From Desulfonauticus submarinus (GTDB taxonomy: Bacteria > Desulfobacterota > Desulfovibrionia > Desulfovibrionales > Desulfonatronovibrionaceae): DNA of 54,041 bases. Below the pieces are notes generated by a model. The model did no database searches, was not told the DNA's origin, and was given only the letters and a program-made list of their open reading frames with translations. The stretch is taken from positions 1-54,041 of the forward strand of contig NZ_FNIN01000011.1 in the NCBI RefSeq assembly GCF_900104045.1, read 5' to 3'. The position numbers were made by a program, and so were the translations under genes. The first letter of the stretch is position 1, and each line of letters begins with the position of its first letter. Positions 1 through 54,041 of this stretch are shown here, piece by piece.

Positions 1-55
1 AACGCTAAGGTCAGCGGCGAGCGAGTAGCGAGTCCGCTGGACCGCCTTGTTAGAT
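1..55 (-). repeat. attC recombination site of the distal cassette (truncated by window edge)
   Basis: Read on the - strand, the site opens with ATCTAAC (R'' core, consensus RYYYAAC, positions 55-49) and runs through an imperfect inverted repeat to ...TTAGCGTT at position 1. The last four bases of the GTTRRRY core lie outside the window. The arms GGTCCAGCG and CGCTGACC pair with one unpaired C, the extrahelical base expected in folded attC sites. It is short, like the classic 59-base elements. The toxin gene stop codon overlaps the site by one base, which is normal for a cassette. Confidence 0.85.
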
Positions 56-384
56 TACTTTATTATTTCTATAATTCTATTTATTACTTCTTGCAGCTTA
101 TGAATTTTCAAACTACCTATTTTATATAAAATTATATCTTTATCTGCTGTAAATATTTTATTAGGTCTTATATTACTTTCTTGTCTTAAGCCTCCTGCTG
201 CAAAGTCATCATCTTTTAGGTCTATTGCATACTTATCTTTTATATTTTTACTTGTTATTTGACACAAAATTAAATCATATCCTTCTAAATTTGAAATTAT
301 TAATGCTGGTCTTCTTTTGCTTCCGCTTAAATCAGAAAAAGGAAAAGGAATAACCACTACATCTCCTTTTATAAATTTTTCCAT
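55..384 (-). CDS. MazF/PemK-family endoribonuclease toxin (integron cassette)
   Basis: The 109-residue protein opens with the family signature GDVVVIPFPFSDLSGSKRRP (about residues 8-27), the strand-loop-strand that forms the RNA-cleaving face of MazF/PemK toxins, followed by ALIIS. Length is typical of the family. These proteins cleave mRNA and are held inactive by a partner antitoxin. The start codon lies inside the end of the upstream antitoxin gene (16-base overlap), so the two are translationally coupled. It sits between two attC sites and is therefore cassette cargo. Family is clear; target sequence and activity are unknown. Confidence 0.85.
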   Translation of the reverse strand: MEKFIKGDVVVIPFPFSDLSGSKRRPALIISNLEGYDLILCQITSKNIKDKYAIDLKDDDFAAGGLRQESNIRPNKIFTADKDIILYKIGSLKIHKLQEVINRIIEIIK

Positions 385-569
385 GCTTCATCTTCCTCTG
401 GAAGAAGCCAATCTTTTGATAGAGATTGCTCACTTAAATATAGGGTTTCTTTTCTTTGAGCTTTTAATTGCAAATATTCTATAAAATCCATTAGTTCTTT
501 TTTATATATCAATGGTAGTTCTCGTATTTTTTCTAATAATTTTTCTTCATCTCGAAGTTCTACTTCCAT
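369..569 (-). CDS. DUF2281-like antitoxin of the MazF cassette
   Basis: Small acidic protein of 66 residues, starting MEVELRDEEKLLEKIRELP and carrying KKELMDFIEYLQLK, the pattern of DUF2281-like proteins often paired with toxins. The tail is acidic with a WLLPEEDEAW motif. A longer reading frame extends to 617 but crosses the attC site. I chose the ATG at 569 because an AAGGAG ribosome-binding site lies just upstream and the gene then starts inside its own cassette. It overlaps the toxin by 16 bases. The antitoxin role is inferred from gene order and size. Confidence 0.75.
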   Translation of the reverse strand: MEVELRDEEKLLEKIRELPLIYKKELMDFIEYLQLKAQRKETLYLSEQSLSKDWLLPEEDEAWKNL

Positions 570-592
570 TTTTTGTTTTCTCCTTTTTATTA

Positions 593-697
593 ATCTAACG
601 CCCGGCTCACCGAGCAAATTTTTGATGGCGGCTTTTGTGCGTGTTTTTGCACAAAAGGTGACAGCGGAAATTTGTCCGGTGCAGCCGCTTGTTAACT
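593..697 (-). repeat. attC recombination site of the proximal cassette
   Basis: About 105 bases. On the - strand it begins AGTTAAC (697-691) and ends with a perfect GTTRRRY core, GTTAGAT (599-593). The outer arms GGCTGCACCG and CGGTGAGCC pair with an unpaired base. The inner arms CTTTTGTGC and GCACAAAAG are a perfect 9-bp inverted repeat. Its GC content is much higher than that of flanking DNA. It separates the toxin-antitoxin cassette from the LRR-like cassette. Confidence 0.92.
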
Positions 698-1390
698 GAT
701 TATTCGCTCATTATTGATGTATGCATACTTAATATTTTTTAGTTCATTGAGTGCATCATTATCGGTCATATTTTTGCACCGAGTAACTACTATCTTTTCT
801 AGGTTCGGGGCTATAACCTCAAGACCTTTTAATGTTGTTAAGTTACGGCAATAATGAAACTGTATTTCTCTTAACCTAGGTAAACACTGAAGGCCTTCTA
901 GTGTGGAAGGGTTCGCCCAATTCACCTCTAACTTTTCAGTATTTGGAGGAATGCATAAACCATCATAGCTTTTCGCCTTAGGATTATAGCGCCACAAATC
1001 AAAGTTTTTGACCTTTAATAGCTCGATAAGTCCTTCATCCTTCTTTGTGTAATTCCAAACCATATGCTCAAGTTCAGAAAACATAGAAAAATCTATCGGT
1101 GCTCTTTTCTCTTGAATCCCGAAATACCGTAGATTTTTTAAATTATAAATGCCGTCTATATTTTTAAGGTTTATTTCCCAAAACCACAACTGCTCTACAT
1201 CAGGAGTTTCTTTTAAGAAGTCCAAATTATCTTGTTTAAATCCAAATACGGGGCATCCGAACAACCCTTTGATTCCGGATTTATTTACCTCGGCAATACA
1301 CTCATCGATTTTGTCTGTTTCAACCCCCAGCGAGGGAGTGATACCCAGATCATCAAATCTTAGAAATTTTCCTATTCTCTCTACTGGCAT
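692..1390 (-). CDS. Leucine-rich-repeat-like cassette protein of unknown function
   Basis: A 232-residue protein with no signal peptide or membrane segment. From about residue 75 onward it has irregular repeats of about 20-25 residues with spaced leucine/isoleucine and N positions (for example NLKNLRYFGI, NTEKLEVNWA, LPRLREIQFHYCRNLTTLKG, NLEKIVVTRC), which fits a leucine-rich-repeat-like solenoid. I do not recognise a specific family. It is the first cassette next to attI and so should be the most strongly expressed. Its base composition is richer in G+C than the integrase beside it, consistent with acquisition from elsewhere. Confidence 0.7.
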   Translation of the reverse strand: MPVERIGKFLRFDDLGITPSLGVETDKIDECIAEVNKSGIKGLFGCPVFGFKQDNLDFLKETPDVEQLWFWEINLKNIDGIYNLKNLRYFGIQEKRAPIDFSMFSELEHMVWNYTKKDEGLIELLKVKNFDLWRYNPKAKSYDGLCIPPNTEKLEVNWANPSTLEGLQCLPRLREIQFHYCRNLTTLKGLEVIAPNLEKIVVTRCKNMTDNDALNELKNIKYAYINNERIIS

Positions 1391-1444
1391 AATTTGCTTC
1401 AGTTAACATATTCATATTTATTATCTTTAATCTCCGCCAATTAT

Positions 1445-1473
1445 TTTCTACTTACTTTATTTTTTATTGTCAA
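1445..1473 (-). promoter_or_regulatory. Candidate cassette promoter (Pc)
   Basis: On the - strand, TTGACA (1473-1468) is followed after exactly 17 bases by TAGAAA (1450-1445), reading into the cassettes about 55 bases before the first start codon. The perfect -35, ideal spacing and position inside the attI region are what a Pc promoter should look like. Confidence 0.6.
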
Positions 1474-1515
1474 TATTAGTTGTCAGTATCTAAGCTAAGT
1501 AGCAAATTTAGATAG

Positions 1516-1544
1516 TTGACAGAAAAATTGGGGGTGGGTATTGG
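1516..1544 (+). promoter_or_regulatory. Candidate integrase promoter
   Basis: TTGACA (1516-1521) lies 17 bases before TATTGG, a weak -10. The region further down to the start codon is very AT-rich and offers other weak -10 sequences, so the true start of transcription is uncertain. No LexA-type box was recognised. Confidence 0.3.
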
Positions 1545-1645
1545 AGAGAATTAGATTTGAATATTATTTGATATTTAATAATATAAAGAAACTATGATAT
1601 TGGATATTTTAATATTTTAGTAATATGTTTATGTAGGGGGGAGGG

Positions 1646-2872
1646 ATGAGGAAAGATTTTGAAAAGTTTTTGCTTAACACAGTGAGGATAGAAGAGAGAA
1701 AAGTTCCTTATTATTTAAGATGGGTTGGATTGCTATGGAAAGAGATGGGAGGAAAATGGGGAGAAAGAATAGAAGAAGATCAACAAAAGAGATTTTTAAA
1801 TCTATTAGAGAAGAAAATAGAAAATTGGCAGTTACATCAAGCAAAAGAGGCTATTTCCTTTTATAATTACTATTGGGAAAAGGTAAACAAGAAAGAGCAA
1901 GCCAATGTAGAGTCGATGGCTTGGGAGCAATTTGAAGAAAATATGATTAAAGTATTACGATTAAAACATTTTTCTTATAGAACAGAGAGAACATATCTTG
2001 CCTGGATACGGAGATTAAAAATATTTGTAGAAGGTAAAAGTCCTTATTTATTAAATTCTAAGGATGTGCAAGATTTTTTAAGCTGGTTGGCCATAGAGAA
2101 AAAAGTGTCTCCTTCTACTCAAAATCAAGCCTTAAATGCTTTTGTTTTCTTTTTTAAAAAGGTGTTAGAAAAAGATTTAAAAGTAGATGCCTTAAGAGCA
2201 AAAGAGAGGAAGAGGATTCCTGTGGTTTTATCTAGGAAGGAAGTTAAAAATGTTTTAAATTTTTTAGAGATGCCATATAAACTTATGTGTCTTATTATTT
2301 ATGGTTCTGGTTTACGATTAGCAGAATGTATAAGATTACGCGTAAAGGATTTGGATCTTGAGAAAGAGATAATTGTAGTGCGTTCTGGAAAAGGTGATAA
2401 GGATAGAGTCACTCTTTTATCTTCTTCTATAGTTCCTCTTATTATTAAACACTTAGAAACAGTTAAAAAAATTTTTTTAGAAGATAGAAAAAATAATATA
2501 GATGGGGTTATGCTGCCTCATGCTTTAGAAAAAAAATATCCTAATGCAGGAAAAGAATGGGGTTGGTTTTGGGTTTTTCCATCTCCACGTTTATCTGTTG
2601 ATCCTAGAACTAAGATAATTAGACGGCATCATCTTCATGTGGTAAATTTACAAAAAGTTTTTAAGACAGCTTTAAAACAAGCAGGCATAAGTAAGCCCGC
2701 AAGTGTTCATTCCTTACGCCATAGTTTTGCCACACATCTTTTAGAAGATGGTTATGATATAAGAACTGTTCAAGAGCTTCTAGGACATAAACATGTTCAG
2801 ACAACTATGATTTATACTCATATTGCCAAAAGGAATATTTTAGGTGTAAAGAGTCCTTTAGATAACATATAA
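1646..2872 (+). CDS. intI: Integron integrase (IntI-type tyrosine recombinase)
   Basis: A 408-residue tyrosine recombinase that should recombine attC and attI sites. Catalytic residues are visible: R in GSGLRLAECIRL (about 225), HSLRHSFATHLL (H, R), GHKHVQTT and the nucleophile in TMIYTHI. The IntI-specific insertion is present near residues 290-325 (ALEKKYPNAGKEWGWFWVFP, then RRHHLH), which separates it from XerC/D. The usual family length is about 320-340; here about 85 extra residues precede the standard SAM-like core-binding domain (which begins near MIKVLRLKHFSYRTERTYLAW). It is divergent from the cassettes and uncorrupted, so it is probably active. A purine-rich GGGGGGAGGG lies before the ATG. 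Confidence 0.93.
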   Translation: MRKDFEKFLLNTVRIEERKVPYYLRWVGLLWKEMGGKWGERIEEDQQKRFLNLLEKKIENWQLHQAKEAISFYNYYWEKVNKKEQANVESMAWEQFEENMIKVLRLKHFSYRTERTYLAWIRRLKIFVEGKSPYLLNSKDVQDFLSWLAIEKKVSPSTQNQALNAFVFFFKKVLEKDLKVDALRAKERKRIPVVLSRKEVKNVLNFLEMPYKLMCLIIYGSGLRLAECIRLRVKDLDLEKEIIVVRSGKGDKDRVTLLSSSIVPLIIKHLETVKKIFLEDRKNNIDGVMLPHALEKKYPNAGKEWGWFWVFPSPRLSVDPRTKIIRRHHLHVVNLQKVFKTALKQAGISKPASVHSLRHSFATHLLEDGYDIRTVQELLGHKHVQTTMIYTHIAKRNILGVKSPLDNI

Positions 2873-2932
2873 ATTTTTGAAACTATCTGAAACTATTTAA
2901 TATATTTATAAAAAAAGTGCTTAGGAATATAA

Positions 2933-5479
2933 ATGAAGGGTAAAGAAATTAACAATTTAAGTTCATTAAAGAGAATCCTTTCGCCTCGTTTTCTTACTCA
3001 AATAAGTGGCAGAAAATTTGCGCATCTATTTTCTTTTGCTACGGATTGTTATTTTAAAGATAAATATAATGATTTAAATTTGAACACAAAAGGTATTAGC
3101 TTGGTTGCTCTTGGAGGGTATGGTCGAGCAGAGTTGTGTGTTCACTCTGATATAGATATTTTGCTTTTGATACATGATAATAATTTATTAGAATTAGAAA
3201 AGATTGCTCATAATCTTTTTGTTCCCTTATGGGACATGGGATTTGAAGTAGGGCATAGTGTTTGGACTATTTCCAATTGCTTAGCTCTTGCAAAAGAAAA
3301 CTTTGAAGTTTTGGCTTCTTTGTTGGATGCTCGTTTTATTGTAGGAGATAAAAATCTTTTTAAAGATTTTCAATTATCTTTAGCAAAAGTTTTAAATCCG
3401 GAGTTAAAAAAAAGATTTATCCATTGGCTTCAAGAAAATAGAATTAAGCGAGGTGATCGATTTGGCAGTGCTAGTTCCCAAATAGAGCCTCACCTAAAAG
3501 AATCATTAGGTGGGCTGCGGGATTATCACTATCTTAAGTGGGTTGCTAAGGTGTGGTTTTCTCTTTCTCAAATAGAAGATCTAGTGAGAGAAGGTCTTAT
3601 ATCTCATCCAGAATATGAAGAATTACAAGAAAGTGTGGATTTTATTTTTTTAGTAAGAAATCAATTACATTTTTTAAGTAAGAGAAGAAATGATATTTTA
3701 CATTTTGAAATACAACCAACTATTGCTCAACAAATTGGATTTGAAGATAAAAATGGAAAATTTGCAGTAGAAAATTTTTTATCTATTTTACATAAAAAAA
3801 TGTCTGTTTTGGAGGTATTATGTAATTTATTTTATAAAACACACTTTACTGAAATAAATAATTTTAATTATCTTCTGCAAGAAGAGGAAATAGATGTTTC
3901 TTTAGGAATTTGTTTAAGAAATGGTACTTTAGATTTTGAAGATACAAAATATATTTTATCTAATAATCTTATTTTATTAGAGATTTTTAAATATTCAGCA
4001 ATGTATAATATCCCTATATCTTGGGAATCTAGAAGAATTATTAATGAGTTAGTCTCATTATTAAGAGACTCTTTATATAAAAATGAAGAATCATCTAAAA
4101 TATGGGAAGATATTTTAGTCTCTGATAACGTTTATTTTGCTTTAAAGCAGATGTTAGATACAGAGTTTTTAGCTAAGTTTTTCCCTGATTTTGGAGTTGT
4201 ATCTGATTTTGTTCAGTTTGATGCCTATCATATTTATCCTACAGGAGCTCATAGTGTAAAAACAGTAGATTTTATAGTTAAAGTAAAAGAAGATAATTTA
4301 TGGAGTGAATTGATAGGGGAATATTCTAATGATATTTCCTTAAGATGGGCTGCATTGTTTCACGATATAGGAAAAATTGGTCCAAATCATTCCTTGATAG
4401 GTGCACAGTTGGCTAAAAAAATTTTAACTAAGCTTAATTTAGAAAACAATATTATAGATATAGTTTGTTTTTTAATTGAAAATCATTTGTTATTAGTAAA
4501 GACAGCAACCAGACAAGATTTAGAAGATGAATCTGTGATTGTAAATCTTGCGAGTAAAATAGAAAGCTCAAAAAAGCTTGGTCTTCTTACTTTGCTTTCT
4601 TATGCAGATGCTAAGGCTACTGGACCAAAGGCGTGGAATCCTTGGGTAGAGAGCTTGTTAAGAGAAGTGTTTTTTAAAGTGAAAAAGGTTTTAGAACAAG
4701 GAGTCTTGGCAGAGCCTCATTTGGTACATAGATTGGCTAGCACACGGGATAAGTTAAGAGAGCTGGGAAAGAAAAGGTTTTCTTTGGATTTTTTAGAATC
4801 TACTTTAGATAGTTTACCTGCTCGCTATCTTTTGCATCATTTGCCACAAGAAATTTACAAGCACATTGAGCTTATTTTTGAAAAAAAAGACAAACAAAAA
4901 AGAATAGTGTTTCAAGCAAAACCTGATAAAAAAACTAATTTATGGGAAATAATAATTGTTGGAGATGATTTTCGTGGTGTGTTTATGAAGATCGTAGGTG
5001 TTTTAACTATGTCTGGATTAAATATATTTAGCGCTGATTTAAATTCTTTAAAGAATGGATTATTTATAGATATATTTAGAGTTTCAAATCCCCCAGATCC
5101 TCTTTTTGTAGATGAATTTTGGGAGAAAGTTGAATCTCGTTTAGATTTTGTTTTTAGTAATAAGTTGGATGTAGATAAAGAAATGAGTTCTATGCATGAA
5201 TTTTTTACAAAAAATGATATAGAGATAAAGGTTTCCGTTGATAATAATAAGTCTGATTTTTATACAGTGATTGAGGTAATAGCTGATGACAAACCAGGAT
5301 TTTTATACAAAATTGCTAAAACACTTCTAAATTTAGATTTGGATGTATTGTTTGCTAGAGTTGCTACATATAAAGATAAAGTAGTAGATGTTTTTTATGT
5401 GTTGGATAAAGAAAAAGAGAAAATAGTAGATCCTTTAAAAATAGAAGAAATTGAATTTTGTCTAAAATCTAGTTTTTAA
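2933..5479 (+). CDS. glnD: Bifunctional [protein-PII] uridylyltransferase/uridylyl-removing enzyme
   Basis: This enzyme adds and removes UMP on PII proteins in response to glutamine and so sets nitrogen status. The 848 residues show the full domain order: a nucleotidyltransferase domain with GGYGRAELCVHSDIDIL (61-77; metal-binding D73 and D75), a GlnD helical region, an HD hydrolase domain with LFHDIGK near 475, and two C-terminal ACT domains (about 670-745 and 765-845) that sense glutamine. Length matches the family. It follows the integrase by 60 bases but is a core gene, so it marks the chromosomal flank of the integron. Its stop overlaps that of the convergent TPR gene in a shared TTAA. 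Confidence 0.95.
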   Translation: MKGKEINNLSSLKRILSPRFLTQISGRKFAHLFSFATDCYFKDKYNDLNLNTKGISLVALGGYGRAELCVHSDIDILLLIHDNNLLELEKIAHNLFVPLWDMGFEVGHSVWTISNCLALAKENFEVLASLLDARFIVGDKNLFKDFQLSLAKVLNPELKKRFIHWLQENRIKRGDRFGSASSQIEPHLKESLGGLRDYHYLKWVAKVWFSLSQIEDLVREGLISHPEYEELQESVDFIFLVRNQLHFLSKRRNDILHFEIQPTIAQQIGFEDKNGKFAVENFLSILHKKMSVLEVLCNLFYKTHFTEINNFNYLLQEEEIDVSLGICLRNGTLDFEDTKYILSNNLILLEIFKYSAMYNIPISWESRRIINELVSLLRDSLYKNEESSKIWEDILVSDNVYFALKQMLDTEFLAKFFPDFGVVSDFVQFDAYHIYPTGAHSVKTVDFIVKVKEDNLWSELIGEYSNDISLRWAALFHDIGKIGPNHSLIGAQLAKKILTKLNLENNIIDIVCFLIENHLLLVKTATRQDLEDESVIVNLASKIESSKKLGLLTLLSYADAKATGPKAWNPWVESLLREVFFKVKKVLEQGVLAEPHLVHRLASTRDKLRELGKKRFSLDFLESTLDSLPARYLLHHLPQEIYKHIELIFEKKDKQKRIVFQAKPDKKTNLWEIIIVGDDFRGVFMKIVGVLTMSGLNIFSADLNSLKNGLFIDIFRVSNPPDPLFVDEFWEKVESRLDFVFSNKLDVDKEMSSMHEFFTKNDIEIKVSVDNNKSDFYTVIEVIADDKPGFLYKIAKTLLNLDLDVLFARVATYKDKVVDVFYVLDKEKEKIVDPLKIEEIEFCLKSSF

Positions 5480-7677
5480 TTGACTAGTGTTTTGTTTAAT
5501 TGTTGGATTTTTTTTAGTGTTTCCCAAAAGTCAGGAATTTCTGGCTTTAACGATACACTATGTCTGGCAAGACTTTCTGCTATTTTAAGGTTTTTATTTT
5601 CTTGAAGATAGACTTTGGCTAATAAGTTTAATGCCCACGCATCGTTAGAATTTTTTAACAAGGCAGAATGTAAATATTCTATAGCTTTTGAGTTTTTATT
5701 TTGTTGAAAGTAGAGATTAGCTAAAAAGGTATCTGGTTGCGAGTTTGTAGGGAGAAGGTTTTGAGCTTTTAAATAGTATTGTTTAGCTTTAGACCAATTA
5801 TGTTGTTTTTCTAAATTAAGTCCTAGCCATAGATAAGCATAACCTTTATAGTGTGGTGTTACACATTTTAAATAACAAGAAGCTGCTTGTTGATGTTCCC
5901 CAAGTTTATCAAGAGTTCTTCCTAAATTATAAAGAGCTGGTTCATTTTTAGGGTCTATATTGAGTGTTTTTATAAACATTTCCTTAGCGGTGTGTAGTTC
6001 TCCAAGGCTGGCATAAATTACACCCAAGGAATTTAAAGCCAAGACATTTTTAGGGTCTAGTAATAAAGCGTTTTGATACTCAGAAATAGCTTCATAAAAA
6101 TTTTTTAGTTTAAAGAGCTTATCCGCACTGATTGTTAAGGTAGTGGAATCAAATAGAGCTAAAAAGGGACGTTTGCTAAAATAATGGGCATGCTCAAGTG
6201 CTTTTTGAGCATTTAGATAAAGGTCTGTAAGTTTGAATTGGGCTAAAGGAAGATAAGCAATCCCTATATATAGATGTTTTTTAGATTGTTCCCAAAAATG
6301 CTTCTCTAGTTTTAAACATTGTTTTTTTATTTTTTCTGGCAATGTTGTTAAAATTAATCCAAAAGTGGAGAAAGATATTTCTTGGATATAAGAAGGTCGC
6401 AGAATTGATTTTATTTTTTCTTCAAGATCTAGGTTTAAACTTTGTTCAGAGTGCTTTATAAGTACTAAACCAATTTGTTTTTTTTGGTTATAGAGTTCTT
6501 GGGCTTTTTTTAAAAGTTCGTGTTCAGGCCAGATTGTGGGGTTTGAAATTTCTAAGTCAGGTTGGGAACTAAGTTTTAACCTATCGTGAATACTTGGGGT
6601 AAGATAAGGGGCATTAGGCAAGATTAATTTGCCTTCGCTAGATCTATTATAGGTTTTGTCTATAATGATTTCTCCTTTTATCTTGGAATCAAGCTGAGAA
6701 TTACTTAAAATTAAAAAACGCTTGCCTTTAGTCACCCCGCTAGTAGAACCAATATCTATTTTTACTCTATTTAGAGGAAGTAGAGCAGTAATTTTCCCTC
6801 CACACTGGATGACTTTGGGGTAAGTAAAAGGTTCATTAAAAATTTCACTTTTTTGAAGAGCAAGAAGAGTTTTTTGTTGGAGATCAAAAAAGAGGTATTT
6901 TGCATCTTCTTTTAGGTCTTTTATTTTAAGATGATGGGGAAAAGAAGTCATTGCTAGGGCAAATTGGGTTGAAAGGGGTTGTTTAGAAATAGGATGACTG
7001 AAATTAAAAGTATTAACCGATTCCCATAAGTTTTTTAAAAAAAGTTTAGATTTTTTAGAGGATAAATTAGTTAAAGTAATGGCCAAAGTGTTTATAGAGT
7101 AGGTAAAAATAGACCATGGAGAGCATTTTTGTTTTAAAAGAGAGATAAGTTGGTTAAATATGTATGTATAGAGGCTAGGAGATATTTTATCTGGTTTTAC
7201 TAGCTTTAATAAAATAAGATCAAAGGAAGAATAAAAATTATCATTTAAAGATGTTGGATTAAACACATCTAAACTAGTTATAGCTGAAATAATTTTTTGG
7301 GAAAACATTTTTAGATAATTGTAATTATAAATATTTAATTCTTTATCTAAAAAGGACATTTTATAAAGGGCAAGTTTTTCTAATATAAGGTGGATAAGAT
7401 GTGGCAAGGCTGTTTTTAAGCCTTTTATTTTATGAGGGGAATATTTTTTTAAAACAAGCATTCCTAAAAATTTTTGTTTATATTCTAGTGCAATATGGAT
7501 TCTATCTTGCTCAAAAAAGATAATTTTATTTTTAAAGAAGCTCGGTTTAACATTGGGGAAAAATATATGCATTTCTGAAAATTTTAAAAATTGATTTAGT
7601 GATTGCTTTAATATTTTTTGAAAAGTTAGAATATCTTTGGAAGTCAAATCAGGAGGGGAAGGTAACAATACTATCAT
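5476..7677 (-). CDS. TPR protein with degenerate GGDEF-like region
   Basis: A 733-residue cytoplasmic-looking protein without a signal peptide. Residues about 515-725 hold roughly six tetratricopeptide repeats (ALNSLGVIYASLGELHTAKE, ALYNLGRTLDKLGEHQQAAS). Before them, about 395-505, is a segment with the layout of a nucleotide-cyclase/GGDEF fold (IGLVLIKHS, FGLILTT, LYIGIAYLPL, NAQKALEHA) but no GGDEF motif, so catalysis is unlikely. Around residues 290-365 is a beta-rich stretch (VKIDIGSTSGVTKGKRFLIL). It lies immediately downstream of lpxB (2-base gap) with AAAGGAC before its ATG and is probably cotranscribed. A scaffold or signalling role is a guess. Confidence 0.7.
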   Translation of the reverse strand: MIVLLPSPPDLTSKDILTFQKILKQSLNQFLKFSEMHIFFPNVKPSFFKNKIIFFEQDRIHIALEYKQKFLGMLVLKKYSPHKIKGLKTALPHLIHLILEKLALYKMSFLDKELNIYNYNYLKMFSQKIISAITSLDVFNPTSLNDNFYSSFDLILLKLVKPDKISPSLYTYIFNQLISLLKQKCSPWSIFTYSINTLAITLTNLSSKKSKLFLKNLWESVNTFNFSHPISKQPLSTQFALAMTSFPHHLKIKDLKEDAKYLFFDLQQKTLLALQKSEIFNEPFTYPKVIQCGGKITALLPLNRVKIDIGSTSGVTKGKRFLILSNSQLDSKIKGEIIIDKTYNRSSEGKLILPNAPYLTPSIHDRLKLSSQPDLEISNPTIWPEHELLKKAQELYNQKKQIGLVLIKHSEQSLNLDLEEKIKSILRPSYIQEISFSTFGLILTTLPEKIKKQCLKLEKHFWEQSKKHLYIGIAYLPLAQFKLTDLYLNAQKALEHAHYFSKRPFLALFDSTTLTISADKLFKLKNFYEAISEYQNALLLDPKNVLALNSLGVIYASLGELHTAKEMFIKTLNIDPKNEPALYNLGRTLDKLGEHQQAASCYLKCVTPHYKGYAYLWLGLNLEKQHNWSKAKQYYLKAQNLLPTNSQPDTFLANLYFQQNKNSKAIEYLHSALLKNSNDAWALNLLAKVYLQENKNLKIAESLARHSVSLKPEIPDFWETLKKIQQLNKTLVN

Positions 7678-7679
7678 AT

Positions 7680-8807
7680 TTAAGTCCTTTTATTTTTTAG
7701 AAACTTTATTATATACTGGCCGATAGTAGAAGTAGCTTTTTTTTCTCCAAGAATTTTTTTAATTTGTTTAGTTTTTAAAGAGATATGTTGATATTGCTCT
7801 GGTTGTAACATTTGTAAAACAGCTTGACTTAAATTTTCAGGAGTAGCTTGGTGTTGAATGAATTCTGGAAATATTTTTTCTTTTAAAATTAAATTGGGCA
7901 TTCCAATAGCAGGGACTTTAACCAATAGTTTTCCTATTTGAAAAGTTAGGGGAGATAATTTGTAGGCAATTACTGTTGGCAACTCCATAAGAGCGCATTC
8001 TAAGGTAACTGTGCCTGAAGCTGCAAGGGCTATTTTAGAAGATACCATTTCTTTATAGCGATCTTTTGCAGGACAGATAGTGCATTTTAAGTCAGGGGAG
8101 AGGAATTTATGGATTAAATTAAGAGAAATATTGTCTGCTTTTATTAGTTTAAAGTTTAAATTAGGATGTTTTTCCTTTAAAAGTAAAGCAGTTTGGTTAA
8201 ATATAGGTAATAGACTATTAATTTCTTGCTTACGGCTTCCTGGCAAAATAAGTAGTGTGTTAGACTTTTTAGTAACAGATAGCTTAGGAAAATCAATAAG
8301 TTCTAATAGTGGATGGCCTACATAAGAGGTCTTTATTCCTTTGGCGTGGAAAAAATTTTCTTCAAAAGGAAAAATGCAAAAAATATGTTTTATATATTTT
8401 TTTAAGAATTTAACTCGTCCTTGACGCCAAGCCCACAGTTGAGGTGCAATATAATAAAATACAGGGATGTTAAGGCCATCGGCATATTTGGCTAATCGAA
8501 AGTTAAAATCAGGAGCGTCTAAAAGAAGAATTAAGTCTGGTTTTACTTGCTTAATTTTAGATTTTATGTGGCTAAGAAGTTTGATTATTCTAGGTAAGTT
8601 GGTAATTACCTCGGTAAATCCCATTACTGATAATTCTTCTGCCTTAAAAAAGGTTTTCAATCCTGCTTGGCGGCTATAAATGCCTCCCATTCCCACAACA
8701 TCTATGTTAGGAGCATTTTTTTTAAGCCATTTAATTAACAAACTAGCATAAATATCTGCTGAAGGTTCGCAAGCATTTATCCAAATAGTTGACATTTTTT
8801 GATCCAT
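7680..8807 (-). CDS. lpxB: Lipid-A-disaccharide synthase
   Basis: LpxB joins UDP-2,3-diacylglucosamine to lipid X to form the lipid A disaccharide at the inner face of the inner membrane. The N-terminal motif is INACEPSADIYASLL, the counterpart of the GExSGD signature, followed by GMGG, VMGFTEV, LLDAPDFNFRLAKY, YYIAPQLWAW and, near the C-terminus, ALAASGTVTLECALMELPTV (sugar-nucleotide site). About 375 residues, the usual size. An in-frame TTG at 8837 would give a longer form inside mnmE; I prefer the ATG at 8807 (another ATG follows at 8795). Its presence shows a Gram-negative outer membrane. Confidence 0.95.
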   Translation of the reverse strand: MDQKMSTIWINACEPSADIYASLLIKWLKKNAPNIDVVGMGGIYSRQAGLKTFFKAEELSVMGFTEVITNLPRIIKLLSHIKSKIKQVKPDLILLLDAPDFNFRLAKYADGLNIPVFYYIAPQLWAWRQGRVKFLKKYIKHIFCIFPFEENFFHAKGIKTSYVGHPLLELIDFPKLSVTKKSNTLLILPGSRKQEINSLLPIFNQTALLLKEKHPNLNFKLIKADNISLNLIHKFLSPDLKCTICPAKDRYKEMVSSKIALAASGTVTLECALMELPTVIAYKLSPLTFQIGKLLVKVPAIGMPNLILKEKIFPEFIQHQATPENLSQAVLQMLQPEQYQHISLKTKQIKKILGEKKATSTIGQYIIKFLKNKRT

Positions 8808-8821
8808 TACTTTGTTCTTTT

Positions 8822-10198
8822 TTATTTTCCTATACAAAAATTTTCAAAAATCTGGTTTAAAACTTCTTCAGAAGTTATTTCTCCTGTAATTTCTTTTAAA
8901 TGTTGACAAGCTAAATCAAGATGAACGCTTAGTAAATCATAAGGCATCTCAAACAGGTGTTGAAGAAGTAAATTTAGTTCAGATACAGCTTTTTCTAAGC
9001 ATTTTTTTTGCCTTAGGTTTGGTACAAGAGCACTTGAGGATTCTTTTTGAGTTCCAAGCAGTTGTTTGCCAATTGCCTTAGAAAGTTCTTTTAATCCTTT
9101 GCCTGTTTGAGCAGATATTTTAAATATTGGAATTTTAGGGTTAATATTTTCAGTCCATTTAGGCATTGTAGAGGATAGATCTATTTTATTTAAGACAACA
9201 AATATTTTATGATGAGGTATTTTTTCTAATATGTTCTGTTCATATGTAGAAAATTTTTCTCTTATATCTACTAGAAGCAAACATAAATCACTTTGTAGAA
9301 TTAACTCCAACCCTTTTTGAAGTCCGATATTTTCTACTTCATCTTTTGTTTCTCTTAATCCTGCTGTATCAACTAACCTAACTGGTATGCCTTGAATATT
9401 AATGTATTCTTCGAGGTAATCTCTGGTTGTTCCTGGTATAGGTGTTACAATTGCTCTTTCTTTACCTATAAGAGCGTTTAAAAGGCTAGACTTGCCTGCA
9501 TTTACTTTTCCTGCAATGACCACTAACGCACCATCTTGATAAAGATGCTTTTGTTCGTACGCAGTCAAAAGGGCGTTAATTTCTTCAATTGTTTTTTGGA
9601 CTTTGGTTTGAATTTTTTCAGGAGGGAGGCATTCCAAATCCTCTTCAGGAAAATCTACAGCAACACAAAATTCTTGTCTTAATGTCTCTAAATCCTTTTT
9701 GAGGGTTTGAATTTTTTGTTGTAAAAGACCTTGAAGTTTTTGTTGGGCAAGAGGAATAGCTTCTTTTGTAGGAGCATTGATAAGTTCTATTACTGCTTCT
9801 GCTTGAGTTAAATCCATTTTGCCATTTAAAAATGCTCGATAAGTAAATTCTCCTGGCTTAGCTAATCTGGCTCCACTAGCTAATAATTCTTCTAGAATCA
9901 GTTGAAGAATTGCAGGACCACCATGACAGTTGATTTCCACTACATCTTCTCCTGTATAAGAGCCAGGCTTAGGCATGTAGGCAAGCAGGACCTCATCTAG
10001 GATTTTTCCTTGGTGAGAAATAAAATAACCGTGATGAAGACGATATGGCTTTATTCCAGCAAAATTTTTTTTTGAGGATTTAAAAAATTTTAAGCTAATA
10101 CTTAAACTATTTTCCCCGCTTATCCTCACAATGCCCACACCTCCCTTTCCAAGGGGGGTGCAAATAGCTGCAATAGTGTCTTTATTAGAATCTAGCAT
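8822..10198 (-). CDS. mnmE: tRNA uridine-5-carboxymethylaminomethyl(34) synthesis GTPase MnmE
   Basis: With MnmG, MnmE modifies the wobble uridine of several tRNAs. The 458-residue protein has the N-terminal folate-binding domain (IAAICTPLGKGGVGIVRISG, SYTGEDVVEINCHGG), a helical domain interrupted by a G domain (GKVNAGKSSLLNALIGKERA near 230-250, then TPIPGTTRD, DTAGLR, NKID, SA) and the C-terminal FCIGK motif with the essential cysteine. All expected elements are present. It lies between khpB and lpxB in the same direction. Confidence 0.97.
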   Translation of the reverse strand: MLDSNKDTIAAICTPLGKGGVGIVRISGENSLSISLKFFKSSKKNFAGIKPYRLHHGYFISHQGKILDEVLLAYMPKPGSYTGEDVVEINCHGGPAILQLILEELLASGARLAKPGEFTYRAFLNGKMDLTQAEAVIELINAPTKEAIPLAQQKLQGLLQQKIQTLKKDLETLRQEFCVAVDFPEEDLECLPPEKIQTKVQKTIEEINALLTAYEQKHLYQDGALVVIAGKVNAGKSSLLNALIGKERAIVTPIPGTTRDYLEEYINIQGIPVRLVDTAGLRETKDEVENIGLQKGLELILQSDLCLLLVDIREKFSTYEQNILEKIPHHKIFVVLNKIDLSSTMPKWTENINPKIPIFKISAQTGKGLKELSKAIGKQLLGTQKESSSALVPNLRQKKCLEKAVSELNLLLQHLFEMPYDLLSVHLDLACQHLKEITGEITSEEVLNQIFENFCIGK

Positions 10199-10330
10199 TT
10201 TTTAGAATAAATTTTTAATAATTATTTTGTGTTTTTTTGAGTGTTAAAGGAAAAATTCCCCTGAATCTCTAAAAATATAAATTATTTTTGTTTGGGTGTG
10301 AAATAAATTTTTTGGGTATATTTTAAAAAA

Positions 10331-10361
10331 AGAAAGGCGAAGCATATTGCTTCGCCTTTCT
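10331..10361 (-). terminator. Rho-independent terminator after khpB
   Basis: A perfect 14-bp inverted repeat, AGAAAGGCGAAGCA and TGCTTCGCCTTTCT, with a 3-base loop (TAT). On the - strand it is followed by a run of T (10330-10325). It lies just past the khpB stop and separates the rpmH-khpB block from mnmE. Confidence 0.9.
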
Positions 10362-10366
10362 AATGT

Positions 10367-11047
10367 TTAGTAGTTTGTTCTTGTTTGTAGAGACTCTTTT
10401 TTCCGGGCCATTTTTTTCTTTGGCATGATAAGTACTCGCTTAAGTGGTCCTTCTCCAAGGCTTTTGGTTTGAACAGACCTGTCTTTTTGTAAAGTCAAGT
10501 GGATTATGCGACGGTGATAGGAAGTTAAAGGTTGAGTCCGCATAGTCCTACCCATTCTTTTGGCCTTTTGAGCTAACATTAGAGCGGTTTGCTTTATCTT
10601 TTCGTTTTGCCTTTGTCGATAATTAGCTGCATCCAATTGAATTCTAGATGCCCCTGGATACTGTTTAGCAATAATTCTGTTAGCTAAATATTGAATGGCA
10701 GAAATAGTTTGTCCTTCTTTTCCAATCAGTATACCTGCATTTTCCTGTTCTTCAATGTTCACATAAATAGGATCCGAACTAACATCCACTTTAATTTCTG
10801 AAAGAGGAGCTATGTGTTTAGTCAAATTAACAATGATTTCTCTAATTTTGTTTTCCAGTTCCAGAGGATTTTTGCGTCTTTTAGCTTTTATTTTTGCTTT
10901 TTTTAATCCTACCAGCCCGAAAATGCCTGAAGAACCGCCGCTTACAATTTCGATTTCCAATTGGTCCCTTTCAGTTTGAAAATACTCACATGCCTTGGAG
11001 ATAGCCTCATCCACATCCTTTCCAGTGAATTCTACAAATTCCTCCAT
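10367..11047 (-). CDS. khpB: RNA-binding protein KhpB/Jag (Jag_N-KH-R3H)
   Basis: Conserved RNA-binding protein usually encoded beside yidC. The 226 residues show an N-terminal Jag domain (VEFTGKDVDEAISKACEYF, then GGSSGIFGLVGLKKAKIKA), a KH domain with GILIGKEGQTISAIQYLANR (about 118-137) and a C-terminal R3H domain (RTMRTQPLTSYHRRIIHLTL) followed by a basic tail. I start at the ATG at 11047, which has AAGGAG five bases upstream; a GTG two codons earlier is too close to that site. It is the last gene of the rpmH-rnpA-yidD-yidC-khpB block. Confidence 0.95.
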   Translation of the reverse strand: MEEFVEFTGKDVDEAISKACEYFQTERDQLEIEIVSGGSSGIFGLVGLKKAKIKAKRRKNPLELENKIREIIVNLTKHIAPLSEIKVDVSSDPIYVNIEEQENAGILIGKEGQTISAIQYLANRIIAKQYPGASRIQLDAANYRQRQNEKIKQTALMLAQKAKRMGRTMRTQPLTSYHRRIIHLTLQKDRSVQTKSLGEGPLKRVLIMPKKKMARKKESLQTRTNY

Positions 11048-11174
11048 GCTCACTCCTTACCTCATTTTCCCGGTTTTTTAATTTTCAAAGAGCATCAATT
11101 AACCCCAAACCTTTACCACGCCATTGCCCTTTTTGGGGCTATCTTACGATATCAAGTTTTTTACCGGGTTTAAC

Positions 11175-12779
11175 TTAAGCCTGCTTTTTCATCATCCACC
11201 ACTGTTGGGCAATGGACAGTATATTGTTGACCAGCCAGTAAATAACCAACCCAGATGGAAAATTTAAAAACAAAAATGTAAAAATTATAGGCATAAAGAG
11301 CATCATCTTAGCTTGGGTTGGATCGCCTGGCGCTGGAGTCATTTTCTGTTGAATAAACATTGTAGCACCCATAATCAAGGGTGTTATATAATAAGGATCC
11401 TTTGCTGACAAGTCTGCTAGCCAAATTAAATTTGTAAAAGGAAGATGAGAGATAAAGGCCGCATGTCTAAGTTCAATAGCGCCTAATAATCCTTGATATA
11501 ATCCAAAAAATACTGGGATTTGAATAAGCATGGGCATACAACCGCCAGCTGGGTTGACTTTATAAGTTTTATATAAACGCATCATTTCTTCATTCATTTT
11601 TTGGCGGTCGTCTTTATATTTTTCTCTAATTTCTGCCATTAAAGGCTGAAGTTTTTTCATCTGATTCATAGATTTATAGCTTTTATTAGAAAGGGGCCAA
11701 AAGAGGAGCTTAATAAGAATTGTTAGTAAAATAATAGCAATACCATAATTATGAGTATATTTATAGAAAAAGTTTAGAACTTCAATTAAGGGTTTAGCAA
11801 TAAAATCAAACCAACCATAATGGATAGCAGATTCAAGATGATTTGGTACTAAAGATAATTGTTTTTTTTCTTTAGGTCCTAAGTAATATATACAACTTAC
11901 TTCTTTGGGGAATGAGCCTTCTAAGTTTTGAGCTAAAGCAAGACGATAAATTTTTTCTTCTAGTTTGGCTTTAAATACAAAATTTTTACTAGTAGGGATA
12001 AGACCTAATAAAAAGTAGTTATTGGCAATAGCTCCCCATTTAACTTGATTTGAGGTAATAATCCCCTTACTTAAATCATCTTTATCATGCTCTTCTTCTA
12101 AACCTGATTGTCCTAAATAGACAATACGAGTTGGATTATAACGATTTTCATCCCTTGTTAATGGAAGGGTTGATATTACAAAAGCAATTTCTGCATTAGT
12201 AATTGGTTGGGTAGTTAATATTTTAAGGTGTTCTTTTATTTGATATGTATTGGCATTGAATTGTAGTTCACGTAAAAGAGTAATCCCATTATACTCGCCT
12301 TTGAATACGAGTTTTTTAGTTTCATTTTGAGTCAAGTGGAGGTCTTGTCCTTGATATGACCAATTAAATTTTAACCAAGAAGGTATTTTATTCCAAATTA
12401 TTCCTAGTGGTCCTTTGGTTAAGGCGTCTGGGCTTATAAGATCTATATTAGGAGAGTTTGGTTTAACACTAACTTTATATTTTTTTAAGATAAAGTGTTC
12501 TAGAATTCCCCCTTGGGAGTTCAATACAGCCTTGTAAAGAGGAGTCTCTACTATAATTTTTTTGCCTGCTTGAGGATTAAACTCTCCTACAGGAGTAAAG
12601 TTGCTTTTTACTGGTTGTGGTTTTGGTTGAGATTGGCTGGTTTTTACTTTTTGAGTCTTGTTTTGAGAAACCACAGGCTTAGATTTTGGTGGAGGGAAAA
12701 TAAAATTCCATACTAATAAAATTAAAAGTGAAAGACCTACTGCTAAAATTACTCTGGTGTTGTTGTCCATTTTATCCAT
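11175..12779 (-). CDS. yidC: Membrane protein insertase YidC
   Basis: YidC inserts and folds inner-membrane proteins, alone or with SecYEG. The 534-residue Gram-negative form has an N-terminal anchor (VILAVGLSLLILLVWNFIF, about residues 10-28), a low-complexity linker rich in K, P and Q, a large periplasmic beta domain (about 60-330) and the conserved core of five membrane segments (from YGIAIILLTILIKLLFWPLS, about 345, with MKKLQPLMAEIREKYKDD in the cytoplasmic loop, and GGCMPMLIQIPVFFGLYQGL). It overlaps yidD by 8 bases. AAGGAG lies 11 bases before the ATG. Confidence 0.97.
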   Translation of the reverse strand: MDKMDNNTRVILAVGLSLLILLVWNFIFPPPKSKPVVSQNKTQKVKTSQSQPKPQPVKSNFTPVGEFNPQAGKKIIVETPLYKAVLNSQGGILEHFILKKYKVSVKPNSPNIDLISPDALTKGPLGIIWNKIPSWLKFNWSYQGQDLHLTQNETKKLVFKGEYNGITLLRELQFNANTYQIKEHLKILTTQPITNAEIAFVISTLPLTRDENRYNPTRIVYLGQSGLEEEHDKDDLSKGIITSNQVKWGAIANNYFLLGLIPTSKNFVFKAKLEEKIYRLALAQNLEGSFPKEVSCIYYLGPKEKKQLSLVPNHLESAIHYGWFDFIAKPLIEVLNFFYKYTHNYGIAIILLTILIKLLFWPLSNKSYKSMNQMKKLQPLMAEIREKYKDDRQKMNEEMMRLYKTYKVNPAGGCMPMLIQIPVFFGLYQGLLGAIELRHAAFISHLPFTNLIWLADLSAKDPYYITPLIMGATMFIQQKMTPAPGDPTQAKMMLFMPIIFTFLFLNFPSGLVIYWLVNNILSIAQQWWMMKKQA

Positions 12780-13023
12780 GAGATTTTTTACTCCTTAAAA
12801 ACACAAAATTTTCAGGCACAGGGTCAATACCGCCTTTAAAAAGAGGATTGCAACGAATAAATCTTTTTAAAAAAAGCCATACTCCCTTTATCACCCCAAA
12901 ACGAGTAATGGCTTCAAGAGCATAGTTAGAACACGTAGGATAATATCTACATTTGCAAGGAAAGAGGGGAGAAATACAATACTGATAGGCTTTGATTAAA
13001 ATTAGAAAAAATTTCTTACCCAA
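12772..13023 (-). CDS. yidD: Membrane protein insertion efficiency factor YidD
   Basis: A small 83-residue membrane-associated protein that assists YidC-dependent insertion. It has the family pattern AYQYCISPLFPCKCRYYPTC SNYALEAI (cysteines in KCRYYPTCS), then KRFIRCNPLFKGGIDPVP. I prefer the TTG at 13023 because AAAGGAG lies seven bases before it; an earlier TTG at 13047 has no such site. It overlaps the rnpA stop by 8 bases and the yidC start by 8, so the three are coupled. Confidence 0.93.
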   Translation of the reverse strand: MGKKFFLILIKAYQYCISPLFPCKCRYYPTCSNYALEAITRFGVIKGVWLFLKRFIRCNPLFKGGIDPVPENFVFLRSKKSHG

Positions 13024-13378
13024 GCCTATGCTCCTTTTGCTTAGCAAAAAAATGATCTAAGTCTGCCTGAACATTTTGGAGTTTAATTTGTTTCCAGTTT
13101 ACATGCTTCTTAGGTATAATAACCCAATCATAACCTTTTGGTATTATACTTTGATTTAGACGAAAGTATTCGCGTACTAACCGCTTTATCCTATTTCTTA
13201 GCACTGCTTTTCCAATCTTTTTACTAACTGTAATCCCTACTCGCCAATAATCAAGCTCATTGGAATGTCTAAAAATAATAAATAGGGAGGTAAAAAAACG
13301 GCGACCTCGCTCATAACATATTTTAAATTGAGGTCGCTTTAAGAGTCTGAATTTCTTAGGAAACTTTAAACGGCTAAT
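13016..13378 (-). CDS. rnpA: Ribonuclease P protein component, apparent ATT start
   Basis: RnpA is the protein cofactor of RNase P, which trims tRNA 5' leaders. The continuous reading frame gives [18 protein letters not shown] after the first codon, then ERGRRFF and [20 protein letters not shown] (the RNR signature). It aligns along its length with E. coli RnpA, whose start MVKLAFPRELRLL falls exactly on [15 protein letters not shown]. The frame has an in-frame TAG upstream (about 24 bases before the ATT) and no ATG, GTG or TTG before the internal GTG at 13204, which would delete half the protein. AAGGG lies about ten bases before the ATT. It overlaps rpmH by 13 bases. About 120 residues, the normal length. 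Confidence 0.85.
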
Positions 13379-13500
13379 CTTTTTCTGCCCTTGGCTCTAC
13401 GTCTTCTTATAACTTGTTTTCCACCTCTTGTTCTCATACGTACCAAAAAACCGTGCCTTCTTTTACGTTTGATTTTGCTTGGTTGATATGTTCTTTTCAT
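13366..13500 (-). CDS. rpmH: 50S ribosomal protein L34
   Basis: A 44-residue, highly basic protein: [31 protein letters not shown], then [13 protein letters not shown], matching L34 from end to end. The ATG at 13500 has AAGGAG just upstream; a longer upstream extension of the frame is not part of the protein. It is first in the rpmH-rnpA-yidD-yidC-khpB operon, an arrangement conserved widely in bacteria. dnaA, often found next to it, is absent here. Confidence 0.98.
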
Positions 13501-13534
13501 TTTTCTTCTCCTTGTGTAGTAAAGGTAAACATAA

Positions 13535-13563
13535 AAAATATCCTTGAATAAGGAATTGGTCAA
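13535..13563 (-). promoter_or_regulatory. rpmH operon promoter
   Basis: On the - strand TTGACC (13563-13558) is followed after 17 bases by TATTTT (13540-13535), about 35 bases before the rpmH start. A second TTGACT lies 11 bases further upstream. Confidence 0.6.
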
Positions 13564-13616
13564 GAAAAAAGTCAAGCGGTCTAAAAAAGCTGTTAGAACG
13601 AGGAGTTTTTTTAAAT

Positions 13617-13952
13617 TCAGATAAAAATATTAAGTTCTTGAAGGAGATTTTCGGCAAAAGATATAAGAAAATCTCTTTGTTCTTGAGTTGCATAAGAGAT
13701 ACAAGCACATCTTATTTTTTGTTCAGCTCTTATTAAAAGCTCAAGCTTAAGCCAATTTTTCCCAGTTTCTATAGCAAAGTAATAAGGTCCACAGGTTTTT
13801 AGATGTTCTTTTTGTTGAGAGGTATAAAGATTTTCAGGAAGATAAAGCCAATACAACCCATCAACAGGTTGTTTTAAGTTTTGTTTTTTTAGGTTATTAG
13901 TGATTTTTTTCATTTCTTCTGAGTTTAGCTCATCTATAAAATAAGATCTCAT
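13617..13952 (-). CDS. Conserved hypothetical protein, 111 residues
   Basis: I do not recognise a named family. The protein is soluble-looking, rich in aromatic residues and lysine, with segments [40 protein letters not shown] and a C-terminal amphipathic helix ([17 protein letters not shown]). It follows hemA on the same strand with a 16-base gap, so it is probably the last gene of the tetrapyrrole operon. Similar small genes occur beside hemA in other sulfate reducers as far as I recall, but I cannot check that here. Confidence 0.75.
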
Positions 13953-13968
13953 TGTTTGCTCCTTTATT

Positions 13969-15273
13969 TTAATTTTTATGAGAGTGAATTTTTTGTTCTA
14001 GTTCTATTTCATCTAAGTTAAACATTTTTCTTAGTGCATCTATATATTTGGTAATAGTGTCTTCTTCTTGTTGGCGCCGTTTTAAAAAAATAATAGGATC
14101 TGTATAAAGCTTTTTTACTAAAGAAAGGGCAAGGGTTTCTATGTGTTTTTGCTCTTGTGGTGAAAGGTGTAGTTTTTTTAGAGTCTTATATAGTTCTTTG
14201 TAAGCTATTTGTTCTCCTTTACTCATAAGTTCTTTAATGGTTGGAGTAATATCAAGGCTATTTAGCCATATTTTAAATTTTTCTACTTCTTCTTCTATTA
14301 TAAGGGAGGCTCTTTTGGCTTCTTCTTTCCTAGAGGCTAAATTTTCTTCTACTACTTCTTTTAAATCATCAATATCGTAGAGAAAAACATTTTCTAATTG
14401 GTTAACATCTGGGTCAATGTCTCGTGGCACTGCGATATCAATAAAAAACATTGGCCGATATTTTCTTTTTTTAAGAATGGTTTTTACTTCTTTGGCTTGA
14501 AGAATAGTATAAGGAGCTCCAGTAGAGCTTATAATTATATCTACGTGAGTAAGGGTTTGAATGAGATTATTATAGTTTACTGCTTTTCCTTTAAATTTTA
14601 TAGCCAGTTCTTTTGCCCGCTCAAAAGTTCTATTGGCCACTAAAATATTTTTGACGCCATTGTTTAGCAGATGAAGTGCTGCGAGTTCTGCCATTTCTCC
14701 TGCTCCAATTAAGAGCGCTACCGAATGTTTGAGGTTGCCAAATATTTTCTGAGCAAGTTTTACTGCAGCATAACTAATAGAGACTGCGCTGGAAGCAATG
14801 TTTGTTTCTGTGCGAACTCTTTTGGCTACTGAAAAGGATTTATGGAGAAGGCGATTTAGAATTACTTTAGCAGTATGAGCTTTTACAGCTTGTCGATAAG
14901 CTGTTTTTAGTTGACCTAAAATTTGAGGCTCTCCAACTACCATTGAGTCAAGACTGGCAGCTACCGTGAAAAGATGTCTTATGGCTTCTAAGTCTTGATA
15001 TATATATATGTGCTGCTGAAGCTCTTCTAGGCTTCCATTGCAGAAATTTACCCAAAAAGAAAATAATTCTTGAAGTATTTTATCTTTTGCTCCTCCAATG
15101 GCTAAAATTTCGACTCTATTACAGGTAGATAAAATTAGATACTCCTCAAGGGATTTTGAGTTTAATAGTAGGTTGTGTTCTTTTGGAGAATAGCTACTGA
15201 GAGCATATTTTTCTCTTATTTCAACAGGTGCTGTTTTGTGGTTGAGTCCAATTAAAATGATATTTTTTTTCAT
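13969..15273 (-). CDS. hemA: Glutamyl-tRNA reductase
   Basis: HemA reduces glutamyl-tRNA to glutamate-1-semialdehyde, the first committed step of tetrapyrrole synthesis. Seen in order: GLNHKTAPVEIREKYA near the N-terminus, the catalytic cysteine in STCNRVEIL (C51), MVVGEPQILGQ and KTAYRQA, an NADPH-binding Rossmann motif (LLIGAGEMAEL) with ANRT, IISSTGAP, FIDIAVPRDIDP, and a helical dimerisation domain. About 434 residues. I use the ATG at 15273, one base after the ccsA stop; an ATG at 15288 inside ccsA is the alternative. Siroheme for dissimilatory sulfite reductase depends on this pathway. Confidence 0.97.
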   Translation of the reverse strand: MKKNIILIGLNHKTAPVEIREKYALSSYSPKEHNLLLNSKSLEEYLILSTCNRVEILAIGGAKDKILQELFSFWVNFCNGSLEELQQHIYIYQDLEAIRHLFTVAASLDSMVVGEPQILGQLKTAYRQAVKAHTAKVILNRLLHKSFSVAKRVRTETNIASSAVSISYAAVKLAQKIFGNLKHSVALLIGAGEMAELAALHLLNNGVKNILVANRTFERAKELAIKFKGKAVNYNNLIQTLTHVDIIISSTGAPYTILQAKEVKTILKKRKYRPMFFIDIAVPRDIDPDVNQLENVFLYDIDDLKEVVEENLASRKEEAKRASLIIEEEVEKFKIWLNSLDITPTIKELMSKGEQIAYKELYKTLKKLHLSPQEQKHIETLALSLVKKLYTDPIIFLKRRQQEEDTITKYIDALRKMFNLDEIELEQKIHSHKN

Positions 15274-15274
15274 T

Positions 15275-16096
15275 TTACTTAAATGCATGGTGCGTTGGCA
15301 TAAGAAAGTTTATCCCTATAAGAGAGATTAAAAATAAAATAAAGATAAAAATTGCTAATTTCGCAGGGCGTCTTCCTTTCCAACCCAGAGCTAGCCTTTG
15401 ATGAAAAAGATAAGCAAAAAAGATCCAAATGATAAGGGCCAGCACTTCTTTAGGATCCCAGGTAAAAATTTTTTGCCAGGCCAAAGAAGCCCAGATAAAG
15501 CCAGTAAATAAACCTAAACTAAATAAAGGAAAACCACAAATTGTGGCTAGGTGATTTAGTTTGTCAAAGGTAGTAAGAGAAGGCATGTCCTTAGAAAAAT
15601 TAGGTAATTTACTTTTGGTTTTTATTTTTTTTTCTAAATATAGATAAACTAGTCCGCTGCCAAAGGCGAGTGCGAGAAACGCAAGACTTAGGAATAGAGT
15701 TAAAATATGTAAACCAAACCAGAGGCTAATGGTTTGTGAGGCTATCAGATTTTTTATTTTAAAAGTTGTCAGTATGCTTGAAATATAAAAGAGGAGAGCA
15801 AGGGGGCCACCAATAAGAAAAAGGAATTCAAGTTTTATCTTTATCCATAAAATAAAAATAACTACTAAAATAATCCAACTTAAGAGATTAAAATAAAAAG
15901 GACCATTTAAAATATTTAATTTGGTTTGAGCAATAGAGATATTAAGTAGAGCCAAAGAATGAAGAATAAACCCAACACCAAGGGTTATAGAGCCTATTTT
16001 CTTAAGTTTTGGATTTTGTTTAAGATAGCCTGTAAAAATTTCTAAACATGCTAAAAAATAAAAAACAGCAATGATTAATTCAATTTTTAAGTTCAT
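15275..16096 (-). CDS. CcsA/HemX-type cytochrome c assembly protein
   Basis: A 273-residue polytopic membrane protein with about eight hydrophobic segments. The family's haem-handling signature appears near residues 205-235 as WASLAWQKIFTWDPKEVLAL (WWD-like), and the final segment ends MPTHHAF with conserved histidines. CcsA-type proteins present haem for attachment to cytochrome c; relatives called HemX occur next to hemA. Its place between the siroheme dehydrogenase and hemA, with overlaps on both sides (17 bases with the upstream gene), supports a role in haem handling. Whether it is a true cytochrome c synthase subunit or a HemX-like protein is open. Confidence 0.85.
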   Translation of the reverse strand: MNLKIELIIAVFYFLACLEIFTGYLKQNPKLKKIGSITLGVGFILHSLALLNISIAQTKLNILNGPFYFNLLSWIILVVIFILWIKIKLEFLFLIGGPLALLFYISSILTTFKIKNLIASQTISLWFGLHILTLFLSLAFLALAFGSGLVYLYLEKKIKTKSKLPNFSKDMPSLTTFDKLNHLATICGFPLFSLGLFTGFIWASLAWQKIFTWDPKEVLALIIWIFFAYLFHQRLALGWKGRRPAKLAIFIFILFLISLIGINFLMPTHHAFK

Positions 16097-16751
16097 CTAC
16101 AATTTCTCCCACATAAGGGATTAGAGGTGTTGGTAAGATTTTTTTTAGCAGTTTAGCAACTGTTTGGAAATCATTTTTTTTAAGCACAGGAACTAAAGTT
16201 TTTACTAATTGGTTTAATAACTTAGAGTTATCTTCGCTAGAATTATTAAGTTTTAAAATAAGAGGTCTTATTTTTTCTAAAATTTGGGCCATTAAATCAT
16301 ACTCGGGGCCAATATTTTTCGAGATCTCGTTTTTTACATATTTAGCTAGAGCAGGACCTATACCATGAGTAGAAATAGATATTGTCAGATGTTTTTTTTC
16401 AATAATTGCAGGCAAAATGAAATTGCTTTGTTCTGGTTTTGTAGCACTATTTATTAGCAGGTTTCTTTTTTTTGCTAAATCCGCAATGGTAGAATTTAGT
16501 TCTATGTCTGAAGTACAGGCAAAGACAATGTGGTGATGATTTAGGTCTTTTTCTTCAAAGGATTTTTTTTTGAATTGAATAAATGGATAAGATAAAAAAT
16601 TAGAAGGTAACACAGTATAAGGATCTATCACTGTAATGTGAAGAGGATTAAATTTAATTAATGTCTGTAGCTTTCTTTTTCCTACCTTACCTGCGCCAAC
16701 AACTAAGCATTTAAATTGAGCCAAGTTTAAACTTAAGGGATAGTATTTCAT
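16080..16751 (-). CDS. Precorrin-2 dehydrogenase/siroheme ferrochelatase-type protein
   Basis: A 223-residue Met8p/CysG-N family protein. The N-terminus MKYYPLSLNLAQFKCLVVGA GKVGKRK carries the NAD-binding GxGxxGxRK motif (residues 19-27). It is followed by FACTSDIELN, NSATKPEQSNFILPAIIEKK, ISISTHGIGPALAKYVKNEI and a C-terminal helical part. The family oxidises precorrin-2 to sirohydrochlorin and may insert iron to give siroheme, the cofactor of sulfite reductases. It is the first gene of the ccsA-hemA operon and diverges from the glycosyltransferase gene. Confidence 0.92.
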   Translation of the reverse strand: MKYYPLSLNLAQFKCLVVGAGKVGKRKLQTLIKFNPLHITVIDPYTVLPSNFLSYPFIQFKKKSFEEKDLNHHHIVFACTSDIELNSTIADLAKKRNLLINSATKPEQSNFILPAIIEKKHLTISISTHGIGPALAKYVKNEISKNIGPEYDLMAQILEKIRPLILKLNNSSEDNSKLLNQLVKTLVPVLKKNDFQTVAKLLKKILPTPLIPYVGEIVDELKN

Positions 16752-16814
16752 TGTCTTGCTTTATTGAAAATTTCCTTGCTTCTTAATCTAGGGTATGTTT
16801 AAATTATTTTATTC

Positions 16815-18023
16815 ATGGCTGCAAATTTTTTAGTCATCCAACTGGCTCGCTTGGGGGATATACTTCAAACCAAGCGTTTGCTTCTATCTTTGCTTTCCCA
16901 GGGGAATGTTGTCTTATTAGTAGATAAAAGTCTAGCAGAGTTTGCCTCTAAAATTTTTCCCCAAGTAGAAGTTATGTCTATTATTGCCCATGGTGGCGAA
17001 TTATCTGAAAAGAATTTAATAATAGAAAATAAAAAAAGTTTTGCTAGACTTAAAACCTATAATTTTGAGAAGGTTTATAATCTTAATTTTTCTCCTCTAA
17101 ACTTTGTTTGTGCTAAATTGTTTTCTGGAGAGAAGGTTATTGGATATACTCATGAAAACAGACAAAATTTAAAATCAGTTTGGACGAAAAAGGGTTTTCT
17201 TTGGACGAGAAAAAGAAAGTTATCTCCTTTAAATCTAGTAGATTTTTGGGCTTATCTTTGTCCTTGTCCTCATCCTGCTCAGAGTGTGAATCCTGAGGCT
17301 AAGTTAAACTCTGGTCCTATAGGGGTTGTGGTTAGTGGACGTAATCAAAGGCGTTCTCTGGGGTTAGAAAAATTGGCTTTTTTAATAAGTTACTTTATAG
17401 ATAAAGGACAAGAGTGTTATTTGCTAGGATCTTGGCAAGAGAAAAAAGTAGCTAAAAATCTCATGAAGGTTTTGGCTCCTAAATATAGAGAGAAGGTTGT
17501 AGATCTAACAGGACAGACTTCTTTATTAGATTTAATAGAAATAGTAAAAAATTTAAGTTTTTTAATTACCCCAGATACTGGGATCATGCATTTAGCATGT
17601 CATTTTGGAGTAAAGACTTTAAGTTTTTTTCTTTCTTCAGCTTGGTGTTTTGAAACAGGTCCTTATGGAAAGGGACATGAGGTTGTTCAGGTATGTTTAG
17701 ACTGTTCTCCTTGTATAGAAAATAGAGAGTGTTTTTTTGATTTAAAATGTCATCAGATTTTAAATGAAAAGGTATTATACTTTTTAGCTGAGAAAAAAAA
17801 ATCTCCTTCAGCTCATGTTTTAGTAGGTGAAAGTTTTTTTGATGAAATAGGAGTGGATTATTTTTTAGAAGTAGAACCTGATTTTTTAAAAGAGCGTCAA
17901 AAATTGCGTCTTAGTTTAAAGGAATATCTTTTAGGGATAGATCTTGGGATAAGATATCCAGAATTCCTCTTTTCAGATAGGGAGTGGATTTTGGATTGGA
18001 GGAGAGCTTATGATTGTAGATAA
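16815..18023 (+). CDS. Glycosyltransferase family 9 (heptosyltransferase-like)
   Basis: A 402-residue protein with the GT9 layout: FLVIQLARLGDILQTKRLL at the N-terminus, a first Rossmann-like domain, then the nucleotide-sugar domain with GPIGVVVSGRNQRRSLGLEK, YLLGSWQEKK and the hallmark ITPDTGIMHLACHFGVKTL (about residues 251-269). Members transfer ADP-heptose to the lipopolysaccharide core. Unusually, a cysteine-rich segment follows (CLDCSPC, ENRECFFDLKCHQ), as seen in some GT9 proteins of sulfate reducers. It overlaps moaA by 14 bases. Substrate not proven. Confidence 0.85.
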   Translation: MAANFLVIQLARLGDILQTKRLLLSLLSQGNVVLLVDKSLAEFASKIFPQVEVMSIIAHGGELSEKNLIIENKKSFARLKTYNFEKVYNLNFSPLNFVCAKLFSGEKVIGYTHENRQNLKSVWTKKGFLWTRKRKLSPLNLVDFWAYLCPCPHPAQSVNPEAKLNSGPIGVVVSGRNQRRSLGLEKLAFLISYFIDKGQECYLLGSWQEKKVAKNLMKVLAPKYREKVVDLTGQTSLLDLIEIVKNLSFLITPDTGIMHLACHFGVKTLSFFLSSAWCFETGPYGKGHEVVQVCLDCSPCIENRECFFDLKCHQILNEKVLYFLAEKKKSPSAHVLVGESFFDEIGVDYFLEVEPDFLKERQKLRLSLKEYLLGIDLGIRYPEFLFSDREWILDWRRAYDCR

Positions 18024-18999
18024 ACATGGTAGAGGTATTAGTTATTTGCGGCTGAGTATTACTGATAGATGCAATTTAAGATGTTTTTATTGTCAGGGGG
18101 TAAGAGGCAAGCTAGTTTCTCATCACGATATATTGCGATATGAAGATATGGAAAAGTTACTTTATGTTGCTAGTGAACTTGATATTAAAAAAGTTCGTTT
18201 AACAGGCGGAGAACCTTTTTTAAGACGAAATTTTTTTGAATTCTTAGAAAAGTTAACCTCAAAGTTTCCTGAATTTGACTTTAGAATTACTACTAATGGA
18301 ACTATTACGGGGAATAGAAATAGTTTGGTACGGCTAAAAGAGATGGGGTTGAAAGGTTTAAATGTTTCCCTTGATACTTTTTCCAGGGATAAATTTGTTC
18401 AAATAACAGGTAAAGATTTGCTATCAGAAGTCTTAAATACTATTTACTTAGGTGTAGAGATTGGTCTTAGGATAAAAGTAAATGCAGTTGCTTTAAAGGG
18501 AATTAATGATTCTGAATTAAAGCAATTTGTGCAGTTAGCTATAGATTATCCTGTAGATGTACGTTTTATAGAATTTATGCCTGTTGGAGAAAAAACTTTA
18601 TGGAAAAGAGACTATTTTTGGTCTGCAGAAGAAATTTTGCAAGAAATGCAAAAAATAGTAGAGCTTACTCCTGTTCAGCATAAAGTTAATAGTGGTCCTG
18701 CTAGAGTATTTGTTATTAAAGAAGGAAAAGGAAGAATAGGAGTTATTTCGCCTTTAAGCAATCATTTTTGTAATGAATGCAATAGATTACGTTTTACATC
18801 TCAAGGTAAATTAAGACCATGTTTGTTTTCAGATAAAGAATATAATTTGCTTGGTTTATTACGGAATTCAAAAATTAGTCTTTCTCAGTTAAAAAAAGTA
18901 ATTGAGCTTATAGGAAAAAATAAACCTATAGGGGCACATTTGCTTGCAGAACGTCAGAAGGAAGTGTGTTTGACTAAAATGGTCAATATTGGGGGATAG
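18010..18999 (+). CDS. moaA: GTP 3',8-cyclase (molybdenum cofactor synthesis)
   Basis: MoaA is a radical SAM enzyme that starts molybdopterin synthesis from GTP. The N-terminal cluster motif is CNLRCFYC (C21, C25, C28), followed by [19 protein letters not shown] and VSLDTF. The second [4Fe-4S] site, specific to MoaA, is [10 protein letters not shown] with the later RPCLF cysteine, and the protein ends in the conserved Gly-Gly. 329 residues, normal length. It overlaps the preceding glycosyltransferase gene by 14 bases. Molybdopterin enzymes such as formate dehydrogenase would be the customers; none is in this window. Confidence 0.97.
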
Positions 19000-19001
19000 A
19001 A

Positions 19002-19676
19002 ATGGCAAGAAAACTTCTAAGTTGTATTTGTTTGCTAATATTTTTTTTCAGTGGATGTTCTTCAAAGCCTAAATTAAAACAGTCCTTTTCTCCCAAGGCT
19101 TATAGAGTGTATGGCAAAACATATAGACCTTTGTCCTCTTCTCATGCTTTTGTTGAGGAGGGTTTTGCTTCTTGGTATGGACCTAAGTTTCATGGGAAAA
19201 AGACTGCAAGTGGTGAGATATTTAATATGTATGCTTATACAGCAGCTCATAAAGTCTTACCTTTTCAAACCAAGGTTCGCGTAACAAATCTTCAAAATGG
19301 TAAACAAGTAGTTGTGAGAATAAATGATAGAGGACCATTTGTTCGAGGTAGAATTATAGATTTATCTTATCAAGCGGCTAAGGCTTTAGGAATGATTGGC
19401 CCAGGTACAGCAAGGGTTAGACTAGAAGTAGTTCAAGGTATACAAGAAAAAAGTTTTAAGGGAAAATTTTATATTCAAGTAGGTGCCTTTGCGCAAAAAA
19501 TTAATGCTTTGCGTGCCAAGACCAAAGCGGTCAGCTTAGGATATAAATGTAGAGTTGTAAAAAAAGATAGTCTTTGGCGAGTTCAGGTTGGCCCTTTTTT
19601 ATCTCTTACAAGTGCTAAGGTTAATCAGCAAAGATTATGGAATTATTTTAAAAATAGCTTTATTTTTGCTGATTGA
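19002..19676 (+). CDS. rlpA: RlpA-like lipoprotein with SPOR domain
   Basis: Septal lytic transglycosylase family, acting on peptidoglycan in the periplasm. The signal peptide ends in a lipobox ([10 protein letters not shown], lipidated C about residue 19). The double-psi beta-barrel follows with [19 protein letters not shown] (about 54-72), [29 protein letters not shown] and AAKALG. The C-terminal 70 residues form a SPOR domain ([26 protein letters not shown]) that binds denuded glycan at division sites. It starts two bases after moaA and its 3' end overlaps the convergent IHF/HU-like gene by 17 bases. Confidence 0.93.
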
Positions 19677-19953
19677 GTTCAGCCCTAAATTTTTTAGAAA
19701 TTCTAAATACAACTACCTTCCGACCAGGTAAGATAATAGTTTCATTTGTTTGAGGATTTCTGCCCTTACGAGGATTTTTTTGATAAGCTTCAAATTTACC
19801 AAATCCGCTTATAAGCACTGAGCCTTCTTCTTTAATTCCTTTTTTTATTAGCCAAATTAGGTGTTCTACAATCTCTTTTACTTGGGTTCGATTTTTGGGA
19901 CTGTAATTGCAAATTTTTTCAACAATATCTGTTTTTGTTAAAGTATTAGACAT
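19660..19953 (-). CDS. IHF/HU-family DNA-bending protein
   Basis: A 97-residue protein with the HU/IHF fold: [30 protein letters not shown], then the signature [20 protein letters not shown] and VVFRISKKF. The GRNPQT arm sequence and the N-terminal LTKTDIV resemble IHF alpha subunits more than HU. It would bend DNA as a hetero- or homodimer, and IHF is a partner of sigma-54 activators such as the one at 45783. Good AGGAGG-like ribosome-binding site (GAGGAGGTT) upstream of the ATG. Confidence 0.92.
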
Positions 19954-20044
19954 ATAGAACCTCCTCTTAAATAATCTTATTTTGTAAATGGAGTTATGAA
20001 AATATTTTTCATATTCATATTTTTGATAAATATTTTTTAGTTAT

Positions 20045-20455
20045 TTAAATGTTATTGGCAAGTTTTTGAGCAAGAGCTAGCATTTCATCATTATTGTTGT
20101 ATTTTTTTTGGGGCCATAAGCTTAAACCATCATTTTCATATCGAGGAATTATGTGAAAATGAGCATGAAAAACTAATTGTCCTGCGGGCTTGAAATTGTT
20201 CATACCAAGGTTTATACCTTCTGCTTGGACAGTTTTGCGAAGAGCTTCACCCACTTTTTGCATAACTTCTAAGAGCTCTTTTCCAAGCTCAGATGGTAAA
20301 TCAAAAAGAGTTGGATAGTGTTTTTTGGGAATAACGAGTGTATGCCCTTTATTAACAGGAGCTATATCAAGGAAGGCTAAAGTGTTTTTTGTCTCATAAA
20401 CTTTAGCACAAGGGATTTTACCATGTATAATATCACAAAAAATGCACTCACTCAT
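20045..20455 (-). CDS. HIT-family nucleotide phosphohydrolase/transferase
   Basis: A 136-residue histidine-triad protein with ECIFCDIIHGKIPCAKVYE at the start, FLDIAPVNKGHTLVIPKKHY in the middle and the triad HAHFHIIPR (H-phi-H-phi-H) near residue 107. Such proteins hydrolyse phosphoramidates and AMP-linked compounds; the true substrate is often unknown. The N-terminal CxxC is common in bacterial HIT proteins. It is divergent from the radical SAM gene. Confidence 0.93.
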   Translation of the reverse strand: MSECIFCDIIHGKIPCAKVYETKNTLAFLDIAPVNKGHTLVIPKKHYPTLFDLPSELGKELLEVMQKVGEALRKTVQAEGINLGMNNFKPAGQLVFHAHFHIIPRYENDGLSLWPQKKYNNNDEMLALAQKLANNI

Positions 20456-20541
20456 TTTATGCTCCTTTAGATTTATTATAGTAAGTGGAAATCATATTCT
20501 ATTAAAATACTTAAAAAAAATTTTTTTTGCAAGTCTAAAAA

Positions 20542-21579
20542 ATGAAAACAAAACTTTTTGCTATAAAACATCCAGCACCTACAAAAATGAAACGTTCTAT
20601 TTGGCCAATTTTTTTGCCTTTTGCAGGTTGCAAAAAGAGATGTATATTCTGTTCTCAAGAAATTAGCACAGGCAGAAAAAAAGTCAAAGATTTTAAGGCA
20701 TTGGTTTCTAAAGAACTTACTGAGTTAGAATTTAGAGCAAAGAAAAATAATAAAGTGTATGGAGTGGGTTTTTTTGGCGGGACATTCACAGGTCTTCCTT
20801 ATGAACTTCAAAGCTGGATATTAGAGAGGGTAGTAAAATTAAGATGTAAAAATATTGTGGATTTTGTATGTCTTTCTACAAGGCCAGATTTTATCAATAA
20901 TGAAGTAGCAGAGTTATTAAAGTCTAAGAATGTAGATTTAGTAGAGCTTGGCATTCAAAGTTTTGATTCTGAGGTATTAGATGTGGCAAATAGAGGATAT
21001 ACTCTTTCCACTATTTTAAAAGCTATTCACTATTTGAAGAAGTATAATTTAAAATATGGCTTTCAGTTATTGCCAGGCTTACCCAAACATAATTTAGCCA
21101 AATTTTGGCAAGATATTGAGTTAACTATTTGTTTAAAGCCTAGTACTTTAAGAATTTATCCTTGTTTGGTTTTGGAAAATACTTTGTTGGCCAAACTTTA
21201 TAGATTAGAACAATATAGGCCTTGGTCTATTGAAAAGACAGTTTATGCCTTAGGCTTTGCTTTATTAGATATTTGGAGAAATAATATAAAAATTTTGAGA
21301 ATAGGCTTGACGCCTGAACGTTCTCTTTTGGCAAATATTATCGCAGGGCCTTGGCATGAAGCTTTGGGATTTATGGTTCGTTCTTTTGCTTTGAATATGT
21401 ATCTAAAACGCTTGATTGCTTCTCTTTCTTGGCAGCCGACTTCTCTGGAAGTTCCCTCACGTTACTTATCCGAACTTTGGGGATATAAGAATGTTTACCA
21501 ACAATTTTGGTATAATCTAGTAAATGGACCTACCTTTATAAAGATAGGTCCATTTAAAGAATTTGTATTTATGGGTTAG
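20542..21579 (+). CDS. Elp3-like radical SAM protein
   Basis: A 345-residue radical SAM protein with the cluster motif AGCKKRCIFC (CX4CX2C-type spacing seen in the Elp3-like group, about residues 29-38), then GFFGGTFTGLP, CLSTRPDFI, VELGIQSFDSEVL and FQLLPGLP, which are the Elp3/MiaB-like core motifs. There is no acetyltransferase domain, so it is not a complete Elp3. The last third (about 240-345) is lineage-specific. The start could also be the second in-frame ATG (about 20 codons on). Substrate unknown. Its 3' end overlaps the small gene at 21576 by four bases and contains a perfect inverted repeat. Confidence 0.85.
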   Translation: MKTKLFAIKHPAPTKMKRSIWPIFLPFAGCKKRCIFCSQEISTGRKKVKDFKALVSKELTELEFRAKKNNKVYGVGFFGGTFTGLPYELQSWILERVVKLRCKNIVDFVCLSTRPDFINNEVAELLKSKNVDLVELGIQSFDSEVLDVANRGYTLSTILKAIHYLKKYNLKYGFQLLPGLPKHNLAKFWQDIELTICLKPSTLRIYPCLVLENTLLAKLYRLEQYRPWSIEKTVYALGFALLDIWRNNIKILRIGLTPERSLLANIIAGPWHEALGFMVRSFALNMYLKRLIASLSWQPTSLEVPSRYLSELWGYKNVYQQFWYNLVNGPTFIKIGPFKEFVFMG

Positions 21580-21728
21580 TGATGTTTTTCGTTTTCAAGA
21601 TTTTGTTTAATTCGATAACAGGCTGTGGCTACAATAATAATGAAAAAAATAAAAATTCCAGCTACTCCAAACTTTCCTTCTGTGCTGCTGTGAGCCATAT
21701 TAGTGAGTAATTCTATTAATGTTTGCAT
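21576..21728 (-). CDS. Small single-span membrane protein, 50 residues
   Basis: A short gene with a strong ribosome-binding site (AAGGAGG, five bases before the ATG at 21728). The product starts MQTLIELLTNMAHSS, has one hydrophobic helix (GVAGIFIFFIIIVATACY, about residues 21-38) and a short charged tail rich in N, E, K and H (KQNLENEKHH). The good start signal and clear transmembrane segment support it as real. I do not recognise the family. Its stop overlaps the radical SAM gene by four bases. Confidence 0.65.
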   Translation of the reverse strand: MQTLIELLTNMAHSSTEGKFGVAGIFIFFIIIVATACYRIKQNLENEKHH

Positions 21729-21976
21729 TTGGTCCTCCTTGTGAAATAATTATCTTTATTACCCTAAATAGGCTTTAAAAGTCAATAAGGGTATTTTTCT
21801 AAAATTCTATACTCTGTTCACTTGTTCTAAATTGTGCCAGGGAGTTTTGAGGGAAAAATGATTTTAGTTTAATTTTAGTACTCCTTTGTTCTTTTTAATA
21901 ATTTTAGGGAATATAAATAGTTCCCCCTTAAAGCTTAAAAAGTTAAAAAGAAGGAAGAGTGCCAATTTATATATCT

Positions 21977-23029
21977 TTAAATTTCTTGAAAAAAAGTATT
22001 TCTTTGAACAGGAGTAAATCCTGCTTGTTGAATGTATGTTTTTAACTCAGCTTGAGTAAGGCCTTTAGGACTATCTGCTCCTGCAGCATGTCCTATTTTT
22101 TCTTCTACAATTGTGCCATCAAAGTCATCTGCTCCAAACCAAAGGGCTAGTTGGGCAGCTTTTAGACCAGAGAATGCCCAATAGGCTTTTATATGTTTAA
22201 TGTTGTCTAAAAAGATTCTAGAAATGGCAATCATTTGAAGAAAATCTTGGCCATTTGGACCCTTAGCAGATAGTTGGTTGTTGTTAGGTTGATAGGGTAG
22301 AGGAATAAAACATAAAAAACCTTTGGTCTTGTCCTGAAGTGTTCTTAGTGAATGGAGATGATCTAATCTTTCTGGCCAAGTTTCTATATGTCCAAATAAG
22401 AGGGTGCAATTTGTGGGAATGTTTAAGTTATGGGCCAGTTCGTGGATTTTCAGCCATTTTTCAGCTGAAATTTTTTCTGGGCAGAGCTTTTGTCTGAGAG
22501 ATGTTGAGAAAACTTCTGCTCCTCCTCCTGGTAAAGCGTCTAAGCCTGCGTTTTTTAGTTTAAGTAAGATATCCTTTTCTGAGAGATTGTGTTTTTCTGC
22601 TAAAAAAGCAATCTCTACTGCTGTAAATGCTTTAATTCTCACATCTGGTCTAATGTTTTTAATAGTGGAAAGCATTTCTTCATAATAAGATAGGGGAAGA
22701 TCTGGGTTAAGTCCTCCTACTATATGGATTTCTACAATAGGCTCGTGGATTCTTTTTTTTATCTCTTTTTTTATATCAGCGATAGAAAAGGTATATGCCC
22801 CTTTTTGATTTTTTTCTTTAAAATAAGCACAAAATTTACACTTATTTTTACATATATTGGTATAGTTTAGGTGTTGATTATAGATATAATAGGTCTTTTT
22901 TTGATGAAAAGACTTTCTTTTTTTAAAGGCAAGCTCTCCTAACTCGTGAATAGAAAAATTTACAAGTTGTAAGGCTTCTTGAGGAGATATTCTTTCATTT
23001 GCCAAGACTTTCTCTTTTATTTTATTCAT
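21977..23029 (-). CDS. mqnE: Aminofutalosine synthase (menaquinone synthesis)
   Basis: Radical SAM enzyme of the futalosine route to menaquinone. The motif CKNKCKFCAYF (CX3CX2C) follows NQHLNYTNI, and MqnE-type signatures are present: VGGLNPDLPLSYYEEML, DALPGGGAEVFS, FGHIETWPER and the C-terminal DDFDGTIVEEKIGHAAGA. About 350 residues. An upstream TTG (23053) is possible, but the ATG at 23029 gives the usual N-terminus and an 8-base overlap with sppA. Menaquinone is the electron carrier used by cytochrome bd (33668-36029) and by the sulfate reduction chain. Confidence 0.92.
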   Translation of the reverse strand: MNKIKEKVLANERISPQEALQLVNFSIHELGELAFKKRKSFHQKKTYYIYNQHLNYTNICKNKCKFCAYFKEKNQKGAYTFSIADIKKEIKKRIHEPIVEIHIVGGLNPDLPLSYYEEMLSTIKNIRPDVRIKAFTAVEIAFLAEKHNLSEKDILLKLKNAGLDALPGGGAEVFSTSLRQKLCPEKISAEKWLKIHELAHNLNIPTNCTLLFGHIETWPERLDHLHSLRTLQDKTKGFLCFIPLPYQPNNNQLSAKGPNGQDFLQMIAISRIFLDNIKHIKAYWAFSGLKAAQLALWFGADDFDGTIVEEKIGHAAGADSPKGLTQAELKTYIQQAGFTPVQRNTFFQEI

Positions 23030-23918
23030 AGCTAAATATCCATCTTGGGCCAACTATTTGATAGTTTAATTTAAAATTTTCAAGACCTAAGATTCTACTT
23101 AACAATGGCTGTTTTTTAGGTGGACCTTCAATTAATATGGGTTTTGATGAGAGTTTAAGCATTTTTTTTATCAGATTTAAGGCGTGGTCAAAGCCTCCTA
23201 AGTCATCTATTAAACCTGCTTTTAAGGCCTGCACTCCAGTCATTGCCCTGCCATCTGCAAGTTTTTGAACTTTTTCTAAGGGTAAGTGTCTATTTTCTAT
23301 TACTGCTTGCACGAATTGGGAATGTAGATCTTGAACCAGCTCTTGAAAATATTGTTTTTCTTCTGGGGTAAGCGGTCTAAAGGGTGTACCTGCATTTTTA
23401 AGCTTTCCACTAGTTATGGTCTCTTCTTTGATACCTAACTTATCCAAAAGACCTTTAAAATTAGTAAGACTTGCCTTTACCCCAATACTCGCAGTTAAGG
23501 TGCCAGGGTTGGCAATTATTTTTTGTGCTCCTAGAGCAACATAATACCCGCCTGATGCTGCTACTGCTCCCATAGAAGCGATTACTGGTTTTTTCTTTCT
23601 GGCTTGTTTTAATGCCTCATATATTTCTTGAGATGGGCCAACTACTCCACCTGGCGAGTTTATACGCACCAAAATAGCTTTTATGTCTTTTCTTTGAGTA
23701 AGTTTATTTATCCATCTAGTGATAGGAATAGGGTTATTAATAACCCCTTCAACATAAACAACTCCTATTTTGGACTTGTTAAAGGAAAGAGCACTATTTT
23801 TAAAAAGAAAAGAACTAAAAATGGCCATGGCTCCTAAGATTAGAACCATGGCCAAAGAGATCAATGCAAATCCAAAAATAAGAGGATGCTTTTGGCTGAA
23901 TTTAAGACTTTTGTTCAT
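23022..23918 (-). CDS. sppA: Signal peptide peptidase SppA
   Basis: Membrane-anchored serine protease that removes cut signal peptides. The 298-residue short form has one N-terminal membrane segment (about residues 13-36), IGVVYVEGVI, ILVRINSPGGVVGPSQEIYE, the catalytic serine in MGAVAASGGYYVALGA and IIANPGTLTASIGV, followed by GRAMTGVQALKAGLIDDLGG. It overlaps rpsA by 17 bases and is probably cotranscribed with it, an arrangement shared by many Desulfobacterota. Confidence 0.94.
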   Translation of the reverse strand: MNKSLKFSQKHPLIFGFALISLAMVLILGAMAIFSSFLFKNSALSFNKSKIGVVYVEGVINNPIPITRWINKLTQRKDIKAILVRINSPGGVVGPSQEIYEALKQARKKKPVIASMGAVAASGGYYVALGAQKIIANPGTLTASIGVKASLTNFKGLLDKLGIKEETITSGKLKNAGTPFRPLTPEEKQYFQELVQDLHSQFVQAVIENRHLPLEKVQKLADGRAMTGVQALKAGLIDDLGGFDHALNLIKKMLKLSSKPILIEGPPKKQPLLSRILGLENFKLNYQIVGPRWIFSYE

Positions 23919-25632
23919 TTTCTTCTAATTTTTGGCGAAGAATATCTCCTAAATTACTGCCACCAGCATTTTTTTGTTTATTTTTTTGCTCTTCAGCTCG
24001 TTTTTTTTCTATTTCTTCTTGGTATTGTTTAATGGATAAACCAAGGCGTCTTTCTTCTGCACTGGCATTTATAACTTTAGCAGTAACTTCTTGGTCTTCT
24101 TTAAAAACTTCTCGTGGATCCTTGATCTTTTTTTGACTGATTTCAGAAACATGGACTAGACCCTCGATGCCTTCTTCTACTTCAACAAACAAACCAAACT
24201 CTGTTACATTGGTAATTTTTCCTGTTACTACAGTGCCAGAAGGATATTTTTCTGGAACTTTTAACCAAGGATCTTCTGTGAGTTGTTTTATACCTAGGGT
24301 AAATTTTTGATTATCTTTATCAACAGTTAATACCTTAGCTTGAACCATGTCTCCTACTTTATAGAGATCTCCTGGATGGCGGATTTTTTTTGTCCAAGAA
24401 ATATCAGAAACATGGATAAGACCGTCAATTCCTTCTTCTATTCCAATAAATAATCCAAATTCTGTTATATTTTTAATAGGAGCTTCTAAAATGGTACCTT
24501 CTGGATATTTTTCAGCTACAATATCCCAAGGATTGGGATAGACTTGTTTCATTCCCAATGAAAGTCTTTTTTTATCTTTATCTATATCTAAAACTACCAC
24601 CTCAACCTCGTCTCCTTCTTTGACCATTTGAGATGGATGTTTTAATTTCCTGGTCCAAGACATCTCTGTAACATGGACTAAGCCTTCTACTCCATCTTCT
24701 AACTCTACAAAAGCACCATAATCTGTGAGGCTGGTAATTTTTCCTTTTAATTTTGTGCCAATTGGAAATTTTTCGTCAATGTTTTCCCAGGGATCTGGAG
24801 AGAGTTGTTTAAGTCCTAAGGAAACTTTTTGTCCTTCTTTGTCAAAGTTTAAAACTTTTAATTCTAATTCATCACCTAAAGAAACCATTTCTTTAGGATG
24901 TTTAAGCCTTTTCCAAGACATATCTGTAATATGTAAAAGACCATCTAGGCCACCTAAGTCTATAAAAACTCCATAGTCAGTTATATTTTTGACCTTGCCT
25001 TTAACAATGTCGCCCTCATTTAAGGTTTCTAATAATTTTTGGCGGGCTTTTTCTCTTTCTTCTTCCAATAAAATGCGTCTAGAGACAATGACATTGCTAC
25101 GGCGACGGTTAATTTTTACTATTTTAAAATCAAAACTTTCTCCTACTAAAGCATTCATATCTGGAACAGGCCTTAAATCTACATGAGAGCCAGGTAAAAA
25201 AGCGATAAGACCTCCTAGATCTACTTGGTATCCACCTTTGATGCGTTTTACTATTTTTCCTCGAATACTTTCACTGTTGTTAAAAGCTTCTTCTAATTTG
25301 TCCAAAACGTGAGCTTTGCGTGCCCTATCATAAGAGAGATAAATAGTTCCTTCTAGATCATTTTTGCGAATTAGAAATACTTCTACTTCATCTCCTTCTT
25401 GGACTGTTAGGTTCCCATCTACATCCATGAATTCTGCAATTGGGATTTGTCCTTCTGATTTATAGTTTACATCTACCAGGACAAATTCTGGCGTAATCTT
25501 AACCACCTTCCCTTTAATAATACTTCCATCTTGAAATTCATCAAAATCAAAGTTTAAGTATTTTTCTAATTCTGTCTCAAAGTTCACCTCCATGTCTTGA
25601 TTTTTGTTAATCGCTTCATTTGAATTCATCAT
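23902..25632 (-). CDS. rpsA: 30S ribosomal protein S1
   Basis: S1 brings mRNA to the 30S subunit. The 576-residue protein has six S1 RNA-binding repeats beginning near residues 36, 123, 208, 293, 380 and 467, with typical endings such as GLLHITDMSW, GLVHVTEMSW, GLIHVSDISW and GLVHVSEIS. The acidic N-terminus and highly charged C-terminus (KKRAEEQKNKQKN) fit. AGGGGG precedes an ATGATG pair. First gene of the rpsA-sppA-mqnE operon. Confidence 0.97.
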   Translation of the reverse strand: MMNSNEAINKNQDMEVNFETELEKYLNFDFDEFQDGSIIKGKVVKITPEFVLVDVNYKSEGQIPIAEFMDVDGNLTVQEGDEVEVFLIRKNDLEGTIYLSYDRARKAHVLDKLEEAFNNSESIRGKIVKRIKGGYQVDLGGLIAFLPGSHVDLRPVPDMNALVGESFDFKIVKINRRRSNVIVSRRILLEEEREKARQKLLETLNEGDIVKGKVKNITDYGVFIDLGGLDGLLHITDMSWKRLKHPKEMVSLGDELELKVLNFDKEGQKVSLGLKQLSPDPWENIDEKFPIGTKLKGKITSLTDYGAFVELEDGVEGLVHVTEMSWTRKLKHPSQMVKEGDEVEVVVLDIDKDKKRLSLGMKQVYPNPWDIVAEKYPEGTILEAPIKNITEFGLFIGIEEGIDGLIHVSDISWTKKIRHPGDLYKVGDMVQAKVLTVDKDNQKFTLGIKQLTEDPWLKVPEKYPSGTVVTGKITNVTEFGLFVEVEEGIEGLVHVSEISQKKIKDPREVFKEDQEVTAKVINASAEERRLGLSIKQYQEEIEKKRAEEQKNKQKNAGGSNLGDILRQKLEENEQKS

Positions 25633-25665
25633 AAAAAACCCCCTACACGACGATATATTCTACCA

Positions 25666-25694
25666 ATTTTAGCAAAGAAAATTTTAAAAGACAA
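25666..25694 (-). promoter_or_regulatory. rpsA promoter
   Basis: On the - strand TTGTCT (25694-25689), 17 bases, then TAAAAT (25671-25666), about 34 bases before the rpsA start codon. Confidence 0.65.
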
Positions 25695-26033
25695 CTATAA
25701 TTATGGTTAAATCCAAGGCTATTTCATCTAAATTGATTTTTTAAGTTACTAAAGGACATGATTTTCGACTAGATAGACAAAGATTTAAAGCGATTTAACG
25801 TTTGTTTTTGGATAGGGTATAAAATAGCTTTCAAGAATATAAAAATATGTTAATTGTTTTTTTCTTTAGACCAGTTAACAATTAAAAAGTATTTACTTAA
25901 TAATTTGGATGAATTGCTTTTTAGAGTCTCTTTTAAAAGGAACTTTTTAATTTTTAATGTGATGCAGGAGAGAATTCCTGTTTTTAAAAAAGAAATTTAG
26001 TTTAAAAAAGAAAAACTTAACAAACTTGAGACT

Positions 26034-26062
26034 AAAAAAGGGAGCTTAAAGCTCCCTTTTTT
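26034..26062 (-). terminator. Terminator after the selenoperoxiredoxin gene
   Basis: Inverted repeat AAAAAAGGGAGCTT / AAGCTCCCTTTTTT with flanking A and T runs on both sides, so it can work in both directions. It lies directly after the stop codon of the peroxiredoxin gene. Confidence 0.85.
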
Positions 26063-26671
26063 TTAGTCTTTGGCGTATTCTACTTTCCACACTTCGTATA
26101 CTTTGCCTGCAAGTGCAGGAGAAGGTGTTAAAGTAGGTTTGCCTGGACGCCAGCCTGCAGGACAAGCTTCATTGGAATGTTCTCTTACATATTGGAATGC
26201 CTGAATTTGACGAATTAATTCATCTGTATTTCTACCTACAGGAGCATTTAGAACCTCTACTGCTTGGACTATTCCATCTGGATCAACCAAAAATCTTCCT
26301 CTTAAATTAACTCCCATTTTTTCATCATAAACTCCATAAGTTTGACCTGTTTTTCCTCCTACATCCCAAAGCATGGGAAAAGGAGCTCCTCCTTCTACCA
26401 TTTTGGATAATTCTTCTTCTTGCCAAACTTTGTGACTAAATACAGTATCTGTGCTAATGGCAAGGACCTCTACTCCTAATTCTTTTAATTCTGGATAGCG
26501 AACCGCTATTGCTGAAATTTCAGTAGGTCAAACAAAAGTAAAGTCTGCAGGGTAAAAGCAGATTACTACCCATTTACCCCTAAAGTCAGAAAGTTTGAAT
26601 TCCTTTACTCCACCTTCATAATAGCCTTGTAAAGAAAACTCTGGGGCTTCTACTCCTGGACGTACGTTCAT
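26063..26671 (-). CDS. Selenocysteine-containing peroxiredoxin (AhpC/Prx family), TGA read as Sec
   Basis: One reading frame runs from the ATG at 26671 to 26063 (202 residues), broken only by TGA at 26530-26528. That codon is residue 48, exactly the peroxidatic cysteine of the family, in FYPADFTFV-U-PTEIS (normally FVCPTE). The frame on both sides is intact: MNVRPGVEAPEFSLQGYYEG, KLSDFRGKW, ISTDTVFSHKVWQ, RGRFLVDPDGIV, and the resolving cysteine in EACPAGW (C170). A hairpin 18 bases after the TGA fits a bacterial SECIS. It would reduce peroxides with high efficiency. It faces perR, with a PerR-type box between them. A decayed gene is the alternative, but a single TGA at this one position makes that unlikely. 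Confidence 0.9.
26495..26509 (-). promoter_or_regulatory. SECIS-like hairpin for UGA recoding
   Basis: On the - strand ATAGCG-GTT-CGCTAT is a perfect 6-bp stem with a small G/U-containing loop, beginning 18 bases after the in-frame TGA. This is the distance and size expected for the bacterial SECIS that recruits SelB. The assignment is inferred from position and fold; bacterial SECIS sequences are not conserved. Confidence 0.65.
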
Positions 26672-26697
26672 AATTATTACCTCCTGTTATTTTTTTG

Positions 26698-26726
26698 TTG
26701 ACAAGACGATAATTGATAATTATTAT
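26698..26726 (+). promoter_or_regulatory. perR operon promoter
   Basis: TTGACA (26698-26703), 17 bases, TATTAT (26721-26726), reading toward perR about 75 bases downstream. Confidence 0.75.
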
Positions 26727-26730
26727 CAAT
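26712..26730. promoter_or_regulatory. PerR/Fur-type operator
   Basis: Perfect 9-1-9 palindrome ATTGATAATTATTATCAAT, matching the Fur/PerR box pattern. It covers the -10 of the perR promoter and lies between perR and the divergent peroxiredoxin gene, so one bound repressor could shut both directions. Confidence 0.8.
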
Positions 26731-26800
26731 ATCATTGGAAGTCAAGCGTATTATTTAAAAAATAAATAGAAAATTTAAATTTTATTTAAGGAAGTTAATT

Positions 26801-27226
26801 ATGAAATTACCTAAAGACAAGAGGTTAACAAAACAACGTCAAATAATTTTAAAAACTTTGAAAAAAGTTAAGACACATCCAACTGCAGATGAAGTATATG
26901 ATATGGTGCGAAAAGAATTACCTAAGATTAGCTTAGGTACAGTATATCGCAATTTGGAGATAATGTCTGAAATGGGGATTATTCAAAAGTTAGAGTTGGC
27001 TGGGCATCAAAAGAGATTTGATGGAAATCCAGAACCTCACTTACATATCCGTTGTCTTGAATGTGGTAAAGTTGCAGATGTAGATTTGGATGTGGATTTA
27101 AGTTTTGATCAGGAATATATTTCAGGTTTTTTATTAAAAGGGTATAGAATAGAGTTAGTTGGCATTTGTCCAGAATGCCAAAAGCAGGTGCAAAGGTCTC
27201 CAAGGCCTTTTAACTTAGACCAGTAA
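26801..27226 (+). CDS. perR: Fur-family regulator, PerR-like
   Basis: A 141-residue metalloregulator with an N-terminal winged helix (RLTKQRQIILKTLKKVKTHP, ADEVYDMV, ISLGTVYRNLEIM) and a C-terminal dimerisation domain with two CxxC zinc pairs (CLECGKVADVD and CPECQ) and the HLHIRC metal site. Position next to a peroxiredoxin and rubrerythrin, rather than iron transport genes, argues for PerR, the peroxide sensor. It is preceded by a strong promoter whose -10 lies in a PerR-type box, so autoregulation is likely. The next two genes follow with gaps of 10 and 31 bases. Confidence 0.9.
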   Translation: MKLPKDKRLTKQRQIILKTLKKVKTHPTADEVYDMVRKELPKISLGTVYRNLEIMSEMGIIQKLELAGHQKRFDGNPEPHLHIRCLECGKVADVDLDVDLSFDQEYISGFLLKGYRIELVGICPECQKQVQRSPRPFNLDQ

Positions 27227-27236
27227 AGGAGGCTTT

Positions 27237-27578
27237 ATGTGTGATTTAAAGAAGTTTAGAGATTTGCCTATAGAATGGGATATGACTCAAGAAGATGCCA
27301 TTACCAGGCATCTAGAGTGGGGTAATAATCCTTATAAGGGAGAGAGAAGGGCTGTACAGTTTGAAGGAGAAACTTCTTATTATTTTGTAGTAAATACTTG
27401 GGATTCTCCAAAAGTTATGTTAATTAAAATGAGTTCAGAAGGGCCTGAAGAACTAGCAGAGCTTGATCTCCCTGATAATTTGGCTCAAGATTTTTATGCC
27501 AAGATGGGCAAGTTAAAAGGAGTGTTTCCTATTACTCCTAAGATAAAAGCATGGTTAGAAGAAAAAATGGGGTTATAA
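27237..27578 (+). CDS. Conserved hypothetical protein of the PerR operon, 113 residues
   Basis: A soluble acidic protein, MCDLKKFRDLPIEWDMTQED, with AITRHLEWGNNPYKGERRAV, YYFVVNTWDSPKVMLIKM and a C-terminal helix (ITPKIKAWLEEKMGL). No catalytic motif is evident. From memory, similar small proteins belong to the predicted PerR regulon of Desulfovibrio vulgaris (DVU0772-like); I cannot confirm homology here. AAGGAGG precedes the ATG, and its position between perR and rubrerythrin suggests a peroxide-stress role. Confidence 0.8.
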   Translation: MCDLKKFRDLPIEWDMTQEDAITRHLEWGNNPYKGERRAVQFEGETSYYFVVNTWDSPKVMLIKMSSEGPEELAELDLPDNLAQDFYAKMGKLKGVFPITPKIKAWLEEKMGL

Positions 27579-27609
27579 TTTTAACAAAAATATAAAATTA
27601 GGAGGAGAT

Positions 27610-28185
27610 ATGAAATCAATCAAAGGAACTCAAACAGAAAAAAATTTGCTTACTGCTTTTGCTGGTGAGTCGCAGGCAAGAAATCGATATACTTATTTTG
27701 CTAGTAAGGCTAAAAAAGAAGGGTATGTTCAGATTTCTAAAATTTTTGAAGAAACGGCTAATCAAGAAAAAGAACATGCCAAGCGTTTGTTTAAGTTTTT
27801 AGAAGGTGGAGTAGTAGAGGTAAAAGCATCTTTCCCCGCAGGAGTAATTGGATCTACATTAGAAAATTTAAAAGCTGCAGCAGAAGGGGAGAAAGAGGAG
27901 TATGAGCATATGTATCCAGAGTTTGCAAAAATAGCAGATGAAGAAGGATTCCCTGAAATTGCTGCTGTGTTTAGAGCAATTGCTATAGCTGAACAGCAAC
28001 ATGAGAAGAGATATAAGGAATTAGCTGCTAACTTAGAAAATGGTAAAGTATTTAAAAAAGATACTAAGGTTGTCTGGAGATGTTTGAATTGTGGATATTT
28101 ACATACAGGAGAGGAAGCTCCAGATAAATGTCCTGCTTGTGATCATCCCCAAGCGTATTTTGAGTTGTTAGCAGAAAATTGGTAA
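27610..28185 (+). CDS. rbr: Rubrerythrin
   Basis: Di-iron peroxidase that reduces hydrogen peroxide to water with electrons from rubredoxin. The 191 residues have a four-helix di-iron domain (TAFAGESQARNRYTYFA, EETANQEKEHAKRLF, AIAIAEQQHEKRY; the E and ExxH ligands are visible) and a C-terminal rubredoxin-like domain with CLNCGYLHTG and CPACDHPQAYF. Third gene of the perR operon; AGGAGG upstream. A strong terminator follows. Confidence 0.97.
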   Translation: MKSIKGTQTEKNLLTAFAGESQARNRYTYFASKAKKEGYVQISKIFEETANQEKEHAKRLFKFLEGGVVEVKASFPAGVIGSTLENLKAAAEGEKEEYEHMYPEFAKIADEEGFPEIAAVFRAIAIAEQQHEKRYKELAANLENGKVFKKDTKVVWRCLNCGYLHTGEEAPDKCPACDHPQAYFELLAENW

Positions 28186-28205
28186 TATAATTATAAATTT
28201 AAGGA

Positions 28206-28242
28206 GGAAAAGGCCGCTTTCTTTAAGAAAGCGGCCTTTTCC
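28206..28242. terminator. Bidirectional terminator between rbr and hcp
   Basis: Perfect 18-bp inverted repeat (GGAAAAGGCCGCTTTCTT and its complement) around a tiny loop, flanked by A and T runs. It serves the convergent rubrerythrin and hcp genes. Confidence 0.93.
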
Positions 28243-28245
28243 TTT

Positions 28246-29874
28246 TTATCCCAGAATTGCCTTGAGGTCTTCTTCTGGAGTGCTAATGGGCTTGATATCG
28301 TAATTTTTTACTAAAAAGTCTAAAACATTTGGAGTAATAAAGGCAGGTAAGGTTGGTCCAAGACGAATATTTTTTATGCCAAGAGAAAGTAGGGTAAGTA
28401 AAATTGCTACAGCTTTTTGTTCATACCAAGATATAATAAGTGAGAGAGGTAACTCATTAACATCACAATTAAATGCTTTGGCTAAAGCAAGGGCAATTTG
28501 AATGGCAGAATAAGCATCATTGCATTGTCCTAAGTCAAGGAGCCTGGGTATACCATCTATTTCTCCAAGATTTTTATTAAAAAATTTGAATTTTCCACAG
28601 CCTAAAGTCAAAACAAGACAGTCGTGTGGTATTTTTTCTACTAACTCTGTGTAGTAGTTGCGCGAAGGCTTTGCACCATCACAACCACCTACTACGAAAA
28701 AGTGTCTTATTTTACCTGCTTTTACGCCTTCAATAACTTTGTCTGCGACAGAAAGTATTGCGTTGCGTGCAAAACCAACTGTCACATAACCTAAGTCTGT
28801 ATCTTCTTTAAATCCTTCCATTTCTAAAGCTCGTTCGATAGCAGGAGTAAAGTCCTTATCTTCCCCAATATGAGTTATGCCTGGCCAGGCAACAAGACCT
28901 GTAGTGAATATATTATTTTTATAATTATCTAAAGGTTTTTGAATACAGTTAGTGGTCATAATGATTGCCCCTGGAAACTTGGCAAACTCTTTTTGTTGGT
29001 TTTGCCAAGCAGTACCATAGTGGCCATAAAAATGTTGGTATTTTTTGAGTTCTGGATAACCATGACAAGGAAGCATTTCTCCATGGGTGTATACATATAT
29101 TCCCTTGCCTTCAGTTTGTTTTAAAATAATTTCCAAGTCTCTTAAGTCATGACCAGAGACTAAAATAGCTTTACCTTTTTTAGCTCCTAATGGGACCTTA
29201 GTAGGGGTAGGATGCCCATAAGTAGTTGTATTGCCTTTGTCTAAAAGTTCCATAGTTAGTAAATTAATACGCCCACATTCTAAGACCATCTCTACCCATT
29301 TACCTAGATCCATATCTGTTCTTAAAGTGGCAGCAAAGGCCTCTTGGATAAATTTATAAATACGATCATCTTCTTGTCCTAAGATTTGAGCATGGTCTGC
29401 ATAAGCTGCAACACCCTTTAATCCATAAATAAGAGTTTGTTTTAAAGAATGAATATCTGGATCTGGGTCTTTTTCAGCAAGAATTCCATGCTCTTCTCCT
29501 TGAGCTACTAGTCCTTTTAGATCCGAGGCTAGTTTCAATCCAGCAGGTCCGTTTTCTGGGGCAACGCCACCTCTTTCACTAATTTTTTTCTTTAGTTCAT
29601 CTCTTAATTCCACACATTTTTTTACTAAGTTTGCCACTCTGTTGGCATCAAAGTTTACATTGGTAAGAGTAGAAAAAGTAGCCTCTAACATAAATACATT
29701 AACTTTTTTTTCATTTATTCCTTTTTCTCTTGCAACAAGAGCTACTTGAGAGAGTCCTTTTAAGGTATAGATTAATAAATCTTGTAAGGCAGCCACCTCA
29801 GGATCTTTTCCGCAGATGCCTATTTTCTCACAACCTTTGCCTTTAGCTGTTTGTTCACACTGATAACAAAACAT
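28246..29874 (-). CDS. hcp: Hydroxylamine reductase (hybrid cluster protein)
   Basis: Hcp carries a cubane cluster and a hybrid Fe-S-O cluster, and is associated with nitric oxide and hydroxylamine detoxification. The N-terminal motif MFCYQCEQTAKGKGCEKIGI CG (cysteines 3, 6, 15, 21) is the class I spacing found in strict anaerobes. Hybrid-cluster ligands are visible in LVSGHDLRDLE, HGEMLPCHGYPEL, TTNCIQKP, TLGCGKF and LGQCNDAYSAI. 542 residues, family length. An HcpR-type palindrome lies 69 bases upstream of the start. Confidence 0.97.
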   Translation of the reverse strand: MFCYQCEQTAKGKGCEKIGICGKDPEVAALQDLLIYTLKGLSQVALVAREKGINEKKVNVFMLEATFSTLTNVNFDANRVANLVKKCVELRDELKKKISERGGVAPENGPAGLKLASDLKGLVAQGEEHGILAEKDPDPDIHSLKQTLIYGLKGVAAYADHAQILGQEDDRIYKFIQEAFAATLRTDMDLGKWVEMVLECGRINLLTMELLDKGNTTTYGHPTPTKVPLGAKKGKAILVSGHDLRDLEIILKQTEGKGIYVYTHGEMLPCHGYPELKKYQHFYGHYGTAWQNQQKEFAKFPGAIIMTTNCIQKPLDNYKNNIFTTGLVAWPGITHIGEDKDFTPAIERALEMEGFKEDTDLGYVTVGFARNAILSVADKVIEGVKAGKIRHFFVVGGCDGAKPSRNYYTELVEKIPHDCLVLTLGCGKFKFFNKNLGEIDGIPRLLDLGQCNDAYSAIQIALALAKAFNCDVNELPLSLIISWYEQKAVAILLTLLSLGIKNIRLGPTLPAFITPNVLDFLVKNYDIKPISTPEEDLKAILG

Positions 29875-29942
29875 TTTATCCTCCTTAAATAAGGGTTTAT
29901 CCCTGTTTGAAGATTAGTTTATTAATTTTTAAATAATATACT

Positions 29943-29956
29943 TTGACTTAAGTCAA
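29943..29956. promoter_or_regulatory. HcpR-type operator upstream of hcp
   Basis: The 14-bp perfect palindrome TTGACTTAAGTCAA. A possible -10 (TAAACT, 29921-29916 on the - strand) would place the site's centre near -41, the class II activator position for Crp/Fnr proteins. Confidence 0.8.
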
Positions 29957-29972
29957 GAAGAGATTGTTTTGT

Positions 29973-31280
29973 TTAAATTCTTGCTACGCCTAAAAAGATA
30001 GCATGGATACTGCTGATGACTGTGAAAAAAATTTTTTGAGACAAACTAGGGTTTAGATTTAACAGATATAAATTAATAGCTTTGCTTTTACACTCATCAA
30101 TGCAATCTCCGCAAAGGGTGCAAGAAATATTAGGAGTTCCTTTTGTTAATTTAGATAAATCTAGTGCATTGTACCTACATACAGATATACATTTTTTACA
30201 TTGACTACAGAGATTAGGATTTATTTTTAATCTCCAGGGAGATATTTTGCCTAAAATATTACTTAAAAAACCTATAGGACAGAAGGTTGTACAATGAACC
30301 ATTTGTCCTCTTTGTTTAGAGAAATATATCATTATAATAAACCCAATTATTCCAAAGATGATCGCTAAAAAAGTAGCTATCTGCCAAGATATATTAAAAA
30401 AATGTAAAAGGTAGGCTACTACGATAACTAATATAAGGTTTATAAATTGAAACCATTTGGTTTTTTTAGATAAAGGTTTTATTGTAGAGGCTTGTCTGCT
30501 GACAAAATCGTCCCATGCTCCAATGTAACATAAATAACTGCACCAAGCAGGACCGACTAAAAATATTGTTGAGATAAACAAGATAAGCATAAAAAAGCCA
30601 TTTCCTCTATAGATAGGTCCTGCCACAATAAGGGCAGGTATAGGAAGGTGTAGTTTACCTGTCATAAGCATTTGTTGGATGCCTAAAAGACCAAAAATAA
30701 GTTGAGCAAAAAACACGCATGAAAATAAAAGCCAGATTTTAGGTCTTAATTGTTTATTCTTATGCGGCTCTAAAAATTTTCCTGTTAACCAAGCAGAGTA
30801 GGTAGATAAAATAAAAATTTCAGTAAAACCTAGGGGAAGGGAAAATCTATTTCCTAAAAGAATAGGAAAACTAGTTTTATACTCTGCTAAGCTAAGTAAA
30901 ATAAAAGAGAGTAAAAAGGATGCTAGTTGAAAGTGAGAAGAAGATTTTTTTCTAGGAAAGAGAAGATCTCCTTTTGCAAGGATAATAAAGATAGAAATTA
31001 AAAGAATAATTAAAACTCCGCCTAAAATAAGAGAAAGTCTTATCCACGGGAGGTTGAATATCAATCTAAATTGAATAAGAGTAAGGCTTATTTTAATCCA
31101 AAGCACCGAACCTATAAGAAGGCTCAAAGTTAAGATATATTTTACCCAACTGTTTTTAACAAAAAGCAAACTTACAAAACATAACCATAAGAGAGCAAGG
31201 TTGACACTTCCTATTCTTAAATTGTGAGCTGCTAAGATAATGAAGCTAACTATGGGTAAGATTAACCATTTTCTTGACAT
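29973..31280 (-). CDS. Polytopic membrane ferredoxin (NapH/4Fe-4S type)
   Basis: A 435-residue membrane protein with about ten hydrophobic segments and a C-terminal double cluster domain (NLCSQCKKCISVCRYNALDL and CTLCGDCIDECKSKAIN, about residues 350-410). GPAWCSYLCYIGAWDDF and HCTTFCPIGFLSNILG are the membrane-proximal motifs of the NapH/CcoG-like family. Such proteins pass electrons between quinol or ferredoxin pools and partner enzymes. It overlaps the preceding Fe-S gene by 19 bases, so both are one operon. Its partner and direction of electron flow are unknown. Confidence 0.8.
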   Translation of the reverse strand: MSRKWLILPIVSFIILAAHNLRIGSVNLALLWLCFVSLLFVKNSWVKYILTLSLLIGSVLWIKISLTLIQFRLIFNLPWIRLSLILGGVLIILLISIFIILAKGDLLFPRKKSSSHFQLASFLLSFILLSLAEYKTSFPILLGNRFSLPLGFTEIFILSTYSAWLTGKFLEPHKNKQLRPKIWLLFSCVFFAQLIFGLLGIQQMLMTGKLHLPIPALIVAGPIYRGNGFFMLILFISTIFLVGPAWCSYLCYIGAWDDFVSRQASTIKPLSKKTKWFQFINLILVIVVAYLLHFFNISWQIATFLAIIFGIIGFIIMIYFSKQRGQMVHCTTFCPIGFLSNILGKISPWRLKINPNLCSQCKKCISVCRYNALDLSKLTKGTPNISCTLCGDCIDECKSKAINLYLLNLNPSLSQKIFFTVISSIHAIFLGVARI

Positions 31281-31909
31281 AACATTAACTCGTTAAAATC
31301 AGAAATATGCAGCAAATCTCCTAATCTTTTTCCTTTTTGATAGTGTTTTTGGTAGAATTCTAGGATCTTGATGAGTAATTCTATACTTTTTTCAGTAGAA
31401 AGGATAACTGGCAATTCTTGGGCTAGACGTGGATGTCGCCCGAGTTTCCCTCCTATTAAAATTCTAAATCCATCTTGTTTTTTAAAAATAGCATTTTCTG
31501 GGCACTCTCGCCAACATTTACCACAGCCAAGGCATTTTTGAAAGTTAAAAGCAGGATAGTTGTTTTCTAAAGTAATAGCTTGTTCTTCACAATAATTGAT
31601 ACATTTTTTACATTGCGAACATTTATCTTTATCTAAAATAGGTATTATTGCTCTTATTAGGCCGAAGTCGACTATTTGAGGTTGGGAACAAGCATTAGCG
31701 CATCCAGAAATACTGATTCTAAATTGTTGATGGGCCTTGGGAGGAAATTTTACTTGTGTCTTTAGAAATTCTGGCCATTTACTTTGGGAAATAGCTTGTT
31801 TTATTTTTTCAATAAGTAGGTGGTCTATGCCTAAGGAATTAGGACAATCATTTTCTTTGGCACAACCTCTACAGGTTTTTATTTGAAAACTTTGGGAGAG
31901 GGTTTTCAT
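31262..31909 (-). CDS. Small sulfite/nitrite reductase-like Fe-S protein
   Basis: A 215-residue protein combining CRGCAKENDCPNSLG near the N-terminus and ISGCANACSQPQ (a CX3C resembling the cluster/siroheme half of sulfite reductases) with a double ferredoxin insert (CSQCKKCINYCEEQAI and CLGCGKCWRECPENAI), then FRILIGGKLGRHPRLAQELP as in dissimilatory and Asr-type sulfite reductases. It is much shorter than full reductases and may be an electron carrier or a reduced-size siroheme protein. It leads the operon with the membrane ferredoxin and is divergent from the HcpR-like gene. Confidence 0.75.
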   Translation of the reverse strand: MKTLSQSFQIKTCRGCAKENDCPNSLGIDHLLIEKIKQAISQSKWPEFLKTQVKFPPKAHQQFRISISGCANACSQPQIVDFGLIRAIIPILDKDKCSQCKKCINYCEEQAITLENNYPAFNFQKCLGCGKCWRECPENAIFKKQDGFRILIGGKLGRHPRLAQELPVILSTEKSIELLIKILEFYQKHYQKGKRLGDLLHISDFNELMLCQENG

Positions 31910-32069
31910 TTGTCTTTTCTCATATATTGGATTATTTATTTCGGTGTTATTTTTTAACTTTAATTTTTTGCAAAAGCAAAAAGAAAAAATTTTTTATTCA
32001 ATATAATTAATTTTTAACTCGTTCTAAAAAAGCTAGTTTTATGTTTATTTTGTCTAAAATAGTGTTTCC

Positions 32070-32083
32070 TTGACTTAAGTCAA
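32070..32083. promoter_or_regulatory. HcpR-type operator between Fe-S operon and hcpR
   Basis: Second exact copy of TTGACTTAAGTCAA. It lies 23 bases before the regulator's ATG and about 160 bases before the divergent Fe-S operon, so it may serve both autoregulation and the - strand operon. Confidence 0.75.
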
Positions 32084-32105
32084 AAATAAGGATTTTGAGG
32101 TAATA

Positions 32106-32786
32106 ATGAAGACTTTAGAGCAGTTAAAATCCATTCCTATTTTAAAGGATTTATCGGTTTCTGATTTAAACAGCTTAAGCGAGATAGTAGTATCTAAGAC
32201 TTACTTGGCAGGAGAAGAAATTTTTTACGAAAAGGAACAAGCTAAGGGTTTTTTTGCTTTAATCTCTGGGAAGGTAAAGATTTATAAACTTGCTTTTACA
32301 GGTAAAGAACATATTCTTCATATTTTTGGCCCAGGTGAGATTTTTGCAGAAGTAGCAGTGTTTTTTGATCAGGAGTATCCTGCCAATGCAATGGCTTTAG
32401 AAGATAGTTTTGTTTTATTTTTCCCAAGAGTAGAGTTTAAGAGGCTTTTAGGTCAAAGTCCTGATCTTGGTTTACACTTAATGGGATTGTTTTCTTTAAG
32501 ATTGCGAGAAATGGTAGCAAAAGTTGAGGCCCTTAGTTTAAAAGAAGTCCCTGCCAGGTTGGCTAGCCATTTGTTATTTTTTAGAGAAATAAAAAAGAAA
32601 AATGAGTTTACTCTTGAAATCAGTAAACATCAGTTAGCTAGCTTGCTTGGAACTATCCCAGAAACATTGTCTAGAGTGATGAAAAAATTTAAAGAAAAAG
32701 AAATTTTTTATCTAAAGGGAAACAAAGTAATATTAAAAGATATAGAAGCTCTTCAGCAAATTGCTTTAGGTAAAAAAAGAATTTAG
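32106..32786 (+). CDS. Crp/Fnr-family regulator, HcpR-like
   Basis: A 226-residue regulator with an N-terminal cyclic-nucleotide-binding-type beta barrel (YEKEQAKGFFALISGKVKIY, HILHIFGPGEIFAEVAVF, PANAMALEDS) and a C-terminal helix-turn-helix (ISKHQLASLLGTIPETLSRV MKKF). It lacks the N-terminal cysteines of Fnr. Linkage to hcp and a Crp-type palindrome repeated at the hcp, ferredoxin and own promoters identify it as HcpR-like, a nitrosative stress regulator known in Desulfovibrio. The sensed ligand (nitric oxide through haem in characterised relatives) is not evident from the sequence. Confidence 0.88.
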   Translation: MKTLEQLKSIPILKDLSVSDLNSLSEIVVSKTYLAGEEIFYEKEQAKGFFALISGKVKIYKLAFTGKEHILHIFGPGEIFAEVAVFFDQEYPANAMALEDSFVLFFPRVEFKRLLGQSPDLGLHLMGLFSLRLREMVAKVEALSLKEVPARLASHLLFFREIKKKNEFTLEISKHQLASLLGTIPETLSRVMKKFKEKEIFYLKGNKVILKDIEALQQIALGKKRI

Positions 32787-32795
32787 CTTTTTAAA

Positions 32796-33476
32796 CTAAA
32801 AAATTGCTTTCATTGTTTTTTCTTCTTTTACCATTCCATTTCTAAACACAACTATTCGTGTAAAAGGAATTTTTTTATCTGCTTGACTTAGAGCTTGTAA
32901 GACAATTCTATGTAATCCAAAACAACAAGGAACTTCCATTTCTAAAACTGTAATAGATAATATAGAATTATTTTGAAAAATTTCAGTAAATTTATGAAGA
33001 TATTCATTTTGATTGTCAAATTTTGGACATCCAATTAAAACAACTTTTTGATTAATTTTAGTTTGAAATTGAGAAAAGGCTACGGGTACGCAATCACCTG
33101 CTACTAGAAGATGACTGTTTTGTAAAAATTTTGTTTCCACGGGTATAAGCTTAATCTTAACAGGCCAATGAGAGAGAAGAGATGTTTTAAGTGAAGTAGG
33201 AGTATTAAAGCTAGAGCAATTCGCTTGTTTAAAAGACTTAACATGTTCCATGGCAGCATTTTCATCAAACTCTTCAGCTTCTCTTTCAATTATAGTTAGG
33301 GCTCCTGTAGGACAAGTTCCAATACAATCCCCTAGGCCATCACAGAATTTTTCTGAGACAACTTTTGCTTTGCCATCTATGATGGCTAAGGCCCCCTCTT
33401 CACAAGCAGGAATACATTTTCCGCATCCATTGCATAACTCTTCGTTTATTTGAATAATTTTTCTATAGATTTTCAT
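32796..33476 (-). CDS. Two-cluster ferredoxin of the HcpR regulon
   Basis: A 226-residue protein whose first 70 residues are a bacterial ferredoxin (CNGCGKCIPACEEGALAI and FCDGLGDCIGTCPTGALTI, the second with a wider first spacing). The rest is a conserved extension with GDCVPVAFSQF, VVLIGCPKFD and LEMEVPCCFGLHRIV. It resembles the ferredoxin usually encoded with Hcp (called frdX in Desulfovibrio) and may be its electron donor. Exact HcpR-type palindrome 61 bases upstream. Convergent with the regulator gene. Confidence 0.88.
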   Translation of the reverse strand: MKIYRKIIQINEELCNGCGKCIPACEEGALAIIDGKAKVVSEKFCDGLGDCIGTCPTGALTIIEREAEEFDENAAMEHVKSFKQANCSSFNTPTSLKTSLLSHWPVKIKLIPVETKFLQNSHLLVAGDCVPVAFSQFQTKINQKVVLIGCPKFDNQNEYLHKFTEIFQNNSILSITVLEMEVPCCFGLHRIVLQALSQADKKIPFTRIVVFRNGMVKEEKTMKAIF

Positions 33477-33536
33477 TGTTACTCTCCTTTTTATTCAAAT
33501 TTAAATGTATATTAAATTAAGTACTTTTTTATGGCT

Positions 33537-33550
33537 TTGACTTAAGTCAA
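33537..33550. promoter_or_regulatory. HcpR-type operator upstream of the ferredoxin gene
   Basis: Third exact copy of TTGACTTAAGTCAA. A possible -10 TATACA (33511-33506, - strand) gives a spacing close to that at hcp, which fits activation. Confidence 0.8.
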
Positions 33551-33611
33551 GATTTGTAAATAAAAGTGATGAAAGAAAATATTTTAAAGTAAAGTGTTAT
33601 TAAAGATAGTT

Positions 33612-33639
33612 GCCCCCAGCAATGGAAATAACTGGGGGC
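33612..33639. terminator. Hairpin after cydB
   Basis: GCCCCCAG and CTGGGGGC, 8 bp perfect with a 12-base loop, just past the cydB stop. The following T-run is poor, so it may be a 3'-end stabilising hairpin rather than an efficient intrinsic terminator. Confidence 0.55.
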
Positions 33640-33667
33640 TTGGTTAGAGCAAGGTCTAAAGGCCTAA

Positions 33668-34693
33668 CTAGTAAGCTTCTTCATATTCTAAGTCTTTTGG
33701 AGTTAGAGGATGGCTAAATTTTTTATAAACCCAAAATTGGTATCCAATTACAAGAGGAACAAAGATAAGTGCGACTCCAAGCATAATTTTAAGAGTAAGA
33801 GTACTGGAAGAGGAGTTATATATAGTCATACTATAAGCTGGATTAATACTAGAGGGTAGAAGTGCAGGGTAGATCCCAATTACACCAAACATTGCAGTAC
33901 CAAAAATGGTTAAAGCAGAAGCTATCCAAGCTTTAAGCCATTGTTGAGTTCCTGTATAAATTCTAGATAGAAAAATACCTATTATGGGTAAAGCTAAAAG
34001 GATAAATAAGATAGGATTAGCGAGATAATTAGCAAAAAGTTGCGTACTTATTGCACTATAGACTAAGAAGATAAGTAAAACAATAACCTTAATTGGCCAG
34101 ATTTTAGCAGCTGTAGCACCACTTCTGAGTTGCAAGTCTCCTGTTGTCCTAAAGGCCAACCATAGAGCCCCGTGTTCTAAGAATAAGAGTACAAATAGAA
34201 TGCCTCCTAAAAGCCCATAAGGGTTTAATAAGGTAAGGATATTCCCTTGGAATACGCCGTTGGCATCAATGGGAATCCCTTTAAAAATATTAGCAAATGC
34301 GACTCCTAATAATAAAGCAGGTAAAAAGCTACCTATAAACATACAAGTATCCCAGATTTTTTTCCAACCAGGACTCTCTACTTTACTTCTAAATTCAAAA
34401 CTAATGCCTCTAATAATAAGGGCAATTAACAAAAGCATTAATGCAGTATAAAGACCAGAAAACATTACTGCATAGGTTTTAGGAAATGCGGCAAAAGTAA
34501 CACCTCCTGCAGTAATAAGCCATACTTCATTGCCATCCCAAAATGGCCCCATAGCATTATAGATAAATCTTTTATCTTGTTCATTTTTAGCTAAAAAGGG
34601 CATTAAAGTCCCCAAGCCAAGATCAAAGCCATCTAAAACAAAATATATTGCCCAAAGTATACCCCAAAGTAAAAACCAAATTGTTTCTAACAT
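33668..34693 (-). CDS. cydB: Cytochrome bd quinol oxidase subunit II
   Basis: Partner of CydA in the oxygen-reducing bd oxidase. The 341-residue protein has about eight to nine membrane segments, starting LWGILWAIYFVLDGFDLGLG (the conserved DGFDLG), then GPFWDGNEVWLITAGG, RGISFEFRSK and W.T..GSFLPALLLG. Length is normal. It follows cydA by 34 bases. In a sulfate reducer it serves oxygen removal and protection rather than regular aerobic growth. Confidence 0.96.
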   Translation of the reverse strand: MLETIWFLLWGILWAIYFVLDGFDLGLGTLMPFLAKNEQDKRFIYNAMGPFWDGNEVWLITAGGVTFAAFPKTYAVMFSGLYTALMLLLIALIIRGISFEFRSKVESPGWKKIWDTCMFIGSFLPALLLGVAFANIFKGIPIDANGVFQGNILTLLNPYGLLGGILFVLLFLEHGALWLAFRTTGDLQLRSGATAAKIWPIKVIVLLIFLVYSAISTQLFANYLANPILFILLALPIIGIFLSRIYTGTQQWLKAWIASALTIFGTAMFGVIGIYPALLPSSINPAYSMTIYNSSSSTLTLKIMLGVALIFVPLVIGYQFWVYKKFSHPLTPKDLEYEEAY

Positions 34694-34727
34694 AATTGCC
34701 TCCTAGGTATTCTCTTTTTTGTGGATT

Positions 34728-36029
34728 CTAAGCATCAGGCCCCTTACGTGCATATTTAGCTAAAAGATATATATCTACAGTTCCTAAAAAAGAGTAAAGT
34801 AGGGTCAGGGCAATAAAAGAAAACCAGACTTGGCCAGTATTAATTGGAGAGACAGCATCTGATGTTTTCATAAGACCATATACAATCCAAGGTTGACGCC
34901 CAACTTCAGCCACAACCCATCCTAGCTCTATCGCAATATATGGCAAGGGTATTGCCCAGATTAAAAATTTAAGTAAACGCTTGCTTTTAAGTGGATTGAA
35001 TCTATTTTTCCAGGCCCAAAAGGAGAGGAATAAAAATAAAAAGCCTAATCCAACCATAATCCTAAAGGAAAAAAACGTAAGGGCTACAGGAGGACGTTCA
35101 TCTTTTGGAAAATCTTTGAGGCCTTGCACTTTTGCAGAAAAACTATGATGGGCTAAGAAACTTAAAAGACCTGGAATTGGAAAGGCTTCGATGGAGTTTT
35201 TTTCATTTTTTTCATCTGGAAGAATTAAAAGGTTCATAGGAACATTAGTGCCAGTTTCCCACAAAGACTCCATTGCAGCTAATTTAGCTGGTTGAGTTTC
35301 TGCAATTTCAGAACCATGATAATGACCTTCTATTATTTCAACACAAGAAAATATAAATGCAAATGTGGCTGCTATTGCAAAAGATTTTTTAAAAAAGTCT
35401 ACATTGTTATTTTTTAATAGATGGTAAGCAGAAATACCCAAAACAAAGAAACCAGCTAAAATATAGGCAGCGCTTAAGGTGTGAATGATTTCTAGCCACG
35501 CAAATTTGTGGAAAACTACATCCAGAAAGTTAGCTAATTCTGCTCTACCGTTTCTCATTACATAGCCTACAGGGTGCTGCATAAACGCATTGGCAATTAA
35601 AATCCAAACAGCAGAAACACTAGAGGCAATAGCCACTAACCAAATACTTAAAAGATGTAATTTAGGAGAAAGTTTTTCCCAGCCAAAGACCCATACAGCT
35701 ATAAATGTTGATTCAAGGAAAAAGGCAGCAGTGGCTTCAATTGCAAGAAGAGATCCAAAAATATCTCCTACATACTCTGAATATTTAGACCAATTGGTGC
35801 CAAATTGAAATTCAAGAGTAATCCCTGTTACAATGCCTAAGGCAAAATTTATGAGAAATAATTTTCCCCAAAACTTTGCCATTTTTTTGTAAGTATCATC
35901 TCCTGTTTTAACATAAATTGTCTCCATAATAGCCACTAACACAGAAAGCCCTAATGTAAGAGGGACAAAAATAAAATGAAACATTGTTGCCATGGCAAAT
36001 TGTAGCCTAGACAAAAGAACTACATCCAT
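34728..36029 (-). CDS. cydA: Cytochrome bd quinol oxidase subunit I
   Basis: Haem-bearing subunit of the bd oxidase. The 433 residues show LLSRLQFAMATMFHFIFVPL at the start (haem-ligand histidine region), GIVTGITLEFQFGTNWSKYS, HPVGYV, the quinol loop around residues 245-310 and GWVVAEVGRQPWIVYGLMKT, which holds the family motif GRQPW. The quinol loop is the short form. Good GGAGGCAG ribosome-binding site. Menaquinol is the likely substrate, given mqnE. Confidence 0.97.
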   Translation of the reverse strand: MDVVLLSRLQFAMATMFHFIFVPLTLGLSVLVAIMETIYVKTGDDTYKKMAKFWGKLFLINFALGIVTGITLEFQFGTNWSKYSEYVGDIFGSLLAIEATAAFFLESTFIAVWVFGWEKLSPKLHLLSIWLVAIASSVSAVWILIANAFMQHPVGYVMRNGRAELANFLDVVFHKFAWLEIIHTLSAAYILAGFFVLGISAYHLLKNNNVDFFKKSFAIAATFAFIFSCVEIIEGHYHGSEIAETQPAKLAAMESLWETGTNVPMNLLILPDEKNEKNSIEAFPIPGLLSFLAHHSFSAKVQGLKDFPKDERPPVALTFFSFRIMVGLGFLFLFLSFWAWKNRFNPLKSKRLLKFLIWAIPLPYIAIELGWVVAEVGRQPWIVYGLMKTSDAVSPINTGQVWFSFIALTLLYSFLGTVDIYLLAKYARKGPDA

Positions 36030-36063
36030 TGCTGCCTCCTTTTAAAAGTATGTTGGTTAATGT

Positions 36064-36744
36064 TTATTTATTTAAACCACTTACCAGACTACTTAAAGGT
36101 ACAAATGAATAATTCCAGTAAATTTTGATATGCTTATATTTGACCATAACAGGGATAAAGGTTTTGGGTATATCTAATTTTAAGACTTTTAAAAATAGAA
36201 CACTATAGGCTAAAATATATGCATCTGTTTCTAAATTTAGAGCTGCTAATATTTTATCTTGTGCCTTTATTCCTAAATTTGGTCTTTTTTGAGCTAATCT
36301 CGCAGTTCCCCAGTATGCGCCTCTTCGAAGAGGCGCATACTCTAAAAAATTATCTTTCCCTTGCTCGTTCTCTTGAAGATAAGAAAAGAGAATAGTATGG
36401 TATTCCTTTGCTATTTGAGAGTTTATGGCCATAATTTCGCCCATTGCTTCTGGTACTCCCCACCCGATTCCGCCAGATTCATCATTTAGCATCCACATGA
36501 ATCTTCGCATAACAACTCTAGCATCTTCTATATAATTTTTAGCCATTTCGTTTACTACTAAGCCAAACGCACTTATTCCATGCCAGCGGATTTTTTCTTC
36601 TGGATGTAGAAGAGCAGAAAACAGAGGATTTACTACTTTTTTTAAGGGAAAGGTGAGAAGCTCTTTTAAAGCAGTTTGGGGATTGTCCTTTTCTAAGATA
36701 TCAAAAACTTTATATTTTAGTTTTTTATTACTAATAGTAGACAT
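36064..36744 (-). CDS. HEAT-repeat-like hypothetical protein beside cydA
   Basis: A 226-residue soluble helical protein. The pattern VVNPLFSALLHPEEKIRWHG, ISAFGLVV, RVVMRRFMWMLNDESGGIGW GVPEAMGEIM, then LRRGAYWGTARLAQKRP resembles HEAT/PBS repeats, with alternating helices and conserved R, W and G. It lies 34 bases upstream of cydA on the same strand and may be cotranscribed with it. No function is known to me; a role in assembly or regulation of the oxidase is only a possibility. Confidence 0.75.
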   Translation of the reverse strand: MSTISNKKLKYKVFDILEKDNPQTALKELLTFPLKKVVNPLFSALLHPEEKIRWHGISAFGLVVNEMAKNYIEDARVVMRRFMWMLNDESGGIGWGVPEAMGEIMAINSQIAKEYHTILFSYLQENEQGKDNFLEYAPLRRGAYWGTARLAQKRPNLGIKAQDKILAALNLETDAYILAYSVLFLKVLKLDIPKTFIPVMVKYKHIKIYWNYSFVPLSSLVSGLNK

Positions 36745-36791
36745 TTATAATCCTATCTTTTGTTCTCAATATACTTGCTTAAAAATAGTCA

Positions 36792-37991
36792 TTAACTAAG
36801 TTTTTTCTTTATTTCTAAGGCAAGTGCTTTCCCCATTTCTTTGCACTTGGCTAGGGTTTCGTGAGTTGGAACGTTTTTTACTTTTAAAGGTTCAAGAGGA
36901 AGTTCAAATTTTGCATCTTCTAGTATTTTGGCAATGTGTTTTGGTGCTTCTCCACTCCAACCAAAAGAACCAAAAGAAGCGCCAATTCTACCCACAGGTT
37001 TTAAGCCTTTCATATAAGTTAAAAAGTCTGCCATTAAGGGCATCATGCTATTGTTGTGAGTAGGAGAGCCACAAATAATAGCAGCTGCATCCACTACTTC
37101 TCCCATCACATCGCTGTGATGATATGATTTTAAAGACATAATTTTTACTGATATTTGTTGGCTAACTAATCCTTCTGCAATAGCCTTGGCCATTTTTTCT
37201 GTACTTTGCCACATTGTATCATAAACTATAACAGCTTTATGTTTAAGTTTTTGAATGCTTAACTCTTTGTATAAATTTATCACCTTATCTAAATGAGAGC
37301 GCCAAATAAGGCCATGGTCAGGAGCTATCATGTCAATGTCCCAACCAGCATTTTGAACATTTTCCAAGGTTTTTTGTACAATTGAAGAATAAGGTAGGAT
37401 AATATTAGCATAATAATGCTTTGCTTCAGCAAGTATTAATTCAAGTTCTATTTCATCATCAAATCGTTCTGTAGAGGCAATATTTTGCCCAAATCCATCA
37501 TTAGAAATTAGAAGTTTATCTTCTGGAATAAAGGAAAACATACTGTCAGGCCAATGAAGCATCCTTGTTTCCATAAATTTAATACTTTTTTTGCCTAAGG
37601 ATATAACAGTTTCATTATTTACTACTTCGTATGGCCAATTTGGGTTGTGATAATGGTCTAAAAGGGCTTTTTTACCCATTGTAGAACAAAATATTTTTTC
37701 TGGCTTTGCTTTTTCTATAATAAAAGGCAAAGCACCTGAGTGATCAGGCTCTACATGGTTAACCACAATATAATCAATATCTTCAATTTTTATAAGGTGT
37801 TGAATTTGGTGATATAAATCTAATTTAAATTTTTCTGGGACTGTATCAAAAAGAGTAATTTTTTCATCTAACACAAGATAAGCATTATAGGTTGTTCCTT
37901 TGTCAGCTAGAGAGTATCCATGAAAATTACGTAAATTCCAATCTATAACTCCTACCCAATAAACATTTTCCTTTATTTTTAATACCGCCAT
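36792..37991 (-). CDS. roo: Flavodiiron protein, rubredoxin:oxygen oxidoreductase type
   Basis: This enzyme reduces oxygen to water and can also reduce nitric oxide, with electrons from rubredoxin. The 399 residues comprise an N-terminal metallo-beta-lactamase-like di-iron domain (NHVEPDHSGALP gives the HxExDH ligands; MLHWPDSMFSF; APDHGLIWR) and a C-terminal flavodoxin domain (VIVYDTMWQSTEKMAKAIAE, then CGSPTHNNSMMP). There is no C-terminal rubredoxin domain, so it needs the separate rubredoxin encoded upstream. Confidence 0.95.
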   Translation of the reverse strand: MAVLKIKENVYWVGVIDWNLRNFHGYSLADKGTTYNAYLVLDEKITLFDTVPEKFKLDLYHQIQHLIKIEDIDYIVVNHVEPDHSGALPFIIEKAKPEKIFCSTMGKKALLDHYHNPNWPYEVVNNETVISLGKKSIKFMETRMLHWPDSMFSFIPEDKLLISNDGFGQNIASTERFDDEIELELILAEAKHYYANIILPYSSIVQKTLENVQNAGWDIDMIAPDHGLIWRSHLDKVINLYKELSIQKLKHKAVIVYDTMWQSTEKMAKAIAEGLVSQQISVKIMSLKSYHHSDVMGEVVDAAAIICGSPTHNNSMMPLMADFLTYMKGLKPVGRIGASFGSFGWSGEAPKHIAKILEDAKFELPLEPLKVKNVPTHETLAKCKEMGKALALEIKKKLS

Positions 37992-38061
37992 TACTGTTAA
38001 CTCCTTTAATTTCCTTAAAAAATAAACTATAAGCTCTTAGCCCCTTGGACTGTAAAGAGCA

Positions 38062-38085
38062 AAGAGCCCCAACACTGGGGCTCTT
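38062..38085. terminator. Hairpin between rubredoxin and roo
   Basis: Perfect 10-bp stem, AAGAGCCCCA and TGGGGCTCTT, with a 4-base loop. A T-run follows on the + strand; on the - strand the tail TTTGCTCTTT is weaker. It may partly end the desulfoferrodoxin-rubredoxin transcript before roo. Confidence 0.65.
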
Positions 38086-38091
38086 AATTTT

Positions 38092-38250
38092 TTATTCTTT
38101 GTTAAAATTCTCTTTTGTAGCACCACAAACAGGACAAACCCAATCCTCTGGGAGGTCTTCAAATTTTGTCCCAGGTTGGACTCCATGCCCAGGATCTCCT
38201 TCCTTAGGATCATACACATAACCACAAATTGCACATACCCAACGTTCCAT
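38092..38250 (-). CDS. Rubredoxin (classic CX2C type)
   Basis: A 52-residue iron protein: [50 protein letters not shown]. The four cysteine ligands (6, 9, 39, 42) are in two CxxCG-type knuckles. It is the expected electron donor to the adjacent flavodiiron protein. GGAGAAAAAAT precedes the ATG at 38250. It is short but unmistakable. Confidence 0.97.
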
Positions 38251-38271
38251 ATTTTTTCTCCTTTAATGTTT

Positions 38272-38469
38272 TTATTTCACAGCGTTTGGGCCTCCTAAGG
38301 GCCGAAAGCTTTTTTTAGTTGCTCCACACACAGGACATTTCCAGTCTTCAGGTAAATCTTCAAATGCAGTCCCTTTAGGTATTTTAGCCTTACGATCTCC
38401 TTTATCTGGATTGTAAATATAACCACAATTAGATACCTGACATTGCCACATATTTTCTGGATTTGTCAT
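38272..38469 (-). CDS. Rubredoxin-2 type (CX4C first knuckle)
   Basis: A 65-residue rubredoxin starting MTNPENMWQCQVSNCGYIYN. The first cysteine pair is spaced CX4C (C-QVSN-C) rather than CX2C; the second is the normal CPVCG. Known rubredoxin-2/Rdl proteins of Desulfovibrio have the same two-residue insertion. The start is the ATG at 38469 with AAGGAAG upstream; the longer frame overlapping desulfoferrodoxin is not needed. It has a short proline- and glycine-rich tail (RPLGGPNAVK). Confidence 0.93.
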   Translation of the reverse strand: MTNPENMWQCQVSNCGYIYNPDKGDRKAKIPKGTAFEDLPEDWKCPVCGATKKSFRPLGGPNAVK

Positions 38470-38482
38470 AATACTTCCTTTT

Positions 38483-38863
38483 TTATGCTTCTGCTTTCCA
38501 AAGTCCATGTAAATTACAATAAGCTCTAGCAGTTACTTTGTCAGCAGAGATACAAAATTCAGCCGTTGGTTTGTCTCCTGGGACTAAAAATTTTCTATAT
38601 GCCTTATTGTCTGCTATAAGCTCAATCCATTCGATATAGTGTTTTTCTTCCATAGGGTGTGCTGTACTACCTACTGTTACTTTATAACCATTGTTTGTCT
38701 TTTCAATTACAGGCACGTGTTTTTCATAAGCAGCATCAACACTATTTTCTGTGTATAATTTCATTGGTTGACCACAACAAACAAGCTCTCCTTTTCCATC
38801 ATGAACCATTTCTACTATGTTGCCGCATATTTCACATTTGTAAATTTCCAATACCTTAGTCAT
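38483..38863 (-). CDS. dfx: Desulfoferrodoxin (superoxide reductase)
   Basis: Reduces superoxide to peroxide without making oxygen. The 126 residues have an N-terminal desulforedoxin domain with [16 protein letters not shown] and LVCCGQPM (four cysteines, FeCys4 centre) and the catalytic centre with [22 protein letters not shown] and the C-terminal AYCNLHGLW (Cys/His ligands). It is the 2Fe form with the N-terminal cysteines intact. Upstream of two rubredoxins and roo, as in the rbo-rub-roo cluster of Desulfovibrio. Confidence 0.97.
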
Positions 38864-38905
38864 AACTTCCTCCTATTTTTATTTTTTTTTATTTATTACA
38901 AAAAA

Positions 38906-39082
38906 TTAATCTTGTACACAAGCATAAAAACATCTTTTTGGTGAATAAATTAGATTTTCTTTTTTTAGCTCTTTTATGATTTTGGTTACATCTGAAGTTG
39001 CAACTCCCAATTTTTTAGCAATATCTGCAGACTTTAAAGGATTACTAGATGATTTTAACACTTCTATTACCTTTTCCTTCAT
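38906..39082 (-). CDS. Small winged-helix protein leading the desulfoferrodoxin cluster
   Basis: A 58-residue protein: MKEKVIEVLKSSSNPLKSAD, IAKKLGVATSDVTKIIKELK, then KENLIYSPKRCFYACVQD. It has the helix-turn-helix and wing layout of MarR-like or DsrD-like winged helices and ends with a CX3C pair (CFYAC), which could bind a metal or act as a redox switch (inference). AAAGGAGGT precedes the ATG. It is 42 bases upstream of dfx on the same strand, behind a strong promoter with an operator-like palindrome. Confidence 0.82.
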   Translation of the reverse strand: MKEKVIEVLKSSSNPLKSADIAKKLGVATSDVTKIIKELKKENLIYSPKRCFYACVQD

Positions 39083-39104
39083 TTTTACCTCCTTTAGTTG
39101 AGAT

Positions 39105-39116
39105 TAATAATTATTA
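39105..39116. promoter_or_regulatory. Operator-like palindrome of the desulfoferrodoxin operon
   Basis: Perfect 12-bp palindrome TAATAATTATTA directly downstream of the -10, a position suited to repression. It resembles a Fur/PerR half-box core but is less complete than the one at 26712. Confidence 0.5.
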
Positions 39117-39145
39117 CTATTAATTTTAAAAGTTAAGGGTGTCAA
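39117..39145 (-). promoter_or_regulatory. Promoter of the winged-helix/desulfoferrodoxin operon
   Basis: On the - strand TTGACA (39145-39140), 17 bases, TAATAG (39122-39117), about 35 bases before the start codon of the small winged-helix gene. Confidence 0.7.
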
Positions 39146-39173
39146 GTGTTTTTAATTGGATTCAGATTGTTTT

Positions 39174-39869
39174 TTATTTTGTTAGTAATTTGTTGAGGAT
39201 CTTTTTCATTAACTTATTGATTAAAGTGAACTTTTGGCTGTTAGATAATATTTCTTTTTCAGATTGGACATATTTTGAGTTGTCTAAATCCTGTCGACAA
39301 TTTTTTATTAACTTAGTTGCAGACTCTAATGTAGTTTCCAAATGAAATTGAAAGCCTATAATTCTATTATCAATTATGAATCCTTGATTTTTACAGGCAT
39401 CACTAGATGCAATTAATTTTGCTTCTTTGGGAATTTCAAAAGTATCTCCATGCCAATGAAATGCTTCAATAGAGTTAGGAAACACATCATCTAGAATAGT
39501 CCCTTTTAGCTCACTAGATTTTACTATATTAAACCAACCGATTTCTTTGTATTTGTTTTTATAGACTTTTGCTTTAAGAACATTGGCTATAAGTTGGGCT
39601 CCTAGGCAAATGCCTAATATGGTTTTTGAGCTATCTTCTATTGTATCTAGAATGAATTTTTTTTCTTTTATTAACCAGGGGTATTTTTTCTCATCATCCA
39701 CACCCATAGGTCCTCCCATGATGATAAGCCAATCAAAGTCTTGAGGGTTGGGTAATTTTTCATTTTTATATAGTTTTGTTGAGTTAATAGTACATTTTTG
39801 TTTTAAGAGGTAGTCTTTAATGCTTCCTAAATCTTCAAATGGTACATGTTGAAGATAGTGAATTCGCAT
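39174..39869 (-). CDS. Class I glutamine amidotransferase-like protein
   Basis: A 231-residue stand-alone GATase1 domain of the GMP-synthase-like type. MRIHYLQHVPFEDLGSIKDY starts the protein; WLIIMGGPMGVDDEKKYPWL, the nucleophile elbow ILGICLGAQLIA (Cys) and FQFHLETT (His and Glu of the triad) are all present. Related proteins hydrolyse glutamine or gamma-glutamyl compounds. The substrate is unknown, and there is no partner synthase nearby. Confidence 0.9.
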   Translation of the reverse strand: MRIHYLQHVPFEDLGSIKDYLLKQKCTINSTKLYKNEKLPNPQDFDWLIIMGGPMGVDDEKKYPWLIKEKKFILDTIEDSSKTILGICLGAQLIANVLKAKVYKNKYKEIGWFNIVKSSELKGTILDDVFPNSIEAFHWHGDTFEIPKEAKLIASSDACKNQGFIIDNRIIGFQFHLETTLESATKLIKNCRQDLDNSKYVQSEKEILSNSQKFTLINKLMKKILNKLLTK

Positions 39870-40031
39870 TTATTTTCTCCTTTTTTAAAAATTAATTTTG
39901 AGTTTATCTCACCTTTGTTGTAATCTCAATAATTAATTTGAGTCGTTTAAGGAGGTTTTAGAGAAAAAGGTTTTAATTATAACAGATTATTGTTAGGTAA
40001 AATAAAAATTTATAAAAAAGGAGTGCATGTT

Positions 40032-40367
40032 ATGGAGAAAATAACATGGGATGATTTTGAAAAAATTGAACTTAGAGTGGGAACTATTATAGAGGTTCAA
40101 GAATTTTCTGAGGCAAGAAAGCCTGCTTATAAGCTAAAAGTAGACTTTGGACCTTTTGGGATTAAAAAGTCTAGTGCTCAAATTACTCATTTGTATACGC
40201 CAAAAGAGCTTGTGGGCAAGCAGGTAATAGGAGTAATCAATTTTCCCCCAAAACAAATAGGACCTTTTAAGTCAGAATGTTTAATTACAGGTTTTATTCA
40301 GGAAGATGGAAAAGTTGTTTTAGCTGTTCCTGATAAACCAGTAGAAAATGGCTTGAAATTGGCTTAA
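40032..40367 (+). CDS. CsaA-like tRNA-binding protein
   Basis: A 111-residue single OB-fold protein: ITWDDFEKIELRVGTIIEVQ, EFSEARKPAYKLKVDFG, KSSAQITHLYTPKELVGKQV, then VINFPPKQIG. This matches the CsaA/EMAP-type tRNA-binding family, described as a chaperone-like protein. AAGGAG lies eight bases before the ATG at 40032. An in-frame ATG at 39990 is upstream of that site and less likely. Confidence 0.92.
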   Translation: MEKITWDDFEKIELRVGTIIEVQEFSEARKPAYKLKVDFGPFGIKKSSAQITHLYTPKELVGKQVIGVINFPPKQIGPFKSECLITGFIQEDGKVVLAVPDKPVENGLKLA

Positions 40368-40414
40368 TATTTTTATTTTTAATTGTTTATTTATAAAGAT
40401 AAGGAGGATTAGGA

Positions 40415-42010
40415 TTACATTCCCCAAATTTTTATTTTTTTGCCTTTATATTTTTTTTCTTGTTTAAATATTTTTTCGTCCCAAGGTATATCTTTTCGTC
40501 TGTCAAATATTATTAAATGTCCTTCTGTTGTGCCGCATCTATCCATATACGCATAAGTTTGTGCTAATCCTTCTTCTATTGTCTTTTCCAAAGATTTATA
40601 TAAAATTTTTAATTCCAAAACTATTTTTTGCACTTCTTTAGCTTTTAATAAATTATCTGTATCTACTGGCCACATTATTAACAAATCTGTTCGCTTTCTA
40701 CCAAGTCCATATTCTCTTTCTATTCTACCTCCTCCATTTATTATGCGTTGTAAAAATGCTTGAAGCAATAACTGAGGGCCTGCTTCTTTATATTGAAATT
40801 TTTCTAACCAAATCTCACTATGTTCTCTAAAAAATTCTTGAAACGCTTTTAGCAATTTGTCCATATCCAAGCGACCATCTTTTTTTACATACCACCATGT
40901 CTCATGGGTTATGGTTACTTGAGTGCCAAAGGTTAGTTCTCTTGGAATTATTTCTTGATAGATTTTATTTGCTATTCTTAAACTAGGCCGATTTTTAATA
41001 AGACCAAGGTCTTTTACATACAAAATATCATCCACTGGCAAATCCTCTGGATTCATATCGCCGCTTAAAATCCCTTCTATTACTCTTTTTACTCTTTCTT
41101 CTTTTAATTTATCTGCCAACTGATCTATGTGAGTATATCTATCTAAAATTATCTTTTCTTTTGCCTCAGAAATTAAAGCCTTAGTTATTTTATTGGTTCT
41201 ATCTTTTCCTTCTTTTAATTCAAAACACGCGACATAACCTAAGGCATTTACCAACCAAGGCTGTCCTTCTGTAAGCTCCCATATATAATCTATTGCTTCT
41301 GGTTCAAATTTTTGACCTGTTTCTTGCGTGTGTTGAGCATAAAGTATTTCTATTTCTTTTTTATTAAAATCTCCTAAATGAAGAGATTTTGCCTTAATAT
41401 TAAAAGCACTTCCGCCAGTAATTATTGCCTTTTCCTTGTTTGAATGAATGCGATAGTCCCTTACATCCCTGACTCCACATAAAATTATACTCTGCGGAAA
41501 TGCTTTGGGCCTTAAGGTATAGCCACTTCTTAACTGTCTAAGCACGCTAATTAGAGTATCACCTACTAAACTGTCTATTTCATCTAGCATTAAAACCACT
41601 GGTTTTTTGGCTATTTTGCTAAGATACCCCAGTATTTTTAATAAAGCAGCATCTTCTCCATTTTCTTCTAATATTTCTTTACCTTTTATTTTTATCTCTT
41701 GTCCCCAGTATTGTTCTATCATTATTTCTATGGTGCTTAAAATAGCACGCATACCTCTATACACATTTTCTCTGGCTCCTTGCGCTGCCTCTACATTTAC
41801 GTATAAGGATTTATACTTACCTTCTTTATTAAGATATTCTTGCAAAGCTAAAAGGCATGAGGTTTTGCCTGTTTGACGAGGGGCATGCAAGACAAAATAT
41901 TTTTTTTGCTCAATGAGCATTAATACTTCTTCTAAATCAAATCTTTTAAGTGGATCTAGACAATAGTGCTCATCGCATCTTACTGGGCCTGCTGTGTTGA
42001 AATAGCGCAT
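40415..42010 (-). CDS. AAA ATPase with C-terminal PD-(D/E)XK-like domain
   Basis: A 531-residue protein. The N-terminal AAA-like ATPase has Walker A APRQTGKTSC (43-52), Walker B VVLMLDEIDSL (about 141-151) and an arginine-rich sensor region, followed by a helical lid (about 230-330). The C-terminal 110 residues read E..YGLGRKRTDLLIMWP, IVLELKIL and GLAQTYAYMDR, the E...D...ExK layout of PD-(D/E)XK nucleases. The family occurs in many copies in Desulfobacterota and cyanobacteria; its role is unknown. It is a single-gene unit flanked by non-coding DNA. Confidence 0.85.
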   Translation of the reverse strand: MRYFNTAGPVRCDEHYCLDPLKRFDLEEVLMLIEQKKYFVLHAPRQTGKTSCLLALQEYLNKEGKYKSLYVNVEAAQGARENVYRGMRAILSTIEIMIEQYWGQEIKIKGKEILEENGEDAALLKILGYLSKIAKKPVVLMLDEIDSLVGDTLISVLRQLRSGYTLRPKAFPQSIILCGVRDVRDYRIHSNKEKAIITGGSAFNIKAKSLHLGDFNKKEIEILYAQHTQETGQKFEPEAIDYIWELTEGQPWLVNALGYVACFELKEGKDRTNKITKALISEAKEKIILDRYTHIDQLADKLKEERVKRVIEGILSGDMNPEDLPVDDILYVKDLGLIKNRPSLRIANKIYQEIIPRELTFGTQVTITHETWWYVKKDGRLDMDKLLKAFQEFFREHSEIWLEKFQYKEAGPQLLLQAFLQRIINGGGRIEREYGLGRKRTDLLIMWPVDTDNLLKAKEVQKIVLELKILYKSLEKTIEEGLAQTYAYMDRCGTTEGHLIIFDRRKDIPWDEKIFKQEKKYKGKKIKIWGM

Positions 42011-42193
42011 AGAATCTCCTTTGGAGTTTTAGGTTATTATATTTTTAATTTTTATTGACTGACATATTAGTCTCCTGCTCTAATCCTTGATAAGATATTT
42101 TTTGGTATGTTTACAAAATGTAAAACTAAAATAATATATCTATATATAAAATAAGAATCAATGGCAGATTTGGAACGCAGAGATAAAGAGATT

Positions 42194-43498
42194 TTAATCA
42201 GAAATATCTAAAGCAATAAGATCATATGTTTTTGTATCTTCAATATTAGCTAAAACAAATTTTCCAGGTGAAGCGTTAAGAGAGCTAATATAAGTAAAGC
42301 CATCTATCTCTGGGGCTTGGAACCAGGTTCGACCTTTGAATAAAGTGGGCCATTCAGGGTGAGGTTCATCTATTAATATCTTTTCCTTTTTTCCTTTCCA
42401 TGTTTTTAGCCATTTTTTAGATATTTCTTGTTGTAATGTCATTATTTCCTGATAGCGTCTTTGTTTTTCTCTTGATGTCACCTGATTAGATAACTTTGCC
42501 GCTCGGGTGCCTTGTTCTGGAAAATAAGTGAATACGCCTAGATAGTGGAATTGATTTTTTAAAACAAACTGAACAAGATATTCAAAGTGGGAGATAGATT
42601 CTCCTGGATAACCTACAATTAAGGTAGTACGAATAACAGCCTCTGGAATATGTTCTTTAATAAGTTCTAATACTTTTTGAGGATTTTTAGCAAAAGGCCT
42701 ACCCATTGATTTTAGAATTTCTGGATGAGCGTGTTGTAAAGGTAAATCAAAATAAGGTAAGATATTGTTATATTTTTTAATTATATTGAGAAGATTTTTA
42801 TTTATTCCGCCTGGATAGAGATAAAGCATTCTTATCCAAGAAAATTCCAAATTTGCAAGATGTTCTAAGAGAGTTGCAAGTCCGTTTTTATATCCAAGAT
42901 CTCTTCCATAAGCTGTAAGATCCTGCGCTATAAGAATGATCTCTTTTACTCCACAATTTTTTATATGAGAGGCCTCTAAGATGAGCTTTTGGAGTGGTTT
43001 AGATTTTAATTTTCCTCTTATTGAAGGTATAGTGCAAAATGAACATCGGTTATTGCATCCTTCGCTTATCTTTAAGTAGGCATAAGAAGAAGTAGTAAGG
43101 ACGCGTTTGCTTTTTTTAAAGGCATTTGGAAAATATTTTTCTAATTTAGAGGTTAGTTGCGATTGTTTTGCTATCGGAAGCCATAGATCAACTTCTGGAA
43201 ATTCTTTTTTTATTTCGATTCCATATCTATTAACTAAACATCCTGTGACTATAAAAAATGGTTTTGGGTTTAAATGCTTGATTTGTTCTATAATAAAGAT
43301 AATTTTTTCTAAGGCTTCTTCCACAGCAGGTTGAATAAAGGAGCAAGTATTCAATAAAATAAGATCAGCTTCTGTGGGTGAATGTACAGGTTTAAAATTT
43401 TTTAATATTCCAAGGATATTTTCTGTATCTACTAAATTTTTAGGACAACCAAGACTAAGAGAAAATACTTTTAAAGATGTAGATTTGGGACTTTTCAT
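42194..43498 (-). CDS. rimO: Ribosomal protein S12 methylthiotransferase RimO
   Basis: Radical SAM enzyme that adds a methylthio group to Asp of ribosomal protein S12. The 434 residues carry the N-terminal UPF0004 domain with cysteines in SLGCPKNLVDTE, NTCSFIQPA and TGCLV, the radical SAM motif ISEGCNNRCSFCTIPSIRGK, LIAQDLTAYG, LYLYPGGI and a C-terminal TRAM domain. SFCTIPSIRGK and the overall order fit RimO rather than MiaB. Length is normal. Confidence 0.95.
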   Translation of the reverse strand: MKSPKSTSLKVFSLSLGCPKNLVDTENILGILKNFKPVHSPTEADLILLNTCSFIQPAVEEALEKIIFIIEQIKHLNPKPFFIVTGCLVNRYGIEIKKEFPEVDLWLPIAKQSQLTSKLEKYFPNAFKKSKRVLTTSSYAYLKISEGCNNRCSFCTIPSIRGKLKSKPLQKLILEASHIKNCGVKEIILIAQDLTAYGRDLGYKNGLATLLEHLANLEFSWIRMLYLYPGGINKNLLNIIKKYNNILPYFDLPLQHAHPEILKSMGRPFAKNPQKVLELIKEHIPEAVIRTTLIVGYPGESISHFEYLVQFVLKNQFHYLGVFTYFPEQGTRAAKLSNQVTSREKQRRYQEIMTLQQEISKKWLKTWKGKKEKILIDEPHPEWPTLFKGRTWFQAPEIDGFTYISSLNASPGKFVLANIEDTKTYDLIALDISD

Positions 43499-43571
43499 TT
43501 TAAATGATATAGGTTAGCCTATTTAGTTAAATAAGTTCTCAATATTTTAAAAAATTAGGAGAATAATTATT

Positions 43572-44495
43572 ATGCAATGGAAACATAAGCATTTACTCGA
43601 TGTTGACCAACTAAGTAAAGAAGAAATTTATCATATTTTTGAATTAGCCAAGAGTTTTAAAGAAATAAACAAGAGGCCAGTAAAGAAAGTTCCAACTTTA
43701 AAAGGCAAAAGTGTTGTACTATTTTTTGCAGAGCCATCAACGCGCACTAAAACCTCTTTTGATATGGCAGGAAAGAGATTATCTGCAGATACATTTTCTT
43801 TGGCTAAGTCTAGTAGTAGTTTAAAAAAGGGGGAAAGTCTAAAAGATACTGTTCTTACCTTAGAAGCTATGAATCCAGATTGTATTGTAATTCGTCATTG
43901 GCATAGTGGTGCTGCTAGTTTTGTTGCTTCGTGTGTAAAGTGCTCTGTGATTAATGCAGGAGATGGTTGGCATGCGCACCCAACACAAGCTTTGCTTGAT
44001 GGATTTACTTTATATTCTCTTGGCTTTGAGTTTAAGGAAAAAACTATTCTTATCCTTGGAGATATAGCTCATAGTAGGGTAGCAAGATCTGATATTAAAC
44101 TTTTTACTAAACTGGGAGCAAAAGTAAGACTTTGTGCTCCAAAAACGCTGCTTCCTTTTGATACTTCAACCTGGCCAGTGGATGTTTTTTCCAACTTAGA
44201 AGACGCAATACAAAATGTAGATATAGTTATTTGTTTACGTCTTCAGTTGGAAAGACAAGAAAATGGACTTTTGCCAGATTTACGAGAATATAGTATTCGA
44301 TATGGACTTAATTATAAAATTTTAAAAAAAGCTCGTCCTGACGTTAAAATAATGCATCCAGGGCCTATAAATAGAGGTGTTGAAATTGATTCACATTTAG
44401 CTGATTTTGAGAGAAGTTTAATTTTAGATCAGGTAAATTCTGGTGTGGCTGTGAGAATGGCACTTTTATATTTATATATTTTAGGAACTAAATAA
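43572..44495 (+). CDS. pyrB: Aspartate carbamoyltransferase catalytic subunit
   Basis: PyrB joins carbamoyl phosphate and aspartate in pyrimidine synthesis. The 307 residues contain the carbamoyl-phosphate loop [17 protein letters not shown] (about 53-69), [44 protein letters not shown] and [14 protein letters not shown]. The usual STRTR appears as STRTK. No regulatory subunit (pyrI) is nearby. AGGAG precedes the ATG; pyrC follows after 16 bases. Confidence 0.96.
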
Positions 44496-44511
44496 GCATT
44501 AGGGAGTTTTT

Positions 44512-45798
44512 ATGAATATAGAAATAGTTATAAAAAATGTTGTGTGGATGGAGAATAGGGTTAATATAATCATAGCAGAAGGAAAAATCGTAGATATAGT
44601 TGAGAAAATAGATTTTAATTTAGATAATAAAAAAATTTTTGATGCCAATGGGCTTATATTATTGCCAAGTCTTATTGACGCTCATGTTCATTTAAGAGAG
44701 CCAGGGTACGAGTATAAGGAAGATATTGCTTCTGGCCTACACGCTGCTGCTGGAGGAGGATTTGGAATAGTAATGGCAATGGCGAATACTAATCCAATAA
44801 ATGATAGGGCTAGTGTGACTGAGTTTATGTTAGATAAAGCAAAAGAGAGTTGGCCCAATGGTCCAAGACTTTATCCTATTGGAGCCTTGACCAAAGGTTT
44901 GGCTGGTAAGGAAATGGCTCCATTAGCTGAGCTTGCAGAGGCTGGATGTAAAGCGTTTTCAAATGATGGGCTTCCTGTAATGAACAATGAGATTTTTAGA
45001 AGGTGTGTGGAGTATGCATGGGATTTAGGTTTAAAAGTGATAGACCATTGTGAAGATAGTTTTTTAGCCAAAGATGGGGCAATTAATGAGGGTAAATTAT
45101 CTTCTTTTTTGGGCTTAAAGGGAATTCCCTCTGTAGCAGAGAGTTTACAGGTTGCAAGAGATATTTTACTTTCTGCATATTTAGATATTCCCATTCATCT
45201 AGCTCACATAAGTTGTAAAGAATCTGTAGAGCTTATTTATTGGGCAAAACAAAAAGGTATACCAATTACAGCAGAAACTTGTCCTCATTATCTTTTTTTA
45301 ACTGAAGATGCTTGTAATGAATACAATACCCTAGCAAAAGTAAACCCTCCTTTGCGTACCAAACAAGATCAAGAAGCATTGCTCCATGCTTTGCGAGAAG
45401 GAGTTATTGATATTTTGGTAACAGATCACGCTCCTCATGCTGATTTTGAAAAAGAACAAGCTTTTGCAGATGCGCCTAATGGAATTTCTGGTTTAGATAC
45501 AGCTTTAAGTTTAAGTCTAAAACTTCTTAAAAAAGGATTTAGTTTTAAAGATATTATAGGGCTTTGGGGTAAAAGACCTGCTGAAATTTTTGGACTTGAG
45601 TTTAGTGAGTTAATGTCAGGTCAGGAGGCTAACTTTATTTTGGTGGATTTAAAAGAGGAGTGGTTAGTTAATCCTAATACCTTGTTTTCTAAGGGAAAGA
45701 ATACTCCGTGGTTAGGACATAAGCTAAGAGGAAGGGTAAAGTTTCATTTTTATAAGGGACAATTGATATTCGGAGAAAAATTATGGCCCGGATTTTAA
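44512..45798 (+). CDS. pyrC: Dihydroorotase
   Basis: PyrC cyclises carbamoyl-aspartate to dihydroorotate. The 428-residue class I enzyme shows the metal-binding LIDAHVHLREPGYEYKED (HxH), MANTNP, HCEDSFL, HLAHISCKESV, AETCPHYLFLT, KVNPPLRTKQDQEALL and VTDHAPH. It forms a unit with pyrB upstream; its last 16 bases overlap the start of the response regulator gene. Confidence 0.97.
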   Translation: MNIEIVIKNVVWMENRVNIIIAEGKIVDIVEKIDFNLDNKKIFDANGLILLPSLIDAHVHLREPGYEYKEDIASGLHAAAGGGFGIVMAMANTNPINDRASVTEFMLDKAKESWPNGPRLYPIGALTKGLAGKEMAPLAELAEAGCKAFSNDGLPVMNNEIFRRCVEYAWDLGLKVIDHCEDSFLAKDGAINEGKLSSFLGLKGIPSVAESLQVARDILLSAYLDIPIHLAHISCKESVELIYWAKQKGIPITAETCPHYLFLTEDACNEYNTLAKVNPPLRTKQDQEALLHALREGVIDILVTDHAPHADFEKEQAFADAPNGISGLDTALSLSLKLLKKGFSFKDIIGLWGKRPAEIFGLEFSELMSGQEANFILVDLKEEWLVNPNTLFSKGKNTPWLGHKLRGRVKFHFYKGQLIFGEKLWPGF

Positions 45799-47141
45799 TT
45801 GTAGATGATGATGCTAGCTTGCAGCAAGTATTGGAAATTGCTTGTTTAAAGAAAAAATGGTCCCCGTATTTGGCTGGAGACTTAAAAACTGCTAGAAATT
45901 ATCTCAATAATTATCCTGTTGATGTAGTCTTGTTGGACTTAAAATTGGGGCAGGAAAGTGGTTTAGATTTGCTTAGAGAAATTAGAGAGTCCATGCCTGA
46001 TTTGCCAGTGGTTATGATTACTGCTTTTGCAGAAACTCAAAGTGCCGTAGAAGCAATGAAATTGGGTGCAATAGATTATTTGGCAAAGCCGTTTGATATT
46101 ACCGAGTTGTTTATTATTGTAGATAGAATCTTACAAGAAAAACGCCTTAAGGCTGAAAATCTTTACTTAAAGAGAAAAGTAGGGGGATATTTTGGAGAGA
46201 TAATTGGATTATGCCCCCAAATGCAAAAAGTTTTTGAACTAGTTAAACAGATTGGTCCTACTGAAATAAATGTACTTATTACAGGAGAATCTGGCACAGG
46301 TAAAGAAATTATCGCTAGAAGTATTCATGAGGCTAGTGGACGAGCTTCTCAACCTTTTGTTCCTATTAATTGTGGAGCAATTCCAGAAAATCTGTTTGAA
46401 AGTGAACTCTTTGGTTATAAGAGAGGTGCCTTTACAGGAGCAGATAGGGCTAAAAAGGGATTGTTAGAGGAAGCTCAAGGTGGAACCATTTTTTTGGATG
46501 AAGTGGCAGAATTGCCTCCTAGTATGCAGGTAAAACTACTTCGTTGCATACAAGAAAAAACTTTTAGACCCCTTGGAGGGGCAGAAGAGAAAAAAATAGA
46601 TGTTCGGTTTTTAGCTGCTACTAATCAAAATATTTTAGAAATGGTTAGTCATGGACAATTTCGTGAAGATTTATTTTACAGATTAAGTGGTGTGATTATT
46701 AATTTGCCTCCACTTAGAGATCGTGGAGATGATATTATTGCCTTGGCTGAATATTTTTTGAAAAGGGCTTGCAAGGAACAAAAAAAGAATATTATTGGAT
46801 TTGCGCCAAAAGCTATCCTTAAATTAAAAGGATACTCTTATCCTGGTAATGTTCGGGAATTGGAAAATATTATTGAAAGAGCTGTGGCTTTAGAAAAAGA
46901 GGATGTGATCCAACCAGAGTCATTGATTATGTATGAATATGACAGTGCCTCTCAAAAATTAGAAATGGACAAGGTTTTAAAGGGAGAAATATCTTTAGAC
47001 GATTATTTAATTCTAAAAGAAAGAGAGATATTAGAGGCAGCTTTAAAAAGAGCTAAAAATAAAACACAGGCTGCTGAGCTGTTGGGTTTAAACTTAAGAC
47101 AGTTTAGATATAGACTGCAAAAGACTGGACTGGAGGGATAA
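45783..47141 (+). CDS. NtrC-type sigma-54-dependent response regulator
   Basis: A 452-residue activator with three domains: receiver (ILIVDDD, phosphoacceptor D52 in VVLLDLKLG, K in YLAKPF), AAA+ (GESGTGKEIIARSIHE near 166, the sigma-54 contact loop GAFTGA, FLDEVAELP, R-finger region in RFLAATN) and a C-terminal Fis-type helix-turn-helix (NKTQAAELLGLNLRQFRYRL). No sensor kinase is encoded next to it. Its start overlaps pyrC by 16 bases and the phosphoesterase begins one base after its stop. Target genes are unknown. Confidence 0.93.
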   Translation: MARILIVDDDASLQQVLEIACLKKKWSPYLAGDLKTARNYLNNYPVDVVLLDLKLGQESGLDLLREIRESMPDLPVVMITAFAETQSAVEAMKLGAIDYLAKPFDITELFIIVDRILQEKRLKAENLYLKRKVGGYFGEIIGLCPQMQKVFELVKQIGPTEINVLITGESGTGKEIIARSIHEASGRASQPFVPINCGAIPENLFESELFGYKRGAFTGADRAKKGLLEEAQGGTIFLDEVAELPPSMQVKLLRCIQEKTFRPLGGAEEKKIDVRFLAATNQNILEMVSHGQFREDLFYRLSGVIINLPPLRDRGDDIIALAEYFLKRACKEQKKNIIGFAPKAILKLKGYSYPGNVRELENIIERAVALEKEDVIQPESLIMYEYDSASQKLEMDKVLKGEISLDDYLILKEREILEAALKRAKNKTQAAELLGLNLRQFRYRLQKTGLEG

Positions 47142-47612
47142 ATGCGTTTTGGTGTATTATCTGATACGCATCTTTATTCAATGTCTACCGAATTTGAACA
47201 ATTATATACTAAATTTTTAAAAGATGTAGATGTCTTGATTCATTGTGGAGATTTTACAGGAGAGGAAATATATTATTTTTTAAATAATCATCCAAAATTT
47301 ATTGCTGTAAAAGGAAATTGTGATTTTTTTGAATTATCGCCAAAGGCTTATTTGGAAGTTAATGGCTTTAAAATAGGAGTAACTCATGGATTTGGTGTTT
47401 TAGACCTGGAAAAAAATCCCCAACAACTTTTAAATATTTTTCCAGATGCTGACTTAATTTGTTTTGGGCATACTCATAAAAAATATTTTTCTAAAATAAA
47501 AAATACATATTTTTTAAATCCTGGAACATGTCAGTTAAAGAGAAGACAAGGAACTTTTGCCTTACTGGATTGGAACGAAAAAAATCCTAAGATTCAGTTT
47601 GTAGAAGTGTAA
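47142..47612 (+). CDS. YfcE/MJ0936-type metallophosphoesterase
   Basis: A 156-residue phosphodiesterase family protein with the metal motifs in order: VLSDTH at the N-terminus, LIHCGDFTGE (GD), VKGNCD (GNxD), GVTHGFG and CFGHTHKKYFSKIKNTYFLN PGT (GHTH). Members hydrolyse phosphodiesters. It begins one base after the response regulator stop, so it is the last gene of the pyrB-pyrC-regulator unit, followed by a strong terminator. Confidence 0.93.
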   Translation: MRFGVLSDTHLYSMSTEFEQLYTKFLKDVDVLIHCGDFTGEEIYYFLNNHPKFIAVKGNCDFFELSPKAYLEVNGFKIGVTHGFGVLDLEKNPQQLLNIFPDADLICFGHTHKKYFSKIKNTYFLNPGTCQLKRRQGTFALLDWNEKNPKIQFVEV

Positions 47613-47649
47613 TTACGGCAAGATTATAAGAAGAAGTAATTTAAATAAT

Positions 47650-47678
47650 AAAAAAGCCAGCTTAAAGCTGGCTTTTTT
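47650..47678. terminator. Bidirectional terminator
   Basis: Stem AAAAAAGCCAGCTT / AAGCTGGCTTTTTT with a minimal loop. It lies between the + strand phosphoesterase and the - strand tRNA gene and can serve both. Confidence 0.92.
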
Positions 47679-47684
47679 ACCATC

Positions 47685-47761
47685 TGGTCGGGAAGACTGG
47701 ATTTGAACCAGCGACCCCCTGCTCCCAAGGCAGGTGCGCTACCAGGCTGCGCCACTTCCCG
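47685..47761 (-). tRNA. tRNA-Pro (anticodon TGG)
   Basis: Read on the - strand: acceptor arms CGGGAAG and CTTCCCG pair over 7 bp, D arm with AGCCTGGTAGCGC, anticodon arm CTGCC-TTGGGAG-CAG with anticodon TGG (proline), T arm GCTGGTTCAAATCCAGT. A73 and the CCA end are encoded (47688-47685). 77 bases in all, no intron. Confidence 0.97.
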
Positions 47762-47776
47762 CAGTCGAGAAAACGC

Positions 47777-47805
47777 TTTTTAATGTTTTCTTATAAGACT
47801 GTCAA
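47777..47805 (-). promoter_or_regulatory. tRNA-Pro promoter
   Basis: On the - strand TTGACA (47805-47800), 17 bases, TAAAAA (47782-47777), about 16 bases before the mature tRNA 5' end. Confidence 0.65.
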
Positions 47806-47924
47806 CCAAATTGTTTTATATTTTTTACTTTAACTAAATTATTAATCTGTAGGTACAATTGTATCGTTATTTTTTAGAAAGTTAGACTGTTTGTGTTTGA
47901 TTTCAAAATTTAGTTCAGATATAT

Positions 47925-48701
47925 TTAGGTAGTTAATAAATCTACTAGTTCTTGATGAACAAGGCCATTGGTAGCCAATATTTGGTTAGAATATATATTG
48001 TAAGGTTCATTGGAGAAATTGGTGACCTTACCTCCTGCTTCTTCTACTAAAAGCCATCCTGCGGCTGTATCCCAAGGCTTTAATCCGATTTCATAAAATC
48101 CTTCAAATCGTCCACATGCTGTATAAGCAAGGTCAATAGCTGCTGCCCCAGCTCGCCTTAGTCCTTGAGAAGACAGAAGAACTTTTTTCATGAGTTTTAA
48201 GATATAGTCTGCTTTGGTGGAGATGTTGTAAGGAAAACCTGTAGCTATAAGGCTATTTTTTAAAATGTTTTCTTTAGAAACAGAGATGGGCTTGCCATTT
48301 AAAAATGCTCCTTTTTCTTTTTGAGCAAAAAAGAATTCATTAAGAATGGGTAAATAAATAAAACCCAAAACAATTTTTTCGTTTTTGGCATAGGCTACAG
48401 AAATCGCCACAAAAGGAAATCCGTGAGCGAAGTTAGTTGTGCCATCTAAAGGATCAATGATAAATGTTTCTTCTTCTAGTTTTGTTTTAGTTGTTTGTTT
48501 TTGCTCCTCTGCTAAGAAAGTTGCGTTAGGGAAAATACTTTTAATTTTTTGGATTAGAAAATTTTCCACTGCAACATCCGTATCGGTAACTAAGTCTATT
48601 TCTCCCTTATGACTGATTTTTCTTGGTTTATCCCAATTTTTTTTAATTATATCTCCTGCTTGGTAAATAATTTGAGTAAGTGCAGTAAGTTGTTTATTCA
48701 T
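47925..48701 (-). CDS. suhB: Inositol-1-monophosphatase family protein
   Basis: A 258-residue magnesium-dependent phosphatase of the IMPase/SuhB family. Motifs seen: DTDVAVENFLIQKI, AEEQ, the metal-binding IDPLDGTTNFAHGFPFVAIS (about 80-99), GLRRAGAAAIDLAYTACGRF and KPWDTAAGWLLVEEAGG. I use the ATG at 48701, with GAGGAG about 11 bases upstream; an ATG at 48719 lies before that site. It may act on inositol phosphate or other phospho-sugars. Confidence 0.93.
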   Translation of the reverse strand: MNKQLTALTQIIYQAGDIIKKNWDKPRKISHKGEIDLVTDTDVAVENFLIQKIKSIFPNATFLAEEQKQTTKTKLEEETFIIDPLDGTTNFAHGFPFVAISVAYAKNEKIVLGFIYLPILNEFFFAQKEKGAFLNGKPISVSKENILKNSLIATGFPYNISTKADYILKLMKKVLLSSQGLRRAGAAAIDLAYTACGRFEGFYEIGLKPWDTAAGWLLVEEAGGKVTNFSNEPYNIYSNQILATNGLVHQELVDLLTT

Positions 48702-48880
48702 AAATATACTACTCCTCATCTAGTTTTATTACTCTTACAAAGTTTAATTTTTTTAATACAACTTAAATTTTTTTCTTTCTTTTCTTTCAAAATATTCTAT
48801 CAAACATCTTGCATTTAATCTATATTTAGACTAATTAATTCTAACAAAAAAATAAAGGAGTTTTCTTAACTATTTCACCA

Positions 48881-50773
48881 ATGTCCTTACGCCATAAGAT
48901 TACTATAGTTTTTTTGATATCGTTTTTTGTTATAGTCTCCATTAATTACTTTGTGTTTCGACATTTTTTAAAACGCGAGTTTTTGTATCGAGAGCAAGCA
49001 AACTTAATATCTCAAGTACATAGGGTTAATAAAGCGTTTGAGCAAGAATTTAAGAGGCTATTTTATTTTAATTCCTTCATTATTTCTAGTGGGTTAATCA
49101 ATAGAATATTTATTACTGCATCTCAAGATAGAAAGAATTGGTCAAAAAAACTTTTGCAAAGTGCATCTCTTGATGGAGTTGCTATTGTCAATTCTTCAGG
49201 AGAAGTTAGATTTTCTTCTTGTATAAAAGATAAAGAAAGAGAGTTCTTTTTTATTTTAAATAAGAAAATTCATCAGTTAATTAAATTACTGGAATTAGAG
49301 CAAAAGAACACAATTGTTGGATTGATTCCCAACTTTAAAATGTATTCCGTGGTGGCGGTAAGTAATTTTAAGTACAAAAAACAAACTTATGTTTTTTTAT
49401 CCGCATATTTTTTTGATAAGGTACGCCTTAAAAGTATAATAGAGGGATTAGGTTCAAAATTAGAATTAAGGTTTATACATAAATATACTCCAGAACTTGG
49501 ATTAATTGTTGAGAATCTAAATAAGAAGAAGTTTTTTATAGATATTACTATTAGTGATGCCAAAATTTTTTGGTTAAAAGAAGATGTATTTGGCAATAAA
49601 TCTATATTATTTTCTATTTGTCAAAATAGATCAGTATTTCAGCAAACTCAAGAGTTATTTTATTTTTCATTTCTTTTCATTTTGGTGTCTCTATTATTTG
49701 TATTTTTTATAATAAACTTTTTTTTGAAAAAAATAGTTGAAAAGCCAATCAGCCTCATAAATGCTTGTCTTCAAGATATTGTTGATTGGAATTCTCTTAA
49801 AAATATAGATTTATGTCCTAAAGAAGATGAGCTTAAGTGCATAGTTGATAAGATAAATAGTATAGTCACTAAGTTAAAAAAAGGATATTCAACCTTAGTA
49901 GATAGTTTTTCTTTATACTCTGCTATAGTTGAGCAGAGTGGAGATATAATATTTTTGTGTGATTTGAAAAGCAAAAAGATTCTAAAGTATAATAGGAGTT
50001 TTAGTAATTATTTTGGCTATAAAGATGAAGAAATACATAAAATACTATTCTATGATTTGGTTGATCTGTCTAAAAAAGATGTTGATGCTTTTTTTCATAG
50101 CGTGAGTAAAAAAGGAAGTTTTTTAGGAGAATTTCCATGTAAAGCAAGAGATGGAAAGATTTTTTATGTTGATTTAAGTGCATATTTTATAGAGCTAGAA
50201 GATAAGCAAGTTATTAGTATTTTGGCTAAAGATATTACAGAAAAAAAAGCTGTTCAAAAGAAGATGCAATATTTAGCTTTTCATGATGTCTTAACTGGGC
50301 TACCTAATAGGTTATATTTTTTAAAAGTAGCTGGTAAGGCTCTAGAAGAGGTAAAGAATAGCAATAAGTTTTTGGGATTAATTTATATAGATGTAAATGA
50401 CTTTAAGCTTATAAATGATATTTTTGGGCATGGGGTAGGAGATGCTATTCTAGTGGGTGTTTCTAAAAGATTGGAAGAGATTTTGAGGGAGGGCGACTTT
50501 ATTGCTAGGCTTGGAGGAGATGAATTCGTAGTTTTAATAAAAGATCTTAAGAAAAAGGAATACTTGGAACAAATAGCTAAAAAAATAATAGAAGGCTTTA
50601 AAAAACCCTTCTTGGTAGATAATGAAGAGATAATTTTGAGTTTAAGCTTAGGATTAAGTGTTTTCCCAGAACATGGCAAAACTCTTAATGCTTTGTTAAA
50701 GTCTGCTGACGAGGCTATGTATATGGCTAAAAATGATAAAACTAAAGAGTATGTAGTATTTGTAAAGGAATAA
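48881..50773 (+). CDS. Membrane PAS-GGDEF diguanylate cyclase
   Basis: A 630-residue sensor that should make cyclic di-GMP. Two membrane segments (about residues 8-28 and 262-288) flank a roughly 230-residue extracytoplasmic domain of no recognised type. A linker follows, then a PAS domain (about 345-460: SAIVEQSGDIIFLCDLKSKK, YFGYKDEEI) and a GGDEF domain (about 470-628). The active site RLGGDEFVVL is intact (near 542), and an inhibitory RXXD site (REGD) lies five residues before GGDEF, so product feedback is likely. It has no EAL domain. Confidence 0.94.
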   Translation: MSLRHKITIVFLISFFVIVSINYFVFRHFLKREFLYREQANLISQVHRVNKAFEQEFKRLFYFNSFIISSGLINRIFITASQDRKNWSKKLLQSASLDGVAIVNSSGEVRFSSCIKDKEREFFFILNKKIHQLIKLLELEQKNTIVGLIPNFKMYSVVAVSNFKYKKQTYVFLSAYFFDKVRLKSIIEGLGSKLELRFIHKYTPELGLIVENLNKKKFFIDITISDAKIFWLKEDVFGNKSILFSICQNRSVFQQTQELFYFSFLFILVSLLFVFFIINFFLKKIVEKPISLINACLQDIVDWNSLKNIDLCPKEDELKCIVDKINSIVTKLKKGYSTLVDSFSLYSAIVEQSGDIIFLCDLKSKKILKYNRSFSNYFGYKDEEIHKILFYDLVDLSKKDVDAFFHSVSKKGSFLGEFPCKARDGKIFYVDLSAYFIELEDKQVISILAKDITEKKAVQKKMQYLAFHDVLTGLPNRLYFLKVAGKALEEVKNSNKFLGLIYIDVNDFKLINDIFGHGVGDAILVGVSKRLEEILREGDFIARLGGDEFVVLIKDLKKKEYLEQIAKKIIEGFKKPFLVDNEEIILSLSLGLSVFPEHGKTLNALLKSADEAMYMAKNDKTKEYVVFVKE

Positions 50774-50793
50774 AAATTTGTGAAAAAAAGGAC

Positions 50794-50822
50794 TTGCAAG
50801 TTAAAACTTAAGCGTATATAGT
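50794..50822 (+). promoter_or_regulatory. sat promoter
   Basis: TTGCAA (50794-50799), 17 bases, TATAGT (50817-50822), about 62 bases before the sat start. Near-consensus, as expected for a very highly expressed gene. No copy of TTGACTTAAGTCAA is found here. Confidence 0.7.
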
Positions 50823-50884
50823 GCGTGCATAAATTCACAAGCTATAGTGATGCTAAAAGTGAAAATTAATTAAGGAGGTAGGGT

Positions 50885-52174
50885 ATGTCTAAACTTGTTC
50901 CCCCTCATGGCGGTAAAGGGCTTGTTATCCGCCTGTTGGAAGGAGATGCTAGGGCTGAAGAATTAAAAAAAGCTGAATCTTTGAAAAAGGTGCCTGTAAG
51001 TAGCCGTGAAAAGGGCGATCTTATCATGATTGGTACAGGTGGCTTTAGTCCTTTAGATGGGTTTATGACTCGTGCTGACTGGAAGGGTGTTTGTGAAAAC
51101 TTTTTGTTAGCAGATGGAACATTCTGGCCTGTGCCAGTAACTTTTTCTGTAACTAAGGAAGATGCTGCTGAAATAAAAGAGGGAGATGAGATTGCTCTTG
51201 TTGATCCAGAGAATAACAATGAAGTTGTTGCTACTATGAAGGTAACAGAAAAGTGGGAGAAGACTGAGGCTGATAAAAAGTGGGAATGTGAGATGGTTTA
51301 TAAGGGGCAAGGTGAAGATAGTGCTGATGATAAGTTCTGGAAAATTGCTCTTGAGGATCATCCTGGTGTTAAAATGGTTATGGCTGAGAAGGATGTTTGT
51401 TTAGCTGGTCCAGTAAATGTATTGAGCGAAGGCGAATTTCCTACTAAGTTTAAAGGCGTATACATGCGTCCTGCTGAGATGAGAGCAGAATTAGAAAAGA
51501 GAGGCTGGAAAGAAGTTGCTGCTTTGCAGTTGCGTAATCCAATGCACAGGTCTCATGAATTTTTGGCAAAGATTGCAATTGAAGTGTGCGATGGTGTTGT
51601 TATTCATTCTTTAATTGGAAAATTGAAACCAGGAGATATTCCAGCTGAAGTTAGAATTAAATGTATTGATACCTTAATTGAGCACTATTTTGTGAAAGAA
51701 AATGTAATTCAAGCTGGTTATCCATTAGATATGCGTTATGCTGGTCCTCGTGAAGCTCTTTTACATGCAACTTTCCGTCAAAATTATGGAATTTCTCGTA
51801 TGATTATTGGTCGTGATCACGCTGGTGTAGGTGATTTTTATGGTTTGTTTGAAGCTCAGGAAATTTTTGATCGTATTCCTTATCCAGAAGAGCCAGGCAA
51901 AGCTTTGCTTTGTACTCCTTTGAAGATAGACTGGACTTTCTATTGTTATAAGTGTGATGGTATGGCTTCCTTACGCACTTGCCCTCACTCTAAAGAAGAT
52001 AGAGTGATTTTGAGTGGTACAAAGTTGCGTAAAGCTTTGTCTGAGGGTCAGCCAATCCCAGATCATTTTGGTCGCGAAGAAGTATTAGCTATTTTGCGCG
52101 AGTACTATGAAAATCTAACTGAAAAAGTTGAGATTAAAATGCAAAAGGCTGCTAGTGGAGATCCAATGAAATAA
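50885..52174 (+). CDS. sat: Dissimilatory sulfate adenylyltransferase (ATP sulfurylase)
   Basis: Activates sulfate with ATP to adenosine-5'-phosphosulfate, the first step of sulfate respiration. The 429 residues contain the N-terminal PUA-like domain, the active-site [11 protein letters not shown] (QxRN and HxxH, about 213-223), [13 protein letters not shown] (about 307-319) and a metal-binding region [16 protein letters not shown] (about 352-367). Strong AAGGAGG ribosome-binding site. It precedes aprBA, and its codon choice is more C-rich than that of nearby genes. Confidence 0.98.
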
Positions 52175-52194
52175 AGTCGAGAGTGTGTAATGTT

Positions 52195-52222
52195 AAGAGG
52201 GAGAGATTAATCTTTCCCTCTT
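52195..52222 (+). terminator. Terminator after sat
   Basis: A 14-bp stem with one G-U pair (AAGAGGGAGAGATT / AATCTTTCCCTCTT) followed by ATTTTAG, 20 bases after the sat stop. It separates sat from aprBA, which then need their own promoter or read-through. Confidence 0.75.
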
Positions 52223-52248
52223 ATTTTAGACTTTGAGATAAATTTCAC

Positions 52249-52269
52249 TTTCTCCTTGACAAGGAGAAA
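52249..52269 (+). promoter_or_regulatory. Hairpin in the aprB leader
   Basis: Perfect 9-bp stem TTTCTCCTT / AAGGAGAAA with a 3-base loop, about 110 bases before aprB. It contains TTGACA (52256-52261), with a poor -10 17-18 bases on. It could be a promoter element or a leader structure; the sequence does not decide. Confidence 0.4.
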
Positions 52270-52375
52270 AAGGCGCTGGTAAAAGGCGTGTAGTCGCTAC
52301 TTCTTGTTTTAGATAGTAGCGGAAGAAATGGCTAGGGGTATCAATTAACAAAACTATATTAGAGGAGGATGAATT

Positions 52376-52870
52376 ATGCCAACCTTTGTTAATCCAGCCA
52401 AATGTGACGGCTGCAAGGGTGGAGAAAAGACTGCTTGTATGTACATCTGCCCCAATGATCTTATGATCTTGGATCCTGAGGAAATGAAAGCTTATAACCA
52501 AGAACCTGATGCTTGCTGGGAATGTTATTCCTGCGTAAAGATTTGTCCTCAGGGTGCTATTGAGGCTCGTCCTTATGCTGACTTTGCTCCTATGGGTGGT
52601 ACTAGTATTCCTATGCGCAGTGCTTCTGACATTATGTGGACAATTCAATTTAGAAACGGCAACATTAAGCGTTTCAAATTCCCTATCAGAACCACTGATG
52701 AAGGTTCTATCAAGCCTTATGAAGGAAAACCTGAAGCAGGCGATTTAGATAATGAGCTTCTTTTCACTGAGACTGAGTTGAAGAAACCAATTGAGGTTTT
52801 GGGTAAGAAGTACGAAGTTGCTAATGCTGACTTGGTAGAAACCTGGGTTGATCCTAAGTTCAGAAAATAA
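52376..52870 (+). CDS. aprB: Adenylylsulfate reductase beta subunit
   Basis: AprB carries electrons to AprA for reduction of adenylylsulfate to sulfite and AMP. The 164 residues have the two [4Fe-4S] motifs CDGCKGGEKTACMYICPNDL (the second cysteine pair widely spaced, as in the family) and CWECYSCVKICPQGAI, then a beta region and the C-terminal tail that wraps around AprA (VETWVDPKFRK). GAGGAGGATGAATT precedes the ATG. aprA follows after 37 bases. Confidence 0.98.
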   Translation: MPTFVNPAKCDGCKGGEKTACMYICPNDLMILDPEEMKAYNQEPDACWECYSCVKICPQGAIEARPYADFAPMGGTSIPMRSASDIMWTIQFRNGNIKRFKFPIRTTDEGSIKPYEGKPEAGDLDNELLFTETELKKPIEVLGKKYEVANADLVETWVDPKFRK

Positions 52871-52907
52871 CAAATTAACTAGAAAATAAACTAAGGAGGG
52901 TAAAGAT

Positions 52908-54041
52908 ATGCCTCAGATTCCTGCTAAGGCCAAACCATTAGGGTTGCCTTTGGCTGAACCCGAAGTTGTAGAATTGACAACCGACGTATTGCTCGTCGGT
53001 GGTGGTATGGGTTGTTGTGGTGCTGCTTTTGAGGCCAAAAGATGGGCTGATAAATATGGTGTAAAAGTTCTTTTGGTAGATAAGGCTGCTTTAGAAAGAT
53101 CTGGTGCTGTTGCTCAGGGTCTTTCTGCTATTAATACTTATTTAGGCGAAAATACTCCTGATGATTATGTTCGCATGGTAAGAACTGACTTGATGGGTAT
53201 TGTTCGTGAAGACCTTATCTTTGATCTTGGTCGTCACGTTGATGATTCTGTTCATCTTTTTGAAGAATGGGGTCTTCCTCTCTGGGTTCAAACCGATGAA
53301 GGTAAACGTTTAGATGGTGCTCAAGCAAAGAAAAAAGGTTTGCAAGTTCGCAATGGAGCCAAACCAGTTCGTTCTGGTCGTTGGCAGATTATGATTAATG
53401 GTGAGTCTTATAAATGTATTGTTGCTGAAGCTGCTAAGAATGCTTTGGGTGAATTTAGAGAAGAAGATGGCAAGGCCACTGGTTATATTGAAAGGCTTTT
53501 TATTGTAAAGCTTCTCTTAGATGCTAATGTACCTAACCGCATTGCTGGTGCTGTTGGCTTTTCTTTACGTGAAAATAAAGTTTACATCATTAAATGTAAT
53601 GCAATGTTGGTAGCTTGTGGTGGTGCTGTTAATATTTATCGTCCTCGTTCCACTGGTGAAGGTATGGGCCGTGCATGGTATCCTGTATGGAATGCTGGTT
53701 CTACTTATACTCTCTGTTCTCAAGTTGGAGCAGAGATGACCATGATGGAAAACAGATTTGTTCCTGCTCGTTTTAAAGATGGTTATGGTCCTGTAGGTGC
53801 TTGGTTCTTGCTTTTTAAAGCAAAAGCAACCAACGCTAAGGGTGAAGATTACTGTCAGACCAACCGCGATATGCTCAAGCAGTATGAAGAAAAAGGTTAT
53901 GCTCATGGTCCAGTTATTCCTACTTGTTTGCGTAACCACATGATGCTCAAAGAGATGAAAGAAGGACGTGGTCCTATCTTCATGGATACTGCTACAGCTC
54001 TTCAAGAAACTTTTAAGACCTTGGATAAGAAAGAGCAAAAG
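52908..54041 (+). CDS. aprA: Adenylylsulfate reductase alpha subunit (partial, 3' end outside window)
   Basis: The flavin-bearing catalytic subunit; 378 residues are present of a protein normally about 650 long. It starts MPQIPAKAKPLGLPLAEPEV after AAGGAGG. The FAD-binding motif VLLVGGGMGCCGAAFEAK (about 29-46) is followed by KAALERSGAVAQGLSAINTY, HLFEEWGLPLW, NGAKPVRSGRWQIMINGES and MLVACGGAVNIYRPRSTGEG, then MENRFVPARFKDGYGPVGAW. No frame break up to the window edge. Confidence 0.97.
   Translation, partial: MPQIPAKAKPLGLPLAEPEVVELTTDVLLVGGGMGCCGAAFEAKRWADKYGVKVLLVDKAALERSGAVAQGLSAINTYLGENTPDDYVRMVRTDLMGIVREDLIFDLGRHVDDSVHLFEEWGLPLWVQTDEGKRLDGAQAKKKGLQVRNGAKPVRSGRWQIMINGESYKCIVAEAAKNALGEFREEDGKATGYIERLFIVKLLLDANVPNRIAGAVGFSLRENKVYIIKCNAMLVACGGAVNIYRPRSTGEGMGRAWYPVWNAGSTYTLCSQVGAEMTMMENRFVPARFKDGYGPVGAWFLLFKAKATNAKGEDYCQTNRDMLKQYEEKGYAHGPVIPTCLRNHMMLKEMKEGRGPIFMDTATALQETFKTLDKKEQK

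Follow-up and report, generated by a model that had tools for sequence, protein, structure and literature searches.

A small winged-helix protein encoded at the head of a likely PerR-controlled superoxide reductase operon belongs to a family shared by anaerobic bacteria and archaea

MarR proteins are about 140 amino acids long and carry dimerisation helices around their winged helix-turn-helix. Zalpha domains make their core contacts through an Asn and a Tyr of the recognition helix (N173 and Y177 in ADAR1) and through a Trp in the wing. Folds related to Zalpha have also been proposed in some prokaryotic regulators, specifically in a subset of arsR proteins (PMC11293857, which makes no mention of PscE). 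PscE is described in the consulted sections of PMC9529944 as a helix-turn-helix subunit that is absent from the RC-FMO1 particle, and it has been modelled beside PscC and FMO in the membrane complex of Chlorobaculum tepidum, with a proposed role in docking. The same picture is given in the consulted sections of PMC11269200. For Desulfovibrio, seven sites for the peroxide regulator PerR are collected in Table 7 of PMC545781, the part of that source on which we rely.

The gene described here lies in a window of 54,041 nucleotides (the whole stretch of DNA analysed) from Desulfonauticus submarinus, and its coordinates and those of neighbouring features are given in Table 1. Its ATG start codon is preceded by a strong ribosome site, AAAGGAGG, and the encoded protein ends in ...SPKRCFYACVQD. 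Comparison with the orthologue of a genome from the same genus (L122) yields 20, 7 and 25 differences at codon positions 1, 2 and 3, and because of this pattern and the presence of relatives across phyla the open reading frame (ORF) is judged to be coding. The gene is real and encodes a protein. An earlier note on this DNA had predicted that the superoxide reductase (SOR) cluster begins with a gene for a winged-helix protein of 58 residues, and both parts of this prediction hold, as evident from the ORF, the codon-position pattern, the distant relatives, the AlphaFold2 model and the Pfam matches, and from the start of the SOR gene only 42 bp past the stop codon of the small gene. The gene is located upstream of SOR, the rubredoxins and roo in all three sampled genomes of the genus. 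Because a terminator-like hairpin stands between the second rubredoxin gene and roo, the latter need not share a transcript with the SOR and rubredoxin genes.

Table 1. Features of the window that surround the small winged-helix gene and the perR gene
Feature	Position	Strand	Remark
-35 element TTGACA	39140..39145	-	perfect
-10 element TAATAG	39117..39122	-	weak; spacer 17
PerR-type operator (predicted) AATAGTAATAATTATTAAT	39103..39121	-	best PerR-motif match in the 54-kb window; overlaps the -10 element
small winged-helix gene ('SPKRC' family)	38906..39082	-	58 aa, stand-alone
superoxide reductase (SOR; desulfoferrodoxin, N-terminal and main domains)	38483..38863	-	Pfam PF06397 and PF01880
rubredoxin, four residues between first two cysteines	38272..38469	-	Pfam PF00301
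rubredoxin	38092..38250	-	Pfam PF00301
terminator-like hairpin between operon and roo	38062..38085	.	good T run on + strand, poor on - strand
rubredoxin:oxygen oxidoreductase (flavodiiron, Roo)	36792..37991	-	Pfam PF19583 and PF00258
PerR-like Fur-family regulator	26801..27226	+	sole PF01475 match in the genome
113-aa protein of unknown function between perR and rubrerythrin	27237..27578	+	no Pfam match
rubrerythrin	27610..28185	+	Pfam PF02915 and PF21349
perfect palindrome TTGATAATTATTATCAA between perR and divergent peroxiredoxin	26713..26729	.	core in common with the 39103 box; possible PerR site

Several other features of the window were recorded alongside. The first rubredoxin carries the unusual arrangement CQVSNC, and its neighbour has the usual two residues between the first two cysteines. 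A 226-aa protein (36064-36744, - strand) with no Pfam match is encoded between roo and cydA, and its place is kept in G083, a genome of another genus in the same family, at 56% identity. The peroxiredoxin gene that diverges from perR (26063-26671, - strand) has a TGA codon at its active-site cysteine (PADFTFV-TGA-PTE), and the genome carries a tRNA-Sec match over the Rfam cut-off (85.1 bits); from its sequence, the product is likely a selenocysteine peroxiredoxin.

In the AlphaFold2 model (mean pLDDT 89.7), the 58-aa protein folds into a compact winged helix. Helices span residues 2-11, 18-25 and 29-41 and strands 45-49 and 52-55, and the turn R50-C51 joins the two wing strands and forms the wing tip. 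Among the best 25 of 41 Pfam models, the protein matches MarR (PF01047; 28.9 bits, cut-off 24.6) and FaeA-like (PF04703; 21.4 bits, cut-off 20.7), and no NCBIfam model exceeds its cut-off among the 25 matches listed. Its best sequence match in the PDB is PscE of Chlorobaculum tepidum (phmmer 2.4e-10), and mouse ZBP1 is matched at 4.9e-4. The top matches of the model in Foldseek are stand-alone Zalpha domains (TM 0.87 for 9j8g/1j75, rmsd 1.0-1.1, 55 columns, E 1.6e-3), and none of the matches listed attains an E value of 0.001 or better. VIA-align places Zalpha domains in a near tie with many ordinary winged helices (Z 9.7-11.1, best 50 rows), and chain E of 7ueb is absent from the best 50 rows of both comparisons. 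Both methods place winged helices nearest to the model, and many of these bind nucleic acid.

We defined the family to which this protein belongs as stand-alone winged helices of 54-76 aa with a C-terminal [ST]P[KRV][RN]C[FYC][YW] motif, which reads SPKRCFY in the window protein. Such a family of anaerobic bacteria and archaea is apparently undescribed, as no account of it was found in the open-licence papers searched on PscE, the PerR regulon, SOR and rubredoxin, and prokaryotic Zalpha domains. Full-length matches occur in 82 of 297 Desulfovibrionia genomes, as counted by eye after 57 of 139 class genomes with weak best matches were dropped, including two with partial matches (G278 and G049). 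Three loci without an SPKRC motif (L039-L041) were also dropped from the counts. The family was likewise found in 26 of 247 genomes of an own-phylum sample (threshold 1e-12; the matches include weaker and partial ones), in 68 of 296 genomes from the phylum of a Chlorobiota genome, in 24 of 37 from the class of a Caldanaerobacter genome and in 43 of 246 from the phylum of an Archaeoglobales genome. In what follows, the labels Archaea and Thermoanaerobacteria denote the phylum or class searched, and 'Chlorobia' (16 loci) is inferred from the PscE-like sequence. Some genomes carry two full-length copies (L013/G302, L203-L204/G620, L189-L190/G736 and L175-L176/G457), and in one further case a second copy with an in-frame TGA before the wing (L250, G1101:C118) coexists with an intact copy located on a different contig (L249).

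Across 149 loci (window included), which encode 141 distinct proteins, the wing motif reads SPKRCYY in 68, SPKRCFY in 56, SPKRCYW in 16 and otherwise in 9. The distinct proteins have a median pI of 9.2 and conserve K30 (87%), K34 (97%), K40 (82%) and the stretch S47-Y53; the window protein is a divergent member that has neither K30 nor the RPGD stretch of most relatives. A cysteine at position 51 is present at all 149 loci (147 as RC, 2 as NC) and at 15 of 16 further Desulfobacterota loci (two SPVRCKY, three SPK[QK]C), the remaining one being cut by a stop before the Cys codon. The earlier note had drawn attention to a CX3C tail. This tail does exist in the window sequence, but its second Cys occurs at one of the 149 loci, that of the window protein itself, and the same-genus orthologue ends in CYYAV. 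The pair is thus not supported as the functional unit, and a metal or disulfide site formed by it was rejected as a family feature. Homologues without cysteines and outside this gene context had been named as evidence that would count against the earlier proposal, and here the two residues part ways: the first is universal among the 149 loci and the second is confined to the window protein.

The promoter described in the earlier note, TTGACA-N17-TAATAG followed by a 12-bp palindrome right after the -10 element, is present in exactly that form. The palindrome (TAATAATTATTA, 39105-39116) lies inside the predicted operator at 39103-39121. Promoter-like sites as such are in no clear excess in the region (36 found versus 31.1 +/- 4.2 expected). 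We built a PerR motif matrix from the seven Desulfovibrio sites in Table 7 of PMC545781, the portion of that paper used here, and the box in front of the gene scores 15.9 bits, which is the top match in 54 kb, with the next at 12.7 bits. By this motif scan, the promoter carries a predicted operator of the type that marks the Desulfovibrio PerR regulon. A scan of the same AT-rich genome for box-like 19-mers gave no enrichment (58 matches versus 52 in the control), and the palindrome between perR and the peroxiredoxin gene is outside the 25 best PerR-motif matches of the window.

Similar boxes are located upstream of the gene within the genus and in other Desulfovibrionia. The scoring took in 61 of the 82 family-positive genomes (the window and 60 loci), and five of the 61 loci were dropped as identical proteins, leaving 56 in the box statistics. 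A box of at least 9 bits is found between positions -70 and -10 in 32 of these 56 (24 stay below 9 bits), and a box of at least 12 bits in 22. Nine shifted control windows contain at least 9 bits at 0-1 loci (of 53-56) and at least 12 bits at none, and 300 palindrome-preserving column shuffles yield a mean of 1.5 (maximum 15) at the lower threshold and 0.5 (maximum 9) at the higher. The best box within 250 bp is below 7 bits at 15 of the 61 loci, and some loci have a box further up. Outside Desulfovibrionia we used the B. subtilis PerR consensus, a weak test, which matches upstream of the gene at 3 of 9 Thermoanaerobacteria loci (control 2.5%), at none of 15 Chlorobia loci, and at one locus each among 29 from other Bacteroidota, 28 from Archaea and 4 from miscellaneous bacteria. 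Control of the gene by PerR appears likely from these motif data.

The same type of box also occurs where the small protein does not. A degenerate pattern made from two of the PerR sites in the consulted part of PMC545781 matched 33 places in 32 of 297 Desulfovibrionia genomes, versus 2 with the reversed pattern. Among 30 of these loci taken for inspection, 20 adjoin a homologue of the 113-aa ORF that separates perR from rubrerythrin in the window, one adjoins a peroxiredoxin gene, one a rubrerythrin gene and eight none of the queries. Boxes in front of the 113-aa homologue are kept in eight genomes that have only weak, non-family matches to the small protein (G038, G043, G052, G058, G103, G119, G124 and G131), so the presence of the box does not depend on the small protein. 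Because boxes persist without it, and because the only Fur-family match of the Desulfonauticus genome is the PerR-like protein, PerR is the natural reader of the box. To judge from these sequences, the palindrome looks like the switch of PerR rather than the gene's own. Since its homologues adjoin PerR-type boxes at 20 of 30 loci, the 113-aa ORF probably encodes a conserved member of the PerR regulon. The possibility that the small protein corresponds to 206199/395549, a PerR target left unnamed in the part of PMC545781 consulted, was also considered and rejected: boxes of that kind mostly adjoin homologues of the 113-aa ORF, which is thus the better candidate. Neither exact published site for 206199/395549 was found in the 297 genomes.

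The genome G083 offers a natural variant of the arrangement. It carries a decayed copy of the gene with four stops (L159, 4485-4658, - strand, G083:C31). Downstream of this copy come what by eye looks like the start of a rubrerythrin, then SOR, a pair of rubredoxins and roo, and a like palindrome is kept in front of the copy. An intact copy is located about 8 kb away on the same contig, near Fur and peroxiredoxin genes. This arrangement is consistent with PerR acting on the operon through the operator, and with a protein that works in trans, so that one copy per genome suffices.

The genes that recur beside the family were identified by de novo clustering of every ORF lying up to 5 kb from the gene at the 149 loci, with clusters ranked by the number of lineage groups in which they occur; cluster names rest on the sequences and, for members in the window, on Pfam. 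The six most widespread clusters are all stress genes, namely rubrerythrin (19 loci in 6 lineage groups, 16 of them within 1.5 kb), Fur/PerR (11 in 5), peroxiredoxin (11 in 5), SOR (8 in 4), rubredoxin (8 in 4) and ferritin (5 in 4). They are followed by a cluster (5 loci, 4 groups) made up of 53-aa ORFs on mixed strands, which looks like an artefact, and, at three groups, by Roo (7 loci), nearly matched by a 6-locus cluster that we take to be an ABC-transporter-like ATPase, and two clusters of 4 loci. Stress genes are densest downstream of the gene, at 0.183 per kb in the first kb and 0.125 in the second. The first kb upstream has 0.068 per kb, and the more distant bins all range from 0.008 to 0.058. 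At 5 of the 16 further Desulfobacterota loci (L255, L256, L260, L262 and L263), the gene directly follows a Fur/PerR-family gene and has a rubrerythrin gene downstream.

This company is not constant, as a stress gene lies within 2 kb at 25 of the 149 loci and at the other 124 none does. The counts are 8 of 61 for Desulfovibrionia (at three of the eight, the neighbour is a rubrerythrin-like ORF on the opposite strand), 3 of 30 for other Bacteroidota, 3 of 4 for miscellaneous bacteria, 7 of 28 for Archaea, 4 of 10 for Thermoanaerobacteria and 0 of 16 for the inferred Chlorobia. SOR was rejected as an obligatory partner, given that five of the 82 family-positive Desulfovibrionia genomes have no SOR match (G165, G180, G236, G252 and G255; completeness is 89% for G252 and 84% for G255). 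The gene context is supported in a broader form, with oxidative-stress genes recurring in several lineages, and not as an obligatory tie to SOR.

The family, the fold, the operon position, the PerR-type box and its recurrence, and the recurrent stress context are established by computation. From them we propose a model to which we give about an even chance, in which the gene would be the first cistron of a wHTH-SOR-rubredoxin-rubredoxin operon and a PerR operator would cover the promoter of this operon. PerR would repress this promoter, and peroxide, by inactivating PerR, would cause the small winged-helix protein to be produced alongside the defence enzymes. The protein may be a minimal DNA- or RNA-binding domain that makes its contacts via a lysine-rich recognition helix and the SPKR wing tip; nucleic-acid binding is suggested by the median pI of 9.2, the conserved K30, K34 and K40, the SPKR wing tip itself and the winged helices found as nearest folds. 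It would then act as a second-tier regulator or as a nucleic-acid-bound stress factor. Oxidation or crosslinking of the invariant wing-tip Cys51 may alter binding, and redox sensing by this single residue is possible.

Other explanations must be weighed against this model. The earlier note had favoured a redox-sensing autoregulator that would bind the 39105 palindrome and control its own operon through its cysteines, a role that would suit a winged-helix protein at the head of an operon with a palindrome beside the -10 element and an invariant C51. However, the palindrome fits the published PerR motif, boxes of this kind precede a different probable PerR target in the eight genomes without a family match, and in G083 a like palindrome persists in front of the decayed copy. 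The CX3C pair exists at a single locus of 149, and a 58-aa protein without extra dimerisation helices is a less natural reader of palindromes, so that we regard autoregulation through this site as very unlikely. It is also conceivable, by analogy to PscE, that the domain gave up DNA binding and serves as an adaptor that docks on protein partners, as PscE was modelled with PscC and FMO. PscE, the only family member for which a structure was found, is a clear homologue (phmmer 2.4e-10, with SPKRC in common) that, in the accounts consulted, is seen in a membrane complex and not on DNA. A seven-residue motif that is near-invariant from archaea to bacteria would be unusual for a sequence-specific DNA reader, and a reductase-like ORF, presumably for bacteriochlorophyll synthesis, lies about 2.6 kb away at 6 of 16 inferred-Chlorobia loci. 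Against this, the family is present in Desulfovibrionia, Thermoanaerobacteria and archaea, which are not known to carry this photosystem. Moreover, the nearest large recurring ORFs at the inferred-Chlorobia loci look like DNA-repair helicase subunits, no reaction-centre gene was recognised among the ORFs listed there, and the conserved residues are basic and placed where related domains touch nucleic acid. An adaptor role is, on balance, unlikely.

Two further readings retain nucleic-acid binding in some form. The protein might recognize left-handed or otherwise unusual nucleic acid in the manner of Zalpha, and thus be a stress factor for DNA or RNA structure rather than a sequence-specific regulator. 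The top Foldseek matches (TM 0.87), the phmmer match to ZBP1 (4.9e-4) and the same minimal architecture argue for such a role, but the core Asn and Tyr of Zalpha are absent and the wing Trp is replaced by Tyr in 87% of the family, while VIA-align gives a near tie with ordinary winged helices and no Foldseek match listed reaches E 0.001; we consider this reading quite unlikely. Alternatively, the protein could be a small regulator of the ordinary MarR-like kind, whose targets are unrelated and which merely happens to be placed in stress operons. Pfam MarR does score over its cut-off, and 124 of 149 loci are without a stress neighbour within 2 kb. Nevertheless, the six neighbour clusters found in the most lineage groups are all stress genes, and PerR-type boxes occur at many loci that have no stress neighbour, which makes coincidental placement highly improbable.

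Under our preferred model of a PerR-covered operon, the oxygen defence that PerR probably controls in sulfate reducers and other anaerobes gains a small protein that is easy to miss, and the reading of the palindrome, which is most likely PerR's, is corrected. The model also links oxygen defence to PscE, so far described, in the sources consulted, as a reaction-centre subunit. What has been gained over the earlier note is a family, a probable regulon and a connection to PscE. We venture, as a tentative generalization, that these proteins of about 58 residues could be peroxide-induced, redox-responsive nucleic-acid binders that operate with PerR and sense through the wing-tip Cys, and that PscE could be one of these stress proteins that either was recruited to the photosystem or was purified along with it.

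PscE (Q8KDI3; chain E of 7ueb, the reaction centre-FMO supercomplex) is homologous to the window protein over residues 2-53, is of the same size and has the same SPKRC[FY] wing, although it does not have the second Cys; one family member, L165, agrees with PscE at all 52 aligned residues. It differs in being a described membrane-complex subunit, by the accounts consulted, and in that the 16 inferred-Chlorobia loci have no stress gene within 2 kb. With MarR (PF01047) the window protein shares the winged-helix part, over the curated cut-off, but at 58 aa, with helices that end at residue 41 and strands that extend to 55, it has no dimerisation helices. The FaeA-like model (PF04703) is only just exceeded, with a score below that for MarR, and no fimbrial setting was seen at this locus. 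Zalpha domains (ZBP1, ADAR1) have the same minimal fold of three helices and a wing, but in the SPKRC family the place of the core Asn is mostly Ser or Asp (Thr in the window protein), that of the core Tyr is mostly Lys and that of the wing Trp is Tyr in 87%. FUR and PerR are also winged-helix regulators tied to these defence genes, whereas the window protein is not a Fur homologue and the PerR-like gene is separate from it. Table 7 of PMC545781, the part consulted, names no small winged-helix gene and gives two targets as '?', yet the Desulfovibrio PerR regulon presented there has the same operator type and keeps like gene company to the SPKRC gene.
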